Shown here: one piece after another, positions 1 through 64,000 of the stretch
Layout: each line of letters starts with the position of its first letter
Numbering within the stretch: the stretch's first letter is position 1
From: Shewanella livingstonensis
GTDB lineage: Bacteria > Pseudomonadota > Gammaproteobacteria > Enterobacterales > Shewanellaceae
Length of the DNA stretch: 64,000 nucleotides
Direction of reading: 5' to 3'
Assembly (NCBI RefSeq): GCF_003855395.1
Contig: NZ_CP034015.1
Coordinates: forward strand, 940,001 to 1,004,000
Made by a program: the position numbers and the translations under genes
The notes under the pieces: generated by a model
What the model was told of the DNA's origin: nothing
The model's input: the letters and a program-made list of their open reading frames with translations, nothing else
Database searches by the model: none

Positions 1-2
1 TA

Positions 3-2534
3 CATCGCGAACTTGAAACGCTACATCTCGAGCAAGACACCCAACGTGAAGCACGTGATAAGCAACGTGAGCTTGCCAATGACGATATCGCTAAATTAGA
101 GCTGCAATGGCGCGAGCAAACTGATGCAGGCAAAGCTAAATTTAGCGAACAAGAATATCAACTTAAATTAACCGCTGCCGAGCTTAAGCATCAAGTTGAT
201 GGTGTGACTTACACCGAAGATGAAAAAATGCGCTTAGCTATTTTCGATGAGCGTATAAGCCTCGCTGATGAAGAGCAAGAAACCTGTAATCAAAAGGTCG
301 ATCGTTTAACCACAGAAGAGCGTAAACAACGGGCCAAGCGCGACCAAGCTAACGAAGCGCTGCGCATCTCCAGTATTCGCGTTAGTGACCGAGAAAATGC
401 CAAAGAAGAACTGCACCATATGTTGTTCCCACAGTCGCATACCTTGTTGGAGTTTCTGCGCAAAGAAGCCCACGGTTGGGAGCACACCTTTGGTAAAGTT
501 ATCGCGCCAGAGTTGTTGCATCGCAGCGATCTACACCCAAGTTTAACCAAAGACAGCAGTGAAGCATTATTTGGGGTTAATCTCGATCTTAAAGCCATTG
601 ATGTGCCAGAGTATGCCGCCACAGAGCAAGATTTACGTATTCGTTTAGCTAAAGCAGAAGAAGCACTAAAAAGTGCCCAAGAAATGCATGCCGAAGCGGA
701 AGATCAACTGGTTGCTATGAATGCTGCGCTCGATAGCATCACCCGCGAACTGACCTTTGCCCGAACAGCGTATAAAAATAGCCGTGAAGACTTACGCCGT
801 CTGTTTGACGAGAAGCGTAACGAACAGCAAAAAATCAATCAAGCTGTGGCAGATCGTAAAGCCGATTCGAGCAAGCGATTAGTGCAACTTGATAATGAAC
901 TTAAGCTGCTTAGCAATCAGCACCTTGGCTGGTTAAGCGAGCAAAAAGAGCAGGCGCTTGAAGCGCGCATGGAAAAAAATGCCTATTGGCAAGAAGTGGT
1001 CGGCGCCATTGATAATCAATTAGGCCAGATTAAAGCCAATATTGAACAACGCCGTGCTAATGCTAAAACCGAGCAGAAAGCAGGTGAAACCTGGTACAAA
1101 AATGAGCTTAAGTCACGTGGTGTTGATGAAGGCACCATTTTGGCGCTTAAAAAGCAGATCCGCGATCTTGAAGCCTGCATCAGTAATGCTGAACAACGGC
1201 GCAGTGAAGTGTTGCGTTTTGATGATTGGTATCAACATACCTGGCTAGTTCGAAAGCCTAAAGTGCAAACTCAATTAACCGATGTTAAGCGTGCTACGCT
1301 GGAATTGGAGCAACTGCTAAAAGCGAAAACGACAGAAATAAAGCACCGTAGAGACAGTTTAGAAACCGAACGCAAAGCCTGTGATGCAGCCCAAGTTGAG
1401 GCATCTGAAAACCTCACTAAGCTGCGTGCCGTAATGCGCAAGTTGGCAGAATTGAAGTTGCCGGCCAATAACGACGAAGCCATGGGTAGCATTGGTGAGC
1501 GTTTACGCCAAGGCGAAGATTTATTGCTAAAACGTGACTACTTAATGGGTTCAGTTAAGCAATATGTTGAACACTTTGACTCGGTCATTGCCAGTAAATC
1601 GGGCTCTAGTTTAGCCGAATTCTGGGAGCGCGCCCGCGATGAATCAAGCTTTGTTAACGACAAAGGTATTCGTCTACTCGACTATCGCAAGTTAGTGCCA
1701 CAGCTTGAACAGTTATTGAATGTGATGGTACCGCAATCGTTAATGGCGATCCGCGAACAAGGGCGTATTTTTGGTATCGACTTAACGGCGTTTTATGACG
1801 TGTTAACCGATATTGACCGCCGTATAGCCAGCCAAAGTGCACGTATAACTCGTGAAGTGGGTGAAGAGTTATTCCTTGAAGGAGTATCAGAATCGGCTGT
1901 GCGAATTCGCTCTCGCATCAGCGAACTGGAGTTTTGGCCTGAACTTGAAGTGTTTGTTAAGGCCTTTAAGGCGTGGAAAGCAGATGGTTTCAGCCAACTA
2001 CCGAACGAGCATTACACTAACTCAATGCGCCGTGCATTAGACATTATTGGCCGTGCAGCATTAACCGGCGGTATTGCTAAATTGCTCGAAATTGAGCTAC
2101 GGCTAAAAGAAGGTAACAGCGACTTAATTATTCGTACCGACCGTCAGTTAAACGAGTCTTCAAGTCATGGTATGGCGTACCTTATTTTATGTAAGTTTTT
2201 ATTGGCCTTCACCCGTTTATTGCGCGGCAAAGCCAATGTCACTATCCATTGGCCAATTGATGAGTTAGGTACGCTGCATCACACTAACGTGAAGAAAATC
2301 TTCGATGCTTGTGAGAACAACAATATCAGTGTACTAGGGGCTTTCCCAAATCCTGAGTCTGAAGTGCTAAGTCTATTTGCTAACCGTTACATCATTAATA
2401 AGCAAACTAAAAAGCTGCAGGTCGTTAAACCTAAAGCCAATCCGTTAGCGACCCGTTTATCGCAACGTAACACTAAAACCGAAATGCCTACGGCGGAAAT
2501 GACTCGCGCTGAAACTGCTAAGGAGCACATCTAA
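3..2534 (+). CDS. SMC/MukB-like ATPase of a Wadjet/MksBEFG-like system (JetC-like), 3' part only
   Basis: The reading frame is open from base 3, so the start and the N-terminal Walker A lie outside the window. Most of the visible ~844 residues are charged, Glu/Lys/Gln-rich coiled coil, as in SMC, MukB and JetC arms. Near the C terminus an ABC-signature-like segment (NESSSHGMAYLILCKFLLAF, bases ~2149-2208) is followed by a Walker B-like WPIDEL (~2250-2267), which is the C-terminal half of an SMC head. The stop overlaps the next start by one base, so the genes are translationally coupled. By family knowledge such ATPases extrude DNA loops and, with a Toprim nuclease, cut small circular DNA (Wadjet). 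I infer that role from the neighbours. It may belong to the DUF3584-type large ATPases. The very basic or Thr-rich tail after ~2430 looks disordered. Confidence 0.75.
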   Translation, partial: HRELETLHLEQDTQREARDKQRELANDDIAKLELQWREQTDAGKAKFSEQEYQLKLTAAELKHQVDGVTYTEDEKMRLAIFDERISLADEEQETCNQKVDRLTTEERKQRAKRDQANEALRISSIRVSDRENAKEELHHMLFPQSHTLLEFLRKEAHGWEHTFGKVIAPELLHRSDLHPSLTKDSSEALFGVNLDLKAIDVPEYAATEQDLRIRLAKAEEALKSAQEMHAEAEDQLVAMNAALDSITRELTFARTAYKNSREDLRRLFDEKRNEQQKINQAVADRKADSSKRLVQLDNELKLLSNQHLGWLSEQKEQALEARMEKNAYWQEVVGAIDNQLGQIKANIEQRRANAKTEQKAGETWYKNELKSRGVDEGTILALKKQIRDLEACISNAEQRRSEVLRFDDWYQHTWLVRKPKVQTQLTDVKRATLELEQLLKAKTTEIKHRRDSLETERKACDAAQVEASENLTKLRAVMRKLAELKLPANNDEAMGSIGERLRQGEDLLLKRDYLMGSVKQYVEHFDSVIASKSGSSLAEFWERARDESSFVNDKGIRLLDYRKLVPQLEQLLNVMVPQSLMAIREQGRIFGIDLTAFYDVLTDIDRRIASQSARITREVGEELFLEGVSESAVRIRSRISELEFWPELEVFVKAFKAWKADGFSQLPNEHYTNSMRRALDIIGRAALTGGIAKLLEIELRLKEGNSDLIIRTDRQLNESSSHGMAYLILCKFLLAFTRLLRGKANVTIHWPIDELGTLHHTNVKKIFDACENNNISVLGAFPNPESEVLSLFANRYIINKQTKKLQVVKPKANPLATRLSQRNTKTEMPTAEMTRAETAKEHI

Positions 2535-3187
2535 TGTCTGAATCGACTGAAACTACCTTAGTAGGTACCGGCGCATTAATAGAGCAATTGTTGCGTGGTG
2601 AGTTTATTTGCCGAGTGACCAATGAAGACGGTTGGCGGGCATTAAAAAACAACAGCACTCGCGACAGAGTTGAAACCTACCTTAACCAAATTAATCGCAC
2701 CATTGCCAGTGCTGGTGAGGGTGAAGTGTTTTTTTGTGGTTATTTGCAGCTCGGCGAGGTTGAGCGCAAAGTGATTTCATCGCAATTTAAAGACATTTGT
2801 GCAGGACTGATTCCATTAGTGGAATGGTTGGTATTAGTGCAAGAAGCCAGTGGTCAAGATGCTCCGCTGAGCGAAGGTGCGCCGATCCGCTTAACCGATT
2901 TACAAGCGCGTATTGAAGACACGCCAGCTTTTAGAGAGCAACTCACTAAGTTGAGCCATTACCGATTATTCGGCTCAAGCAGTACTAACGTTGATGGCCA
3001 AATTAAGTTGGTGTTTAAACGGTTAGTTGAGCTGGGTTATTTAACCAAACCGAACAGCGAAAAGCAGATTTATATCGCCACCGGTAAATTAGATTATTTA
3101 TACGAAGTGATCCGCTTTATTGATGAAACAGAAGGCTTAAGCCTTGAGGCACAAGCCGAAACCGCGACCCAAAGGGACTTGATATGA
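2534..3187 (+). CDS. MukE/JetB-like small subunit of the SMC system
   Basis: A 217-residue acidic protein whose start overlaps the preceding stop by one base and whose stop overlaps the next start as ATGA. Its size and its position between a long SMC-like ATPase and a kleisin-like protein fit the MukE/MksE/JetB (DUF4194-like) winged-helix subunit. Residues ~120-200, predicted helical, include FKRLVELGYLT followed by a short strand-like YIATGKL, which resembles a winged-helix wing. No catalytic motif is visible, and none is expected for a kleisin-binding subunit. The assignment is by size, context and fold impression, not by a diagnostic motif. Confidence 0.55.
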   Translation: MSESTETTLVGTGALIEQLLRGEFICRVTNEDGWRALKNNSTRDRVETYLNQINRTIASAGEGEVFFCGYLQLGEVERKVISSQFKDICAGLIPLVEWLVLVQEASGQDAPLSEGAPIRLTDLQARIEDTPAFREQLTKLSHYRLFGSSSTNVDGQIKLVFKRLVELGYLTKPNSEKQIYIATGKLDYLYEVIRFIDETEGLSLEAQAETATQRDLI

Positions 3188-4404
3188 GCAGTAACTTACA
3201 CCAAGCCGGGGTAAAGCTGCTCAAACAACTCGGGCGAAATGCCGACGTCATTATGGATGCATATTTAGCAGGCTCGATAAGCGACACTGCTCACGATGCT
3301 GGCGTTATCGAAAAGCTAAGAAAAAGTGGCATTTTATGGCGACCAGAGCCCGATCAAGAACTGCGCTTAAAGCGTTCGGTGCGGGCATTATTAGAAGAAG
3401 CATTAAGCGATGAGCGCAACAGGCAAATAGATGCCAACGTCGGCTCCGCGCTAGCCACAATAAAAACCTTAGCCGATCATTACAAAGAAGCACGTCGCGA
3501 TGTCGATTTCAGTGCAGCTGAAGCCTATTTAGCCGATTTAAATGAGCATGTGTACAGTTTTACCGACAGTTTACGTTATTCCATTCGGGTGTTATGGAGC
3601 CGAATTAACAACGAATTTGGTTATGTTGGGACTATAAGCGCAAAAATCCGTGAAAACGAACTAGCCCAAAGTCAGGTGTCAGAGCTGCTTAATGGCTTAG
3701 AGATGTTTCAATTTAGCGAGTTAGGTGAAATTGCTGGTGATATCCGTGAACTGCGCCGTTTATTGATGACCAGTTTGCAAGAAACCTTAAGTCAATGTAC
3801 TCAAGAGTTGAGTATTGTCCAAGCGAGATTATATGAGTTACTTGGGCGGTTTAGGCAAATTCAAGGGCGCACCCGCTTACTAAAAGGTTGGTTACTGCAC
3901 ACCAGCATGCATCCAGATTATCAACCTGAAAACCATGTAATGCATAAAGCTGTGCCGGTATTATTTAATTGTGCTGAAGCGCTGATAGCCCCTGCAAGTG
4001 TTGATGTGTCTAACCCTCATCACGAATTAGAACTGATGAGCTTAGTGGCACAAGTTAAAGCTATTAGTCGCGACTCGTTACCTGCCATGCTGCGTGAGCA
4101 CAACGTGACCTTTGAAATGGGCGATAGTGAGGATTTCGATATCCCTGAAAATCCCCTTAAAATAGCCGTGGATGAATATTTTTGTGAGGTGATTGATTCT
4201 GGTTTGCGCCAATCAGCGCTTAGTTATTTAACCGAGAAACAACTGCAATGGGATGCAGAAAGCTGGCTTTATCAAGTCATTGGTGGTTATGAAGGCTTAG
4301 CCGATGAGCATAAAAATTACTTTGAGCTTGAACCGATAGGTAAACCTGATCCGGTTTATAGCGGTAACTTTATCATTAACGATGTTGAGTTATGGCTAGC
4401 CTAA
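3184..4404 (+). CDS. MukF/JetA-like kleisin candidate of the SMC system
   Basis: A 406-residue, mostly alpha-helical protein that overlaps the upstream gene by 4 bp and the downstream gene by 13 bp. Residues ~60-75 (RSVRALLEEALSDERNR) could be a dimerisation or winged-helix region. Residues ~95-240 look like helical bundle or coiled coil, and the C-terminal ~100 residues are acidic. In MukBEF, MksBEF and Wadjet the kleisin (MukF/MksF/JetA) bridges the SMC heads and binds MukE/JetB. Here the kleisin candidate follows the SMC gene, whereas Wadjet and mksFEB operons usually start with it. The function is inferred from the operon. Confidence 0.5.
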   Translation: MSSNLHQAGVKLLKQLGRNADVIMDAYLAGSISDTAHDAGVIEKLRKSGILWRPEPDQELRLKRSVRALLEEALSDERNRQIDANVGSALATIKTLADHYKEARRDVDFSAAEAYLADLNEHVYSFTDSLRYSIRVLWSRINNEFGYVGTISAKIRENELAQSQVSELLNGLEMFQFSELGEIAGDIRELRRLLMTSLQETLSQCTQELSIVQARLYELLGRFRQIQGRTRLLKGWLLHTSMHPDYQPENHVMHKAVPVLFNCAEALIAPASVDVSNPHHELELMSLVAQVKAISRDSLPAMLREHNVTFEMGDSEDFDIPENPLKIAVDEYFCEVIDSGLRQSALSYLTEKQLQWDAESWLYQVIGGYEGLADEHKNYFELEPIGKPDPVYSGNFIINDVELWLA

Positions 4405-5396
4405 GCAAAAGACAGTTACTGCTAATGGAACACGCGGCAAAGCAGCGCTTGCCGCGAGTGAAGTTCACTGCCGATTGGAAAAAATTGTATCAGTTGTGGC
4501 AAATAGGTGAGACCGATGGAACTGACAAGTACTTGTATTTGACTGCAAACGATTATGTTTTACTGCGTAACATGGCCCAAATTGATTCGGGCTTAGATAT
4601 TCTGGCCCTTGATTTTGATGTGCCCCGCCAACAGATGTCGCAACTCAGCGCTAATGAAAAATACGCTAACATCAGCCCTGAAGCTGACTATGTATTAATG
4701 AAGCTAGCGCCTAGTTTATCTCAAAGCCTAGAGACTGATTTAGCGCCAGGTTCAGTGGCCGATTTATTATCTGTACATAATTGTTCACTGCGATTAAAGG
4801 CCGACAGTGCGATTGCGCTTTGTCAGCAACTCAATCTAACGAACCTCATCGTGGTAGAGAACCTCGACAGTTTTGATCACTTTTTTGCCAATTCATTTAC
4901 CCCAGATTTACAGGCAATAATCAATAACTGCATGGTGTTATACCGTGGTAGTCATGACTATTCGCCAGCAGGTCGAAAGCGTTTTTTACACTTACTTCAA
5001 CCACTCAACATCAATGTAATTGGCTTTACGGATCTTGATCCTGCAGGGTTAATGATTGCCAATACCCTTGAGTCTTGTCGCAGCATAATAGTGCCGCAAC
5101 TTGCACTAGCGTCGCCTGATAAGTTATTAACGTTAACCCAGATAAATTCGACGAATGATTTTCATAAACAACATAAACAATGGGCTTACCTTAATAACTT
5201 GCATCGAGATGCACATTCTAACGATCAATCAAAGTCTCTATCTGGTTATCAATCTTCCTCTCAATCAATCATATATAATCCGCAGTGGTTAGCGTTAGTG
5301 CAATGGCTCGGACAACATTGCGTGAGCATTAAACAACAACATATGTTAGCCAAATCCATGTCGCTGACGTTACTTAATATCCACTGTTCAGAATAA
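4392..5396 (+). CDS. Toprim-domain protein, JetD/MksG-like (DUF2220-type) nuclease subunit
   Basis: A 334-residue protein that starts 13 bp inside the preceding gene. The C-terminal half has a Toprim signature: a strand ending in the conserved Glu (LIVVENLDS, E156), then LYRGSHDY (~184-190), then a DxD pair in GFTDLDPAGL (D214, D216). The Glu and DxD residues are the metal ligands used by topoisomerase VI/Spo11-type Toprim domains and by JetD/MksG, which cleaves DNA once the SMC motor stalls on a small circle. The N-terminal ~120 residues would be the arm/CAP-like region and look shorter than in typical JetD (~400 residues). It is the last gene of the operon. Confidence 0.72.
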   Translation: MASLSKRQLLLMEHAAKQRLPRVKFTADWKKLYQLWQIGETDGTDKYLYLTANDYVLLRNMAQIDSGLDILALDFDVPRQQMSQLSANEKYANISPEADYVLMKLAPSLSQSLETDLAPGSVADLLSVHNCSLRLKADSAIALCQQLNLTNLIVVENLDSFDHFFANSFTPDLQAIINNCMVLYRGSHDYSPAGRKRFLHLLQPLNINVIGFTDLDPAGLMIANTLESCRSIIVPQLALASPDKLLTLTQINSTNDFHKQHKQWAYLNNLHRDAHSNDQSKSLSGYQSSSQSIIYNPQWLALVQWLGQHCVSIKQQHMLAKSMSLTLLNIHCSE

Positions 5397-5821
5397 AACC
5401 ACTCTTCATAATAAAACCACTATGCAGAATAAAAAAACACTACGCTGATTGAGCCAGCTACCCCCATTTATTAAACAGAGTCGAGCTCACTTAATCAGCA
5501 AGAAAAACCTTCAAACTGATTGTTACTCTCGTTGTCTATTTCATTTTTATCGCTATACGCGCTGATTTTAGCTGTTTTCGTCCTAAATCTATTACTGGTT
5601 ATACCATCGTTAATGATTAACTAAGTCTATAATCGATTGTTATTTTTAGCTTTTATATTGCATGCTTGTTAAGCGCCGATTAAGTAATCACTTTTGTTCA
5701 TAAGGTGATTGAAATATATTGCGCTATGTCTCAGTATTTCAGCGCTCGAAAAGAATAAGCACCAGGATTGGTATAACAATAATTAGCAACAGAAGTTGCC
5801 ATTTCGAAGGGAAATTTATAG
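5397..5821. other. Intergenic region between the SMC operon and the symporter
   Basis: This is 425 bp without a credible gene. Just after the Toprim gene there is a short direct repeat (ATAAAACCACT at ~5393-5403 and again ~17 bp later) in AT-rich DNA. An imperfect hairpin (AATCACTT / AAGGTGATT) lies near 5687-5711, about 110 bp upstream of the symporter start. The symporter ribosome-binding site (GAAGGGAAA) is at ~5805-5813. I see no strong terminator for the SMC operon. Confidence 0.5.
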
Positions 5822-7081
5822 ATGACAAAATCACTTTCAGCACGGATCTTTATCGGTCTGTTTTTTGGGGTTCTGCTTGGTAGTATTGTGCAGTTTTTAC
5901 TGGCAGATAATGCTTTTTTTGGTGGCACGTTAGTTAGCCTAGCCAGTGGTGTTGGCACCATGTTCGTCAATATGATTATGATGCTAGTGGTTCCACTGGT
6001 GTTTGTGAGTATTGTGTGCGGTGTGTGTGAGTTACAAGATTTAAAAAGCTTTGGCCGTTTAGGGGGTAAAACCTTTGGGTTTTATATCATTAATACCATG
6101 GTAGCGATTTTAGCTGCTTTTACCGTCGCAATGATATTTGAGCCCGGTAAAGGCGTGGATATGTCGAGCAACGGTTCGCTGGATATTACCGCCACAGAAC
6201 TGCCTGATTTAATGTCGTTAATTGTGAGTATTGTACCAAACAACCCGTTTTCAGCCTTTACCTCTGGCAATATGTTGCAAGTGATTTTTATGGCTTTATT
6301 AATGGGCGGTGTCATTAAATCAATGGGGCAATCGGTTGAGGGAGCCGTTAAAGGATTTCAAACCGCCAATAAAATCATGATGCGTTTAATTTCAGTGGTA
6401 ATGAGTTTAGCGCCATACGGTGTATTCGCCTTAATGTTTAAATTAGGCGCAACCTTAGAGCCTGAGATTTTTGTCAGTGTAGTTGAATATTTAGTGCTTA
6501 TTTTGGCTTTATTATTGATTTGGATTTTTATCGTATACCCATATTCTGTTAGCCTGTTCACTCCAATTTCAGCGAAAACTTTCAGAGATAAAACTCAAGA
6601 ACAAATTCTATTCTCATTGTCTACTGCTAGCTCAAACGCTACTATTCCGGTAACCATGCGTACTCTTACTGACAAACTAGGTGTGAGTAAAGCGGTGGCT
6701 GGTTTTGGTGTGCCGCTAGGTGCAACCATGAACATGGGCGGTGTGTCGATTTATATCACTATTGCGATTTTCTTTGTTGCTAACGCCTTTGGTATGCCAA
6801 TCAGTAATGATCAAATTCCGTCATTATTGTTTAGCGTATTTTTACTGTCGGTGGGTGCTGGTGGTGTTCCTGGTGGTGGCATGGTGATGATTGGGGTATT
6901 GATTTACCAATTAGGCTTACCAGCAGAGGCATTTGTGATTGTTGCCGCATTAGACCGTATTATTGATATGGTATTAACCTCATGCAATGTGGTCGGTGAC
7001 ACAGCTGTATTAACCATTGTTGATCAAACTGAACAAGCGCATCAGCTTGAGGCTGAAAAAATTGCAGCTGAGAAAGTATAA
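5822..7081 (+). CDS. Dicarboxylate/amino acid:cation symporter (DAACS, GltP-like)
   Basis: A 419-residue integral membrane protein with about eight hydrophobic segments and two re-entrant-loop motifs typical of the glutamate/aspartate/C4-dicarboxylate symporter family: a serine-rich STASSNATIPVTM (~263-275) and GATMNMGGVSIY (~300-311), followed by PGGGMVMIGVL and a C-terminal RIIDMVLTSCNVVGD with the Asp and Asn that bind substrate and cation. The family couples uptake of dicarboxylic amino acids or C4 acids to Na+ or H+. The substrate cannot be fixed from sequence. The length is normal. It is a single-gene unit with its own ribosome-binding site and a strong terminator 20 bp downstream. Confidence 0.9.
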   Translation: MTKSLSARIFIGLFFGVLLGSIVQFLLADNAFFGGTLVSLASGVGTMFVNMIMMLVVPLVFVSIVCGVCELQDLKSFGRLGGKTFGFYIINTMVAILAAFTVAMIFEPGKGVDMSSNGSLDITATELPDLMSLIVSIVPNNPFSAFTSGNMLQVIFMALLMGGVIKSMGQSVEGAVKGFQTANKIMMRLISVVMSLAPYGVFALMFKLGATLEPEIFVSVVEYLVLILALLLIWIFIVYPYSVSLFTPISAKTFRDKTQEQILFSLSTASSNATIPVTMRTLTDKLGVSKAVAGFGVPLGATMNMGGVSIYITIAIFFVANAFGMPISNDQIPSLLFSVFLLSVGAGGVPGGGMVMIGVLIYQLGLPAEAFVIVAALDRIIDMVLTSCNVVGDTAVLTIVDQTEQAHQLEAEKIAAEKV

Positions 7082-7100
7082 AACTCGTTTAGCAGTATGA

Positions 7101-7133
7101 ATAAAAATGGCCTGCTATACAGGCCATTTTTAT
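7101..7133. terminator. Bidirectional intrinsic terminator after the symporter gene
   Basis: A perfect 14-bp stem (ATAAAAATGGCCTG paired with CAGGCCATTTTTAT) around a 5-base loop, with A/T tracts on both sides. It lies between the convergent symporter gene and the TPR protein gene and could serve both. Confidence 0.85.
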
Positions 7134-7195
7134 GTCTAAGGTCATATGCTTAAGGTTTTATATTGACGCACCTGTTGTGTCGAATATATAAGATG

Positions 7196-8380
7196 TTATC
7201 TGTGCTGCATTTTATTTTCTATCTTAGTCATCAGCTTGAATGTCGTCTTTTCTAAATCATCTAAACCGCGATGAGCAACCAGTTCATAAGAGCGGTTAAT
7301 ATAGCGATAAGCTTGTGGGTAGTTGAACTCAATCACCTCAAGTTCTGCCAATTCATTCAGCGCCTGTGTTTGTCCAATCGGGTAGCCCATTATTTGATGA
7401 TATTCAATGGCTTTTTTAAACTGCTCTCTGGCCTCATCATTACGGCCTATACGTTGATTTATCATGCCTGCAAGTTGTGATATATAGCCCAGGGTTAACC
7501 AGTCTTTCACTTTCGCAGCATTGGTTTTGGCAATGGTAAGTACACCTAATGCTTGCTCTATTCTGTCGGTTTCAGTGTAGCTTTGCGCTAATAACAATCT
7601 TAGTCTGGCTAGCTCTCGCTCATCTTGCTGATGCGTAGCTAGATCGATTGCTGCTATCAATGTTGTATTAAGCTGTTGATATTGATGTTGCTGCAATTGG
7701 ATGCTGGCAAGTAGACGTTGAGCCACCAGGTTATCGGGCGTGGTGTTTATCAGTGCCGTTAATTGCTCTTCAGCAGCCACTGTATCGCCACCTTGCAGTA
7801 GTGCTATTGCGCTGACCAGTTGCGGAGGACTAAAGCGTGAATGGAGCTGGGGTGTGGTTTTGTTTTGCTGTGGATGGATCTGTTGGGCCATTAAGTTGGC
7901 TGCGGTGAGTAATACTTGCTCAATGCTGGAGGCGTTAACAACTCCAGTTTCAGTGTGCTGCTGTTGATGTAAAGTAAACGCTAATTGATACTGATTATTC
8001 GCGCCTGTAATACTTGATTCAATCACCAACACCGCGCCAGAAATAGCCATCATTTGCTTAATATCGATAGTCTTATTTGGCTGTTCATTAGAGACCAGTG
8101 AGATAATATTAATAATATCTTCGGTTTGCAGCAAAGGGTAATTGACTCCTAGGTTGAGCTGATAGATAAGCATATCCATTGCTGCGTAACGATTCCATTG
8201 TGGGTCGATGTTACCTGAGTTGTCAGGAGTGATATTTACCGGAAGCACTAAAATAGTGCCATTTGGCAACGGTGTTGATTTAGTTGAGATCAGATAAGCA
8301 TAAACACTGATACTAACAAGCAGTAATACTACAATAGCCGCAATGTATTTATTTTTATTCGATGGTCTAGCGGGCTGCAT
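7196..8380 (-). CDS. Membrane-anchored periplasmic TPR protein resembling the sensor half of CadC-type regulators
   Basis: A 394-residue protein with a short basic N terminus, one membrane segment at ~12-31 (YIAAIVVLLLVSISVYAYLI) and a large outside domain. Residues ~38-165 contain a strand-rich region (TILVLPVN, AVLVIESSITG). Residues ~175-390 are TPR-like helical repeats (ALLQGGDTVAAEEQL, ALGVLTIAKTNA, EAREQFKKAIEY, PQAYRYINRSYELV). This architecture matches the periplasmic half of CadC/ToxR-like transmembrane regulators, but the cytoplasmic winged helix is missing. The start is supported by an AAGGA Shine-Dalgarno about 10 bases upstream, and the ~200 bp to fbp leave no room for a DNA-binding domain. 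The function is unknown. It could be a truncated regulator or a TPR scaffold. Confidence 0.7.
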   Translation of the reverse strand: MQPARPSNKNKYIAAIVVLLLVSISVYAYLISTKSTPLPNGTILVLPVNITPDNSGNIDPQWNRYAAMDMLIYQLNLGVNYPLLQTEDIINIISLVSNEQPNKTIDIKQMMAISGAVLVIESSITGANNQYQLAFTLHQQQHTETGVVNASSIEQVLLTAANLMAQQIHPQQNKTTPQLHSRFSPPQLVSAIALLQGGDTVAAEEQLTALINTTPDNLVAQRLLASIQLQQHQYQQLNTTLIAAIDLATHQQDERELARLRLLLAQSYTETDRIEQALGVLTIAKTNAAKVKDWLTLGYISQLAGMINQRIGRNDEAREQFKKAIEYHQIMGYPIGQTQALNELAELEVIEFNYPQAYRYINRSYELVAHRGLDDLEKTTFKLMTKIENKMQHR

Positions 8381-8545
8381 CGTTATAGTCCTTTACTCAT
8401 ATCTTTAAAATAACTCGAAATGAATTTAAGTTGTTGTAAATAAATAATTATTCACTATTATTTAATGGTTCAAATTGGTATTTTGATTAACGGTGTTTAT
8501 TTGCTGCATTCAGGTTATCAATAAGTTCAACTGCAGCGCATAAAT

Positions 8546-8572
8546 GAAAAAACCGCCAACTGGCGGTTTTTC
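8546..8572. terminator. Intrinsic terminator of fbp
   Basis: A perfect hairpin with CCGCCA/TGGCGG at its core and flanking A and T runs, 15 bp beyond the fbp stop on the minus strand. Confidence 0.85.
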
Positions 8573-8586
8573 TACAGCATAATCAA

Positions 8587-9579
8587 TTAGTCAATTGATG
8601 GCTCTTCACTGTAATCAATACCATGATAGCTTAAGCAGGTATCAACTTCGTTAGCGCTACCTAAAATCACCGCCACACGCTGATGGATTGCCGTTGGTTG
8701 AATGTCCAATATGGTTTCGTAACCTGTTGAGGCTTTACCGCCAGCTTGCTCAACTAGCAATGCCATTGGGTTCGCTTCATACATTAAGCGTAATTTAAAT
8801 GGTTTTTCAGGGTTTTTATTGTCTGTTGGATAAGCAAAAATCCCACCACGACATAATACACGGTGCACATCACCAACCATAGCCGCAATCCAACGCATAT
8901 TAAATGACTGTTCGCGAGGGCCGATAGTTCCAAGTAATAAGTCGGCGATATAAGTTTGAATTGGTGCTTCCCAAAAACGTTGGTTTGACATGTTAATCGC
9001 AAACTCAGCAGTATCTGGGGTGATCTGCACGTTATTGTCGGTCAGTAAAAATTCTTGGCTGTTAGGGTCTAGCGTATAAAATTGCGTACCTTTACCTGTA
9101 GTTAATGCCATCATAGTCGATGGACCATATAATACATAACCTGCCGCGACTTGCTTACGACCCGCTTGTAAAAAGCTTTGCTCGTTTAGCTCTCCAGCTG
9201 GGGCTGGCAATACCGAGAAAATAGTACCAACCAGTGAGTTAATATCAATGTTTGATGAGCCATCAAGTGGGTCAAAACAGACTAAATATTCACCTTTTGC
9301 GTTAACCTCAACCACGTAATCCTCTTCTTCAGAGGCTAAACCCCGAACATTACCGTCGGCTTTAAGAGTATCTTTAAGCATGTCATTAGTGATTACATCT
9401 AGCTTTTTCTGGGTTTCGCCTTGAACATTTTCTTGATCTGTCGCGCCTAAAACACCCGCTAATGCACCATGACGTACGGCAACACTAATGGCTTTTGAAG
9501 TGTCAGCTAAGGTTAACAGTAATTGTGTTAAAGAGATGTTTACGGCTTGTGCGCTAAGGGTTTGGGCCAAAGTCTGCAT
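8587..9579 (-). CDS. fbp: Fructose-1,6-bisphosphatase class 1
   Basis: A 330-residue cytosolic enzyme that hydrolyses fructose 1,6-bisphosphate to fructose 6-phosphate in gluconeogenesis. The metal and phosphate site motif [11 protein letters not shown] is present at ~104-114, preceded by the conserved LASEEED. A second conserved region ([25 protein letters not shown] as a block, ~228-252) carries substrate-contacting residues. The length is normal for FBPase I. The gene is monocistronic with its own terminator. For a Shewanella growing on lactate and other non-sugar carbon it would be a central enzyme. Confidence 0.95.
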
Positions 9580-9753
9580 GATTTTTCCTATGAGATTTTG
9601 CGAGGTTAAGGTCGAGGTTATTCATTCTTATCAGTTATGTGCAAATCATACCCCACAATGACGCTAATTTCAGCGATTGTTATCTGGGGTTTTGGTTTTG
9701 CTGTAAATTAAGGCAAAATGTGGGCGGATTGAATTGCCCAAGGATTAATAATA

Positions 9754-12051
9754 ATGACCATAACATGGAAGCATCATGCTTTAGCGGCAGTGTCTGCCGT
9801 GCCACTTCTTTTTACCAGCGCGGTTTTTTCAGCAACCGCTAAAGGCAGCATCATGAACTCATCGACTACCGCGACATTGACGGCAATAAAAGGTAACGCT
9901 ACGCCACTCACCATTGAGCGTATTCATGCCTCTCCGGCATTAGCTGGTTCAAGCCCGCGTGGATTAGCTTTATCGCCAGACGGAAAGCGAGTCACCTATT
10001 TATCAAGCCGTGCTGATAATCAACATTTGTATGATTTATGGCAAATGGATATTGCTACCGGTAAACGTAGTGTATTGATTAATGCCGACCAATTAGACGC
10101 AGGGGAGTTGTCTGATGAAGAAAAAGCCCGCCGCGAGCGTCAACGTATTTATGGTCAAGGCATCATGGAATACTTTTGGTCAGAAGATAGCGCAAGTATT
10201 TTAATTCCAGCCGCGGGTAAGTTGTATTTATATAATGTTGCCAATAATAAGGTGGCCGAATTAGATACTGGAGAAGGCTTTGCTACCGATGCGCGTTTGT
10301 CTCCTAAAGGTCACTTTGTATCGTTTGTGCGCGATCAAAACTTATTTGTATTGTCATTGGATAGTCAAAAAGTAACGGCACTCACCACTGACGGCAAAGG
10401 ACCAATTAAAAATGCCATGGCAGAGTTTGTCGCCCAGGAAGAAATGGACCGTATGACAGGCTATTGGTGGGCGCCAGATGAGTCGGCGATTGCGTTTACT
10501 CGTATTGATGAAACGGGTGTTGAGTTAGTGACACGCAATGAAATTTACGCAGAAGGGATTAAATTAACCGAGCAGCGTTACCCTTATGCCGGTAAAGCTA
10601 ATGTTGAGATTGAATTAGGGGTGGTTAGCCTAAAAGATCGAAGTATAAACTGGATCGATTTAGGTACCCCAAAAGACATGTATTTACCGCGAGTTGATTG
10701 GCTTCCAGACAGCCAGCATGTGTCATTTCAATGGCAAAGCCGCGATCAGCAAACACTCGATCTTCGTATTGCCTCGATAACTCAACCGACACAAGCTAAA
10801 ACCGTGATTGAAGAGCGCAGTAAAGCGTGGATTAACTTAAACCACGATTTGCACTTTTTAAAGCAACAATCAGCATTTATTTGGGGATCGGAGCGCGATG
10901 GTTTTAATCATTTGTATTTGTTCGACTTGCAAGGCAAGCCGCTTAAGCAACTAACCCAAGGTGATTGGGCTGTTGATGCACTTGAGTTTGTCGATGAAGC
11001 AACTGGCTGGGTGTATTTTAGTGGTCGTAAAGACAGTGTAATTGAGCGTCATTTATACCGGGTTAACTTTAATACTGGTATTGATTCTATTGAACGAGTT
11101 AGCCAGGCTGCAGGTATGCATGAAGCCGTATTTGCCAATAAAAAGCCAGTCTATTTAGATTACTTTAGTAGCTTGCAACAACCGCCGCAAATCAGTTTAC
11201 ATAATAACACCGGTAAGCAATTAGCTTGGGTTGAGCAAAATGAAATTGATAAAAATCATCCTCTATATGATTATGCCGCTTTATGGCAAATGCCTGAGTT
11301 TGGTCAATTAAGCGCTGAAGATGGTCAGCCATTAATGTATCGTTTATTTAAACCTGTGCCTTTTGATGCGGCTAAAAAGTATCCAGTGGTAGTGCGTGTC
11401 TATGGCGGGCCACATGCTCAGTTAGTGGTGAACAGTTGGAGCGAAGCCGATTATTTTACTCAATATTTATTGCAGCAAGGCTATGCGGTATTTCAATTAG
11501 ATAATCGTGGTTCAGCGCATCGTGGTACTGAGTTTGAACATGTTATTTATCAAAATATGGGCGATGCAGAAGTAGACGATCAAAAGGTGGGTGTTGATTA
11601 CCTACGCAGTTTACCGTTTATTGACGGCGACAACGTTGCTATTTATGGTCACAGTTATGGTGGTTATATGGCGTTGATGAGTCAGTTTAAGGCACCTGAT
11701 TATTTTAAAGCGGCAATATCGGGTGCGCCAGTAACGGATTGGCGTTTGTATGATACTCATTATACCGAGCGTTACATGGGCAATCCTGAAGCCAATAAAA
11801 AAGGTTACGATGCTAGTAGCATTCTGCCTTATGTAAAAAATTATCAGTCGGGCTTATTGATGTATCACGGTATGGCTGATGATAATGTATTGTTTGAAAA
11901 CAGCACTCGAGTCTACAAAGCGTTGCAAGATGAAGGTAAGTTATTCCAGATGATGGATTATCCTGGGTCTAAGCATTCTATGCGTGGCGAGAAAGTGCGT
12001 AATCATTTATATAAATCATTAGCGGCATTTTTAGATCAACAATTGAAGTGA
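9754..12051 (+). CDS. Secreted S9-family prolyl peptidase, DPP-IV-like
   Basis: A 765-residue serine peptidase. The N-terminal ~29 residues are a signal peptide (AVSAVPLLFTSAVFSATA), so it acts in the periplasm or outside. Residues ~50-490 form the beta-propeller. They contain VAQEEMDRMTGYWW with the Glu pair that, in dipeptidyl peptidase IV, holds the substrate N terminus. The C-terminal alpha/beta hydrolase has the nucleophile motif GHSYGGYM (Ser ~634), an Asp in GMADDNVLF (~708) and a His in GSKHSM (~740). The family removes X-Pro dipeptides or Pro-containing tripeptides from peptides. No in-window partner is obvious, and the gene stands alone with a downstream terminator shared with arcA. 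Confidence 0.9.
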   Translation: MTITWKHHALAAVSAVPLLFTSAVFSATAKGSIMNSSTTATLTAIKGNATPLTIERIHASPALAGSSPRGLALSPDGKRVTYLSSRADNQHLYDLWQMDIATGKRSVLINADQLDAGELSDEEKARRERQRIYGQGIMEYFWSEDSASILIPAAGKLYLYNVANNKVAELDTGEGFATDARLSPKGHFVSFVRDQNLFVLSLDSQKVTALTTDGKGPIKNAMAEFVAQEEMDRMTGYWWAPDESAIAFTRIDETGVELVTRNEIYAEGIKLTEQRYPYAGKANVEIELGVVSLKDRSINWIDLGTPKDMYLPRVDWLPDSQHVSFQWQSRDQQTLDLRIASITQPTQAKTVIEERSKAWINLNHDLHFLKQQSAFIWGSERDGFNHLYLFDLQGKPLKQLTQGDWAVDALEFVDEATGWVYFSGRKDSVIERHLYRVNFNTGIDSIERVSQAAGMHEAVFANKKPVYLDYFSSLQQPPQISLHNNTGKQLAWVEQNEIDKNHPLYDYAALWQMPEFGQLSAEDGQPLMYRLFKPVPFDAAKKYPVVVRVYGGPHAQLVVNSWSEADYFTQYLLQQGYAVFQLDNRGSAHRGTEFEHVIYQNMGDAEVDDQKVGVDYLRSLPFIDGDNVAIYGHSYGGYMALMSQFKAPDYFKAAISGAPVTDWRLYDTHYTERYMGNPEANKKGYDASSILPYVKNYQSGLLMYHGMADDNVLFENSTRVYKALQDEGKLFQMMDYPGSKHSMRGEKVRNHLYKSLAAFLDQQLK

Positions 12052-12091
12052 TCTCTCGTATCGTTAAATGATTAGCCAACAGGCAGACATA

Positions 12092-12120
12092 AAAAAACCA
12101 GGTGAATCACCTGGTTTTTT
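12092..12120. terminator. Bidirectional terminator between the S9 peptidase gene and arcA
   Basis: A hairpin with ACCAGGTG/CACCTGGT stem, 3-base loop and A/T runs of six or seven on each side. It is placed between two convergent genes. Confidence 0.85.
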
Positions 12121-12141
12121 ATTGCGGTTAACCTTAAAAGA

Positions 12142-12858
12142 TTACGCTTCTAAGTCACCACAAAAACGATAGCCTTCACCATGGATTGTCGCGATGATTT
12201 CTGGTGTATCTGGCAAACTTTCAAAGTGCTTACGAATACGACGGATCGTTACGTCAACAGTGCGGTCATGTGGCTTTAATTCACGGCCAGTCATTTTTAG
12301 CAACAAGTCTGCACGGGTTAAAATCTTACCTGGGTTTTCAACAAAGTGAAGCATTGCACGGAATTCACTGCGTGGTAACTTGTAAGATTCACCTTGTGGT
12401 GTCACTAAAGAGCGGCTATTAATTTCTAAACTCCAGCCATTAAAACGATAAAACTCAACAGAACCTTTTTCTTCTGTTTCTGCCGCCGCATTATTAACGC
12501 GAGTTAATAGGTTACGTGCACGAATAGTTAATTCGCGAGGGTTGAATGGTTTAGTGATGTAGTCATCTGCACCAATTTCAAGACCTAGAATTTTATCAAC
12601 TTCGTTATCACGACCGGTTAAAAAGATAAGGCCGATGTTATTAATTTCACGTAGCTCACGTGCTAGTAACAAACCGTTCTTTCCGGGTAGGTTAATGTCC
12701 ATAACAACAAGGTTTATCTTGTTGTCTTGCATGGCTTTATGCATTTCTGCGCCATCGTTAGCTTCAGTAACAACATAGCCTTCAGCTTCAAAAATACTGC
12801 GTAGTGTATTACGAGTTACGGCTTCATCTTCAACAATTAAAATGTGCGGACTTTGCAT
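12142..12858 (-). CDS. arcA: Response regulator ArcA, OmpR family
   Basis: A 238-residue two-component regulator. The receiver domain (~1-120) has the acidic pair in HILIVEDEA, the phospho-acceptor Asp in [10 protein letters not shown] (~54), the conserved Thr in FLTGRD and Lys in [11 protein letters not shown] winged-helix domain follows (~135-235; [21 protein letters not shown] and [17 protein letters not shown]). The sequence is strongly ArcA-like. In Escherichia coli ArcA is phosphorylated by ArcB. In Shewanella, from the literature, the kinase is split into ArcS and HptA, neither of which is in this window. It controls redox-dependent respiration genes. The ~676-bp upstream region is long and AT-rich, consistent with complex regulation, but I could not assign operators. 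Confidence 0.95.
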
Positions 12859-13534
12859 GATATATACCTAATTTTATAAAATTCGATTCTAGCTACGTTG
12901 AGCTAATAAATTGCAATAGCGCTTTAGCTAATGCACTAATATTCCGATATTTTTTGGTGTTTATCTATGTCTACCTTGAATTAAACACTCTCTATAAACT
13001 CTATTACGTAACACTAAATACTGGTTACTGAGCCTGCTTGTGTCGATTCATTACTATTATGCCAAGATACGTGTTTGCACTTATGCATAACGGTGTAAAA
13101 AGTGGTGTAAAATTGGTTGTATCTAAGCTTACTTACTATGAATGCAATTTAGAAAGATAGTTCCTTCTATAACAAACTTATTTATGCGTATTAATCTTTT
13201 ATCAAATGTAGAACAAATTTAGTACGACTGTAAACTTTACTTCAATAAATCATCACACTCACAACAATATTTGCTGATTTTTTGAGGTGCATGTAACCAT
13301 CTTTGCTACACTGATTTAATAGTTCGTAATGGTTATTGTACTCGTTTTAGGCATTTGTTAACAAATTAAATGTTAAAAAATTAATATAACAGTCGAGTAT
13401 ATGAAAGATTAACACGGCTAACACTATAATAGTAAAGAGCTTTTAAATATCATACTTGTGATTTAGATCGCAAACCTTTTCGAAGTCCAACCTATCTGCT
13501 AGACTAATTTTGGCTTAATTGACGAAAATTTATT
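12859..13534. other. Long AT-rich divergent intergenic region between arcA and the DUF3293 gene
   Basis: There are 676 bp between two divergently transcribed genes. No credible coding frame, tRNA or terminator is visible. Sequence bias is strong (runs such as 13371-13400), as expected of promoter DNA or a nucleoid-protein binding region. Individual -10/-35 boxes cannot be chosen with confidence. Confidence 0.5.
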
Positions 13535-13978
13535 ATGGAAAATGTTATCGATACATTGTGGAATGAGTATCAAACGACTCATTTTTTGTTCACTCAACGC
13601 CTTTCTGGTGATTTCCCATTTGCTATTGTTACTGCTCATAACCCCCGGGGTTCTATCCTCTCGCCTAGTCAAAATCGTTTACTTGATCGTCAGCTTCAAT
13701 CTAAAATTCAACAATATAATAGTCCCTATCGCGGATTAATTGGTGCAGCACCTGATCTGTCATACATGGAAAAGAGTTGGGCTATTTTTATTGATAAAGA
13801 ACAGGCAGTTGAGCTTGGTAGAGAGTTTAATCAACATGCAATTTACTACGTCAATCAAGGTTTATTATCTTTGATTGCTTGTCTTGATACCATAAAGCCT
13901 GAAATTCAAATGGGTGTATTTAATAATCGATTGCGCCTGGTGAGTGAACTACCGGAGATTAGTTCATCCACCAGATGA
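13535..13978 (+). CDS. DUF3293 domain protein
   Basis: A 147-residue cytosolic protein. It resembles the DUF3293 family through its N-terminal aromatic segment (YQTTHFLF), the FAIVTAHNPRG stretch (~27-37), a helical LLDRQLQSKI segment and the later EKSWAIFIDKEQAVELGREF (~78-97). No enzymatic motif is evident and the family function is not established to my knowledge. It lies divergently from arcA. The next gene is about 550 bp away behind a riboswitch, so it is probably monocistronic. Confidence 0.75.
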   Translation: MENVIDTLWNEYQTTHFLFTQRLSGDFPFAIVTAHNPRGSILSPSQNRLLDRQLQSKIQQYNSPYRGLIGAAPDLSYMEKSWAIFIDKEQAVELGREFNQHAIYYVNQGLLSLIACLDTIKPEIQMGVFNNRLRLVSELPEISSSTR

Positions 13979-14241
13979 GTGATGAGGTAAATCTAACGGC
14001 TTAAGCACTAACAAATAATTTGGATCGATATTCGAGACAATGAGCAAGCCATTGTCTTATGTATATTGGGTTTGTGATGCGTATTGTCTTTTTATTGTCT
14101 TTTTTTCGTAATAAAGAACAATCGTAGTTGGGTGACTTTCACAACAGAATGTTCAATAACAACACTGTTTTTTAATAAAATAGTCTATTTTTACTGCGTT
14201 TGCTGATTGACTTGTTAGGGCTTTTATTGCTATTTTCAACG

Positions 14242-14402
14242 TCCTCCTTCGGGAGGAGCAGAAGAGGAGCGTTAACTAGGTAGTAAGTGAGAGGATGCCA
14301 ATCCGATGACCACTTATGATGGAGATTAGCGCCGAGGTATCAGTTTGTTTGGCAAACATTGATATCGGTCGTTTAGGCTGAATCCTAACGATTGTCACCT
14401 AT
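14242..14402 (+). ncRNA. Lysine riboswitch (L-box) leader of lysC
   Basis: The leader contains the conserved L-box blocks in order: AGAGGAGCG (~14263), AGTAAGTGA (~14283), GGATGCC (~14293), a CCGATGA segment, GCCGAGGT (~14331), a long arm (ATCAGTTTG... CATTGATAT) and GGCTGAATCC followed by TGTCACC at 14394-14400. A very stable CCTCC-TTCG-GGAGG hairpin lies just 5' at 14243-14256. By family knowledge it binds lysine and shuts off expression of lysine biosynthesis or transport genes. This fits the aspartokinase gene that follows. Confidence 0.9.
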
Positions 14403-14562
14403 TTTTTTGGTGGAGAGCTTCTGGTGATGATTGCTGTTTCCCTTCTATAAGGGTGCGTTATCTTAGCACCAGGCTCTTCGAACGTAGTGTGTTCGGAGCG
14501 TATATCATGTTAGTAAATCACATCTTGTTTTGTCGTCTTTCGCAAACTGCGGAGGCATCTAT
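14403..14562 (+). promoter_or_regulatory. Expression platform of the lysine riboswitch
   Basis: Several mutually exclusive helices are possible. The aptamer 3' strand (CGATTGTCACC, 14390-14400) can pair, with wobbles, with GGTGATGATTG at ~14423-14433. A GGGTGC/GCACC hairpin follows at ~14451-14471, and a GCTCTTCGAAC/GTTCGGAGC hairpin at ~14472-14500. None is followed by a convincing U-run, so control may act at translation or by a less canonical terminator. The lysC Shine-Dalgarno (GGAGG, 14551-14555) is 7 bases before the ATG. Confidence 0.5.
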
Positions 14563-15981
14563 ATGAGTATTATTTCTGAAACTGTCGCCCCTAAAACGGT
14601 TACCGAGACCGTTGTTTCTGATATTCGTCGTCCTGAATTAGTCGTCGCCAAATTTGGTGGTACTTCAGTTGCTGATTACGCCTCTATGAGCCGTTGTGCA
14701 GATATTGTGTTAGTTAATCAAGCCACTCGTCTTGTGGTCGTGAGTGCCTCCAGTGGCGTAACTAACTTATTAGTTGAGTTAACCCAGGCTAACGTTAATG
14801 ACGAGCGCCGCTTGGTATTACTTAAGCAAATTGCCAAAATTCAATATGCGATTTTAGATGAATTAGGTCGTCCGCAAGATGTGGCTGCCAGTATTGATAA
14901 AATTCTTAGCCGGATGTCGGTATTAAGTGAATCCTTGGAACTTGATCGCAGCAAAGCGGTGATGGACGAATTACTGTCTACTGGCGAGCAATGTTCATCG
15001 ATTTTATTTTCTGCCGTTATCCGTGAAAAAGGCGTCGCATCCAATTATTTCGATGTGCGTCAAGTGTTACGTACCGACAGTCATTTTGGTCGTGCAGAAC
15101 CACAGATTGAAGCGATAGCGACACTTGCTAGTGACTTTCTACAACCACTGCTTACAGATTATGTGATTGTCACTCAAGGTTTTATTGGTGCTGATGATAA
15201 TGGCAGAACAACCACGTTAGGTCGTGGCGGCAGTGATTATTCTGCGGCATTACTTGCCGAAGCGCTCTGTGCTACAGCGGTTGAGATTTGGACCGATGTT
15301 GCCGGTATTTATACCACCGACCCACGAATAGCCCCTAATGCCCGCCCGATTGCTGAAATTAGCTTTAATGAAGCAGCTGAGATGGCAACCTTTGGTGCTA
15401 AAGTATTACATCCCGCCACTATTTTACCGGCAGTAAGACAAAAAATTCAGGTGTTTGTAGGTTCAAGTAAAGCGCCAGAAATGGGGGGTACTTGGATACG
15501 CCATCAAGTGGAAGATACTCCAGTGTTTAGAGCGGTGGCATTGCGCCGCGATCAAACTTTACTTAACTTGCATAGCTTGCAAATGTTACATGCTCAGGGC
15601 TTTTTGGCTGAAACCTTCGCGACCTTGGCGCGGCACAAAATATCAGTCGATTTAATTACCACCTCGGAAGTTAACGTCTCGTTAACCCTAGATAAAACGG
15701 GTTCTGATTCAAGCGGCCAGGGTTTACTCAGTGAGTCATTACTACAAGAGTTATCGCAACATTGTCGTGTAAGAGTTGAGGAAGATTTAGCGTTAATCGC
15801 CATTATCGGTAATCGGATAGCCTCGACGGCTGGCATCTGTAGTCGGGTGTTTAAAGTGCTTGAAAACCACAATGTGCGAATGATTTGCCAAGGCGCCAGT
15901 CCGCATAATTTATGTGTGTTGGTGGCCGAATCTGAGGCGGCGCAAGTGGTTAATGCTTTGCACCAAAATTTGTTTGAGTGA
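14563..15981 (+). CDS. lysC: Lysine-sensitive aspartate kinase (aspartokinase III type)
   Basis: Aspartate kinase catalyses the first step of the aspartate family pathway (Lys, Thr, Met). The kinase domain starts with VVAKFGGTSVADY (K-F-G-G-T-S nucleotide motif) and includes LGRGGSDYSAALLAEAL and WTDVAGIYTTDPR. Two ACT-type regulatory modules occupy the C-terminal ~150 residues. It is a stand-alone kinase without a homoserine dehydrogenase fusion. An upstream TTG at 14530 is in frame, but I chose ATG 14563 because GGAGG is correctly spaced before it. This gives 472 residues. The lysine riboswitch leader supports assignment to the lysine-regulated isoenzyme. Confidence 0.92.
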   Translation: MSIISETVAPKTVTETVVSDIRRPELVVAKFGGTSVADYASMSRCADIVLVNQATRLVVVSASSGVTNLLVELTQANVNDERRLVLLKQIAKIQYAILDELGRPQDVAASIDKILSRMSVLSESLELDRSKAVMDELLSTGEQCSSILFSAVIREKGVASNYFDVRQVLRTDSHFGRAEPQIEAIATLASDFLQPLLTDYVIVTQGFIGADDNGRTTTLGRGGSDYSAALLAEALCATAVEIWTDVAGIYTTDPRIAPNARPIAEISFNEAAEMATFGAKVLHPATILPAVRQKIQVFVGSSKAPEMGGTWIRHQVEDTPVFRAVALRRDQTLLNLHSLQMLHAQGFLAETFATLARHKISVDLITTSEVNVSLTLDKTGSDSSGQGLLSESLLQELSQHCRVRVEEDLALIAIIGNRIASTAGICSRVFKVLENHNVRMICQGASPHNLCVLVAESEAAQVVNALHQNLFE

Positions 15982-15985
15982 TGAT

Positions 15986-17104
15986 ATGACTAAAGCTATC
16001 CAGTCATCGGTACAGGTCGGAGAGCTGGCGACCGGGCACGCATTGACCGTGCCGTTATTTTCATTCTCAGGCAGCAATTCATCCGCGCCTAGCGTGTATA
16101 TTCAGGCCAATGTTCATGGTGCTGAAGTGCAGGGTAATGCGGTAATTTATCAACTGATGACCTTATTAGAAGGCTACCAGGTACTGGGTGATATAAGGTT
16201 TGCACCATTGGCTAATCCGTTAGGGATTAATCAAAAAAGTGGCGAATTTACCTTAGGCCGCTTCGATCCTATTACCGGCGTTAATTGGAACCGAGAGTAT
16301 TTTGATCACCAAGTCGATGTTGATGCTTGGTATAGCGATCACCAACACTTAACCAATGATGGCTTGTTTCTGGCTTATCGTTCGATGTTAGTTGAAGCGT
16401 GTCGGGCTAGGTTGGATAATCCTTTTGGGATATCTACGGGTCATCGGTTAGCGGTTAGTTTGCAGACTATGGCGCACCAAGCCGACATCGTGCTTGATTT
16501 GCATACCGGGCCTAAATCGTGCAAACACTTATACTGCCCAGAGTATGATATTGATGCGGCCAGATTTTTCTCTATCCCGTATACCTTGATTATCCCCAAT
16601 AGTTTTGGTGGTGCGATGGATGAAGCGATATTTTGTCCGTGGTGGCAGTTAACTCAGTATGCATTGAGTCAGGGACGTGAATTTTCGGTACCGGTGTCGG
16701 CATTTACTTTAGAGTTGGCCAGCCAAGAACGGATTGATTTAGCTGATGCCTTAGAAGATGCCAAAGGCATATTGGCGTATTTAAGCTATCGTGGTGTGAT
16801 TGCTAATAAAATCAACCCTGCAAAAATGGTGCGCTTTGGTTGTTACTTACGAGATTACAAAAAGTTTCATGCACCTAAAGCCGGCTTAGTTGAGTATTGC
16901 GCAGCGGTAGGAAAACCATTAACGGCTGGGCAGCCATTAGTGAACATTTTGCGAATGGATCTTTATGGATCTGAGCAGGTTTATCAAGCTATTAGTTTTC
17001 CCATGGATTGTGTGCCTATTTTACATTTTGCTTCAGCGTCTGTTCATCAAGGAACAGAGTTGTATAAGGTGATGACTAAGGTGTTTGCTATACCCTCAAC
17101 ATAA
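15986..17104 (+). CDS. Succinylglutamate desuccinylase/aspartoacylase-like (M14) zinc hydrolase
   Basis: A 372-residue protein of the AstE/ASPA family, from an ATG five bases after the lysC stop; an earlier in-frame start would lie inside lysC. The first zinc-binding motif is NVHGAEVQGN (~42-51; His and Glu ligands) and the next zinc ligand is the His of VLDLHTGP (~174-181). The SFGGAMDEA segment (~216) and the LELASQ stretch (~258) fit the active-site lid region. The family deacylates N-acyl amino acids or short peptides. Its position directly after lysC, presumably under the same lysine riboswitch, suggests a link to lysine/diaminopimelate metabolism, but the substrate is unknown. Confidence 0.82.
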   Translation: MTKAIQSSVQVGELATGHALTVPLFSFSGSNSSAPSVYIQANVHGAEVQGNAVIYQLMTLLEGYQVLGDIRFAPLANPLGINQKSGEFTLGRFDPITGVNWNREYFDHQVDVDAWYSDHQHLTNDGLFLAYRSMLVEACRARLDNPFGISTGHRLAVSLQTMAHQADIVLDLHTGPKSCKHLYCPEYDIDAARFFSIPYTLIIPNSFGGAMDEAIFCPWWQLTQYALSQGREFSVPVSAFTLELASQERIDLADALEDAKGILAYLSYRGVIANKINPAKMVRFGCYLRDYKKFHAPKAGLVEYCAAVGKPLTAGQPLVNILRMDLYGSEQVYQAISFPMDCVPILHFASASVHQGTELYKVMTKVFAIPST

Positions 17105-17124
17105 CTGGCCATATTGAAACAAAA

Positions 17125-17145
17125 ACGCCTGCAATTTGCAGGCGT
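17125..17145. terminator. Hairpin terminator between convergent genes
   Basis: A perfect 9-bp stem (ACGCCTGCA / TGCAGGCGT) with a 3-base loop. The T-run lies on the minus-strand side, so it mainly terminates the M50 protease gene, and probably the deacylase transcript as well. Confidence 0.75.
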
Positions 17146-17197
17146 GTTAAGTTGGCAATTCATGAGGCTAGGTTATATTGGTAGCAACAAAACAGGA

Positions 17198-18334
17198 TTA
17201 ACTGCCTAAAATTTGCAATGGAATGGCTAGCATTTCATCGCCTGAACCTGCAAAGTACCAAATAATCCCTACTAAGCTGGCTACTGTGAGTAAATACCAT
17301 ACGGTAGAGAAGATTTGTCCGTAGCGATCTAAGGGTAATAAATGGCTTTGATGGCGCCCACGCCACTCAAATACAATCTCGACACTGCCAATAAGCAATA
17401 GAAAACCAAGTAAAGCAAGGCCTAAGCTATAGCTAATGAATACGCCAATAGCGGCGCCAGCAATACAAGCAACTAGACCGACAACACTATTCATCGAAAA
17501 GCTGATACTTTTTAAAATATGGCCGCCATCAAGAGGCAAAATGGGCAGTAAATTAAATAGATTTAGTAGGGCGTTAAATGCGGCTAATCCAGCAAAAAAT
17601 ACGTTACCGGTTATCCAATAAAGTCCTACACAGATAATCGATAAAATCAGTCCAAAAGTGGGACCCATTATCGAAATGTACACATCTTGCCAGCGGGTGT
17701 TGATGCGCTCATCGCTTAACGCTAAGCCACCAACAAAAGGAATTAAATAGATACCTTTGGTTTTCATGCCGAAATGCTTCATGGCTCGAATATGACCATA
17801 TTCATGGAACACTAAGCAGCCGATGAGTGCTAAGGCAAATTCAAATGAAAATAGCCAAGAATAGGCGGCAACACTGGCCCCCGCAAAAAGGACTTTTACC
17901 ACTTTGGCGCTTTTTAACAGTTTAAAACCTAATGAAGCAAGTCCAACTACACTGATTTTTTGATTTTTTACGGCTACAACTTCAGGTGTCTGACGTTCAA
18001 TATCCTCAACGGTTCGCTTTCCTTGGGTAATAAGCTCATCTTCAATTAATAAACAATAATCAAGTTGAAATGGTTGCCAGTTGACATCAATTTCTAATCG
18101 TACTGGTAATGCACCTATATTGGGTGAAACCATTACGCCTTCGCTGGCATCGGTTTCAATTGGTGCGGACGTTTGAGTTGTCAGTTCAAATGAATGGATA
18201 TGAAAAGCTTGGTCGGTAGCACTAGCAGACTTTTGCGATACCAGTTGATTGTCCCAATAAAGTTGCTGCCAACCCGCAATCGAGCCTTCTAGTCGCAGAC
18301 GTTTACCTAGACATTCAATATTTAGTAATTCCAT
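17198..18334 (-). CDS. Membrane-embedded M50 (site-2 protease family) metalloprotease
   Basis: A 378-residue protein. The N-terminal ~130 residues look soluble and strand-rich. Then come several membrane segments with the zinc motif VFHEYGHIRAMKHFG (HExxH, ~177-191) and the distal ligand motif LPILPLDGGHIL (Asp ~265), which together define S2P-type intramembrane proteases. The C terminus has two or three more hydrophobic helices. The N-terminal soluble domain could be a substrate-recognition or regulatory part. Neighbouring genes give no substrate clue. The catalytic residues are intact, so it is probably active. Confidence 0.88.
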   Translation of the reverse strand: MELLNIECLGKRLRLEGSIAGWQQLYWDNQLVSQKSASATDQAFHIHSFELTTQTSAPIETDASEGVMVSPNIGALPVRLEIDVNWQPFQLDYCLLIEDELITQGKRTVEDIERQTPEVVAVKNQKISVVGLASLGFKLLKSAKVVKVLFAGASVAAYSWLFSFEFALALIGCLVFHEYGHIRAMKHFGMKTKGIYLIPFVGGLALSDERINTRWQDVYISIMGPTFGLILSIICVGLYWITGNVFFAGLAAFNALLNLFNLLPILPLDGGHILKSISFSMNSVVGLVACIAGAAIGVFISYSLGLALLGFLLLIGSVEIVFEWRGRHQSHLLPLDRYGQIFSTVWYLLTVASLVGIIWYFAGSGDEMLAIPLQILGS

Positions 18335-18551
18335 TAAGGATTCTCAGGGTTTATGGACGGTGAGCATAATGGCATTTTGCCAGAGCGGTGAGTGTTGCTC
18401 AATGGGTTCAACAATTATATTCGCCATCTTAGGTGTTAATGTATAACGGATGATTAAGATAAACATTAGCCATCATCAATAATCGGTAAATTTAATATCA
18501 GTAACGATAATCAGCAGGTTACTTATGCTTAACTCCATTTTGGGAGCGAGT

Positions 18552-18920
18552 TTAATAAAGCTGTTCTAATTCGGCGATGGTCGCGATACCTTGTTCAATG
18601 GTGGTAAAGACTATTTTTGCACTGCAACAATGGCCTTGAAATTGACCATACTGACGCACAAGAGGTAGCAACTGTAATACACTCACATCTTGACTCTGCT
18701 TAACCAATGAAGGCAGTTCAGCCACGCAGGTATTGCTAGATTGCTGCGCATGCGTTTGAATAGTATAGGCATGACCGACACTATCGATAAGTTTATCGCT
18801 GGTTTGAAGGGTAAATTGGTTGGCACAAATAAAGCTCAACCAATCTTGTTTATTAGCTAGATACATTAACTCATCATCTTGATCAAACTTGAGTATTGCA
18901 GGCCAATGTACTTGTTGCAT
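18552..18920 (-). CDS. Small DUF4144-like protein
   Basis: A 122-residue soluble protein beginning QVHWPAILKFDQDDELMYL, a pattern I associate with the DUF4144 family seen in Shewanella and relatives. It contains a conserved-looking pair of Trp residues and no signal peptide or catalytic motif. It lies 38 bp downstream of the DUF342 gene on the same strand, so the two may share a transcript. The function is unknown and the family name is from memory. Confidence 0.6.
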   Translation of the reverse strand: MQQVHWPAILKFDQDDELMYLANKQDWLSFICANQFTLQTSDKLIDSVGHAYTIQTHAQQSSNTCVAELPSLVKQSQDVSVLQLLPLVRQYGQFQGHCCSAKIVFTTIEQGIATIAELEQLY

Positions 18921-18958
18921 AGTTTATCTATTTACCCATATTTGGTTTAATCTACCCG

Positions 18959-20626
18959 TTAACGATTGCTGTAATCGAATGAGATTTCTTGATTGACGTT
19001 TTTGACAATACACGGACCATGTTCACGTTGGGTACGATTAAATGCGTTACCAATGTGAATTTCGACGTTGGTGAAGATGTGCTTTTCAGCTCTGATGACA
19101 TAATTGTTATAATAGCCTTCAACTTCGTTAAAGTGTTGCGTATATTCTACTTCCTCTTTAATGCGTTCTTCGGCCATCTGATTTTTTTGGTCGAGCATCA
19201 TTTTAACTTGCTCAATCATGCCAACGTCACTTTGCCATTCGGTTTTTGGTGGCAATTTTCGTAATCTCGCTTCTAGCGCTAAACCCGCAACAACCATGCC
19301 TTTAATACTGTCATCTAACTCTTTAAGCTGTTGCTTTAATTCACCTTGATGCATGGCACAAAACAGTTCAGTTTTGGTACTGGCTGTTGCACCAAATGCA
19401 ATGGCTCTGATACCTTTAGCAGCAGTAGCTGTACCGCCGACTAAATCACCCCGTCGTCCTTGAGCGTCGCTGACCGTAATGCTATCACCTGATGTTGAGT
19501 GACTGTGAAGTAACTGTTTAGTCACTAAAATATTGCCGAGAGCTTCTAATTGTGAATATTGTACAAACTGGGCGCAAATTTGTCCGGTCGCCTTAATTGT
19601 CGTGCTGAGTTTTTGATCTTTAATTAAGCGACCAATAACGCCTTTACTGACAATAACATCACCTTGCGCTTCAATTGAAGCTGACTCAACAAAGCCCATT
19701 ACAGTGACATCACCACTTGCTTTTACTTGCATACCTTCGTGCACATCACCAGTAATTAAAATACTGCCTTTAAAGTTAACGTGACCATAGCGAACGTCAA
19801 CATCCTTAATTTGCAGCATATCGTCCACTTGCATACCGGTGCGGTTTTCAACAGGCTGACCTGACACTGTGGCGATGAGTTTGTTTGGATCTTTGGAGTG
19901 AAGGCTGGTGCCAGTGCCTGGTTCCATAGATTTATCTTTACCAGGAATTTGTTGCAACACATCACCGTGGATATTAAAACCTGGATTGCCTAGAGTTGAG
20001 GGGATTTTAACCATCAATATATCATTGGCCTTAACCGTAATAAGTGCGCCTAAATTACGCATATCGACCGAGCCGTCTTCGCGTTCTTGTGGTTGTAATA
20101 AGCGCTCACGAGCTAAAGCTACTTTTCGAGTTAATACGGCATTTTCACCATTAACGGCAGCTTTACCGCAAGCTATGATACCTTCACAGCTTTCCCCTGG
20201 CGGTAATATCGACAAGCGCTGCATTAATGCCATGATCTTAGGTTTACTTAATCCCATTTTAATTTTTTGATTTTTCAGAGTATTAAGTATGTCGGGTAGG
20301 GTGATATCTTTGCCACCCCAAGCGGAGGTAATTTTCATACTGGCTTGCATTTTATCATCACTGACACTGATGCTCACAGCCCCATCTTTGCGCTCGGCGA
20401 TGGTAAAAAATAATTCGTGACTACCAGGGTTTTGACCGCAAAGGGCATTAACTTCAGTTACTGCTTTATTAATAGCCGGTGCAATAGGAAACAACATGGC
20501 GAAGGCGGACTGTGTTAGTAAGGCGTTGATATCCTCTGCTGACACCGGACCATGGGTATTGGGAATTATACGTAATTCCACTTTATTTTTATCTGCGCTT
20601 AGTGCGGCTAATGAAGGCTCTAACAT
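18959..20626 (-). CDS. DUF342 / FapA-family polymer-forming protein
   Basis: A 555-residue protein of the DUF342 (flagellar assembly protein A) family; this FapA is unrelated to the Fap amyloid genes elsewhere in this window. An N-terminal alpha/beta region (~1-190) precedes a right-handed beta-helix-like series of short strands rich in Gly/Val (ILITGDVHEGMQVKASGDV, VMGFVESASIEAQGDVIV, IKATGQICAQFVQYSQLEAL; ~285-370). A Lys/Glu-rich coiled coil (~440-500) follows. The family is linked to polar flagellar placement in Vibrio and to polymer scaffolds. No flagellar gene is nearby, so the role here is open. Confidence 0.85.
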   Translation of the reverse strand: MLEPSLAALSADKNKVELRIIPNTHGPVSAEDINALLTQSAFAMLFPIAPAINKAVTEVNALCGQNPGSHELFFTIAERKDGAVSISVSDDKMQASMKITSAWGGKDITLPDILNTLKNQKIKMGLSKPKIMALMQRLSILPPGESCEGIIACGKAAVNGENAVLTRKVALARERLLQPQEREDGSVDMRNLGALITVKANDILMVKIPSTLGNPGFNIHGDVLQQIPGKDKSMEPGTGTSLHSKDPNKLIATVSGQPVENRTGMQVDDMLQIKDVDVRYGHVNFKGSILITGDVHEGMQVKASGDVTVMGFVESASIEAQGDVIVSKGVIGRLIKDQKLSTTIKATGQICAQFVQYSQLEALGNILVTKQLLHSHSTSGDSITVSDAQGRRGDLVGGTATAAKGIRAIAFGATASTKTELFCAMHQGELKQQLKELDDSIKGMVVAGLALEARLRKLPPKTEWQSDVGMIEQVKMMLDQKNQMAEERIKEEVEYTQHFNEVEGYYNNYVIRAEKHIFTNVEIHIGNAFNRTQREHGPCIVKNVNQEISFDYSNR

Positions 20627-20812
20627 AACATCCTTTGTTTTTATTTTTATATCAGCTTATAACAGGCAAATAGAATACCAATCAAATGAATCCGAAAATG
20701 TGCGTTATTTTACCTTTAAGCCAATTTAGCTGATATTTATCTGCATTTCCAGCAGTAAGCTAGCTTTGTCATTCATAAGTGAAGCGGCATAATATGAAGA
20801 GCATTATTAAGG

Positions 20813-21850
20813 TTAGCGTTGATGAAGGTACAACTTATACTTATTGTTTTCAGCTAACACATTCACTTTGCCAAAATGAGCCGCAATAGTCTCTGAGTAA
20901 GGTAAGTGGCGATTAGCAACAATTTGCCATATGCCATGTGATGTTAGTCGTGTTGCGCTTTGTTGAACAAATTGTGTAGCAATATCGGTGGTGCTGGTTA
21001 ACCCATCATGAAATGGAGGGTTGGAAATAATGCCATCGAATTTACCGTTAATTTGGTTAAACCCGTCAGAAGGGTAGACCTTAGCGTGCATATTATTGGC
21101 TGCGAGGGTTAATTCGCATGAAAGTAAAGCCATTGCATTGATATCAATACATTCAATGGTTAACTCTGGATTGGCTTTGAGTAATGCTGCGCTAATGACT
21201 CCCGCGCCACAACCAAAATCGAGTACTCTGCCGTGTAAGTTAGTAGGTAAATGCGACAGTAATAATTCCGTTCCCTGATCGAGACGTTTTTCGCTAAAGA
21301 CGCCAACAATATTACAAATCTGTAATTGTCCTTGTGGAGTCTCTAGTGGGTATTGGCTTACCCAATCGCTGAGGGTTAATGCTGGTGCTACTTGCGTTAA
21401 ATAACTGATATACACTAAACAATGACGGGCATTATCTTGTTTTATGGGGACTGAATAATAATCTGGTGTTAGTTTGGCAATCGATTTAATTCCCCCTTTA
21501 TTTTCACCAACAATGATTAATTGACCATCAATAGATAAATGTTGCGCGGCGAGTTGTAATAAATAACCCATTAACGGCTTTGCTTTTGGAAAGTAAATAA
21601 TGACAGTATCAAATTTTGTCTCCGCAAATGACTCTGGCAGCTGATGACCAAAGTGGCACTGGAGTTTGTCATTGGCATAAGATGACAATATAAGGTGATG
21701 ATTAAAATCAAGTGCTAGGGCGGTGACATTGTGAGCAAAATCAAGACAATGATGTGCAAAAATATCTGCTTCATAATTAAGCACTAATACATTCTGCTGA
21801 TCAAAATATTGGCTGTTTCTGATTAAGGCTTGAGAAGGATTTGTTAACAC
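20813..21850 (-). CDS. rsmC: 16S rRNA (guanine-1207-N2)-methyltransferase
   Basis: A 345-residue two-domain methyltransferase. The N-terminal half is a degenerate duplicate. The C-terminal half carries the SAM motif [16 protein letters not shown] (~210-225) and the catalytic signature ISNPPFHDG (~275-283) of N2-guanine RsmC/RlmG-type enzymes. It modifies the small ribosomal subunit. The length matches RsmC (about 340 residues). It is a separate unit, more than 100 bp from both neighbours. Confidence 0.9.
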
Positions 21851-21896
21851 GTTGGATGCTCATAATGCTAGAGGTAAGATAAACACGCTGATATTA

Positions 21897-21932
21897 ACAC
21901 AATCCCCACCTTCATAAGGGTAGGGATTGTGT
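21897..21932. terminator. Hairpin downstream of the alkaline phosphatase gene
   Basis: A 10-bp stem ACACAATCCC/GGGATTGTGT, extended by further pairs after one mismatch. It is 37 bp past the phosphatase stop on the minus strand. The T-run is weak, so it may be a partial terminator or RNA-stabilising hairpin. Confidence 0.55.
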
Positions 21933-21968
21933 CGTTATAGTCGCAGGTATTAATTAAGGCGTTTTTAC

Positions 21969-23321
21969 CTATTCAGGTAATAAACTGAACATTTTAATCG
22001 CAATATCAATATTGTCTTGATGGCCGCTAAATAATCTGGCGCCAGGACCTGCTGCAAATACCTGAACATCCATAGCGGTATGACCGCCACTTGTCCAACC
22101 GGTATTTGACTGAATATCAATTAATTTACGCAGTGCAACAGACAATGGTTCATTGCCTTGCATACGAGCCGTTTGTAATTGACTGTATTGTGCTTCGTTT
22201 GGGGTAAAACCTAATAATGTTGCCGTTAAAGGCTGCCAATTATCTTCTGCAATAGCACGAGTTGCAATAACATCTGGACTGGCTTTAACCTTATGCAGAA
22301 CCTGTGGGTTCCACTCGTACTTGTTGTTTGCGCCAACGGATAAGCCACCAGTATTATGATCTGCTGTTACAATCATAAGTGTGTCTTTACTTTGACGAAC
22401 AAATTGTTCAACCACTTCAATAGCAGAAGCAAATTCATCCATTTCACTCATCGCAGTAGCAATATCGTTACTGTGGCCAGCCCAATCAATTAAGCTGCCT
22501 TCCACTAGTAACACAAAACCTTGCTTATTTTGCGATAGCAAATCTAATGCCTTTTGGGTCATATGACTAAGCTTATGCGCCTTTTTGTCGTTAATGACCC
22601 AAGGCAGCTGCACATCTGCAAATAGTCCCAATACTTTTGGGTTAGTAACCGATTCAAGCTGGGAGAACTCAGTAATGTGTTGGTAACCTTTCGCGCTGAA
22701 CTGCTCAAGTAATGTTGGGGTGAAATATTGCTGACCACCACCAAGAATTACATCCGCATCGGACGTTAAATAAGCCTCTGCAATATCAATATAATTACTG
22801 CGGCTTTCATTATGAGCGAGAAATGCAGCCGGTGTAGCATGGTTTACCTGAGAGGTCACCGCAACGCCTGTTGATAAGCCTAATGCTTTAGCTTTCTCCA
22901 TTAAGGTCGTTAATGGACGCTTTTCAGTGTCGACTGCAATTGCACCATTATAGCTTTTAACCCCAGTAGATAATGCAGTTGCCGATGCCGCAGAGTCGGT
23001 AACATAACCACTGACAGAAGCCGGGTAGGTACTTGCCATACCAACGAGTAAGCGGTCAAAAACCGTTTGCTCAATCTCTTCGGTCTCAGGGTTATCTTTA
23101 TAATAACGGTAGGCTGTGGTGTAGGCGGGTCCCATACCATCACCAATCATAATGATAATGTTTGTCGGCCTTGATGGACCAATTGTTGGTACATTATTGC
23201 TAGTGGTGTTGTCTACTACAGGAGACATAATGACTTCATCGGCCATTGCACCTGTTACGACTAAGCTAGATACCAATACTAATCTGCTGATTATTTGTTG
23301 GCAGGTCGATAAATAATGCAT
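21969..23321 (-). CDS. Alkaline phosphatase, PhoA superfamily, periplasmic
   Basis: A 450-residue protein with a signal peptide (~1-27). Metal and nucleophile motifs are IIMIGDGMGPAYT (~55-67) and GYVTDSAASATAL (~103-115, nucleophile Ser or Thr region at the DSAAS motif), then SLIDWAGHSND (~277-287) and IVTADHNTGGL (~321-331) and the late GGHTAMDV with a His ligand. It hydrolyses phosphate monoesters. It starts only 8 bp after the gshB stop, so it is co-transcribed with that gene. In Escherichia coli the gene after gshB is yqgE, so this is a different arrangement. Confidence 0.9.
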   Translation of the reverse strand: MHYLSTCQQIISRLVLVSSLVVTGAMADEVIMSPVVDNTTSNNVPTIGPSRPTNIIIMIGDGMGPAYTTAYRYYKDNPETEEIEQTVFDRLLVGMASTYPASVSGYVTDSAASATALSTGVKSYNGAIAVDTEKRPLTTLMEKAKALGLSTGVAVTSQVNHATPAAFLAHNESRSNYIDIAEAYLTSDADVILGGGQQYFTPTLLEQFSAKGYQHITEFSQLESVTNPKVLGLFADVQLPWVINDKKAHKLSHMTQKALDLLSQNKQGFVLLVEGSLIDWAGHSNDIATAMSEMDEFASAIEVVEQFVRQSKDTLMIVTADHNTGGLSVGANNKYEWNPQVLHKVKASPDVIATRAIAEDNWQPLTATLLGFTPNEAQYSQLQTARMQGNEPLSVALRKLIDIQSNTGWTSGGHTAMDVQVFAAGPGARLFSGHQDNIDIAIKMFSLLPE

Positions 23322-23329
23322 GAATAATC

Positions 23330-24283
23330 CTATTTTTTCTGGCTTATACGGGCTTCGATGGCATCCATGAGCATGCCCGTAATGTTAACGTCAAATGCTG
23401 CTTCAATTTCTTTAATGCAAGTTGGGCTAGTTACATTGATTTCGGTTAACTTATCGCCAATCACATCTAAGCCGACAAAAATAAGGCCACGCTTTTTTAA
23501 TTCAGGTCCAATTGCGCGGGCAATTTTCCAATCACTTTCTGACAATGGCTGTGCCACACCGCTGCCGCCAGCGGCCAGGTTACCACGGGTTTCACCTTTC
23601 ATTGGAATACGCGCGAGTGCGTAAGGTACTGGTTCACCGTCAATCACTAAAATACGCTTATCGCCTTGAGTAATTTCAGGAATAAATGCTTGAGCCATAG
23701 CGTATTGTTGGCCATAACTGGTTAAGGTTTCGATAATAACCCCAACATTAGGGTCATCTTTTTTCACTCGGAAAATAGAAGTGCCGCCCATGCCATCTAA
23801 TGGTTTTAAAATAATGTCTTGTTTTAGCTGGTGGAAGGCTCGGATACGTTTAGCATCGCGAGTCACTATGGTGTCTGGAGTGAACTCAGAAAACCATGCA
23901 GTAAACAATTTTTCATTGGCATCACGCAAACTTTGCGGCTTGTTAACAATTAATACGCCTTCTTCTTCGGCACGTTCAAGCATATAAGTGGCATAGATGA
24001 ACTCGGTATCAAATGGTGGGTCTTTACGCATTAATATCACGTCAAGTTCGGCCAAAGGAGTATCAACAGACTCGCCTAAGGTAAACCATTGATCAGCATC
24101 TTGCTTAACCGATAATTCACGCATAGTGGCCATGGCTTTGCCGTTAACCATCGCAAGGTCATGCATTTCCATATAAAACAATTGGTAGCCACGTGCTTGT
24201 GCGTCTAATAACATCGCAAAGCTCGAATCTTTTTTGATGTTAATGTCGCTAATAGGGTCCATAACAATACCGAGCTTAATCAT
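23330..24283 (-). CDS. gshB: Glutathione synthetase
   Basis: A 317-residue ATP-grasp enzyme joining gamma-glutamylcysteine and glycine. The N-terminal KLGIVMDPISDINIKKDSSF is typical of proteobacterial GshB. The ATP-binding segment contains KPLDGMGGTSIFRV (~156-169), and metal and substrate residues lie in FVGLDVIGD and EINVTSPT (~272-290). The length is standard. It is part of the run sprT, endA, rsmE, gshB, the same order as in Escherichia coli, with 43 bp between rsmE and gshB. Confidence 0.95.
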   Translation of the reverse strand: MIKLGIVMDPISDINIKKDSSFAMLLDAQARGYQLFYMEMHDLAMVNGKAMATMRELSVKQDADQWFTLGESVDTPLAELDVILMRKDPPFDTEFIYATYMLERAEEEGVLIVNKPQSLRDANEKLFTAWFSEFTPDTIVTRDAKRIRAFHQLKQDIILKPLDGMGGTSIFRVKKDDPNVGVIIETLTSYGQQYAMAQAFIPEITQGDKRILVIDGEPVPYALARIPMKGETRGNLAAGGSGVAQPLSESDWKIARAIGPELKKRGLIFVGLDVIGDKLTEINVTSPTCIKEIEAAFDVNITGMLMDAIEARISQKK

Positions 24284-24326
24284 GTGTATATCCTTAAATA
24301 ATGTGTAGAGAAAATATTAGTTTTAA

Positions 24327-25067
24327 TTAACCAATATCGCCAAATTTAACTTGTAATGCGGTAATGGCTGTCAACGATGCCGTTTCTGTACGTAGCACCC
24401 TTGGCCCTAATAATATATCGGTAAAATGCTGGGTTTCGGTCATGGCAATTTCTTCGTCGGATAAACCGCCTTCAGGGCCTATGAGTAATCTTACTTTGTG
24501 GTGTTGACCGGTTAACTGCAAGCCATTAATGCCGTGTGAAGCTCTTGGATGTAAATTGAGTTTTAACGCTTCGGTTGATTCTTCACACCACTGAGCTAAT
24601 GTCATTGCTGGGCGGACAACCGGTACGATACTGCGGCCAGATTGTTCACAGGCACTAATCACAATTTTTTGCCATTGTTGCAGTTTTTTTTCTAAGCGCT
24701 CACCATTGAGTTTGACACCACAACGATCAGAAAATAACGGTGTAATGGTGGTTACGCCAAGCTCTACGGACTTTTGAACCGTAAACTCCATTCGGTCACC
24801 GCGTGAAATCACCTGACCTAAATGCAAGTTTAATGGCGATTCACTATTGTTAGCTTCACAACTTAGGACCGTGACAGAAATAGATTTCTTACTGGTTTCA
24901 ATTATTTCGGCTAAATAATCATTACCATCACCGTTAAACAAGATGATGTGGTCACCCATTCCCATTCGCAATACTCGGCCAATGTGGGCAACACCATCTT
25001 CATCTAATTGAAGCGTTTGCCCTTGTTGTAAATTGTCTAGGGGCTGAAAAATGCGTGGTACTCTCAT
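24327..25067 (-). CDS. rsmE: 16S rRNA (uracil-1498-N3)-methyltransferase
   Basis: A 246-residue SPOUT-class methyltransferase. It has an N-terminal PUA-like beta domain (~1-70) and the knotted SAM site with [14 protein letters not shown] (~194-207) and [14 protein letters not shown] (~217-230), both diagnostic of RsmE. It methylates U1498 in the decoding region of 16S rRNA. It lies between endA and gshB, as in Escherichia coli. Confidence 0.95.
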
Positions 25068-25116
25068 CAGTGTTGACCTTTTTTAACCAATTATTCAAGG
25101 GTTGCTAGATCGCTAA

Positions 25117-25884
25117 TTAACGAACTAAGCCGTTATTTTGGCATTGTTTGAATACAAAATCATTATGATTACCTTGGTTAGCTGCGATTAAGGTATCACG
25201 TTGACATTCTGTGGTGCTAACCGGCTGCATTTTATTCCAGGCAGCAAACAGTTTTTGTTGGCTATTACTGATTTGCAAACCATATGTTTGTTGCATATAC
25301 AGATAAGTTCGAGCAATAGGACCTCTTGCACGTTGTGGTGGTTGTGCTTTACGGCCTTTAAAGTCGACAATCATCTCACATTGTCCGTATTGATTGGCTT
25401 TTCCGCCCCAATCACTGAAACGAAAGTTACTGCGATCCCCGTTTACTTCACCGACAGCAGGAACCAGATTGTGTAAATCGGCTTCCATTTTTTTAAATTG
25501 TTTGTTGTTTTTACCACAGTTTTTTCGGCCACCGTCTTGCCAGCATTGTAATTGATGGCCAAATTCCCATGCGGGTACAACGTGCTCCCACTCAATACGG
25601 TTAGCCCTAATAATTTGTTTTCTGACTTTATAACCACAGCTAGCATGGTCTGCTTGCCATAATTTGCCTGCTATAGCGATATCGCAACCACAATAAAAAG
25701 TATTGAGAGGTAAGTATTGTTGGTAAATCTTTTTGGCAATTGTTTTTGCTTTACCAAAGCTGCTGGGATGTTCTGCAGCAATAAGTGTTGATGAAAAAAT
25801 GCCGCAAAAAAGCGACACCCCAAATAGCCAAGAGTGTGTGGATGATAAGCGCAAAATAAACCCTAAAATTAATAAAAATATCAT
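25117..25884 (-). CDS. endA: Endonuclease I, periplasmic or secreted
   Basis: A 255-residue nuclease. A hydrophobic N-terminal segment (~1-37) ending in STLIAA is the export signal. The mature part has the endonuclease I motif [14 protein letters not shown] (~90-103) with the catalytic His, then [21 protein letters not shown] with a conserved Asn (~135-155), and an [23 protein letters not shown] segment typical of the family. Four or more Cys suggest periplasmic disulfides. It degrades extracellular or incoming DNA. It follows sprT, as in Escherichia coli. Confidence 0.92.
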
Positions 25885-25974
25885 TACAGCGCAGGCTTAG
25901 CCTGTCATTTTGGCTGATGTTAAGCCATCGAATGCGATGACGCAATTGATACCGTTTATTATTCCAAGCAAAGA

Positions 25975-26601
25975 TTATTTAGGGTTAAAAGGGCTTAATG
26001 TTTGTTGACAGCGGCGACAGCGATATTGGGTTTGGCCGCGGACAACTCTGTTGTGACGTCTTATGGTTAAGTGGATGCTGCCACAGCCACAAAAATATTC
26101 AAATTGTTGGCCGCTGACAGACTGAGTATTGAGCTGGTGAGTAGTTTTTGGAGCAATATTAAATGTTGTTAGCATCACGCTTTGCCATTCTTTACCATGA
26201 GGTTTTACTTTACCAAATAGATGAAAACATAATAAATGGCTGATTTCATGTGGTACCACTTCATTTACAAACACTTCTGGGTTTTCGGCCAGTAATACAG
26301 GATTAAAGCGTAATTTATTGGCCTGTAAATGGGCTGTGCCGGCACTTTTACCACGCAAGCTAAAATGAACGCTAGGGCGTGAGAATGGGCGTTTAAAATA
26401 GTGTTCGGCTAATTGATAGTCGGTTTCTATTTTGGCTAAAATTTGTAATTGAAGTGGATTATTGATGGTGACATTAAGCGCTCGGTTCGACTGTGGTGGC
26501 GTTGATAACGAGGAACTATTTGTGTCAACGTTTTGCGTTAGCGCTCGGTGCGCGCGCTGGGTGAGATTAGAAATACTTTTAAACATGCTGAAATGCTTCA
26601 C
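25975..26601 (-). CDS. sprT: SprT-family zinc metalloprotease-like protein
   Basis: A 208-residue protein. The zinc motif is VPHEISHLLCFHLFG (HExxH, ~114-128) with the downstream HGKEW (~135-139). The C-terminal zinc ribbon has paired cysteines (YFCGCG ~168 and YRCRRCQQ ~193). The N-terminal ~45 residues are Ser/Asn-rich and less conserved. SprT is related to the protease core of SPRTN, but its bacterial role is poorly defined. The gene order sprT-endA-rsmE-gshB supports the name. Confidence 0.9.
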   Translation of the reverse strand: MKHFSMFKSISNLTQRAHRALTQNVDTNSSSLSTPPQSNRALNVTINNPLQLQILAKIETDYQLAEHYFKRPFSRPSVHFSLRGKSAGTAHLQANKLRFNPVLLAENPEVFVNEVVPHEISHLLCFHLFGKVKPHGKEWQSVMLTTFNIAPKTTHQLNTQSVSGQQFEYFCGCGSIHLTIRRHNRVVRGQTQYRCRRCQQTLSPFNPK

Positions 26602-26668
26602 TTACAGGAATATTCAATAACAGACTCAAGCAAGTAAAGCATAGACATTTTATATTAGTCTATTGGCA

Positions 26669-27853
26669 TTACAGTGTGCTGGCCGCTGCGGCTATCATGG
26701 CTCTTATTTGTTCAACTATATCCGATTCTACTTGTGAATCGTAGCCTTTAATGCGTGGAGTATGAATGTGCCCTACCGGTAAATTCAAGTTAAATTGGTC
26801 ACGAAGTAAAATACTGCGATAGGAAATTTCATTAGATAAATAACCGCCACCAGAACCTTCTACTGAAATTTCATTTTGTAATTCAGCCAGTGATGACGCC
26901 TTAAATTGCCCTCTAGATAACGTGTTAATCTGGTTATTATCATTAACACTCCAGTGGCCTTTTACTGCTGCCATAGCTTCAACCGGCAGCGAAAATTGCA
27001 CGAACTCTGGACCATTTAATTTACCATCACTTGAGGTGCCACCGTTAAATAATGGTGCTTTAGGGTTGCTATGACTGGCGCCGGTTAATACATTTAAATT
27101 GTCTGGAGCTTCTGCACTGCGGTTACGTCCAGGAAAACGCTCAATGTCGAAATTGTCACGACCCATGCTAATGGTAAATACCATGTCGACACTGTGGTCT
27201 CGATAAAAAGGCGTCAGTAATGATTCAATAATGCCATTGTCGAAATCGCTATATCTAACTGGGATCATTACCGTTTCAATTTGAGCCATTTTGCCATTCA
27301 CTTTAAAACGATACCCGTCTAATGCTAGCGCGGCTAAACCTGACGGGTTACTTTGGCCAATATTTCTATCAAGAAAAAACGGGTCAAAACCGGTTACTAA
27401 AATATTAATTTGGCTGTCGGGTGAGAATTCAATATCGCTAAAACCACGAGAGGATTTCTCTACCGCTTTGACCAAGATATCTCGTTGCCAGTCGGCCAGA
27501 TTAAATCCAGCTCGTTCTTGTTTTAAGACGTTACGCATACTTAAACGACTCCAGTATAAGGAGCGATCGTCACTGTGACCAGATTGTACATCTCGCACAG
27601 CTTGCTGCCATAACCTATGCCCTTGATGCGCCGCCATTTCAGTCACAGCTAATTCATCTGTGGAGTGGCTTAACTCAACCTCCAGAGTATCACTGATAGC
27701 TTGATAGCGATTAACTACATGAGGCATTGTTTGCCCAGCCTTCGATACACGCATCTCTTCGACGTTTTTTGGGAGTTGCCCTGCAATAACTGCATTCGAT
27801 AACGTGACTAATGCCAATGAACTTAACATTATAAAAGCACTGTGTTTAATCAT
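26669..27853 (-). CDS. Secreted pyroglutamyl-peptidase-I-like protein with Cys-to-Ser replacement
   Basis: A 394-residue protein with a signal peptide (~1-24, cut near AVIAG). Residues ~149-368 form a peptidase C15-like domain: ILVTGFDPF (~151-159) matches the start of pyroglutamyl peptidase I, NFDIERF carries the conserved Glu (E238) and VGHIHTPRI the catalytic His (H364). Where family members have YVCNH with the nucleophile Cys, this protein has YLSNE (S340). The N-terminal ~125 residues are an extra region of unknown function. Pcp enzymes are normally cytosolic and about 210 residues, so export, size and the missing Cys all differ. It could be a Ser-type hydrolase or an inactive binder. 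Confidence 0.75.
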   Translation of the reverse strand: MIKHSAFIMLSSLALVTLSNAVIAGQLPKNVEEMRVSKAGQTMPHVVNRYQAISDTLEVELSHSTDELAVTEMAAHQGHRLWQQAVRDVQSGHSDDRSLYWSRLSMRNVLKQERAGFNLADWQRDILVKAVEKSSRGFSDIEFSPDSQINILVTGFDPFFLDRNIGQSNPSGLAALALDGYRFKVNGKMAQIETVMIPVRYSDFDNGIIESLLTPFYRDHSVDMVFTISMGRDNFDIERFPGRNRSAEAPDNLNVLTGASHSNPKAPLFNGGTSSDGKLNGPEFVQFSLPVEAMAAVKGHWSVNDNNQINTLSRGQFKASSLAELQNEISVEGSGGGYLSNEISYRSILLRDQFNLNLPVGHIHTPRIKGYDSQVESDIVEQIRAMIAAAASTL

Positions 27854-28476
27854 AACGGTTCCTTTAGGACCCTAAATACCCATCTTGGGGTCGAGTTTAA
27901 CAACTTTATTGCCCACTAGACTGACTCTAGGTAAGTCTAAGTTACAGTTATAACACAGATGTTTAGCCGATTTAATAACCCTTTTAATACTTGTATATTA
28001 GTAAGTTTTTTTTGAGTGATGAATTTATTTAGATAATGTGTTTGGGCGGTTAAACTTTATCGTGATGTTAATTTAATTACTGATTTTTTCTATACTATTG
28101 ATGCTTCTCAACCATACTAAGACCATAAAAAGATATAGCTGAGATAACAGATATACTGAATTTGGTCATTGTTGCGGTTAATCTAGGCTTAGAAACGAAT
28201 GCAAAGATGATTGAAGGTGAGCGAAGTGTGGTTCTGCTTGTATATTGATATTGAGTCAAATAATAATATTGTTGTAAGTAATCGCTTCCTTCTATGTACT
28301 TAGTTACCGATGATATGAGCAATTAGGCAATACTCTGGATTGATAGTTAAGTTATTCGGGGTTTATATTTAAGTCACATTATCCAGTTATACCTATAGAT
28401 AAGATGCACAGGCTATTCTTGTGTTAGCACGCTGGTGTTGGCGCTATTGTGTTCACTATATTGAAAGGATATCAAC
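27854..28476. other. Divergent intergenic region upstream of the Fap-linked regulator
   Basis: This is a 623-bp AT-rich region between the Pcp-like gene and the sigma-54 activator gene. A 75-codon minus-strand frame at 28095-28322 lacks a convincing ribosome-binding site and family resemblance, so I do not call it. The regulator's own Shine-Dalgarno (GAAAGGAT, ~28462) is clear. I see no -24/-12 promoter or copy of the palindrome found upstream of fapB. Confidence 0.5.
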
Positions 28477-29802
28477 ATGGAACCATTATTAATGGCAGGT
28501 TCTCAGTGTAATGAGCTAAATGATGTACTTTCTCGATTACACTTTGAGCTTCACTATATTGACAAATATGATAAAAATAAAATACCCATCAATTGTGCTC
28601 TATGCTTAATCGATCTACGAAAAGAAAATACTATTAATGAAATCAATTACCTGGCTAGAGAGTTAGACCAGGGGATCCATATTATTGTACTTATCAATAA
28701 AGCTCAGCTGGACAATACCGACATTACCACTTTTATTGCCCAATTTGCTTGGGACTTTTGCACTAGCCCAATTGATCCTGAAAGATTAGATAAGTGCTTG
28801 GGTCATGGCATCGGCTTATCTAAATTAAAGCAACAGCATCACGCTCCACAGCTTGAGCCATCGAATAAAGACCCCGAACAACCTGCGTACCAATCGGATG
28901 TAATGCAACAGTTATTCCGTCAAGTTGATCGAGTTGCTCCTACTGATATCCCAGTGCTTATCCGAGGTGAATCTGGCACAGGTAAAGAATTAGTCGCTAC
29001 CAAACTACACCAACTGTCTGCTAGAAAAGATGGCCCTTTTATTACCGTTAATTGTGGCGCTATGGCGGCAGGATTGATTCAGTCAGATTTATTTGGTCAT
29101 CAGAAAGGAGCTTTTACTGGGGCGACTAGTACCAGAAAAGGCAAAATTGCATTGGCAGATGGTGGCACATTATTTTTAGATGAAATTGGCGATTTACCCG
29201 CTGAACTGCAAGTTAATTTACTGCGTTTTTTACAAGAAGGCTTGTACGACTCTGTTGGTGGTGGTACACCACAATCTGCTGATGTTCGTATTTTAGCCGC
29301 AACTCATGTTGACTTAGAAAATGCCATCGATCAGGGTAATTTTAGGTTAGATCTCTATTATCGTTTAAATGGCATTACCATTGAAACCCCACGTTTAAAA
29401 ACAAGACGTGATGATATTATCAGTTTAGCTAATCGATTTGTGCGGGTGTATTCCAATGAATATGGACTTGCTATTAAGCCGTTGTCGCAATCTGCTTGCC
29501 ATGCATTGTTAAATTATCCATGGCCTGGCAATGTGCGCGAGTTAATTAATCGTGTTCGTCGTGCTGTTGTATTGTGCGATACGCAGCAAATAAGTGCGCA
29601 AAACCTAGAGCTCGCTAATATCGATAAAAAACGTCATATCGCTCTGTCGCTGAAAACCTTAAAAGACAATGCTGAAAAACAAGCATTACAACAAGCCATC
29701 ATGATTGCCGACGGTCAAGTTGAGCTAGCAGCAAGTTATTTAGATATTTCTAGAGCAACCTTTTATCGGCTCATGGATAAGCATGACTTACCACTAATCT
29801 AA
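28477..29802 (+). CDS. Sigma-54 activator (VpsR-like), putative regulator of the fap operon
   Basis: A 441-residue bacterial enhancer-binding protein. The N-terminal ~115 residues are receiver-like with a candidate acceptor Asp in CLIDLRKE, but the motif is atypical. The AAA+ domain (~140-375) has Walker A RGESGTGKE, an intact sigma-54 contact loop FGHQKGAFTGATS, Walker B GGTLFLDEIGDLP and WPGNVRELINRVRRA. The C-terminal Fis-type helix-turn-helix is AASYLDISRATFYRLM (~420-435). Layout and N terminus resemble Vibrio VpsR. The intact GAFTGA loop argues for genuine sigma-54 activation. It is 222 bp upstream of fapB, whose leader has a -24/-12 promoter and twin palindromes, so I infer that it activates that operon. 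Confidence 0.85.
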   Translation: MEPLLMAGSQCNELNDVLSRLHFELHYIDKYDKNKIPINCALCLIDLRKENTINEINYLARELDQGIHIIVLINKAQLDNTDITTFIAQFAWDFCTSPIDPERLDKCLGHGIGLSKLKQQHHAPQLEPSNKDPEQPAYQSDVMQQLFRQVDRVAPTDIPVLIRGESGTGKELVATKLHQLSARKDGPFITVNCGAMAAGLIQSDLFGHQKGAFTGATSTRKGKIALADGGTLFLDEIGDLPAELQVNLLRFLQEGLYDSVGGGTPQSADVRILAATHVDLENAIDQGNFRLDLYYRLNGITIETPRLKTRRDDIISLANRFVRVYSNEYGLAIKPLSQSACHALLNYPWPGNVRELINRVRRAVVLCDTQQISAQNLELANIDKKRHIALSLKTLKDNAEKQALQQAIMIADGQVELAASYLDISRATFYRLMDKHDLPLI

Positions 29803-29843
29803 TCTTGTTAATATGGTGTTCCCCACTCCGTTTACTTATCGAG

Positions 29844-29857
29844 TCTTAATATTAAGA
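29844..29857. promoter_or_regulatory. Palindromic putative activator site 1 upstream of fapB
   Basis: A perfect 14-bp palindrome, TCTTAATATTAAGA, centred about 151 bp upstream of the expected sigma-54 start. It has the form TCTTAA-N2-TTAAGA, shared with site 2. Binding by the adjacent activator is inferred. Confidence 0.6.
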
Positions 29858-29905
29858 TTAAGCTGATATTTAAAATTAATATGTATATCAATATCCTAGT
29901 CATTT

Positions 29906-29927
29906 ATATTCTTAATTTTAAGAATAT
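29906..29927. promoter_or_regulatory. Palindromic putative activator site 2 upstream of fapB
   Basis: A perfect 10-bp inverted repeat with a 2-base spacer (ATATTCTTAA / TTAAGAATAT). Its core TCTTAATTTTAAGA differs from site 1 by two bases at the centre. The centre is 66 bp from site 1 and about 85 bp upstream of the expected start, a typical enhancer distance for sigma-54 activators. Confidence 0.65.
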
Positions 29928-29974
29928 CAAATCATCAAAAAAACTATCTATTTGAAATATATAAACTTTCATTG

Positions 29975-29991
29975 TTGGCATAAGGGTTGCT
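29975..29991 (+). promoter_or_regulatory. Sigma-54 (-24/-12) promoter of the fap operon
   Basis: TTGGCATAAGGGTTGCT matches the consensus TGGCAC-N5-TTGC with one mismatch (T for C) and exact GG-to-GC spacing. Transcription would start near base 30002, with the fapB ribosome-binding site (GAAAGGAA) and ATG 30025 following directly. It lies downstream of a sigma-54 activator gene. Confidence 0.82.
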
Positions 29992-30024
29992 ACACCCTTG
30001 TATCAAGTATGAAAGGAACATCTT

Positions 30025-30642
30025 ATGGATATCATTAGCAGACCATATTGCAACTTATTGCAATTGTCATTGAAACGAGGAATACAGCTAAGTGTGTTAT
30101 TGCTGGCTACCCATTCTTACGCTGATGATTCGAGTGTGATTGGCTCACATGTAATGCAAGGAGCAGGTCGAGCAAGTATCAATCAAGCCGCTGGCGATTT
30201 TAATATTCAGTCTAATAGTCACGCTTTAGGTTACAGCACATCCATAGAAACTATTAATTATAGTCAGTTACCTCAATCGGCCTCACCATCAGAGCCCAAT
30301 AAGCAACGCCTTACGGTAATAGACAGTCAAGCTTTTGCGTTATTTCAGGGGCTAGCGAGTATTAACCAAGTGAGTGGTGAGCTAAACATGCAAGCCAATA
30401 TTGGCAGTATTGCCATGGACTCGACCCTCGAAACCATTATGGGCCTGGGGCTAAATGATCAAGCGTTAACTCAAGTATCGAGTCAGTTGGCGCCATCATC
30501 TTATCAATTATCACACTATCAGGCCGAAATTGCTCCAGACAGTTTTTTGGATGCACAAGGCGTGATGCAAGTTAATCAAATTTCTGGCGATAACAATGTT
30601 GCCATTAACCAGTTCTCGTTGCAGTTACCAAGCGGGAATTAA
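30025..30642 (+). CDS. fapB: Fap functional amyloid minor subunit, FapB-like
   Basis: A 205-residue secreted protein. Signal peptide ~1-33 (LSVLLLATHSYA). Three imperfect repeats with the Fap pattern xINQxxGxxNxQxN occur at ~46-68 (ASINQAAGDFNIQSNSHAL), ~108-129 (ASINQVSGELNMQANIGSI) and ~178-199 (MQVNQISGDNNVAINQFSL), joined by ~40-50-residue linkers. In Pseudomonas FapB and FapC share such repeats. FapB is the smaller protein, proposed to nucleate fibres. The size and the short linkers suggest FapB. It could instead be called a FapA/B hybrid because no separate fapA is present. It is the first gene behind the sigma-54 promoter. Confidence 0.8.
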   Translation: MDIISRPYCNLLQLSLKRGIQLSVLLLATHSYADDSSVIGSHVMQGAGRASINQAAGDFNIQSNSHALGYSTSIETINYSQLPQSASPSEPNKQRLTVIDSQAFALFQGLASINQVSGELNMQANIGSIAMDSTLETIMGLGLNDQALTQVSSQLAPSSYQLSHYQAEIAPDSFLDAQGVMQVNQISGDNNVAINQFSLQLPSGN

Positions 30643-30667
30643 TAATCATCGATCGGAGGAATGGAAG

Positions 30668-31738
30668 ATGAAAAAGCTAACTTTAGTGCTAAGCATTGCA
30701 GCAATAATGAGTGGTTCTGCATATGCAAATGGAATGTCAGATACAGACAGTAGTGTCGAACTAGACAAAAAAATAGATGTATCGAAAGAACTAAAATATA
30801 AAGGTAAAGTGACCATTGAAGGTAATATCACTGCAAATGGTTTAGGCATGGCTGTAGTTGAAAACGTGCAGGAAACTAGCGCGAATATGGTTGAAAACTA
30901 CTATCACGATAATGACGCTAAGATATCTGGTAACGCATTTGAGAACTCTAGCGGTAACATTGGTGTTAACCAAGCGGCAGGTGATTTTAATGCTCAAAGT
31001 AATTCTGCTGCGTTAGCCTCTATTGATGCCGGTTTTGCCTTCGGCTCTGGTGATGCTGAAATCTTTAGTACTCAAATGGGTGGGTTTAATGGTGTGTGGA
31101 ATGAGGCATCAACTAACACATCAACTATTGATGGTGCTTCATTTATGAATGCCACAGGTAATATTGGTGTCAATGTTGCTGCTGGTAACAACAATATTCA
31201 AGCTAATAATATGGCTGCGTCTTCGTACAATGGACGTTTAGGCGAAGCAAGTGTGTCTAATGTGCAAAGTACTGGACATAACGGCACTATGAATATAGGT
31301 GTCGTTCAAAATGATGTTGAATACATCGATGTGAATCTTGCCCTTAATGGCGGAGGAACTTATGAAGGTACGTCTGCGTTAAATGATGCTTATTATCCTG
31401 AAATTATTTTAGAAGGGGATGGGGAGCATAATTCAGGGACAGGAACTGTAGTGGGTCATGTTGATTTTGATACAGAAAACCCATCTGGTGCTGAAGTAAT
31501 GACCTTTGATGAAGAAGGCGATTTAGCGCTTAATGGCACCGTGAGTGGCCAATTGCCATTCTTTATACAAACGGTGGTTCAGAAGTCTAATAACACTTCA
31601 TTATTAGCAGGTAGCGCTTTCCAAAATGCATCGGGTAACATTGGTGTTAACTTAGCAAGTGGTACGGGTAACCTTCAGTCAAATAACCTTGCTTTAACAA
31701 GCATTACGGGTCCTGCAGATATCATTTCTGGTGAATAA
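30668..31738 (+). CDS. fapC: Fap functional amyloid major subunit, FapC-like
   Basis: A 356-residue secreted protein from ATG 30668 (Shine-Dalgarno CGGAGGA at 30655-30661); an earlier in-frame start would overlap fapB and mask the signal peptide (KKLTLVLSIAAIMSGSAYA). Three repeats: ~95-116 (GNIGVNQAAGDFNAQSNSAA), ~163-184 (GNIGVNVAAGNNNIQANNMA) and ~322-343 (GNIGVNLASGTGNLQSNNLA), with linkers of about 46 and 137 residues. The sequence is rich in Asn, Gly, Ala and Ser, very poor in Lys/Arg after the N terminus, and contains no Cys. In Pseudomonas FapC is the main fibre protein of the biofilm amyloid. The repeats here are better conserved than those of fapB. Confidence 0.88.
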   Translation: MKKLTLVLSIAAIMSGSAYANGMSDTDSSVELDKKIDVSKELKYKGKVTIEGNITANGLGMAVVENVQETSANMVENYYHDNDAKISGNAFENSSGNIGVNQAAGDFNAQSNSAALASIDAGFAFGSGDAEIFSTQMGGFNGVWNEASTNTSTIDGASFMNATGNIGVNVAAGNNNIQANNMAASSYNGRLGEASVSNVQSTGHNGTMNIGVVQNDVEYIDVNLALNGGGTYEGTSALNDAYYPEIILEGDGEHNSGTGTVVGHVDFDTENPSGAEVMTFDEEGDLALNGTVSGQLPFFIQTVVQKSNNTSLLAGSAFQNASGNIGVNLASGTGNLQSNNLALTSITGPADIISGE

Positions 31739-31765
31739 AGACCTAATGATACGTTCTGAATAAGG

Positions 31766-31784
31766 CAGGGGGGCAACCCCCCTG
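31766..31784 (+). promoter_or_regulatory. Intraoperon GC-rich hairpin between fapC and fapD
   Basis: A perfect 8-bp stem CAGGGGGG/CCCCCCTG with a 3-base loop, with no T-run after it. It ends 9 bases before the fapD ATG and contains the only purine-rich Shine-Dalgarno-like sequence there. It may protect the fapC 3' end and reduce fapD translation. Weak termination is an alternative. Confidence 0.65.
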
Positions 31785-31793
31785 ATTCATCTT

Positions 31794-32498
31794 ATGCGCG
31801 ACATAACCAATTTAATGATCGCACTGCTGATCATGTCCAGTTTTAGTCTCACTTATTATTGCTACGCAGCAGATATTCCCTTAACCGGTGTCGTACCAGG
31901 AATGGGCACATACTCTAAGTCGATTCAAAGTATTCGTGAACGTAAATTTGAACACGTTATCGAACAAAAAACTGATTTTTCATGTGGTGCTGCCAGTTTG
32001 GCTAGTCTGCTGAAATTTGCTTATGACCGACATGAGATGAATGAGCAAAAAGTATTAATTGGCATGTTAGAACATGCCGATCTGACATTAGTACAAGAGC
32101 AAGGATTTTCGCTGCTTAATATGAAACGGTATCTACAATCTCAAGGGTTAAGAGGTCGAGGATATAAAGTGGGCGAAGCCGAAATGTTGTTGCTTAAAAT
32201 TCCTGCCATTGTGTTACTTAATGATGGTGGCTATAGCCACTTTGTGGTTTTTCGTCGTCATGAGCGCGGAGAAGTTTATTTAGGCGATCCTGCTTTGGGT
32301 AACCGGATTATGACAATGGATGAGTTTAATCAGAAGTGGAATGGCGTTGTATTTGTGGTTATTGGACAAGAGTATCAACGTGATAATCCATTACTACATC
32401 CAAGAGCAAAACTAACGTTTAAAGCACTCGATCCGCTTTCACCAATGACCGATGCCGAGCTACTCGAATTTGGTTTCTCTTATTCAGATATGCTTTAA
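31794..32498 (+). CDS. fapD: FapD-like C39-family cysteine peptidase
   Basis: A 234-residue protein with an N-terminal export signal or membrane anchor (~4-25). A C39 peptidase-like domain carries the nucleophile Cys in TDFSCGAASLA (C64), His in GGYSHFVVFR (H149) and Asp in LGDPALGN (D165), so the catalytic triad is complete. FapD in Pseudomonas belongs to the same fold and is needed for Fap fibre export. Its substrate is thought to be another Fap component. No Shine-Dalgarno is exposed before the ATG. A stable hairpin covers the purine tract there. Confidence 0.87.
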   Translation: MRDITNLMIALLIMSSFSLTYYCYAADIPLTGVVPGMGTYSKSIQSIRERKFEHVIEQKTDFSCGAASLASLLKFAYDRHEMNEQKVLIGMLEHADLTLVQEQGFSLLNMKRYLQSQGLRGRGYKVGEAEMLLLKIPAIVLLNDGGYSHFVVFRRHERGEVYLGDPALGNRIMTMDEFNQKWNGVVFVVIGQEYQRDNPLLHPRAKLTFKALDPLSPMTDAELLEFGFSYSDML

Positions 32499-32508
32499 GG
32501 AGGAAGGT

Positions 32509-33222
32509 ATGAAATTAAGCATGATGCTATTGCTAACTATCACTACACCAGTGATGGCTAGTTCACCCTCACTGTCTGTATTTCAACACAGCCAAATACT
32601 GACAGACTTTGAACTTGAGTCCATGAAAGGTAAATACACTAATAATGGCCAAGATTATTATTTCGGCTTACAAATGCAAACTCAGTTTATTCAAGACAAT
32701 GGCACTCAACAACAAGTTGGTATGCAAATCGAATTTGCTCAAGTTGATAATCAACCTTTGATAAGTATTACCATTAGCGATCCCAATGTTATAGATAGTC
32801 AAAATGGCTTTCAGCTGGATACCTTAGGACAAGCGGCAGGATTACAACAACGAATTCAAATTGCCGGAGATGAGAACCTGGCCGTTAATGAATTTGATAT
32901 GGCCCAAGGCCGATTAACTCCCATGTTACAGGGTATTAATATTGCAGTGGGAACAACACTCGTTAGTGATAATAGCAACACTACGTTTTCGGCTAACGCT
33001 AACACTATTGGTTATCAGGTTCAGTTGGCTTCGGGTAAGGCAAGCCAGGGTATTAGCTACCAAGATGGCAATGGCCAGTTGGTGCAGAGCATTTTTATTA
33101 ATGGACTCAGTCACGGAGTAATAAACCAGTCTACAATAAGGTATGACGGTATGCCTGTTGGACCAATACAGTCAAATATACTTGGAAGGCAAATCAGTGA
33201 TTTAACCGCAATAGGATTTTAA
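32509..33222 (+). CDS. fapE: FapE-like amyloid-associated secreted protein
   Basis: A 237-residue protein from ATG 32509, supported by an AGGAGGAAGG ribosome-binding site; an earlier in-frame ATG lies within fapD. Signal peptide ~1-18 (KLSMMLLLTITTPVMA). The mature part is strand-rich and Gln/Asn/Ser-rich with a Gly-Gln-Ala segment (LGQAAGLQQRIQIAGDENLAVNEF as a block, ~106-129) that looks like a weak Fap repeat. Size, order and export signal match FapE, a minor fibre-associated protein in Pseudomonas. The sequence alone is not diagnostic. The operon position carries the call. Confidence 0.75.
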   Translation: MKLSMMLLLTITTPVMASSPSLSVFQHSQILTDFELESMKGKYTNNGQDYYFGLQMQTQFIQDNGTQQQVGMQIEFAQVDNQPLISITISDPNVIDSQNGFQLDTLGQAAGLQQRIQIAGDENLAVNEFDMAQGRLTPMLQGINIAVGTTLVSDNSNTTFSANANTIGYQVQLASGKASQGISYQDGNGQLVQSIFINGLSHGVINQSTIRYDGMPVGPIQSNILGRQISDLTAIGF

Positions 33223-33251
33223 TTCATTCTGTACAAGCCAAGGATGTATAT

Positions 33252-34571
33252 ATGAATAAGAAATGGACCTCAGCTGTCGCAGTAATACTGCCTGGAATAT
33301 TGGCTGTACCTGCGTATGCTGCAGAGACTGATTCTCAACTAACCTCTCAATCGACGCTATCTGAACAAGATATTACAGAACTTAAACAAAAGTTGATTCA
33401 GTTAAACCAACAAATTAAGTTACAGCAACAAACTATTAATCAGATGGCACAACAGGTGCTTAAGCAAGAGGCGTTAAACCGGCAAAGTAGTCCGGAAAAT
33501 GTCGCATCTTCAACTCAACAAACTACTCAACCAACAACTCAACAACCAGTAGAAAGACCCCAGGTACAATCAACTCAACAAGCTGCAATCGCGAGTGATA
33601 CAACGAAACGGAAAAAAGCCCCAGATAGAGCAAGAAGTACTGATGATGTTTTGCAAGAAGCACATAACGTCTTTTCTCGGAAGTTCACCGTAGAACCCTC
33701 ATTTACCTATAGCTATTACAGCCGTAAAGATCTAATTCTTAGAGGGTTCTTAGCGCTTGATGCTATTTTTCTGGGTAATTTAAACCTAGACCGTATCCGC
33801 ACTAATACGACTAGACTCGATCTTACTACCCGCTACACATTAAATGAAAACTGGCAGTTTGAGCTTGGTTTACCGTACCTGTATCGCTGGACTCAGTATG
33901 ACTCAGTGGGAGAGGGGAACTCTAGTCAGCGATATGAAACGGCTAAAATTAGTGGTGGTCAAATTGGTGATGTTAGTGGTGCTGTTTATTACCGCATTAA
34001 TACTGAATCTGTAGACTGGCCCGATTGGGTGTGGAACTTTAGGGTTCGCGCGCCAACTGGAAAGAATCCTTTTGGGATCCCGCTTGAAACATCCGCTACA
34101 GGTAATTTAACCTACCCTACAGAAATGGCTACGGGATCAGGTGTTTGGGGGGTATCGACAGGGTTTAGTTTAGCAAAAACTTTTGATCCTGCGATTGTAT
34201 TTTTTAATTTAAATTACGGTGCTAGTTTTAAAGAAAGCTTTGATGACTTGTCCGGTTCGAGCGGGTTAAGTCCTGGTGAAATTGATTTAGGTAATTACCT
34301 CGATTACAGCGTGGGATTGGCTTTTGCGGTTTCAGAACGAATGAGTTTGAGCATGAGCTTTAATCAGCGGTTTTACAGTAAAACAAAACAAAGACCAGAA
34401 GGTGGGGAGTGGGAGAAAATCCCTCGTACTGACACCAATACCGCGAGTTTAGGTATTGGTGCTACGTTAGCGCTATCACCTAATTTATCGATGGTGACCT
34501 CTATAGGTGCAGGATTGACGGAAGACTCTCCAGACTATCAAATTAGCTTACGTTTTCCTTACCGTTTTTAG
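33252..34571 (+). CDS. fapF: FapF-like outer-membrane amyloid exporter
   Basis: A 439-residue protein with a signal peptide (~1-23), a short coiled coil rich in Gln/Leu (~40-75; LKQKLIQLNQQIKLQQQTIN), a Gln/Thr/Ser-rich disordered linker (~75-120), and a C-terminal beta-barrel of amphipathic strands (~145-439) ending in the outer-membrane signature FPYRF. In Pseudomonas FapF is a trimeric 12-stranded barrel plugged by an N-terminal helix with a coiled coil that gates secretion of FapB, FapC and FapE. The architecture matches and it is the last gene of the operon. An inverted repeat at ~34589-34635 without a T-run may end the transcript. Confidence 0.87.
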   Translation: MNKKWTSAVAVILPGILAVPAYAAETDSQLTSQSTLSEQDITELKQKLIQLNQQIKLQQQTINQMAQQVLKQEALNRQSSPENVASSTQQTTQPTTQQPVERPQVQSTQQAAIASDTTKRKKAPDRARSTDDVLQEAHNVFSRKFTVEPSFTYSYYSRKDLILRGFLALDAIFLGNLNLDRIRTNTTRLDLTTRYTLNENWQFELGLPYLYRWTQYDSVGEGNSSQRYETAKISGGQIGDVSGAVYYRINTESVDWPDWVWNFRVRAPTGKNPFGIPLETSATGNLTYPTEMATGSGVWGVSTGFSLAKTFDPAIVFFNLNYGASFKESFDDLSGSSGLSPGEIDLGNYLDYSVGLAFAVSERMSLSMSFNQRFYSKTKQRPEGGEWEKIPRTDTNTASLGIGATLALSPNLSMVTSIGAGLTEDSPDYQISLRFPYRF

Positions 34572-34684
34572 AGCAACGTTTTGCTATTCCTCTCAAACTG
34601 TTTAAGTCTTGATGTATTTTAGGCTGTTTGAGGGGGACTGTATTTACCAAACCGATAATCAATGAGTTTCTGTAGATACGGTCA

Positions 34685-35596
34685 TTAGCCCATCATTGAA
34701 TGCAATGATTCTTGGCTGGTATAGCGCTTGGTAAAGAAGTCTAAAAATGCACTAATATTACTGGCTAACTGGCGTCTACTTGAATAAACCCCATAAACTT
34801 TAAAGGTTTCCATTGGCCATTCTTGTAAAATAGGCACCAAGCTTCCGTTTGCGAGTTCTTGCTTGCAACTGGTGTTAGACAACATGGCAATTCCATAATC
34901 ATCCATCGCTAAGCGTTTTACCATACTGGCACTATTAACCCGGACTTTGCGTTTAAAGGTTGTCATTATTTTACGGTTCCCCTTTCCTAATGGCCAAATA
35001 GGTGCCGATAAGGTAGTGCCGAGTAAAATACCGCTATGCTGGGCTAATTCTTGTGGTGTTGCAGGGCTACTGAATTTTTTAATATAACCAGGGCTTGCGA
35101 CCAAAATAGGCTGACGTTCAAACAATAATCTAGCTACCAGATCAGACGACTGTAATGGCCCGTATTTAATGGCAATATCATAACCTTCACCTACAAGACC
35201 TACATCATTGTCAGTAAATTGAATATCCAGTTCTATATTGGGATAAAGACGCATAAAACTTGAGCATAAATGACCGATAACATCTTGCGAAAATGACACT
35301 GGAATGGCTATTCGTAGCGATCCTGAAATATCATTATGAGTATTTTCTATGGTCGCTTTTGCAGCTTCAATTTCATGGCTAATGGAATCACAGTGCTGAT
35401 AAAATAATGCTCCAACTTGAGTCAGACTTAAATTTCTGGTATCTCTTTGGAGTAATCGCACTCCGAGTTGTTCTTCTAATTGAGCTACTTTACGACTAAT
35501 AGTTGATTTAGGTTGTCCGATCTCTCGTGCTGCCTGAGAGAATCCTTTTGCCCTAACAACGGCCGCAAACAGCATCATACCGTTCAAATCGGGCAT
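34685..35596 (-). CDS. LysR-family transcriptional regulator
   Basis: A 303-residue regulator. The N-terminal winged helix (~1-65) contains FSQAAREIGQPKSTISRKVAQLEEQLGVRLLQRDTR as a block, with helix-turn-helix residues typical of LysR. A periplasmic-binding-like effector domain follows (~90-295). It resembles the CrgA/DsdC-like group with the LSLTQVGALFYQHC connector. The gene diverges from the large carboxylase gene with 129 bp between them, so it may regulate that gene. The effector is unknown. Confidence 0.88.
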   Translation of the reverse strand: MPDLNGMMLFAAVVRAKGFSQAAREIGQPKSTISRKVAQLEEQLGVRLLQRDTRNLSLTQVGALFYQHCDSISHEIEAAKATIENTHNDISGSLRIAIPVSFSQDVIGHLCSSFMRLYPNIELDIQFTDNDVGLVGEGYDIAIKYGPLQSSDLVARLLFERQPILVASPGYIKKFSSPATPQELAQHSGILLGTTLSAPIWPLGKGNRKIMTTFKRKVRVNSASMVKRLAMDDYGIAMLSNTSCKQELANGSLVPILQEWPMETFKVYGVYSSRRQLASNISAFLDFFTKRYTSQESLHSMMG

Positions 35597-35725
35597 TAAA
35601 ACCTCACTGTCTCATTTATGGAACAAAGCGTCCAAGCTAGTTTATATGGTAATTTACCCATTAACAAAGTTATATTTACGAGCTAAAAAATTTTTTCAGA
35701 GGCTATAAAAGCAGAGGATCTAAGG

Positions 35726-38700
35726 ATGACCAGCAAAAAGCAGCCCGCTAACAAGACTCAAGCACTATCGGCTGACCCACTTTTCTTACAAGCTGAACAC
35801 TTGGCTAAAGATTTTTCATTATTTCCTGCTCATAACAAACAGAGTTTATCTGGGGAAGTAAAAGGATTATTAACAGAAGATGCAATTCAATCAAACTTGA
35901 AAAGTTTGGCATCTTTAGACGTTGACGGTTATGTCAATAAAGTTATCCAACCAACCTTGGATAAAAATCGCCCCGGCGCGAAGCGAATGATAGCTGACTT
36001 AAAAGGCAAAATTATTGCCGAAAGTCATATCGGACCGTTTTATCGTGCTGAAGTGGAGTTAAGCTTTGGTACTCGTACTCGCCGTATTGGTTTTATTGCG
36101 CAAGAGCGCACGACCGCAAACGGTGCATGGATGCCAGAACATCATCTAGCAGCGTGTAAGGCGATTCGTCACTTCGCTGAATTGTCGATGCCAATTGTAT
36201 ATTTAATTGATACTCCTGGTGCTGATGCTGGTGAGATTGCCAATAGCCAAAACCAAGCGCATACCATTTCTAAAGCGATTGCAGAAAGTGCTAATGTTGA
36301 TGTGCCGACAGTGGGTATTGTGATTGGTGCAGGCTACTCAGGTGGTGCTATTCCATTAGCAGCAGCCAATATTCTATTATCGGTACGTGATGGTATTTTC
36401 AACACCATTCAGCCACAAGGCTTACAAAGCATTGCGCGTAAGTACAACTTGTCATGGCAGGAATGTGCTAAATCAGTAGGCGTGTCACCAGAAGAATTAT
36501 ATACCGCTGGTTGTATCGATGGGATTATCGACTTCACTCCATCAGATAAAGATGAGCGCCAGCATAATTTCCGTCGTGCGATTATCAGTGCTATTGAAGC
36601 CGTTGAACGTGCGGCAATAAATTTTGTGCGTGAATCGACTGATTTAAAAGAACATTACGATCGCAGTTTACAGCGTTTCTTAGCGCCGTCGGCTAATTTA
36701 CTGACGCTTGAAAACAATACCCGTTTATCGGTCGCCAATAACCCGACTATGTACCACAATATTTTCGGTAGTGCATATCGCTATTTACGTTATTTGACCT
36801 TGCGTAGCCGTATTCATTCAATTTCACAGGAACAGTATGGTCGCTTGTCAAAAGTGAGCGTACCAGAAGGTGATTTGTTAGCGCGTATTAAGCAAGAACA
36901 GGAACGCGTATTCCAAGCATGGTTAACCAACCCTGATAAGTTAGTTTACGATGAAGAGCTGAATAAGCTTTGGGGTACTTTTAGCGCTAAACGTAAAGAT
37001 ATTTCTGCCGAGCGTAACGTGATTACTCGGTTTATTTTGGGTGAACCAAAAGAAAACTATAAAAAAGCGCGTAAAGCGTTGCTATTTAACATTGGTTGGT
37101 CGTTATACCATCGTTGGAAAAGTAATGCTGCTAACAATTTCAATGGCTTAATTAAACATTTAGAGTCATTGCCTAAGTCTACAACACAAGCCCCATGGCC
37201 TGAGCTTAGTCAGCTTACTGTGCTCGATATTGTGGTTAATGATGAATTACGGGCAGACTTTATTTGGCAGTGTCATAACGTACTTATTTTCAATGCATTA
37301 TATGACAATGTCGTAGGCAGCTTGGCGTCAATTTCTAAAGAAGCCATGATGTCAAAAAGCTTATCTCGTGAGTCTGTTGATAAGTTACTCCATAAATCTA
37401 TTGATAATGCATTATCGACAAGTGATAAAGCTAACGACAAGAGTAAGTTCTATAAGTGGTTAAAATACTTTATGGATCAATCTAATCGTGCCGAATTACT
37501 AACGCGTGTCGAACAATGGAAGAGCGTTGGTTTCCCGCAGTTAAACGATTCTTTATTTGTTATTTTGACGTACTTCTTCGAACGTCTACTCCCTGAATAT
37601 TTCGACAGTGAAGATGATCATGACAAGTACACAGGTACAATAAACCCTGTTCGTATTGGTCGTCGTAAGGATTTCTGGAACCGCTTAACCATGGGTTACC
37701 AGGATTTACTGATCCTTAAAGTGCTTCGTGATGAGAAAAAACAGGGCAAGATGGGTTGGGAAAATATCATCAAACAGTTTTTTACTAAGTTTGATGAAAT
37801 TGATGCCGACAAAATGTCAGCTAATATGCTTAATTTCCCTGGTTTCCGTTTATCAATTGAAGATGCTATTGATAAAAAGATCCGCCCTTGCGGTTTAATT
37901 ACTGGTCTGGCTGATTTTAACCATAATGGCAGTAAGTTACGTGTTGGTGTTGCAGTATCCAATACCGCATTCCAAGCGGGTGCATTTGATATGGCCAGCG
38001 CTGAAAAATTCAGTTCGCTATTAATCGAATGTGCAAAGCGTAAATTACCGGTTATTTGTTTTATCAGTTCTGGTGGCATGCAAACCAAAGAGGGCGCTGC
38101 GGCATTGTTTTCAATGGCGGTAGTGAACGATCGTATTACACGTTTTATTCGTGATAACGAATTACCTGTACTAATGTTTGGTTTTGGTGATTGTACAGGC
38201 GGTGCGCAAGCTAGTTTCGTCACTCATCCTTTGGTACAGACTTACTACTTATCTGGCACCAATATGCCGTTTGCTGGTCAAATGGTGGTACCTGCGTACT
38301 TACCTTCAACAGCAACATTGTCGAACTACTTATCTAAAGTGCCTGGTGCAATGACTGGGTTAGTCCATAATCCATTTAGTGACACTTTAGACACTCAGTT
38401 GTCGGGTATAGATCCACTTATGCCATTACCGACGATGGATATTGAAGAAGTGATCAGCAAAGCGTTATCGACGCTAGTCCCTGAAGTGATTGAACTAGAG
38501 GAAGTTATTGTACAAAACGATCCTCGTGCGTTGATGAAGCCTATTAATAAAGTTCTCGTGCATGCACGTGGTTGTACGGCAGTTAAATTAATCCGTAAAG
38601 CACATGACAATAATATTAATGTAGTGTTGGTAGCCTCAGACCCAGACATGACATCTGTTCCAGCTGACATGCTTAAAGAGACTGATAAACTTGTGTGTAT

Positions 38701-40279
38701 TGGTGGTAATACTTCAGACGAAAGTTACCTAAATGCTTACTCAGTATTAAAAGTTGCTGAGTATGAAAATGTTGACGCATTACATCCTGGTATTGGTTTC
38801 TTATCAGAAAGTCCGCAGTTTGCAGCTTTGTGTGTTAACAATGGGGTTAACTTTGTCGGTCCTAGCGTGCATTCAATGACGACTATGGGTAACAAATCTA
38901 ACGCAATTCATACCTCACAAGCGCAAAATGTGCCAGTTGTGCCTGGTAGTCATGGTATTTTGACTAACGCAGAACAAGCGGTGAACGTAGCATCTGAAAT
39001 TGGTTATCCTGTGCTATTAAAAGCGGTACAAGGTGGTGGTGGTAAAGGTATTCAGGTTGTTAAACGCCCTGAAGACATGATTGGCTTCTTCCAAAAAACC
39101 GCCACAGAAGCTGCCGCGGCATTTGGTAATGGTGATTTGTATTTAGAGAAGTACGTTACCTCATTACGTCATATTGAAGTGCAGTTACTGCGTGACCAGT
39201 TTGGTAATAGCAAAGTATTAGGTATTCGAGATTGTTCTGTACAACGTAATAACCAGAAAGTGATTGAAGAATCTGGTTCAACCATGTTGCCTGAAGAGCT
39301 CAAACAACGCGTGATGGAATACACGCGTGCGTTGGGAGATGCCACTGACTACATGGGTGCAGGTACGGTTGAGTTTATCTATAACTTAGATGTTAACGAA
39401 GTGTACTTCATGGAGATGAATACTCGTCTTCAAGTAGAGCATCCAGTAACCGAAGCGACATCGGGCATTGATATTGTTAGCGCGCAGTTTGATATTGCTG
39501 CAGGTCGTTCAATTGAGAAACTTGAGCCAATTGACCAAGGTTACGCCATGGAAGTGCGTGTAACTGCGGAAAAGGCGGCGCTTGATAGCCATGGTATTCT
39601 TCAGCTTATTCCTAACCCGGGTAAAATTACTGAATGTGTGTTGCCTGAGCGTGATGATGTTGAAATTATTTCGATTGCAGCAGCGGGCAAAGAAGTATCA
39701 CCATACTATGACAGTCTAATCGCTCAGATCATTATGCGTGGTAAAGATCGTGCTGATGTAGTGGCTAAAATGTATGCTTATCTTGATAGCGTAGTGATTA
39801 AAGGTATTGCGACTAACATTCCATTATTGAAGCTTATCCTTAAAGATCCAACTTTCAATGAAGGCGTGTATGACACTAACTATTTGCCACGTTTAATGGC
39901 TGAGTTAGACATACCTGCACTGATTGCTGAAATGGAAGCAGCAGCTGAAGCGATTGAGGTTGATACTGAATCATTACGTGTTGGCGAAAGCAACGAGCTG
40001 AAAGTATTGGCGCAAGGCGCAGGTATTTTCTATACCTCTCCAGCTCCAGGTGAAGCAGACTTTGTAAAAGAAGGTGACATTGTTACCGTTGAGCAAACAT
40101 TGGCATTGATGGAAGCAATGAAGATGTTCTCTCAATTAACGTTAGCGGGCTTTAATCGTCAAACGGGTGTGTTATATCCTGAAGATCAACAGTATCGCAT
40201 TGAACGTATTCTTAATAGCAATGGTCAACAAGTTTCACAAGGTGACTTACTGTTTGTAATATCACCTATCGAAGCGTAA
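35726..40279 (+). CDS. Single-chain biotin-dependent acyl-CoA carboxylase (carboxyltransferase + biotin carboxylase + biotin carrier)
   Basis: A 1517-residue cytosolic fusion. Residues ~60-300: AccA-like (alpha) carboxyltransferase with LIDTPGADAGEIANSQNQ and IGAGYSGGAIPLAAAN. Residues ~300-690: a helical linker of unclear role. Residues ~700-910: AccD-like (beta) carboxyltransferase with CFISSGGMQTKEGAAA and FGDCTGGAQASF. Residues ~950-1400: biotin carboxylase with the Gly-rich ATP loop KAVQGGGGKGIQVV, EMNTRLQVEHPVTEA and ALHPGIGFLSES. Residues ~1440-1517: biotin carrier with MEAMKM, biotin Lys ~1466. By family knowledge it carboxylates acetyl-CoA or another acyl-CoA. The alpha-before-beta order is the reverse of actinobacterial CT fusions. 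A similar gene occurs in other Shewanella from memory. A divergent LysR gene precedes it. Confidence 0.88.
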   Translation: MTSKKQPANKTQALSADPLFLQAEHLAKDFSLFPAHNKQSLSGEVKGLLTEDAIQSNLKSLASLDVDGYVNKVIQPTLDKNRPGAKRMIADLKGKIIAESHIGPFYRAEVELSFGTRTRRIGFIAQERTTANGAWMPEHHLAACKAIRHFAELSMPIVYLIDTPGADAGEIANSQNQAHTISKAIAESANVDVPTVGIVIGAGYSGGAIPLAAANILLSVRDGIFNTIQPQGLQSIARKYNLSWQECAKSVGVSPEELYTAGCIDGIIDFTPSDKDERQHNFRRAIISAIEAVERAAINFVRESTDLKEHYDRSLQRFLAPSANLLTLENNTRLSVANNPTMYHNIFGSAYRYLRYLTLRSRIHSISQEQYGRLSKVSVPEGDLLARIKQEQERVFQAWLTNPDKLVYDEELNKLWGTFSAKRKDISAERNVITRFILGEPKENYKKARKALLFNIGWSLYHRWKSNAANNFNGLIKHLESLPKSTTQAPWPELSQLTVLDIVVNDELRADFIWQCHNVLIFNALYDNVVGSLASISKEAMMSKSLSRESVDKLLHKSIDNALSTSDKANDKSKFYKWLKYFMDQSNRAELLTRVEQWKSVGFPQLNDSLFVILTYFFERLLPEYFDSEDDHDKYTGTINPVRIGRRKDFWNRLTMGYQDLLILKVLRDEKKQGKMGWENIIKQFFTKFDEIDADKMSANMLNFPGFRLSIEDAIDKKIRPCGLITGLADFNHNGSKLRVGVAVSNTAFQAGAFDMASAEKFSSLLIECAKRKLPVICFISSGGMQTKEGAAALFSMAVVNDRITRFIRDNELPVLMFGFGDCTGGAQASFVTHPLVQTYYLSGTNMPFAGQMVVPAYLPSTATLSNYLSKVPGAMTGLVHNPFSDTLDTQLSGIDPLMPLPTMDIEEVISKALSTLVPEVIELEEVIVQNDPRALMKPINKVLVHARGCTAVKLIRKAHDNNINVVLVASDPDMTSVPADMLKETDKLVCIGGNTSDESYLNAYSVLKVAEYENVDALHPGIGFLSESPQFAALCVNNGVNFVGPSVHSMTTMGNKSNAIHTSQAQNVPVVPGSHGILTNAEQAVNVASEIGYPVLLKAVQGGGGKGIQVVKRPEDMIGFFQKTATEAAAAFGNGDLYLEKYVTSLRHIEVQLLRDQFGNSKVLGIRDCSVQRNNQKVIEESGSTMLPEELKQRVMEYTRALGDATDYMGAGTVEFIYNLDVNEVYFMEMNTRLQVEHPVTEATSGIDIVSAQFDIAAGRSIEKLEPIDQGYAMEVRVTAEKAALDSHGILQLIPNPGKITECVLPERDDVEIISIAAAGKEVSPYYDSLIAQIIMRGKDRADVVAKMYAYLDSVVIKGIATNIPLLKLILKDPTFNEGVYDTNYLPRLMAELDIPALIAEMEAAAEAIEVDTESLRVGESNELKVLAQGAGIFYTSPAPGEADFVKEGDIVTVEQTLALMEAMKMFSQLTLAGFNRQTGVLYPEDQQYRIERILNSNGQQVSQGDLLFVISPIEA

Positions 40280-40301
40280 TACCTACAATAGGTTGTTAGA
40301 C

Positions 40302-40335
40302 AAATACCTGCCTTATGGGCAGGTATTTTTTTGTC
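40302..40335 (+). terminator. Intrinsic terminator of the carboxylase gene
   Basis: Stem AAATACCTGC/GCAGGTATTT with a 7-base loop followed by a seven-T run, 22 bp after the stop. Confidence 0.88.
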
Positions 40336-40656
40336 TTATTTTTGTATGACGTAATATTCTAGATGGCCTACACACTTTTTCGTTCAAGTATATTATTTAA
40401 TTATTTATCGAATATTTGATCTAATAATTTCTTATAAGAAATTGATATTATTGCTTATTAATTAGATTGATATTGAATATGTCAATGTTTTGGTACCCAA
40501 AAGCCAGTTTTGCATCTACTCACAACATCGCAATGTCATCCGCTACTGGGTTGATCTGATTGGTTGCCTTGTGAAGCTATTATTAATGGTCGCTATATCA
40601 GCATTTTAGCTAATTATTTATATCTATTAGCCGGTGATAACTATTTGACCTTTGTG
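40336..40656. other. Gene-free region after the carboxylase gene
   Basis: About 320 bp of AT-rich DNA with no supported gene. The last ~90 bp (from ~40564) enters a chance frame that continues into the miniature element. Nothing else is recognisable. Confidence 0.5.
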
Positions 40657-40925
40657 CTAGGGCCTGTTGATCTTTGCTGGTTGAATTTTGTTCGAGTTAA
40701 AAACGTTTTAATCGAGGCGAATGGATTGATGCCTAGTCATCTAAGCAAAATGCATTCAACAAAGAGTAAAACGTTTTTAGCCGAACCCTTCGGGCAGCGT
40801 TTGTTGGCCATTTTTACTGTGTTATCGACTTTTTATGTAGAATAACTACACCTCAAAGTCTCTGCCTTGTACAAATGGCCAACAATTCGCTGCAAAAATA
40901 ACCTTGAAAGATCAACAGGCCCTAG
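40657..40925. mobile_element. Miniature inverted-repeat element (MITE), copy 1
   Basis: A 269-bp unit bounded by perfect 19-bp terminal inverted repeats, CTAGGGCCTGTTGATCTTT at 40657-40675 and its complement at 40907-40925. The outer CTAG is probably the target duplication, leaving GGGCCTGTTGATCTTT as the element end. It has no transposase. Inside are a 13-bp inverted repeat (AAAAACGTTTTA at 40699-40710 with TAAAACGTTTTT at 40767-40778) and a second long pair (GCAGCGTTTGTTGGCC near 40796 with GGCCAACAATTCGCTGC near 40877). A CTAG target is typical of IS5-type insertions. A degenerate second copy is at 56521-56813. Confidence 0.82.
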
Positions 40926-41214
40926 TGTCCACCTCATTTTGGCCTCAGGGTCTGGAATAACTAAACCAGGTCGATGCGAGTTAACGCACTTGCAATCAAA
41001 CTCCCAAGTGCGTCCAGTCTCTCTTGTTTAGCGATATTTTTTTAAATATCCAAGCGCAATGGTTCATTAAAGTATCAACCTTTTTCAAAGCTTTAAAAAT
41101 ATGGAGCCATGCAGCATAAGTACTGCAAGTTTCGCTAAAAAAGTGGATGTTGTTACAAGATAGGGCAGTGAAGAGTTTGTGGTGGTTTGTCAGCACGTGC
41201 AGTAGTTCGATGCC
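40926..41214. other. Gene-poor region with uninterpreted sequence
   Basis: About 290 bp. A 66-codon minus-strand frame (40996-41196) has Cys/His/Trp-rich content, as transposase remnants often do, but I recognise no family and no ribosome-binding site. I leave it uncalled. Confidence 0.4.
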
Positions 41215-41421
41215 CGTGAGCTATGCCAAATAATGACTGATGAACTTATTTATTCTCATGTTTATAACTACATTAATGAGAACTAAAATTGCGGTATTGC
41301 TCTATTGGGTGATAATCAATCTATTCAGCCTTACTTTGATCGAGATGATGTAGCGCTATTCAACGCTAAGCAGTTTGGGCATAATCAATATTGTCATTCG
41401 CAGATAAAAACACCACCTTGA
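41215..41421 (+). pseudogene. Possible gene remnant with an internal stop
   Basis: The frame that contains ATG 41233 reads MTDELIYSHVYNYINEN, stop TAA (41284), then NCGIALLGDNQSIQPYFDRD and further protein-like sequence to TGA 41419. Codon use and residue content look coding on both sides of the stop, so this may be a decayed gene. The family is unknown. It could also be chance. Confidence 0.3.
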
Positions 41422-41572
41422 AGGATGTTTGTTCCCTTCGTTAAATTCATTCGATGAGTTAATAAATGCTTGTTTGTTTTAGCGCGATGTTCATTTGGAG
41501 CATTTTATGGGTCTAAAAATGCAGATTTACGTATTTTAGCTGAAATTTAACATTTTTAGCTGAAATTAACCT

Positions 41573-41608
41573 AAAGACTAAAAAATAATCTACTATTTTT
41601 TAGTCTTT
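41573..41608. terminator. AT-rich 15-bp hairpin upstream of the EF-G gene
   Basis: A perfect inverted repeat (AAAGACTAAAAAATA / TATTTTTTAGTCTTT) with a 6-base loop, followed by a T-rich tract. It could terminate transcription from upstream. A 19-base tandem pair with core TTTTAGCTGAAATT occurs just before it (41535-41568). No other feature is seen between 41422 and 41795. Confidence 0.5.
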
Positions 41609-41795
41609 TGTTTTATATAGAATTATGAGCATTAAATGTGTTTTTTTTGGCTAAAAATAAATAAATATTGCACCAGCTATTTGCGCCCAGCAAGGTTCCA
41701 ATTTACAATATGCGCCTTAATAACCTGATGTGCGGTGTGTCGGTTCTTTTTCGCATGCTCCGTCTACTTCTTAAACTAATCATTAAAGTTGAATC

Positions 41796-43889
41796 ATGAC
41801 CGAATTATCCAAATACAGAAACATTGGTATCTTCGCTCACGTTGACGCGGGTAAAACCACGACCACCGAGCGTATCCTTAAGCTAACCGGTAAGATCCAC
41901 AAGATCGGTGAAGTACATGATGGTGAATCAACCACAGACTTCATGGAACAGGAAGCTGAGCGCGGTATTACCATTCAGTCTGCAGCAGTAAGCTGTTTCT
42001 GGAAAGATCACCGTTTTAACGTTATTGACACCCCAGGCCACGTTGACTTTACAGTTGAAGTTTATCGTTCGCTTAAAGTGCTTGACGGCGGTATCGGTGT
42101 ATTCTGTGGTTCAGGCGGCGTAGAGCCTCAATCAGAAACTAACTGGCGTTATGCTAACGATTCTGAAGTTGCGCGTATCATCTTCGTAAACAAGTTAGAC
42201 CGTATGGGTGCTGACTTCTTACGTGTTGTTAAGCAAACTAAAGACGTATTAGCTGCTAACCCATTAGTCATGGTTTTACCAATTGGTATTGAAGACGAAT
42301 TCTGTGGTGTTGTTGACCTACTAACTCGTAAAGCGCACATTTGGGATGATACTGGTTTACCAGAAAACTTCGAAATCACTGATGTTCCAGCTAACATGGT
42401 TGACTTAGTTGAAGAATACCGTGAAATGCTAATCGAAACTGCTCTTGAGCAAGACGATGCGCTATTAGAAGCTTATATGGAAGGTGTTCAACCATCTATA
42501 GAAGACGTTAAGCGTTGTATCCGTGCTGGTACTCGTACAATGTCTGTGTTTCCAACATATTGTGGTAGCGCATTCAAAAACAAAGGTATGCAGTTATTAC
42601 TAGATGCCGTTGTTGATTATTTACCTGATCCAGTTGAAGTTGATCCACAACCGCTAACTGACGAAGAAGGTAACGAAAATGGCGAGTTCGCAATCGTTGA
42701 TGTTGATGCACCGTTTAAAGCATTAGCGTTCAAGATTATGGATGACCGTTTTGGTGCGTTAACTTTCGTACGTATCTACTCTGGCCGTTTGAAGAAGGGT
42801 GACACCATCCTTAACTCATTCACTGGCAAAACAGAACGTATTGGCCGTATGGTTGAGATGCAAGCTAACGAACGTAACGAACTTGAATCAGCACAAGCTG
42901 GTGATATTATCGCTATCGTTGGTATGAAAAACGTGCAAACTGGTCACACTTTATGTGATCCTAAGCACCCTTGTACTCTAGAAGCAATGGTATTCCCTGA
43001 GCCAGTTATCTCTATCTCTGTAACGCCAAAAGATAAAGGCGGCAGCGAGAAAATGGGTATCGCTATCGGTAAAATGATTGCAGAAGATCCATCTTTCCGT
43101 GTTGAAACTGACATTGATTCTGGTGAAACTATCCTTAAAGGCATGGGTGAGCTTCACTTAGACATTAAGGTTGATATTCTTAAGCGTACTTACGGCGTTG
43201 ACCTAATTGTAGGCGAGCCTCAAGTTGCTTACCGTGAAACTATCACTAAAGAAATTGAAGATAGCTACACGCATAAGAAACAGTCTGGTGGTTCTGGTCA
43301 GTTTGGTAAAATTGATTACGTTATTCGCCCTGGCGAGCAAAACACTGGCTTCACTTTCACCTCGAAAGTCGTTGGTGGTAACGTTCCTAAAGAATTCTGG
43401 CCTGCTGTTGAGAAAGGTTTCAGAAGCATGATGAATACCGGTACTATTGCTGGTTTCCCTGTGTTAGACGTTGAACTTGAACTTCAAGACGGTGCTTTCC
43501 ACGCAGTTGATTCGTCAGCTATCGCGTTCGAAATCGCTGCTAAAGGTGCGTTCCGTCAATCTATGCCTAAAGCCGGTGCACAACTTCTTGAGCCTATCAT
43601 GAATGTTGACGTATTCAGCCCAGATGACAACGTTGGTGACGTAATTGGTGACCTTAACCGTCGTCGCGGTATGATCAAAGATCAAAACGCTGGTGTTACA
43701 GGTGTCCGTATTAAAGCTGACGTGCCGTTATCAGAAATGTTCGGTTATATCGGTTCTTTACGTACAATGACGTCTGGTCGTGGTCAATTCTCTATGGAAT
43801 TTGCTCATTACGCACCATGTCCAAACAGCGTTTCTGAGAAAGTTGTTGCTCAAGTTAAAGAGCGTAAGGCTGCTGAAGCTAAGAAGTAA
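41796..43889 (+). CDS. fusA: Elongation factor G, second copy (EF-G 2 type)
   Basis: A 697-residue translational GTPase. G motifs: [12 protein letters not shown] (G1), RGITIQ (G2 area), DTPGHVDF (G3) and [10 protein letters not shown] (G4). Domains II-V follow, with [11 protein letters not shown] in domain IV and a C-terminal [22 protein letters not shown] in domain V. EF-G drives ribosomal translocation and, with RRF, ribosome recycling. The gene is not beside rpsL/rpsG/tuf, so it is an orphan copy like the second EF-G known in Shewanella and Pseudomonas. It is followed directly by a strong terminator. Confidence 0.93.
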
Positions 43890-43910
43890 TTCTAGTTTCG
43901 ATTTGCTGAT

Positions 43911-43940
43911 AAAAACCGTTGCCTAGGCAACGGTTTTTTT
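43911..43940 (+). terminator. Intrinsic terminator of the EF-G gene
   Basis: A 13-bp stem AAAAACCGTTGCC/GGCAACGGTTTTT with a 2-base loop and a long T-run. Confidence 0.9.
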
Positions 43941-43994
43941 ATGCCTATTTTATGCTGTTGCTGTAATATAAAATTAATATTATCAGAGAATTTA

Positions 43995-44879
43995 TTATTG
44001 ATGACAGTTTCTGCTAAGCGTTAATAGTGCTCTTGCTGGTGGAGTTAACGGTAGGTTTTCTCGCCATATTAATGCTAAATCCCACGTCATAGCTGGCTGC
44101 ATTGGCTTAAATACTAGTTTACTGCTGGTTAACCGTTGGCAAATAGGTTCGGGTAGAATTGCTACGCCCAAGTTAGCTTCAACCATCGCGGCTAAAAAAT
44201 CCCATTGGCCAGTTCTAAAGGCTATATTGAGTTGTACGCCAACTTTGCGGCTTAAATGGTTAATTAACTTAGCTAATGAAAAGTCTTCGTTATAAAGAAT
44301 GAAGGGGTGAGATTCAAAGTCTTGCCAGCGTATTTCAGCCTTGTCTGTAAGCAGATGTCCTTCAGGTAAGCACGCAAGTAAGGGATATCTAGTTAGGGGT
44401 TGATTCGCTAGCTCTGTGTTATGGGTTGTCGGTAGTGCGGTAAATGCAATATCTAGACTGTTGTTCAGTAGTGCCTGTTCGCAACCAAATCCGCCATATT
44501 CGTACATTTGTATCTCGACCCCAGGGTACTGTTGTCGATAAGCCGTCAATAAGCTGATAATTAAACTGCTCATCATCGGGCAGACACCAAGTCTTAATCG
44601 TCCTGACTTTAAGCCACTGAGATTACTCATATCTTCTTGAAGTCGATGCCAATGGCCTAAAATTTCCCTGGCACTTTGCTCAAACAATTGTCCTGCTTGG
44701 GTTAATTCTACTGTTTGATTATTCCTTATCAACAATTGCTCACCCATATTGCTTTCTAAACGTTGAATGGTTTTTGTCAGTGTCGGTTGGGTCATAAAAC
44801 ATTTTTGCGCCGCACGGGTAAAGTTTTTGGTTTCCACTATGGTGAGAAAGATCTGTAAGGTCTTGATTGGAATGTTCAT
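43995..44879 (-). CDS. LysR-family transcriptional regulator
   Basis: A 294-residue LysR protein. The N-terminal helix-turn-helix is NFTRAAQKCFMTQPTLTKTIQRLES (~19-43 as a block). An effector-binding domain follows (~90-290) with the usual LRLGVCPMMSSL start. It diverges from a 50-codon gene with a strong ribosome-binding site (44974-45126) and lies 95 bp from it. That divergent layout is the usual one for a LysR regulator and its target, so the small gene is a plausible target. Confidence 0.88.
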   Translation of the reverse strand: MNIPIKTLQIFLTIVETKNFTRAAQKCFMTQPTLTKTIQRLESNMGEQLLIRNNQTVELTQAGQLFEQSAREILGHWHRLQEDMSNLSGLKSGRLRLGVCPMMSSLIISLLTAYRQQYPGVEIQMYEYGGFGCEQALLNNSLDIAFTALPTTHNTELANQPLTRYPLLACLPEGHLLTDKAEIRWQDFESHPFILYNEDFSLAKLINHLSRKVGVQLNIAFRTGQWDFLAAMVEANLGVAILPEPICQRLTSSKLVFKPMQPAMTWDLALIWRENLPLTPPARALLTLSRNCHQ

Positions 44880-44973
44880 GCTTAAATGGAATTCACTGTA
44901 TGGTAATTATTCATTTTACCTATGAAGCCTAAACGATTACTTTGAACTTGTTAACAGAATCGGAGGAACGGCA

Positions 44974-45126
44974 ATGAAATCTACTTCAAGTTTATGGGTC
45001 GGTGCATTATGGCAAGCAGCGATGCCTATAACACATGAGACTCAATCATCTGGTGTGTCACAAACCGCAGCAGTACCGAGTGCACAAATTATCCAACAAA
45101 AGTCTCAACCAATAAACCCAGCTTAA
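44974..45126 (+). CDS. Small 50-codon gene, unknown function
   Basis: A frame of 50 codons, from ATG 44974 (start MKSTSSLWVGALW) to TAA 45124, with a perfect-type Shine-Dalgarno CGGAGGAA at 44961-44968 and a 5-base spacer. A terminator hairpin (AAACCCAGC/GCTGGGTTT) overlaps the stop codon, so the transcript would end right after the frame. The N terminus is mildly hydrophobic (LWVGALWQAAMPI) and the rest is Gln/Ser/Thr-rich, with no recognised domain. It lies opposite a LysR gene. It may be a small exported or membrane-associated protein, but the family is unknown. Confidence 0.6.
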   Translation: MKSTSSLWVGALWQAAMPITHETQSSGVSQTAAVPSAQIIQQKSQPINPA

Positions 45127-45140
45127 GCTGGGTTTTTATT
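45114..45140 (+). terminator. Terminator overlapping the stop of the 50-codon gene
   Basis: Hairpin AAACCCAGC-TTAA-GCTGGGTTT followed by a T-run. The stop codon TAA lies inside the loop. Confidence 0.82.
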
Positions 45141-45256
45141 TTTATCGCTTTCGTTATTTCTGCTTACAACAATAAAAGACTGAACATAAAAAATGCCACT
45201 TCAACAGAAGTGGCATTGCTCAAATTGAGGCATAGAGGGATTTATGTCCTCATGGA

Positions 45257-45688
45257 TCACTTAGTGGTAAAGGTGTTTTCCACAAGTTCCTGTTTGTTAT
45301 CTGCTTGCGCAACATGGCACTGTACACAAAAGTAGTTCATGCCATTCACTGTACCTTGGTCATCGATTACGTGTGACTTCGCCACAGGTGTTGCTTTCAT
45401 TCTTTTAGCCTTATCCCAGCTGTGACATGTAAGGCAACCATTTTTGTCTTTGGTGATGCTATAGCTGTCTTTATGGGGGATTAAAGGCGGCTGTTCAGCA
45501 AAAGTACGCGCGATAGCTTTTCCGCGAGTGGGATACGTTGCAATAGCATCTGCAGGCAAGTTGTCTGTTATGGCGACATTATCTACACGAGACTCAACTT
45601 TAACCGGGGTATTCTCGGGTAATGTTTGCTGACCAGAATAGGCGTTAAGGCTTAAGAGTATGGCCGCGATGCTAAGTAGTTTTTTCAT
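45257..45688 (-). CDS. napB: Periplasmic nitrate reductase diheme cytochrome c subunit NapB
   Basis: A 143-residue protein from ATG 45688, chosen because GGAG sits 6 bases before it; the upstream in-frame ATG at 45694 directly abuts that motif. Signal peptide ~1-18 (LLSIAAILLSLNAYS). Two heme-binding CxxCH motifs (CLTCH and CVQCH) and nearby His residues give the diheme bis-His form. NapB passes electrons to NapA in the periplasm. It follows napA with about 100 bp between, longer than usual for an operon. Electron donation to NapAB in Shewanella is known to come from CymA, which is not in the window. Confidence 0.93.
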   Translation of the reverse strand: MKKLLSIAAILLSLNAYSGQQTLPENTPVKVESRVDNVAITDNLPADAIATYPTRGKAIARTFAEQPPLIPHKDSYSITKDKNGCLTCHSWDKAKRMKATPVAKSHVIDDQGTVNGMNYFCVQCHVAQADNKQELVENTFTTK

Positions 45689-45789
45689 TTTCATCTCCGT
45701 TACATCCTAATGAATGTAGAGTTTGGGTGTCGCAACTACCATGGTGGACGAACCCCATGGCAGCTGTCGCAATTAATATAAAAGGCGTA

Positions 45790-48273
45790 TTAAGCTTTAA
45801 ATATTTTGACTGGACACTTTTTGAAGTCAGTTTCTTTTGATAATGGGTCAGTAGCGTCAAGAAGTAACTTATTAACCAATTGCTTGGCATCAAAGAATGG
45901 CATGAATACCACTCCTCTTGGCGGCTTATTACGGCCTTTAGTCTCCACTCGAGTGTTAATTTCACCGCGCGGTGATGCAACAGTCACTTCATCACCTTGA
46001 GTTAAACCACGAGCTTTAGCGTCAGCTGGGTGCATAAAGACCTGAGCACTCGGCATTGCTTTATGCAGTTCAGGTACACGAGCGGTCATTGAGCCAGTAT
46101 GCCAATGTTCCAGTACTCGTCCTGTCGACATCCACAGATCAAATTCTTCATTAGGTTCTTCTGCTGCAGGTTCATAAGGCAGTGCAAATATGACTGCTTT
46201 ACCGTCTGGTTTACCGTAGAAGTTAAAACCTTCACCCGCTTTGACATAGGGATCGCTACCTTCAACAAAACGACGCAGGGTTTCTTTACCATCAATCACT
46301 GGCCAACGCTTCCCGCGGTTTTCATGATAGTTGTCAAAGGCATCTAAATCGTGACCATGGCCACGACCAAATTGAGCATATTCTTCAAAAATACCTTTCT
46401 GTAGGTAAAAGCCAAAGTGTTCGTTTTCATCGTTATAAGAACCTTTACATTCACTTGCTGGGAACTTATTGATCACCCCATTAGCAAATAGCACTTCATA
46501 TAATGTTTTATCGGCGAGCTCAGGTTGTTTAGCGATTAATTCAGCAGGCCATACTTCACTGACTTTAAAACGTTTAGAAAATTCAACTAACTGCCATAAA
46601 TCAGACTTAGACCCTTCAGGTGTTGGAACAAGCTGATGCCAGAAGTGGGTACGACGTTCTGCATTACCATATGAACCTTCTTTTTCAACCCACATAGCGG
46701 TAGGCAGAATTAAATCTGCAGCCATTGCGGTAATCGTCGGGTAGGGATCTGATACGACAATGAAGTTCTCAGGGTTACGGAAACCGGGGTAAACTTCATC
46801 ATTAATATTCGGACCAGCCTGCATATTGTTAGTACACATGGTCCAATAACAATTTAATTTACCGTCTTTGAGCATGCGACTTTGCATCACAGCGTGGTAC
46901 CCGGGTTTAGCGGGAATAGTACCAGCAGGGACTTGCCATAGTTTTTCAGTAATTTCACGGTGTTTAGGATTTGCTACTACCATGTCAGCGGGTAGGCGAT
47001 GTGAGAAAGTACCGACTTCGCGAGCTGTTCCACACGCTGATGGTTGACCGGTTAATGAGAATGGACTGTTGCCTGGGGTGGCAATTTTACCGGTGAGTAA
47101 GTGAATGTTATACAACATATTGTTAGCCCACACACCACGGGTATGCTGGTTAATCCCCATGGTCCATAAGCTCATCACTTTGATATTAGGATCGGCATAG
47201 GCCTTAGCCATGATTTCTAGATTTTCAACCGGTACACCACTCATTTTTGATGCGTATTCAACCGTGTAAGTGCTGACAAACTTGGCATACTCATCAAAGC
47301 TTATTGGAGTAGAACCACCATTAGCTGGATTTTTTGCTTTCTTTTCCAATGGGTGTTCTGGGCGTAGACCATAACCAATATCAGTGGTGCCGAGTGCAAA
47401 TGTAGTGTGCTTGTTGACGAAGTCTTTGTTCACTGCACCATGCTGAATGATGTAGTTAGCAATATAATTTAATAATACTAAATCAGTTTGTGGTTTAAAC
47501 ACCATAGCATTATCTGCTAGATCAAAGCTGCGGTTTTCATAAGTAGAAAGTACATGTACGCGGGCATCTTTATGACTTAAACGGCGATCGGTTAATCGCG
47601 CCCACAAGATAGGGTGCATTTCTGCCATATTGGCACCCCACAACACAAAGTGGTCAGCAGCCTCTAAGTCATCATAGCAACCCATAGGTTCATCAATACC
47701 AAAGGTTCGCATGAAACCACCTACAGCCGAAGCCATACAGTGGCGCGCATTTGGGTCGATGTTATTAGTTAAAAAGCCTGCTTTATGAAGTTTAGATGCC
47801 GCATAGCCTTCCCAAATTGTCCATTGACCCGAACCAAACATGCCGACAGAGGTAGGGCCTTTTTTGGCAATACTGGCTTTCCATTTTTCAGCCATGGTAT
47901 CAAAGGCAACATCCCAACTTACTGGGGTAAAATCACCTTCTTTATCATATTTACCGTCTTTCATTCTAAGTAACGGCGAGGTTAATCGGTCCTTGCCATA
48001 CATTATTTTAGATAAAAAATAACCTTTAATACAATTTAAGCCTTTGTTAACCGGGCTTTCTGGGTCACCTTGAGTGGCAACTATTTTACCATTTCGTGTG
48101 CCCACTAAAACGCTACAACCTACGCCACAAAAGCGACATGGGGCTTTATCCCACTTTATTTCACTTTTACCTTCTGCAGCTTGAACGATATTAATTGGAA
48201 TAGCGATACCCACGGCCGACGCTGCTGCGGCAGCGGCGTTGGCTTTTAAAAACTCGCGACGACTGATGCTCAT
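45790..48273 (-). CDS. napA: Periplasmic nitrate reductase catalytic subunit NapA
   Basis: An 827-residue molybdoenzyme reducing nitrate to nitrite. I chose ATG 48273 ([11 protein letters not shown]) because GAGG precedes it and an earlier GTG frame is unlikely. The N terminus has a Tat signal SRREFLK. The [4Fe-4S] motif CRFCGVGC with a fourth Cys in NCIKG lies at ~45-85, as in NapA. Molybdopterin-binding segments follow ([31 protein letters not shown]), and the expected Cys ligand to Mo is in [11 protein letters not shown]. The length is typical (about 830). napB follows 101 bp downstream. NapD, needed elsewhere as a Tat chaperone, is not encoded next to it. Confidence 0.95.
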
Positions 48274-48601
48274 GGTGTTCCTCACTCTTAGAATGTTGTA
48301 CTTGGTACGTGATAGTCATTGGAGGTGACGTGATAGAGTGAGTCTAGACCTTACTAACAACATGGGTATACCTCAGAATGGGTATAGTGGTTAATAGTTG
48401 TGCAAGGTCACATTTTTCAGCGTGACGTAAATCTCATTTTAACAATTAGGCATTTACTGTTTTAGCAATCGCTTGTAAAGCTTGTTGTGCCTGATATATA
48501 GGTTTCTTCATTGATTGAAGTACTTGTAGCGCTAGGTTGTTAACATAGCGCGAAGGAATGGTTGAGTGATGTTGGAGGAGGTATGATCTTTATAGGTATG
48601 A
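48274..48601. other. Intergenic region upstream of napA
   Basis: A 328-bp stretch between napA and the AttH-like gene. It holds the napA promoter and the TACCCAT pair (separate entry). No napD, small RNA or terminator is seen. Confidence 0.5.
48362..48386 (-). promoter_or_regulatory. Candidate NarP/NarL heptamer pair upstream of napA
   Basis: Two copies of TACCCAT on the minus strand (at 48368-48362 and 48384-48378), 16 bp apart in direct orientation, each inside a 9-bp repeat ATGGGTATA on the plus strand. TACCCAT fits the NarL/NarP consensus TACYYMT. They lie about 90-110 bp before the napA start. Regulation of nap by NarQ/NarP is known in Shewanella. Use of these boxes is inferred. Confidence 0.5.
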
Positions 48602-49735
48602 CTAGTAGCCAGTAAGCTCCATGTAGCCCATGCCTTGGTGAGAGCCTTTAATGGTAATTGGGCCTTCCCAATACGAGGTCGACACTAACATGTCACTGTT
48701 AGGATTTAATGCCTGGGTGGTAATATCTATTGCTTCACTGTTAATGCGAATGTGCCATGCAATAGGATGCTTACCTAATGCGGTTTGTTGCCACTGCGTT
48801 GGCTCCATGAAGATATCACCAGGATTATCTTTACTATTGATGTTACGCCCACTGCCATCGGCAAACATCCGTCGGCCACTGTAAAAATGTTGTTGCTCAT
48901 TATCACCACGAAGCCTGAAAGCCATTAGTGTTGAGTTGTCATCCAAACGCAGTGAAAACCAGTCCCAGCCTTGTTGAGCCTTGGTTAAAAATTGTGAACT
49001 CCACTCCCTATCAAGCCAGGCTTTACCGGTAACGTGTTCGGTAACACCATGGCGAGTTATCTCTCCCGTTACATCTATGAAGGGCTGGCTGTAATAATAA
49101 GATGCTACGCTTTTATCGGCGCTTTTACTGCTATAACCTTGTTCACCTTGTAATTGCAGTGGTTGTTGACTATTAAGCTGCAGTTGATAACTAAATTGTT
49201 CATCTGCTACCGTTAATGTCGCAGGAAATAGCGTGTCGGATTGACTCAACCATTGCCAGTTTTGTAAATGCACCTGAAATGGTTGGGCGTCTACGCCAGC
49301 AAGTTGTGGGTGGGCGCGCGACCATTTTTCAGCTATTAAGTGTTCATTTTTGCTGGTTACTGCTGCGTGTGCCATATACAGCTGATTGGTACTCCAGTCA
49401 TTGTTCGGTGTGACTGTGTTGCTCGGTGGTGTTAGGCCAATACGAAACTGCGTCCACTGCACGCCAACGTCTTCACCTGTTGCGGTGGCTAAGTTAGCGG
49501 TTAAGTACCACCACTCAATTTTAAAGTCATCGTGGGCTAAATGGTCTTGGGGGAATTGTAATGTTTTACCTTGAATTACCTCACTATACCCCTCAGAAGA
49601 TGTTGATGACATATTGCTAATAGTTGATGGTTTATTGCTCACATCTTGTGCGGGCGAACAAGCTGATATCAACGTCGAAATAACAAAAGCTATCAAGCTG
49701 AAGCTGAGCACTTTTTGCAATGTAAAAGGGGTCAT
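48602..49735 (-). CDS. AttH/CrtC-like lipoprotein linked to the ABC transporter
   Basis: A 377-residue protein from ATG 49735, which overlaps the permease stop as ATGA; a longer upstream frame would hide the lipoprotein signal. The lipobox is LISAC (~25-29), so it is probably membrane-anchored. The mature part resembles the AttH/CrtC (hydroxyneurosporene synthase-like, lipocalin-related) family, with EWWYLTANL and WTQFRIGL near ~65-95 and EWSSQFLTKAQQGWDWFSLRL near ~245-265. Its role is not known from sequence. The coupling shows it works with the upstream ATPase and permease. Confidence 0.8.
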   Translation of the reverse strand: MTPFTLQKVLSFSLIAFVISTLISACSPAQDVSNKPSTISNMSSTSSEGYSEVIQGKTLQFPQDHLAHDDFKIEWWYLTANLATATGEDVGVQWTQFRIGLTPPSNTVTPNNDWSTNQLYMAHAAVTSKNEHLIAEKWSRAHPQLAGVDAQPFQVHLQNWQWLSQSDTLFPATLTVADEQFSYQLQLNSQQPLQLQGEQGYSSKSADKSVASYYYSQPFIDVTGEITRHGVTEHVTGKAWLDREWSSQFLTKAQQGWDWFSLRLDDNSTLMAFRLRGDNEQQHFYSGRRMFADGSGRNINSKDNPGDIFMEPTQWQQTALGKHPIAWHIRINSEAIDITTQALNPNSDMLVSTSYWEGPITIKGSHQGMGYMELTGY

Positions 49736-52374
49736 AGTGCTTCCTGTTGTAAGCTGGATATCAAGGGTTTTCGAGTCTGCCAATATAAAGGTAAACATAC
49801 GGCGAATAAGCAACTTACCACCGCAATAACCACCACCTGAAAATAGGCAGCCCAATCCCACACCATGGCGATACTCCAGCCAAATGCTTGTAATGTGACT
49901 TTGTGGATTAACAAATAACCCAGTAATGCGCCAGTGGGTAAAGCAACTAAACAGGTAAGCAGCACAATAAATAACATTTGTACTAATACCATTATTCGTA
50001 ATTGATTACGACTCACACCTAGGGCGTACAAGCGTGCTAAAGGTGCTTGCCTGGCTTGCGTTAGCATCATGCAAGCACTAAATAAGCCGATGGCAGCCAC
50101 CAATAAGGTCAAGCTATTGAGCACCACAGTAATAGAGAATGTTTTATTAAATATGGTAATTGCTTCAGTTTTGATCCGCTGCTGGCTGTACATATAGGCG
50201 GAAGATAAATTGATTTTCTGGCTAATGCTGTTTTGCAATGGTGTGAGATCACCTTGATACGACACTGCTAGGCTAATGGGTTTGGCCGGTAATTGAGATT
50301 GTTGCCATAAAGACTGGGTAATAATCGCTTCACCCTGGGGATTACCATAATCGTAATAAATCCCGCCAACGGTCAATACATGTTGATTAAGTTGTGATAG
50401 CTGTACTTTGTCGCCTATATCAAGTTGGTATTTGATTGATAAGGGTTCACTGATCATCAGGCTTTCACCTGCAGTAAATGTTGGCCAAAAGTCATCGGCG
50501 GTGATTTTAAAGACGGTTGTTTCGGTCAACGATAAATGATCGCGACTCACAAGATTGATAGGTACTTGTGTTTGCGGCGTCTCTATTCGATTGAGGTTAC
50601 TATCAATAGTCCATTGATCATAAATAGCTTCAACCTTAGGATCGTTATTTAACAGTAAGATTAAGGCATCAATCTGATTCGGATTAGGTCTTATGTATAA
50701 ATCTGCATGCAAGCGGGCGTCGAGCCATTTCTTTAAGGTGATTTCAAAGCTACCGACTAAGGTGTTCATGGCAATGTTGGCACACAGCGCTAACAACATC
50801 GCCATCATTGCCAGAGCAAGCGGGGCGATAATCTCTTTGGTTTCAGCAATCACATATTGCCAAAGCCCTTTAGGCATAAATGGGCTGAGTAAGTTAACAG
50901 CCCAATGCAAGCATTGGGGTAATAGTAATGGAATTGCCACCGAGATAATCCCCAGTAACACTAAGCTATGGCGATACTGCTCGGTAAAGGCAAATCCAAC
51001 AGTACAAATGAGTAGCAGTAGCGCTGCAATAATAAATTGTCGCCAATGAATCATATTGAATCGTTGGTTTTGCGGTTGTTTTTGTGCCCCCTGGGCTAAT
51101 GGTGTTTTGATTAGACTGATTAACATTGGGATGCAAGCTGCAAACGCCGCCGATAAGGTTAATATCAATGCCTGTGCAAACCATTGCCACTGCCAAATGC
51201 CGGGTAATAATTTGGCACCATAAAGCTGTTCAAGTGTTATCGCGACCATAGGTTGCAACCACTGCGACAGCTGCAAGCCGACAATAAAGCCCAATACACA
51301 GCCGACAAACACTAAGCAGAGTATTTCAATGCTTAAGGCAAGCATCACAGTGCGTCTATCTAGGCCTTGCTGCATGATTTGTACCAGCAGCTTTTGACGT
51401 TTCATTAAACTATAGCGTACGCCGTTGTAAGCAATAAATAATCCAACCACGAATGCTAGCATGCTCATGGCATCAAGATTAAGATGAAAACTGGCCGTTA
51501 GGGCTGTAAGCGACTCACCTTCACTGGTTTGAGTGGTGAAATTTAACTTGCTGGTATCAATACCTGCTTGAGTTAGCGTATTGGTTAATCGAGCGATAAG
51601 TTGAGTGTCTGCCTCCGACGCCGTTGTGTCAGCGGCGTTTGGGTCAGCAATGTTAGAATTTTCAGCGCTAGAGTTAAACACAGCAATGTAACTCAGCTTT
51701 CCCTGCATATTCAATAACGGTTGTGCTAATGATATATCCGCGAGCAAAGCAGAACCCAGACCCCAACTATCATCAATGGTAATGATATTAAGGGGCATGC
51801 CATTTAAGATAATGCGATTAGACTGATTAGTGATGTTACTAATACGATCGCGTTGGCTCGTCGACATTAATATTTTAGGTTGGCCGCTGAGTAACTCGGC
51901 AAGTGGAATATTGGTCGAGGTCATATTCGCTGAGGAAGACGAATCGTTAGCGTTTTGCTGTTTACTAGTGCTGATGGCTGCAATAATATCGCTACTATTA
52001 ATCCGCCAAAGCCGGCCTTGTTCATCGGTGGCGATGCCTTCGATGCTGGCGATCGTATTGAATCCGGCATTGGCTAATGCAAAGTAAACCGACTCATCAA
52101 TAGTGTCTTGTGTGCGATGGCTAATAGATAGGCGCGCTTGTTGGCTGAGCAACTCTGATACATTACCATAGCTTTGTTTGGCATTTTCATTAGTGGCATA
52201 CACTCCAATTAATAGTGTTACGGCTAACATAATGCCTAGTAAAATAGCGCTAGCTTGCAGCGGCGCGTGTCTATAATGACTGGCAAATAGGTGCAAACAT
52301 AATCTTAAGCGACTCAGTGATGAAGAGTGCGATAAAGAGCGTGATGGGGAGTGTGATGAAGAGTCGGTCATCAT
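49732..52374 (-). CDS. ABC transporter permease with two FtsX/MacB-type domains
   Basis: An 880-residue inner-membrane protein. The N terminus has a membrane helix (~43-60) and a large extracytoplasmic segment. Three helices near ~300-420 form a first FtsX domain, and a second set lies at ~460-560. Residues ~570-740 are another extracytoplasmic domain, followed by the last FtsX helices (~750-870). This doubled FtsX architecture is that of AttF/AttG-like or LolC-type permeases. The ATPase gene is 3 bp upstream and the AttH-like gene overlaps downstream, so the three form one transporter or export unit. The substrate is unknown; lipid or lipoprotein trafficking is possible. Confidence 0.85.
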   Translation of the reverse strand: MMTDSSSHSPSRSLSHSSSLSRLRLCLHLFASHYRHAPLQASAILLGIMLAVTLLIGVYATNENAKQSYGNVSELLSQQARLSISHRTQDTIDESVYFALANAGFNTIASIEGIATDEQGRLWRINSSDIIAAISTSKQQNANDSSSSANMTSTNIPLAELLSGQPKILMSTSQRDRISNITNQSNRIILNGMPLNIITIDDSWGLGSALLADISLAQPLLNMQGKLSYIAVFNSSAENSNIADPNAADTTASEADTQLIARLTNTLTQAGIDTSKLNFTTQTSEGESLTALTASFHLNLDAMSMLAFVVGLFIAYNGVRYSLMKRQKLLVQIMQQGLDRRTVMLALSIEILCLVFVGCVLGFIVGLQLSQWLQPMVAITLEQLYGAKLLPGIWQWQWFAQALILTLSAAFAACIPMLISLIKTPLAQGAQKQPQNQRFNMIHWRQFIIAALLLLICTVGFAFTEQYRHSLVLLGIISVAIPLLLPQCLHWAVNLLSPFMPKGLWQYVIAETKEIIAPLALAMMAMLLALCANIAMNTLVGSFEITLKKWLDARLHADLYIRPNPNQIDALILLLNNDPKVEAIYDQWTIDSNLNRIETPQTQVPINLVSRDHLSLTETTVFKITADDFWPTFTAGESLMISEPLSIKYQLDIGDKVQLSQLNQHVLTVGGIYYDYGNPQGEAIITQSLWQQSQLPAKPISLAVSYQGDLTPLQNSISQKINLSSAYMYSQQRIKTEAITIFNKTFSITVVLNSLTLLVAAIGLFSACMMLTQARQAPLARLYALGVSRNQLRIMVLVQMLFIVLLTCLVALPTGALLGYLLIHKVTLQAFGWSIAMVWDWAAYFQVVVIAVVSCLFAVCLPLYWQTRKPLISSLQQEAL

Positions 52375-52377
52375 GGT

Positions 52378-53082
52378 TTAACCCTGCAGTTTTTTATTGG
52401 TAGGATTAACCATTATTTGCTGATTTTCAACATGCCAACGGTGTTGCATAAACTCAGCACATTGCTCACTGTGGGTAACCATTAAAATGCAGCTATTAGC
52501 TTGTTGGGCTAAGTCGGTAAGCAATTGCATTACCTGCATACCAGCATGTTGGTCGAGATTACCTGTTGGTTCATCAGCCAAAATTAATTGCGGTTTGTGG
52601 GCTAATGCACGAGCAATGGCCACTCGTTGTTGCTGTCCGCCAGAGAGATTTTCAACGTTACGGTCGAGTAATGTGCTTAAGCCTAGTTGATGGCATAACT
52701 CATCACACCAAGGGCTCCAGCTTAATTGATTGAGCGCGAGTGAAAATTGAATGTTGTCGCGTACATTTAATGGCGTAAGTAAGTTAAATTGCTGAAATAT
52801 GACCCCAAGCGATCGACGTCGATATTGGCTCCACTGCTTATCTTGCCACTTTGCTACTGAGTGCATGTTATCACTTTGACGGATTAACATCTCACCACTG
52901 TCAATCGTTTCAAAACCGCCAATGATATTAAGCAGAGTACTTTTACCACTACCACTAGGGCCCGTTAGTGCAATCGTTTGACCTTGTTGCAGTGTCAGAT
53001 TTACTTGTTTCAATACCGGATGAAACGACTCGCCATCGCGAAACCCTTTACTGATATTTTCTAAGGTGACGATGCTTGTCAT
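52378..53082 (-). CDS. ABC transporter ATP-binding protein, LolD/MacB type
   Basis: A 234-residue ATPase. Walker A GPSGSGKST (~40-48), Q-loop VIFQQFNLLTPL, signature LSGGQQQRVAIARAL (~143-157), Walker B LILADEPTGNLD (~164-175) and the switch His in MVTHSEQ. The sequence belongs to the LolD/FtsE/MacB subgroup that partners FtsX-type permeases. It is the first gene of the three-gene unit and lies 3 bp before the permease. Confidence 0.93.
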   Translation of the reverse strand: MTSIVTLENISKGFRDGESFHPVLKQVNLTLQQGQTIALTGPSGSGKSTLLNIIGGFETIDSGEMLIRQSDNMHSVAKWQDKQWSQYRRRSLGVIFQQFNLLTPLNVRDNIQFSLALNQLSWSPWCDELCHQLGLSTLLDRNVENLSGGQQQRVAIARALAHKPQLILADEPTGNLDQHAGMQVMQLLTDLAQQANSCILMVTHSEQCAEFMQHRWHVENQQIMVNPTNKKLQG

Positions 53083-53182
53083 AATTGCTCCATAACGAAT
53101 TGCGTTAATACACTTACAGTATTGACTGAGTCATATCATTAATAATATACGCGATATAATCTGTTTATGTCTAAAAATAAAA

Positions 53183-53203
53183 AAGCGAGCTAATAGCTCG
53201 CTT
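53183..53203. terminator. Intrinsic terminator of ygfZ
   Basis: A 9-bp stem AAGCGAGCT/AGCTCGCTT with a 3-base loop. The T-run is on the minus-strand side, 24 bp past the ygfZ stop. Confidence 0.8.
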
Positions 53204-53227
53204 AGTTACAGTAAAACATTGAATTAA

Positions 53228-54190
53228 TTAAGCATCGACTAATGAATAAGGTAATTCGATAATTGATAACTGCGAGTTTTCATCATCAGCAACGCGCAGT
53301 TGAGTATCGTTTTCAGTATCATTAGGCAGTACGGCTGTCAGCAGCACTTTATCGCCATATTGGACGCACTCAATAATATTACCACCGCGACGGAAACCGT
53401 CTTCAAGGGCAATTTCTAACTGTGTTTCGGTATTGATAGTTTGGCTGGTGGTGCCAGAGACAATATACAGTGCACGTTTATTACCACCGCGGTATTTCAT
53501 TCTGGCAATAGTTTCTTGGCCCATGTAACAGCCTTTGGTAAAGCTAATGCCATTGATGGCTTGTAAGTTACACATTTGTGCTACGTACTGGCCTGAATGA
53601 GCGGCATCGATATTGGGGTAACCGGCTTTAATTTCTAATGCTTGCCATGTGTTGGCATCAAACAATTTTTGGCCTGATTGACTGATGATAGCGTCTGCTG
53701 CTGCACTTTTAATGATAGCAATAAAACGTTCACCATCACGAATAATAGCGCCTTGCTCGACTAAATTAAGTGCTTGCGATACATCGCCAAAATGTTGCGT
53801 GGCAAAGGCTTGTGCTTCTGTTCCGGCAATGCCGATTATGTGGTAATCACCACTAACATCAGCTAGTTCAGCTTTACTAAATACTGCATATTTTTGTAAA
53901 TGCGGTAAGTCTAAGCTCAAGGCGCTTTTTGGCAGTAACATTAATAAGCTATCGGCTATTGCAAACGTGCGGAAGCTCGCAAGCATTTTACCTTTAGGGT
54001 CACAATGTGCACCCCATTTCCATTCGTTTGTACCAAGAGAGGTGATGTCGGTGGTGACTTGGCCATGAATAAAGCTGCGCCCTTGCTCACCGGTGATTTC
54101 GATTAATCCCATATGAGACAAACTTGATAACATTAATGCAGGAGATGTGGCGATGAAATCCCAATCTGGTTGGTTTACTGAAATGGTCAT
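53228..54190 (-). CDS. ygfZ: tRNA-modifying folate-binding protein YgfZ
   Basis: A 320-residue protein from ATG 54190 (preceded by AGGGA); an earlier in-frame ATG would add 19 residues without a good ribosome-binding site. The family signature KGCYMGQE (YgfZ KGCxxGQE) is present at ~220-227 with the functional Cys. YgfZ uses tetrahydrofolate and supports Fe-S enzymes such as MiaB. The length matches the Escherichia coli protein (about 326). It lies downstream of serA on the same strand, separated by that gene's terminator. Confidence 0.93.
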   Translation of the reverse strand: MTISVNQPDWDFIATSPALMLSSLSHMGLIEITGEQGRSFIHGQVTTDITSLGTNEWKWGAHCDPKGKMLASFRTFAIADSLLMLLPKSALSLDLPHLQKYAVFSKAELADVSGDYHIIGIAGTEAQAFATQHFGDVSQALNLVEQGAIIRDGERFIAIIKSAAADAIISQSGQKLFDANTWQALEIKAGYPNIDAAHSGQYVAQMCNLQAINGISFTKGCYMGQETIARMKYRGGNKRALYIVSGTTSQTINTETQLEIALEDGFRRGGNIIECVQYGDKVLLTAVLPNDTENDTQLRVADDENSQLSIIELPYSLVDA

Positions 54191-54280
54191 AACTATCCCT
54201 AAGCTGAGAATACGACGGTATGGTTGGAGTGTAACGGAATAATACAATGCTCAACAGGGGGCAAGGTTTTAAAAGCCAAT

Positions 54281-54313
54281 AAAAAAGCTACCTTGTGGCC
54301 AAGATAGCTTTTA
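54281..54313. terminator. Intrinsic terminator of serA
   Basis: Hairpin AAAAGCTATCTT/AAGGTAGCTTTT on the minus strand (one G-U pair) with a 6-base loop and a T-run. Confidence 0.78.
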
Positions 54314-54356
54314 GAGTTAGCCCATTTATCAGAGTTAATCGTTTTCTAAGTAAATA

Positions 54357-55586
54357 TTAAAACAATACCCGTGCACGAATAGTACCTTCAATGGATTTAA
54401 GTTCTACTAAGGCTTCTTCTGCTTGATCTGAATCTACTTCCATTACCACATAACCAATTTCAGCTGTGGTTTGTAAGTATTGCGCGGCAATGTTAATGCC
54501 TTTTTCAGAAAACGCTTGGTTGATTTTAATCAACACGCCTGGACGATTTTGGTGAATGTGTAATAAGCGTGAAGTACCGCTATGTTGTGCTAAAGACACT
54601 TCAGGGAAATTAACTGCAGATAACGTCGAGCCGTTATCTGAGTATTTCACTAACTTACCAGCCACTTCAATACCAATATTCTCTTGTGCTTCTGCTGTAC
54701 TGCCACCAATGTGTGGCGTCAGTAATACATTATCTAAACCGCGTAACGGTGATACAAACTCATCATCATTTGACTTTGGTTCAACCGGGAATACGTCAAT
54801 TGCTGCACCCGCAATATGTTCAGACTTCAGCGCATGGGCTAAGTCGTCAATATCAACCACAGTTCCGCGTGAGGCATTGATAAAGAAACTGCCTTGACGC
54901 ATTTGAGCAAATTCAGCTTTTGCGAACATGTCTTTGGTTTGTGGCGTTTCAGGTACATGCAGACTGACAACATCTGCTTGGGCCAATAACTTGTCCATAG
55001 AGTGAACTTGTGAGGCGTTACCGAGTGGTAATTTATCTTCAATATCAAAGAAAATTACTCTCATGCCTAAGGTTTCAGCCAAAATGCCTAACTGAGTACC
55101 AATATGACCGTAACCAATGACGCCTAAGGTTTTACCACGGACTTCAACACTACCATTAGCGCTCTTTAACCAACCGCCGCGATGCGACATGGCATTGCGC
55201 TGTGGAATACCGCGCATCAACATGATGATTTCGCCAATCACGAGTTCAGCAACACTGCGAGTATTAGAGAACGGGGCGTTGAAGACCGGAATACCCAATT
55301 TTTCGGCAGCGGCTAAATCGACTTGATTGGTGCCAATACAAAAACAGCCAATCGCAACGAGCTTTTCTGCATGGTGCAATACTTCCGCAGTAAGCTGAGT
55401 GCGGGAGCGTAATCCAACAAAGTGAGCATCTCTGATTGACTCAAGTAAAGCCTCTTCGCCTAACGATGCTTTATGATATTCAATGTTGGTATAACCTGCA
55501 CGTTCTAATACATCAACCGCAGTTTGGTGGACGCCTTCCAACAGCAGGATTTTGATCTTATCCTTGTCAAGCGAGTGTTTCGCCAT
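54357..55586 (-). CDS. serA: D-3-phosphoglycerate dehydrogenase
   Basis: A 409-residue enzyme oxidising 3-phosphoglycerate to 3-phosphohydroxypyruvate in serine synthesis. Domains: an N-terminal substrate-binding half (~10-110), an NAD-binding Rossmann fold with GVIGYGHIGTQLG (~153-165), the catalytic Arg in NASRGTVVD (~238-246), the Glu in DVFPVEP and the His in LLTPHIGGSTAEA. A C-terminal ACT domain (~335-409) ends in ...RARVLF and mediates serine inhibition. The length matches the Escherichia coli enzyme (about 410). Confidence 0.95.
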   Translation of the reverse strand: MAKHSLDKDKIKILLLEGVHQTAVDVLERAGYTNIEYHKASLGEEALLESIRDAHFVGLRSRTQLTAEVLHHAEKLVAIGCFCIGTNQVDLAAAEKLGIPVFNAPFSNTRSVAELVIGEIIMLMRGIPQRNAMSHRGGWLKSANGSVEVRGKTLGVIGYGHIGTQLGILAETLGMRVIFFDIEDKLPLGNASQVHSMDKLLAQADVVSLHVPETPQTKDMFAKAEFAQMRQGSFFINASRGTVVDIDDLAHALKSEHIAGAAIDVFPVEPKSNDDEFVSPLRGLDNVLLTPHIGGSTAEAQENIGIEVAGKLVKYSDNGSTLSAVNFPEVSLAQHSGTSRLLHIHQNRPGVLIKINQAFSEKGINIAAQYLQTTAEIGYVVMEVDSDQAEEALVELKSIEGTIRARVLF

Positions 55587-55778
55587 GATATGGGTACCCT
55601 CTTATCATTAAATGGTGCTTATGCGAATGCTTATACTAATGCATTCGCCAATAGTTATGATATAAATGCGGACTTCCGACGCAATGCCAAAGTAGCACTT
55701 TTTTTAAGGCTTGTGGAGGGCTAGATGGCTGAAGTAATATTTTAAATTGAGAACAATATAGTAGATGAGGAGTTTAGG

Positions 55779-56399
55779 ATGCAAAAACGCGTAATATGGA
55801 TGGCAATCTACTTGTTGGTATTGCTGTGGTCAGTCAGTAATCCCAAAGATATGTTCACTTGGTGGCTAGAGGCTATTCCAGCATTAATTGCATTACCCAT
55901 TTTATTTTTTAGTCGCAAAAACTTTCCACTAACCACATTAGCTTATGCACTTATTTTAGTGCATTGCTGTGTGCTTTTTGTGGGCGCTCGTTATACCTAT
56001 GCTGAAGTACCGTTATTTGATTGGTTAGCACAGGTGATGGGCAGTGAGCGCAATAATTACGATAAAGTGGGTCATTTTGCCCAAGGGTTTATTCCTGTGA
56101 TATTGGCTCGCGAGATTTTTATCCGTCAGCAAGTCATGCAAATAGGTGCATGGTGTCAATTTTTAGCCGTTTGTTTTGTATTAGCTTTTTCGGCATTTTA
56201 TGAGCTGATTGAGTGGTGGGTCGCGGTCGCTTCAGGCGAAAATGCTGAAGCCTTTTTAGGCACTCAAGGTTATGTATGGGATACCCAATCTGATATGTTT
56301 TTAGCCTTAATTGGTGGAGTCTGTGGCATATTGTTGCTGTCGAAGCTTCATAATAAACAAATCGCCGCCAAAATGTCTCCTAAGCATGCGTCGGTATGA
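55779..56399 (+). CDS. DUF2238 (YjdF-family) membrane protein
   Basis: A 206-residue inner-membrane protein with about five to six hydrophobic segments. The YDKVGHFAQGFIPVILARE stretch (~94-112) and the EWWVAVASGENAEAFLGTQGYVWDTQSDM region (~146-174 as a block) are characteristic of the YjdF/DUF2238 family. The biochemical function is not established to my knowledge. It stands alone downstream of divergent serA. Confidence 0.88.
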   Translation: MQKRVIWMAIYLLVLLWSVSNPKDMFTWWLEAIPALIALPILFFSRKNFPLTTLAYALILVHCCVLFVGARYTYAEVPLFDWLAQVMGSERNNYDKVGHFAQGFIPVILAREIFIRQQVMQIGAWCQFLAVCFVLAFSAFYELIEWWVAVASGENAEAFLGTQGYVWDTQSDMFLALIGGVCGILLLSKLHNKQIAAKMSPKHASV

Positions 56400-56520
56400 C
56401 GCAGTTCGCAGAGTCTCTGGTGACAGAAAAGGTGTTATAAAATAGATTAACTTGGCCGCCTGTCTTGAGCAGTTATTGATGATGTTGAGCGATGTAAAGT
56501 ATGAGCTTAGCCGAAGTAAA

Positions 56521-56813
56521 TTAAGGCCAGTTGATTTTTTGGTTGAATTTTTATTCGAAAAAAACGGCTTACTTGAGGTGAGTGGATTGCAGCTAGTAAT
56601 CTTAGCGACTATTTACTGGCAAAGATAACCTCAACAAAGAGTAAGCCGTTTTTAGCCGAACACTTTGGGCAGTGTTTGTTGATAATGGCGACTGTGTTAC
56701 CAGCTTTTTATGTTGAATAACGACACGGTAAAGTCTCTGCCTTGTAGCTTTGTGTTTTAGTAATGACCAACAATTTGCTGTAAAAATAACCTTCAAAGAT
56801 CAACAAACCCTAA
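56521..56813. mobile_element. Miniature inverted-repeat element, degenerate copy 2
   Basis: A 293-bp relative of the element at 40657-40925. The ends have decayed (TTAAGGCCAGTTGATTTTTT at 56521-56540 against AAAGATCAACAAACCCTAA at 56795-56813). Interior blocks are conserved: GGTTGAATTT, AACAAAGAGTAA, TTTTTAGCCGAAC and AAAGTCTCTGCCTTGTA. The internal stem AAAAACGGCTTAC (56560-56572) with GTAAGCCGTTTTT (56641-56653) is intact, although its bases differ from copy 1 at two pairs on both sides. The copy has no gene of its own. Confidence 0.8.
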
Positions 56814-57186
56814 TACTTAAGTTTGTCCAAAGTCAGTCAAAGTAACTATTCATACTTTAGGCTTACACAATAGCCATAACAACTAGCAATTTTTTACTAT
56901 GCTTGCTGTATAGAAGGTTTTTATTACAAGAATCGTTATTGAACGTTACCGATTAACCGCGATGAGCTCATGTTTCGGTTTATTGTTTTTTCGGTTATTG
57001 GCTTTGTAGTATAAAACGATTAAATAACCATCAAAAAAAGTACTTTAATATTATAAAATAAAAGTAAACGACCTGCTCTGCCTAGTTCTAAAGGCTAGTA
57101 AACGTATTTTATTTACGTATAGTATGTAGTCTAAGGATGTGCTCAAGGTATGTTGAGCAATAACGTACTTTTCAGGGAGAAGAGTG
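56814..57186. other. Gene-free leader of the LuxR-type regulator gene
   Basis: About 373 bp of AT-rich sequence between the miniature element and the regulator gene. A ribosome-binding site (CAGGGAGAAGAG, 57173-57184) precedes ATG 57187. No terminator, RNA gene or operator could be defined. Confidence 0.5.
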
Positions 57187-57855
57187 ATGAGTTCAAATAT
57201 TGATGAATTGGTGTTTTTGCACCAAATCGCAGCACCTTGCCATTTAGCTATTTTGGCTGAATCTATCGGGTTAAAAACACGCATTGTAAAACATGCAGCT
57301 GAGCTTGAGTTAGACAAAAAATCTAATAACTTTTACCTTGTTTCACAAAAAGGCGCGGCTTTAGACAGTAAAGGTATTCCTCTGCTGGTATCGCGTTTAG
57401 TGGGACATGTCCCTGTTGCATTATACCAAGTTGAACGAGGATCGCTCGATCAAGAATCAGCATTACTCCTAGGCGTGCGTGGTTTGTTATACAGCGATCA
57501 ACGCATGGATTTAATGTTGACGGGTCTACGCAAAATGGTTGCCGACGAATTGTGGTACGACCGCCCACTGATCAGTAAAATTTTTAGACGTTTAGTTCAA
57601 CAGTTAGACACTAGTACTGAAATTCCTGCCGATACCGTCGCTATTATTCAAAGATTAACTAGTCGAGAAAGAACCATTATTCAGCTTGTTTCTAGTGGTG
57701 CGCGCAACAAAGAAATTGCTCAGCGTTTGTGCATTAGTGAACATACCGTGAAAGCGCACATCTCCTCTATTTTCCGTAAAACAGAATCTCGCAACCGGGT
57801 TGAGTTATTACGTTGGGCACAAACCTATCAAAGCCACAGTGAACTAGTGAGTTAA
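57187..57855 (+). CDS. CsgD/VpsT-like LuxR-family transcriptional regulator
   Basis: A 222-residue regulator from ATG 57187; a GTG three bases earlier is in frame but the spacing favours the ATG. The N-terminal ~130 residues resemble the receiver-like domain of CsgD/VpsT (VPVALYQVERGSLDQES; LLGVRGLLYSDQRMDLM) and lack an obvious phosphorylation pocket. A GxLW-type segment reads ADELWYDRPLI (W123-R126). The C-terminal LuxR helix-turn-helix (~148-213) is LTSRERTIIQLVSSGARNKEIA as a block, with EHTVKAHISSIFRKT. CsgD and VpsT control biofilm matrix genes and VpsT binds c-di-GMP through W[FLM][TS]R. Here WYDR deviates. The target is unknown. Confidence 0.82.
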   Translation: MSSNIDELVFLHQIAAPCHLAILAESIGLKTRIVKHAAELELDKKSNNFYLVSQKGAALDSKGIPLLVSRLVGHVPVALYQVERGSLDQESALLLGVRGLLYSDQRMDLMLTGLRKMVADELWYDRPLISKIFRRLVQQLDTSTEIPADTVAIIQRLTSRERTIIQLVSSGARNKEIAQRLCISEHTVKAHISSIFRKTESRNRVELLRWAQTYQSHSELVS

Positions 57856-57999
57856 TCTGCTGGTAGATTATTGATTAATGATAATAGGAGCTTAGGCTCC
57901 TTTTTAATGGGTTGGTGCTATCAATCGTGTTTACCTTTTAAAAGCTTAAGCTAATCAGTACACTGAGTTTTCTAATAATGATAATGATGGATATTAATA

Positions 58000-58437
58000 A
58001 TGAGTATTTGGTTTAAGACTGTCACTTTAGAAGATTGTGCTCGTTTAGATACAGGGATGCATGGTAAGGGCACTTTAATGCAAACATTGGGCATTAAAAT
58101 TACTGAGATTGGTGATGATTATATGGTTGCCACCATGCCTGCTAATCCAGCGATACATAATCCATTAGGGATTGTTCATGGTGGTGCCAATGTTGCTTTA
58201 GCGGAAACTGTCGCCAGTTATGCGGCTAATTTTGTGGTCGATTTTACCCGCTACTATTGTGTCGGCCAAGAAATCAATGCCAATCATTTAAAAGCCTCGC
58301 GTAATGGTGAATTGACCGCAACAGCAAAACCGGTACATATTGGCAAACGCAGCTCAGTGTGGGAAATTTTGGTGCGTAATAGTGCTGGCGAACTTTGTTG
58401 TATTTCAAGAATGACCGCTGCAGTGGTAGAGCGATAA
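58000..58437 (+). CDS. Hotdog-fold thioesterase, PaaI/DUF4442-like
   Basis: A 145-residue hotdog protein. The IHNPLGIVHGGANVALAETVASYAANF block (~47-73), with HGG and a catalytic Glu in LAETVAS, is typical of PaaI-type acyl-CoA thioesterases. The later GQEINANHLKASR (~89-101) fits as well. Family members hydrolyse aryl- or acyl-CoA thioesters. The substrate is not predictable. It stands alone. Confidence 0.9.
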   Translation: MSIWFKTVTLEDCARLDTGMHGKGTLMQTLGIKITEIGDDYMVATMPANPAIHNPLGIVHGGANVALAETVASYAANFVVDFTRYYCVGQEINANHLKASRNGELTATAKPVHIGKRSSVWEILVRNSAGELCCISRMTAAVVER

Positions 58438-58623
58438 GCTATAGTTAATCTGTTGGAGTTCAATGTTGAACTTTGCTATCGATAAACTCTATGTAGAGGT
58501 GGCATCACCTATTTAGTCATTGCGAATAAGCCTTGATGCTGTGTTCCAGCAGAGCACACATTGTCGAGTCATTGTGTTAATAGCCAGATATCGTTATTCA
58601 ACACATTAATTATAGGAAAATCT

Positions 58624-58866
58624 ATGGATAACATTAACATCTGGGAATGGGTTGGTTACTTGGCTTCGGTCGTTGTTGCTATTTCACTGATGATGGCTAA
58701 CATCAAAAAATTACGCTGGTGGAACTTAATTGGTGCCGGCTTATTTGTGGCTTATGGTTTGGCTATTGATGCGATTCCTGTTGCATTGGTTAACTTTTTT
58801 ATTGTATTAATTGATGCCTATTATTTAGTTAAGTTATACCGCGAGCCGACCCCTCCAGAAAAATAA
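58624..58866 (+). CDS. Small YgjV-like inner-membrane protein
   Basis: An 80-residue protein from ATG 58624 (GGAAAA upstream). Three hydrophobic stretches (~9-23, ~35-50, ~52-72) and the segment WVGYLASVVVAISLMMANIKKLRWWNLIGA resemble YgjV-type small membrane proteins. The function is unknown. An earlier start at 58561 is possible, but the ribosome-binding site favours this one. Confidence 0.7.
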   Translation: MDNINIWEWVGYLASVVVAISLMMANIKKLRWWNLIGAGLFVAYGLAIDAIPVALVNFFIVLIDAYYLVKLYREPTPPEK

Positions 58867-59208
58867 TAAATCTTTTAGCGGGTTAATAAATCTATTTATT
58901 GATAAAGTCAAAATGAAAATTTTGGCTTTTTTATGGCCTACTGTAGATCTAAACACTTGGCATTAATTGATTTAGTCAACCCCCAGATTTTTAATCTATT
59001 TTTACGGTTTTAACTATCTATTTTAATCGCTTTAGTTAATGTCGACAGACTTCTATTATGTGTCTATCAGATGCTGATTTTGAATAGGAGTTTTCATTAT
59101 GGCAACAGTTTATGACTTAATTGAACAGTGGTTAGTCGATCGCGGATAAGATAATAATTAATTAATATGATGACTTATTTAGCTAAAGTTGCACAACGGT
59201 AGCTGATG
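58867..59208. other. Gene-free region with a 16-codon mini frame
   Basis: About 340 bp. A 16-codon frame at 59099-59149 has a proper AGGAG ribosome-binding site (~59090), but it is very short and unlike the catalase frame that follows, so I do not call it. The rest is AT-rich. Confidence 0.45.
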
Positions 59209-59670
59209 ATCAAAAATTCATTATCTGTCGATTAAAATGGGTAGGCTTGAGTTTACTCGTTTACCGCAAAATAACTTTGCCAAAGTTGAGCAAGTGACAC
59301 TAGCTATGAATTTAGTACTAGGAGTGGGGGAGTCGCCAGACAACGCTCTGTATACGGGGTTATTTTCATACGCTGAAGCGCAGCGTTGTCGTATTGAGAG
59401 CGACTATATCAGTTGTTGGTTAACGTTCCATATGGCGCTAAGATAAATAACTCTCAGCGTGCAGGTGCGATGGTAAGAACGCAATATCCTTATTAAGGGA
59501 GTTTAACGGCGCGATACTTGTGTAAACTATAATCCAAATAGTGTGGCCACATTAACTGAGAACATCTGTTTTTAACCGTCGCTGCAGCGTTTAGAAGATG
59601 AAACTGCAGGTTATAGTTGCTATAATCAAGACGACTATACTTAAGCGGGCGTAGATTATTAAATATGCAT
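59209..59670 (+). pseudogene. Decayed catalase gene fragment (monofunctional heme catalase)
   Basis: The segment around 59212-59380 reads YLSIKMGRLEFTRLPQNNF then AKVEQVTLAMNLVLGVGESP and ALYTGLFSYAEAQR, which is the heme catalase core just after the proximal site. Frameshifts then break the frame: VNVPYGAKINNSQRAGAMVR (~59421-59480) lies in another frame, VNYNPNSVATLTE (~59524-59562) in a third, and AGYSCYNQDDYT (~59607-59642) fits the catalase C-terminal region. No heme His or N-terminal part is present. It is a remnant of a full-length gene, with no intact copy in the window. Confidence 0.72.
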
Positions 59671-59886
59671 TAGCAAAGTAATTGTCATTAAGCGAAGTCA
59701 TAGCGGTTTTTTTATGGATTAACATCATCACCTATCAATTAGCGTTTTCGTAAAACAGAAAGATATTGGTTATCTTCCTGTTTTACAATCAATTACATAT
59801 TGTTGGAATCGTGTTCGTATAATGCTTTGTTATAGCTGTGTAGATTTTTATTATAGCTGTTTAGATCTGTGTCATAGCCATTAAAT

Positions 59887-61368
59887 TTACCAGTAGATAG
59901 GTGCTTTTAAAGCACTTTTACGTGACTGCTCCATGGCAAACAGTAAACTGGTTTCTTTATTGTCTAACCAGGTTTCAATGTTAAGTTGATGCCGTTCACT
60001 AAGTAGCCTTAATATTTTATAGGCCGATAGCGTACTAATCCCCAAAGCTAAGTCTTGCCAAGGCGCCCGAAAAGCTTCGCGCTTTTTAGCAGGATACATT
60101 TCTCCATAAGCAAACCCAACCAAGATACTTTCGTCCAGAGCATTAGCAACATGTTGGTAATCTCCGCTGTCCATTTTTGCTGTAATAGGCATTAATTTGC
60201 CAATACGCTTCCATGACGATTGTTGTAACTGATTGGCAAATAAACCCAATTCTGGATAGTTATCTAATTTATGTTGGCCATTTTCAGTCGTTAATAATAA
60301 ATCGACTAAGGTTAATTGTAATTGACCATATTCAGGTTGTTGCCATATCGACATTAATTGGGTTGAAATTGACATTGAGTTGATATGGTTTTCTAGTTGT
60401 TGGCAAACGAGAGGTTTATCGTTGATGTTAGCCAACATTTTTGCGCCATCTTGCAGCAATAAACAACAGCTTTGTAATGGACCAACAAATTCCAGCGCAC
60501 GCTCAAGGTGATCGAATAATAGGCTTGTTTGCTGATTGAGTAGTCCAAATTGATTTAAGCTGAGCCTTAGCAAGCGCACACAACGGCGTAATTCACCCCA
60601 TAATGCTGATTGTTGATCTATATCATTAGAAGTCGTTAATATATTTTCAATTAATTGCCAGCGCTCAAGGCCAGTTTCTAATAAGGTACTTAAGGCTTGT
60701 GGTAAATTATTATTTTTTGGCAAACCGACATAATCAATATGTTCGATTGAGAAAGGCTTTGATTTACCGGCTAATTGATAGCCGCGTTGAGCTTTACTGG
60801 CCTTGCCTAAGCGAAACGGCACTGATATGGCCACTTGCATTGCTAATTGTATTAAGGCTGAAGTATCACCTGCGAGTAATTCGAATTCTAGCTCGCATAT
60901 GGGGTCAACGTTATCTTGAGCGATAATTTCACCGACATCTAATGCAACCTCAATAAGACTATCATTGAGATATATATGCCAAGTTTGACGCTCAAAATTA
61001 GTTTCAAAAATACATGTTAATGATGTTGATACCCTGTCGAGATCATTTGCTGTTGGCCAAATTTCTTTAGGGAAACGTGACAAGATCGGTGTTTTTTGAT
61101 TAATGCTAACATTATATTCGGGACGTGAATGGATCCCTCCAACTACCCGGCCTGCCGTTTTTATGGTCTGTTCGAGTTGGTTGTCAAAACCTCTTACACG
61201 TAAGCCCATATCCCAACGACGTAGTTGTAAATCGTCGGTATCGAAATATCCGTTGGTGAGTTTTTTCAGCCCTTGAGGGGTCGAATTAGGGTGTTCATTC
61301 AATATTTTTATCAATAAATCATGGTGTTGTGGTTGAATGAATAGTTTTAACTCTATTTCTGCGTCCAT
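59887..61368 (-). CDS. CYTH and CHAD domain protein (YgiF-like inorganic triphosphatase)
   Basis: A 493-residue protein. The N-terminal CYTH domain (~1-200) starts DAEIELKLFI with the ExExK triphosphate/metal motif, and residues such as GLRVRGF (~76-82) match the CYTH tunnel. The C-terminal ~250 residues are helical and His/Arg-containing, as in CHAD domains, which bind polyphosphate. Escherichia coli YgiF is a tripolyphosphatase. It stands beside a divergent phosphate transport pair, which fits phosphate metabolism. Confidence 0.87.
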   Translation of the reverse strand: MDAEIELKLFIQPQHHDLLIKILNEHPNSTPQGLKKLTNGYFDTDDLQLRRWDMGLRVRGFDNQLEQTIKTAGRVVGGIHSRPEYNVSINQKTPILSRFPKEIWPTANDLDRVSTSLTCIFETNFERQTWHIYLNDSLIEVALDVGEIIAQDNVDPICELEFELLAGDTSALIQLAMQVAISVPFRLGKASKAQRGYQLAGKSKPFSIEHIDYVGLPKNNNLPQALSTLLETGLERWQLIENILTTSNDIDQQSALWGELRRCVRLLRLSLNQFGLLNQQTSLLFDHLERALEFVGPLQSCCLLLQDGAKMLANINDKPLVCQQLENHINSMSISTQLMSIWQQPEYGQLQLTLVDLLLTTENGQHKLDNYPELGLFANQLQQSSWKRIGKLMPITAKMDSGDYQHVANALDESILVGFAYGEMYPAKKREAFRAPWQDLALGISTLSAYKILRLLSERHQLNIETWLDNKETSLLFAMEQSRKSALKAPIYW

Positions 61369-61604
61369 TGACTTTATGTTTGCCTTGTCATTAAATATTC
61401 ACTAATGCGTCACATTATCTTCATAATGTCATATTGTTGTAATAAAAATCTCTTAGGATAGCGTTGCTCGCATCATATATACTGATCCACGATAGCAGAG
61501 AAACTGTCGTACGAAATTAAAAAACACAGTTTCATTATGCGGACGCTTGGGTTAACATGCGCCCGCTTTTTCCAAACTGGAATTTATTAAATAGGTAAAC
61601 GGCA
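61369..61604. other. Divergent promoter region between the CYTH-CHAD gene and the Pit operon
   Basis: 236 bp shared by divergent genes. No Pho box was confidently recognised, although TGTCAT (~61425) resembles a half-site. No terminator is seen. Confidence 0.4.
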
Positions 61605-62285
61605 ATGCCAGTAAACTCTATTTTAGGTGTGTTTGCAAAATCACCTCTTAAGCCTTTAGAACAGCATATCGACAAAGTACATGAGTGTGCATCACTTCTT
61701 GTTCCTTTCTTTGACGCAACCAACTCAGGTGACTGGGATGAAGCGATAAAGATACGCAAACAAATTAGTTTGTTGGAAAAAGACGCTGACTCGCTCAAAC
61801 GTGAAATTCGCCTGACTCTTCCTGGTGGATTGTTTATGCCTGTCGAGCGGACTGACTTGCTTGAGTTATTAACTCAACAAGACAAAATCGCTAACAAGGC
61901 AAAAGATATCTCTGGCCGTATTATTGGCCGTCAGTTAGTCCTTCCTCAGCCTATGCAAGTTGCCTTTGGTGCTTATCTAAAACGTTGTTTAGATGCAGTA
62001 TCACTTGCCAAGCGGGCTATTAACGAACTCGATGATTTACTCGAAACCGGTTTCCGTGGTCGTGAAGTTGAGTTAGTTGCCAAAATGATTAATGAATTAG
62101 ATCTCATCGAAGAAGATTCTGATGATTTACAAATTCAAGTGCGTCGTCAGTTGTATGCATTAGAATCTGAATTGAATCCGATTGATGTGATGTTCATGTA
62201 TAAAATTATCGAATGGGTTGGAGGTTTAGCAGATATTGCTGAGCGTGTCGGTTCCCGCCTAGAGCTGATGCTAGCTCGTAACTAA
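61605..62285 (+). CDS. DUF47/PhoU-like phosphate transport regulator (TIGR00153)
   Basis: A 226-residue, mostly helical protein of the DUF47 family (PhoU-like), with conserved Asp/Glu-rich metal-binding sections (LLEKDADSLKREIRL; NELDLIEEDSDDLQ). It lies 25 bp upstream of a Pit-type transporter gene, as in many bacteria, where it probably modulates that carrier. The length is standard. Confidence 0.9.
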   Translation: MPVNSILGVFAKSPLKPLEQHIDKVHECASLLVPFFDATNSGDWDEAIKIRKQISLLEKDADSLKREIRLTLPGGLFMPVERTDLLELLTQQDKIANKAKDISGRIIGRQLVLPQPMQVAFGAYLKRCLDAVSLAKRAINELDDLLETGFRGREVELVAKMINELDLIEEDSDDLQIQVRRQLYALESELNPIDVMFMYKIIEWVGGLADIAERVGSRLELMLARN

Positions 62286-62310
62286 TCACAAAGGTTATCA
62301 AGGAAACAAC

Positions 62311-63579
62311 ATGGTTGATGTATTAGTCACCAACGGCCCTACGCTTATTATGATAGCGGCTGCATTTGGATTTTTGATGGCATGGGGTATTGGTGCAAAC
62401 GACGTAGCCAATGCAATGGGAACCTCTGTAGGTTCTAATGCCATTACCATTAAACAAGCGATTATTATTGCAATGATCTTTGAATTCGCCGGTGCGTTTT
62501 TAGCCGGTGGTGAAGTCACGAGTACCATTCGTAAAGGTATTATCGACGCGAGTTACTTTACAGATGTCCCTGAATTGTTGGTATACGGCATGATTGCCTC
62601 ATTACTCGCTGCAGGTATTTGGTTAGTGGTTGCCTCAGCGTTAGGCTGGCCGGTTTCGACAACACATTCAATTATTGGTGCTATTGTCGGTTTCGCTGCA
62701 GTGGGTGTCAGTGCAGATGCAGTTGAATGGGGTAAAGTTGGCGGTATTATTGGCTCTTGGGTAATAACTCCGGCCATTTCGGGCTTTATTGCTTTTATCA
62801 TTTTTCAAAGTGTACAAAAGCTAATTTTTAACACCGATGATCCGTTAGCGAGCGCGAAGCGTTATGTGCCTTTTTACATGGCATTGGCCGGTTTTGTAAT
62901 GTCACTTGTGACCATTACTAAAGGCTTATCACATGTGGGTATAAACTTTTCAACAATTGAAGCTTATTTTTTAGCGGCAGTTGTCGCTACCGTAGTCGGT
63001 CTTCTAGGTAAAGTAGCCATTAGTCGTTTAAAAATGAGCGACAAAGCTGACATAAAAACCCAATATGGTAACGTTGAAAAAGTCTTTGCCATATTGATGG
63101 TTGTGACAGCGTGTTGTATGGCATTTGCCCATGGATCAAACGATGTTGCCAATGCTATTGGTCCTTTAGCTGCTGTAGTCTCAGTAGTTGAAAGTGGCGG
63201 TGTTATTGGTGCTCAAGCGGTTCTAGCATGGTGGATTTTACCACTTGGTGCTGTTGGTATTGTGATGGGTTTGGCTATTTTCGGTCAGCGCGTGATGCAA
63301 ACCATTGGTAAGAACATTACTCATTTAACGCCAAGTCGCGGCTTTGCTGCTGAATTAGCTGCCGCATCGACCGTAGTTATTGCTTCTGGTACCGGTTTAC
63401 CTATCTCGACTACGCAAACTTTAGTGGGTGCTGTGTTAGGTGTGGGTATGGCACGTGGTATTGCAGCAATCAATATTGGTGTAGTGCGTAACATTGTTGT
63501 GTCTTGGGTTATTACCCTGCCAGCAGGTGCCGCATTGTCTATTTTGTTCTTCTTCATTATCAAAAATATCTTCAGTTAA
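62311..63579 (+). CDS. Pit-family inorganic phosphate transporter
   Basis: A 422-residue membrane protein with about ten helices. The family-defining repeats occur twice: GIGANDVANAMGTSVGS (~27-43) and GSNDVANAIGPLAAV (~275-289), each with STTHS or STTQT-like motifs (TGWPVSTTHSIIGA-like at ~112 and GLPISTTQTLVGA at ~370). Pit carriers move metal phosphate with protons, at low affinity. It follows the DUF47 gene and probably shares its transcript. Confidence 0.93.
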   Translation: MVDVLVTNGPTLIMIAAAFGFLMAWGIGANDVANAMGTSVGSNAITIKQAIIIAMIFEFAGAFLAGGEVTSTIRKGIIDASYFTDVPELLVYGMIASLLAAGIWLVVASALGWPVSTTHSIIGAIVGFAAVGVSADAVEWGKVGGIIGSWVITPAISGFIAFIIFQSVQKLIFNTDDPLASAKRYVPFYMALAGFVMSLVTITKGLSHVGINFSTIEAYFLAAVVATVVGLLGKVAISRLKMSDKADIKTQYGNVEKVFAILMVVTACCMAFAHGSNDVANAIGPLAAVVSVVESGGVIGAQAVLAWWILPLGAVGIVMGLAIFGQRVMQTIGKNITHLTPSRGFAAELAAASTVVIASGTGLPISTTQTLVGAVLGVGMARGIAAINIGVVRNIVVSWVITLPAGAALSILFFFIIKNIFS

Positions 63580-63632
63580 TTTAACGAAGACGTGATGAAG
63601 TATTAGCAAAAGTGTGAATGCTGAATGTATTT

Positions 63633-63660
63633 AAGAAGGAAGTCATATGACTTCCTTCTT
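63633..63660 (+). terminator. Terminator-like perfect palindrome after the Pit gene
   Basis: A perfect 28-base palindrome, 14 bp per arm (each arm AAGAAGGAAGTCAT), 53 bp after the stop. The T-tract behind it is short, so termination is probable but not certain. Confidence 0.7.
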
Positions 63661-63719
63661 GCATTTCGAGCATTTAATAAATAGCATGACAATAAGTTTT
63701 CTGAGTTTGGATAAATACC

Positions 63720-64000
63720 GTGTTAAGAGTACTTTCAATCCTTATATTTTTACTTGCGCCAAGTGGCGTATTTGCAGCCCAAGCACCAACGCGTTTTATT
63801 TCTGATGATGTGTTTACCTATATTCATGGTGGACCGGGTACAGAGTTTCGTATTATCGGCAGTGTTGAAGCAGGTCAACCGATCTCTTTACTGGATAATA
63901 CCGAAGGTGATTTTACTCAAATCATTGACCATAAAGGTCGTGAGGGTTGGGTGTTAACCAGTTTAGTGTCAGACCAGCCAAGCTTTCGTGAACGTTTTCC
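63720..64000 (+). CDS. SH3-domain protein, YgiM/TIGR04211-like, 5' part only
   Basis: A GTG start at 63720 opens a frame to the window end, giving about 93 residues. It has a signal peptide (~1-20, SILIFLLAPSGVFA). A bacterial SH3-like domain follows: RFISDDVFTYIHGGPGTEFR and then ISLLDNTEGDFTQIID. Escherichia coli YgiM has this layout with a later coiled coil and membrane helix outside the window. The start codon is inferred from the signal peptide. Upstream Shine-Dalgarno support is weak. Confidence 0.72.
   Translation, partial: MLRVLSILIFLLAPSGVFAAQAPTRFISDDVFTYIHGGPGTEFRIIGSVEAGQPISLLDNTEGDFTQIIDHKGREGWVLTSLVSDQPSFRERF

Follow-up and report, generated by a model that had tools for sequence, protein, structure and literature searches.

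A predicted Fap functional amyloid operon with its own sigma-54 activator in Shewanella livingstonensis

Identification of the fap locus

The 64,000-nucleotide window of the Shewanella livingstonensis genome analysed here (contig NZ_CP034015.1, positions 940,001 to 1,004,000) contains six adjacent open reading frames that, judged by their profile matches, constitute a Shewanella Fap operon (fapBCDEF) together with a dedicated activator (Table 1). The original prediction of six adjacent genes in the Pseudomonas fap layout, lacking a separate fapA, was borne out: all six ORFs were recovered, and the Pfam and NCBIfam profiles placed a sigma-54 activator first, followed by homologues of FapB, FapC, FapD, FapE and FapF in that order, with every NCBIfam Fap match scoring below the equivalog cut-off of its own model. 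For FapF this cut-off is 700 bits, above the score of the window protein, and none of the 369 genomes drawn from the class passed it. Identical gene order and identical flanking genes were found in nine further genomes of the genus, in one of which fapF is broken, so that the arrangement lies far beyond chance.

The presence of Fap in Shewanella and the frequent loss of fapA have already been published; the linkage of the activator to fap across the class, the geometry of two palindromic boxes and a stem-loop after fapC, all described below, are absent from the literature searched. We regard as rather probable an overall model in which a sigma-54 promoter is opened by a VpsR-like activator that occupies the twin boxes and probably senses c-di-GMP, and in which the stem-loop keeps FapC above FapD-F.

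Table 1. Features of the fap locus, with positions in the window.
Feature	Position	Strand	Evidence and remarks
sigma-54 activator, 441 aa	28477..29802	+	VpsR-type N-terminal domain, AAA+ (GAFTGA, Walker A/B), Fis-type HTH
distal palindromic box TCTTAATATTAAGA, candidate activator site	29844..29857	.	centre ~-151 from predicted start
proximal palindromic box TCTTAATTTTAAGA, candidate activator site	29910..29923	.	centre ~-85 from predicted start
sigma-54 promoter-like site TGGCATAAGGGTTGCT (-24/-12)	29976..29991	+	sequence match
fapB-like minor subunit	30025..30642	+	NCBIfam FapB 1.3e-16; three Fap repeats
fapC-like major subunit	30668..31738	+	NCBIfam FapC 1.2e-48; solved FapC 7.3e-11; three Fap repeats
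stem-loop 3' of fapC	31766..31784	+	ends nine bases before fapD start; kept across class at this place
fapD-like C39 peptidase	31794..32498	+	NCBIfam FapD 1.1e-75; Pfam C39; Cys64/His149/Asp165
fapE-like protein	32509..33222	+	NCBIfam FapE 2.6e-10 (weak); operon position; ribosome site
fapF-like coiled coil + beta-barrel exporter	33252..34571	+	NCBIfam FapF 2.2e-113; solved FapF barrel 3.1e-80

Structural genes of the operon

The individual gene assignments of the original prediction also held. Both subunits carry the three Fap repeats ascribed to them (G-x4-N-x3-G-x6-N), at residues 48, 109 and 179 of FapB and 96, 164 and 323 of FapC; the likeliest start of fapC is the ATG at 30668, which is preceded by GGAGGA. 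The complete catalytic triad of the C39-type peptidase FapD falls within its Pfam Peptidase_C39 match. The FapE-like protein, recognised by a weak profile match together with its place in the operon, gave the lowest score of the set (39.9 bits against an NCBIfam cut-off of 250); its likely start is at 32509, where AGGAGGA precedes the ATG, the longest ORF beginning at 32452. For the exporter, described beforehand as a coiled coil plus a barrel, the match to the solved FapF barrel spans residues 124-439, and the coiled coil is read from sequence only.

Two phage records matched FapD at 35% identity across 68% of its length; they bear the annotation NHLM-type peptidase. In the plasmid collection FapF matched 18 records, none covering 80% of FapF; one of them, from Aeromonas, is unannotated in the matching stretch.

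Between the activator and fapB no ORF of 100 aa that could represent fapA was found. The FapA model was silent in all ten Shewanella fap genomes; this model is insensitive here, since it gave a single weak match in 26 genomes. Among deviations from the fapABCDEF arrangement the lack of fapA is the most frequent, seen in 6 of 16 genera, and Shewanella is among the genera whose fap operons deviate from it (Dueholm 2013, PMC3792158). Known Fap systems often lack the gene, and a missing fapA therefore does not exclude the locus from the family.

The linked sigma-54 activator

The first gene, predicted to encode a VpsR-like sigma-54 activator, matched the Pfam families Sigma54_activat (226.5 bits), HTH_8 and, at its N-terminus, VpsR (PF20161), the last match being partial (profile positions 49-121) and scoring 41.4 bits against a cut-off of 23.7. 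Motif inspection and alignment revealed that the GAFTGA motif and the Walker B DE are retained in the window activator and are missing from VpsR, so that the former should work with sigma-54 and the latter should not. A simple equation of the activator with VpsR was rejected, since GAFTGA is kept.

The genome encodes one VpsR-domain protein, and a protein of this kind lies at fap in 10/10 of the strongly FapF-positive Shewanella genomes. Genomes without fap also carry VpsR-domain proteins, which counts against the model. Across the class, a homologous sigma-54 activator was found near fap in 16 of the 17 other loci, against about one expected (the S. livingstonensis genome of 4.84 Mb encodes ~16 full sigma-54 activator domains, or a chance of ~7% per random 20-kb stretch), and the link between activator and fap is therefore general. 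The recognition helix reads SRAT in VpsR and in all seven Shewanella rows of the alignment, and differs in 14 of the 15 class activators (SRVT, SRIT, SRCT, SRMT, SRVS). In the tree, VpsR stands beside the Shewanella activators (95/87); this placement was not relied on because VpsR sits on a long branch.

Twin palindromic boxes upstream of a promoter-like site

The 222-bp gap between the activator and fapB contains two palindromes; the same spacing of 66 bp separates the proximal one from the distal box on one side and from a -24/-12 site on the other. Twin TCTYAnnnnTRAGA palindromes occupy fixed places (~-152 and ~-86) ahead of a -24/-12-like site in 18 Shewanella fap loci, with 33 exact boxes against 0.03 expected. 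Two loci have no exact distal box in the gap and carry a box with one mismatch 65 bp above the proximal one, inside the end of the activator gene. The -24/-12 site by itself is weak evidence and within chance (one in the window; shuffled sequences averaged 0.37, and 32/100 had one); all 18 of 18 Shewanella loci have a similar site, with 9 to 12 of 12 matches, at the corresponding distance from their boxes.

S. livingstonensis has 12 exact boxes in its whole genome, including the two of this gap, and the motif is no commoner there than a backwards control (12 vs 11); only its clustering is significant. The gap pair alone has a -24/-12 site (10/12 matches) within 190 bp. Outside Shewanella the box is rare, occurring in one of the 13 class loci whose upstream sequence was long enough, even though the activators are homologous. 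Perfect palindromes preceded the promoter-like sites of two of nine class loci, counted with no control.

The box bound by VpsR is TTCTCA-n4-TGAGAA. Whether the Shewanella palindrome equals this box was examined in one VpsR-bearing genome: around its seven exact TCTCA-n4-TGAGA places, no polysaccharide gene was recognisable from the N-terminal residues of the neighbouring ORFs.

A conserved stem-loop after fapC

Over 33 class loci, the mean folding z was -3.05 after fapC, compared with 0.05 after fapB and 0.17 after fapD; values below -2 were reached in 24/33, 1/32 and 0/33 loci, respectively. The stem sequences differ between lineages. The stem-loop of the window is itself modest, with a z of -1.41 in 62 nt (where 18 of the 200 shuffled sequences did as well) and of -2.19 in 70 nt. 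Its reading as a terminator was not supported, there being no proper T run; 4/25 loci had a T run suited to termination, the tail being too short to count in two of the 25.

Proposed mechanism and competing explanations

In the mechanism that we propose, the activator would be loaded at its VpsR-type N-terminal domain, probably with c-di-GMP. An oligomer of it would bind the two palindromes 66 bp apart and, together with sigma-54 RNA polymerase, open the -24/-12 promoter ahead of fapB. Owing to the stem-loop after fapC, more fapBC than fapDEF would be made, and FapB and FapC would leave through FapF, assisted by FapD and FapE, and then form a surface amyloid. BrfA, BerB, BrpR and VpsR, taken up below, are precedents for such an activator.

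For the last regulatory step a doubtful but credible alternative is that the stem-loop is a relic or a chance intergenic feature, or acts only on fapD translation, and is not a dosage device. Its modest stability against shuffles in the window and the scarcity of T runs across loci agree with this; furthermore, no ribosome-binding sequence was found between the window stem-loop and the fapD start, and the structure may for that reason act on fapD translation. The confinement of the folding signal to the position after fapC over 33 loci, and the variation of the stem sequences between lineages, argue against this alternative. It is unlikely, in our estimation, that the activator is sigma-54-dependent and controls a Fap operon while responding to a signal other than c-di-GMP, its divergent receiver-like domain sensing phosphorylation or another ligand. 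The partial, modest VpsR match would fit such a reading, against which stand the c-di-GMP sensing reported for BrfA (PMC13101488), the binding of c-di-GMP likewise reported for VpsR and a BrpR-dependent regulation that tracks c-di-GMP levels; none of the eight proteins encoded from the C15-like gene through the lysR gene matched a histidine kinase family.

The palindromes could also be the sites of a different regulator, one with a repressing or modulating effect on fap, the linked activator binding elsewhere. This we consider quite improbable. It draws on the near absence of the box from class loci bearing the same kind of activator, and on the contact between the linked activator and the boxes being a prediction. 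However, twin sites near -86 and -152 are typical upstream activator positions (~80-150 bp, PMC5552954), their geometry is fixed in the 18 Shewanella loci, and the recognition helix, alike in Shewanella and VpsR, differs in most class activators, a difference that fits another box outside the genus.

A wider reading can be offered tentatively, and may well prove wrong: that gammaproteobacterial Fap is as a rule under a VpsR/BrfA-type sigma-54 activator of its own; that the Shewanella activator is a sigma-54-competent sister of VpsR reading a twin-palindrome switch with a fixed 66-bp spacing; that the stem-loop sets an excess of subunits over export machinery class-wide; and that VpsR, which drives a polysaccharide matrix independently of sigma-54, arose from a relative of the amyloid activators. 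With regulator and operon paired outside Pseudomonas, the control of fap can be tested in many bacteria, and the twin-box geometry suits footprint and reporter tests. The stem-loop provides a simple hypothesis for amyloid subunits outnumbering their exporter, and the activator may show how a sigma-54 activator family gave rise to VpsR.

Comparison with known systems

The locus resembles Pseudomonas fapABCDEF in its FapB-F order, three repeats per subunit, C39-type FapD and coiled coil plus barrel in FapF; it differs in that no fapA was found, in the activator located directly upstream in the same direction, and in the weak FapE match. In the available text on Shewanella fap operons (Dueholm 2013, PMC3792158), the sigma-54 activator, the twin boxes and the stem-loop are not treated.

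In P. fluorescens PF07 the fapA promoter is of the RpoN type, and beside fap lies brfA, an RpoN-dependent regulator gene with an ORF of 1,326 bp (PMC9207406); the brfA product was later reported to sense c-di-GMP (PMC13101488). Compared by its description, BrfA shares with the Shewanella system an RpoN-dependent gene beside fap, the ORF length and a -24/-12 fap promoter. The brfA gene lies downstream and reversed, in contrast to the upstream, co-directional Shewanella gene. The suggestion that the switch differs from that of Pseudomonas is accordingly weak, since a sigma-54, c-di-GMP-sensing fap activator is published for P. fluorescens and the link is class-wide; what stands is the gene position and perhaps the boxes, which 12 of the 13 class loci with a long enough upstream region lack.

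VpsR of V. cholerae and BrpR of V. vulnificus, the latter known to bind a palindrome, share with the window activator the VpsR-type N-terminal domain and a similar recognition helix (SRAT.YRL..KH), while VpsR is set apart by its lost GAFTGA and Walker B DE. BerB of Burkholderia cenocepacia, a c-di-GMP-binding sigma-54 activator, depends on RpoN and controls biofilm matrix; it reportedly has no N-terminal input domain, and its target is an exopolysaccharide rather than an amyloid (PMC5552954).

Gene content and genomic context of the fap block

The six ORFs of the original prediction are present where it placed them, and their identification as a Fap operon is correct: a search with the NCBIfam FapB to FapF profiles matched all five models in gene order, with all five matches under the curated cut-offs. 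The FapF cut-off was reached by none of the 369 genomes of the gammaproteobacterial sample (the class sample) either, and may thus be tuned to sequences closely related to those from which the model was built. The FapF-like barrel, whose absence would have refuted the prediction, was recovered, residues 124-439 aligning with solved FapF (5o65; 3.1e-80). FapB and FapC carry three Fap repeats each, and FapD has the triad residues Cys64, His149 and Asp165.

Features of the fap locus in the window
Feature	Position	Strand	Evidence
C15-like gene, neighbour of fap	26669-27853	-	394 aa; residues 150-253 match pyroglutamyl peptidase (C15) in part (Pfam 1.4e-6)
Sigma-54 activator (first ORF)	28477-29802	+	Pfam Sigma54_activat 226.5 bits, AAA lid, Fis-type HTH
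Distal box	29844-29857		
Proximal box	29910-29923		
-24/-12 promoter-like site	29976-29991		
fapB	30025-30642	+	NCBIfam FapB 1.3e-16
fapC	30668 (likely start)-31738	+	NCBIfam FapC 1.2e-48; solved FapC 7.3e-11
Stem-loop	31766-31784		Directly 3' of fapC
fapD (fourth ORF)	31794-32498	+	NCBIfam FapD 1.1e-75; Pfam Peptidase_C39
fapE	32509 (likely start)-33222	+	NCBIfam FapE 2.6e-10
fapF	33252-34571	+	NCBIfam FapF 2.2e-113

Strong FapF matches (E 1e-75 or better) were found in 10 of 60 Shewanella genomes, our own included, weak matches to the N-terminal part in two further ones, and none in 39 other genomes of the order. A single-protein search of the named-genome collection, whose reach is limited to close relatives, returned 14 FapF loci, all from Shewanella. 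The order C15-like gene, activator, fapBCDEF, lysR and fused carboxylase is kept in the nine further strong-FapF genomes. The LysR protein was matched in 37 of the 60 genomes; among 30 lysR loci examined, all from the genus, fapF is present in five; of the 25 fap-less loci, 22 have the C15-like gene and lysR no more than 1.5 kb apart, and three do not. The fap block therefore resembles a cassette flanked by two conserved genes, acquired or lost as one unit. One relative (G035, locus L024, 5748-7063) has a fapF broken by a stop, perhaps a natural loss of the exporter; its remaining fap genes were matched at full length.

Activator linkage and relationships

From the class sample, the 17 places other than our own with a FapF match of at least 307 bits were fetched (stretches of 9.4 to 19.9 kb), and 16 of them contain an activator homologue (39-47% identity), one as a contig-end fragment. 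The fetched stretch of the other, L106, yielded no activator homologue, and neither fapB nor fapC. By arithmetic from the 4.84 Mb own genome, which encodes some 16 full sigma-54 activator domains (20 matches, four of them weak), such a domain would fall in a random 20-kb stretch with a chance of about 7%, which makes about one among 17 stretches. At two class loci (L118 and L119) some subunit genes encode proteins with 8 and 10 Fap repeats, fapF lies several kb off and the activator gene directly follows fapF.

The N-terminal domain of the window activator is a partial match to the Pfam VpsR type (41.4 bits, cut-off 23.7), a domain matched by 19 of 23 aligned activators (this one and VpsR counted). 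The protein retains GAFTGA, Walker A and Walker B, unlike the VpsR-type protein of an order relative (L070, 672 bits against solved VpsR), which is without GAFTGA and the Walker B DE; loss of GAFTGA in VpsR is described in PMC3162934. The fap activator is the only VpsR-domain protein of its genome, and such a protein sits at the fap locus in all 10 Shewanella genomes with strong FapF; with 37 of 99 genomes overall encoding one above the cut-off, VpsR-domain proteins also exist without fap. In a tree of 47 rows, a single group (100/99) unites the 17 Shewanella fap activators, the 15 from the class fall into more than one, and VpsR is placed beside the Shewanella group (95/87), though on a long branch. 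The recognition helix SRAT is common to seven Shewanella rows and VpsR, and is different in 14 of 15 class rows. The tree also contains a group of Shewanella VpsR-domain sigma-54 activators from genomes or places without fap; in one (L154, 3567-5773, minus strand) there is an overlap between the activator gene and a DsbA-like one, and a 786-aa protein nearby gave a sub-threshold match only.

Twin boxes and a promoter-like site upstream of fapB

The 222-bp gap between activator and fapB contains two exact TCTYAnnnnTRAGA palindromes, a pair seen in none of 100 window shuffles, and one -24/-12 site, which is weak on its own since 32 of 100 shuffles had at least one (mean 0.37). Across 18 Shewanella loci (the window, nine further genus genomes and 8 of the 14 FapF-search loci, after removal of near-copies and of a locus truncated at a contig end), 33 exact boxes were observed versus 0.03 expected, at least one per locus. 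Relative to the predicted start, their centres fall between -150 and -153 and between -83 and -87. Both boxes are exact in 15 loci; in L022 the proximal box has one mismatch and the distal is exact. In L019 and L031 the gap holds the proximal box alone, and in both a one-mismatch box lies 65 bp upstream of it, inside the end of the activator gene. In the window, 66 bp separate the boxes and another 66 bp lead to the promoter-like site, a spacing consistent with an array of upstream activator sites.

Genome-wide, 12 copies of the exact box stand against 11 of the backwards control, so the box is not enriched; this density gives 0.0006 boxes expected in the gap by chance. A 190-bp search around each of the 10 other places met no -24/-12 site with at least 10/12 matches and a single one with 9/12, so fap is likely the sole strong target. 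Of 15 class loci, all but L118 and L119 offered enough sequence ahead of the first subunit gene. Among these 13, one has an exact box, and seven have promoter-like sites of at least 10/12 matches, a raw count uncorrected for chance.

A stem-loop after fapC

The 70-nt stretches 3' of stop codons were folded against 200 shuffles at 33 loci, the related ones among them not being independent. After fapC the mean z was -3.05, with values below -2 in 24 of 33 loci (Shewanella 12/18, class 12/15). The corresponding values were 0.05 (1/32) after fapB, 0.17 (0/33) after fapD, -0.24 (4/31) after fapE and -0.95 (10/33) after fapF. Stem sequences vary from lineage to lineage, and the window structure is modest (z -2.19, and -1.41 in another shuffle test).

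We infer that the stem-loop reduces fapD-F output: it could terminate part of the transcripts, protect the 3' end of fapBC, or mask the ribosome site of fapD. A T run (at least five T in the eight bases 3' of the stem) is present in 4 of 25 loci, two of the 25 having tails too short to count. In the window, nine bases without a ribosome-binding sequence separate the stem-loop from the fapD start, whereas strong ribosome-binding sequences precede fapC and fapE. At a class locus where fapC precedes fapB (L113, 5265-8048), fapC is again followed by a stem-loop, here trailed by a long T run, as if the structure travelled along with this gene.

Comparison with known systems

A c-di-GMP-loaded activator on the twin boxes would open the sigma-54 promoter, and the stem-loop would keep FapC above FapD-F. 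We consider this mechanism as a whole quite probable, our confidence being slightly trimmed because the box comparison outside Shewanella covers 13 loci instead of 15 and because the promoter site, taken by itself, does not exceed chance.

According to PMC3792158, Fap is known from three proteobacterial classes, fapA is absent in 6 of 16 genera, and Shewanella is one of the genera deviating in fap layout. The proposal that the switch differs from that of Pseudomonas for the most part did not hold as a difference of kind, as P. fluorescens is reported to have an RpoN-type fapA promoter and brfA (PMC9207406). BrfA is further reported to be a c-di-GMP sensor, with factors of its type widely distributed in Pseudomonas (PMC13101488). 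In the VpsR homologue BrpR, the palindromic site is described as depending on its 5th C and 12th G (PMC8268162), and PMC5552954 describes BerB. A literature search, thin on subscription journals, showed no paper on a Shewanella fap regulator or a fapC stem-loop. To the known Fap kind this locus adds three directly testable regularities: the activator linkage, the twin boxes and the fapC stem-loop.
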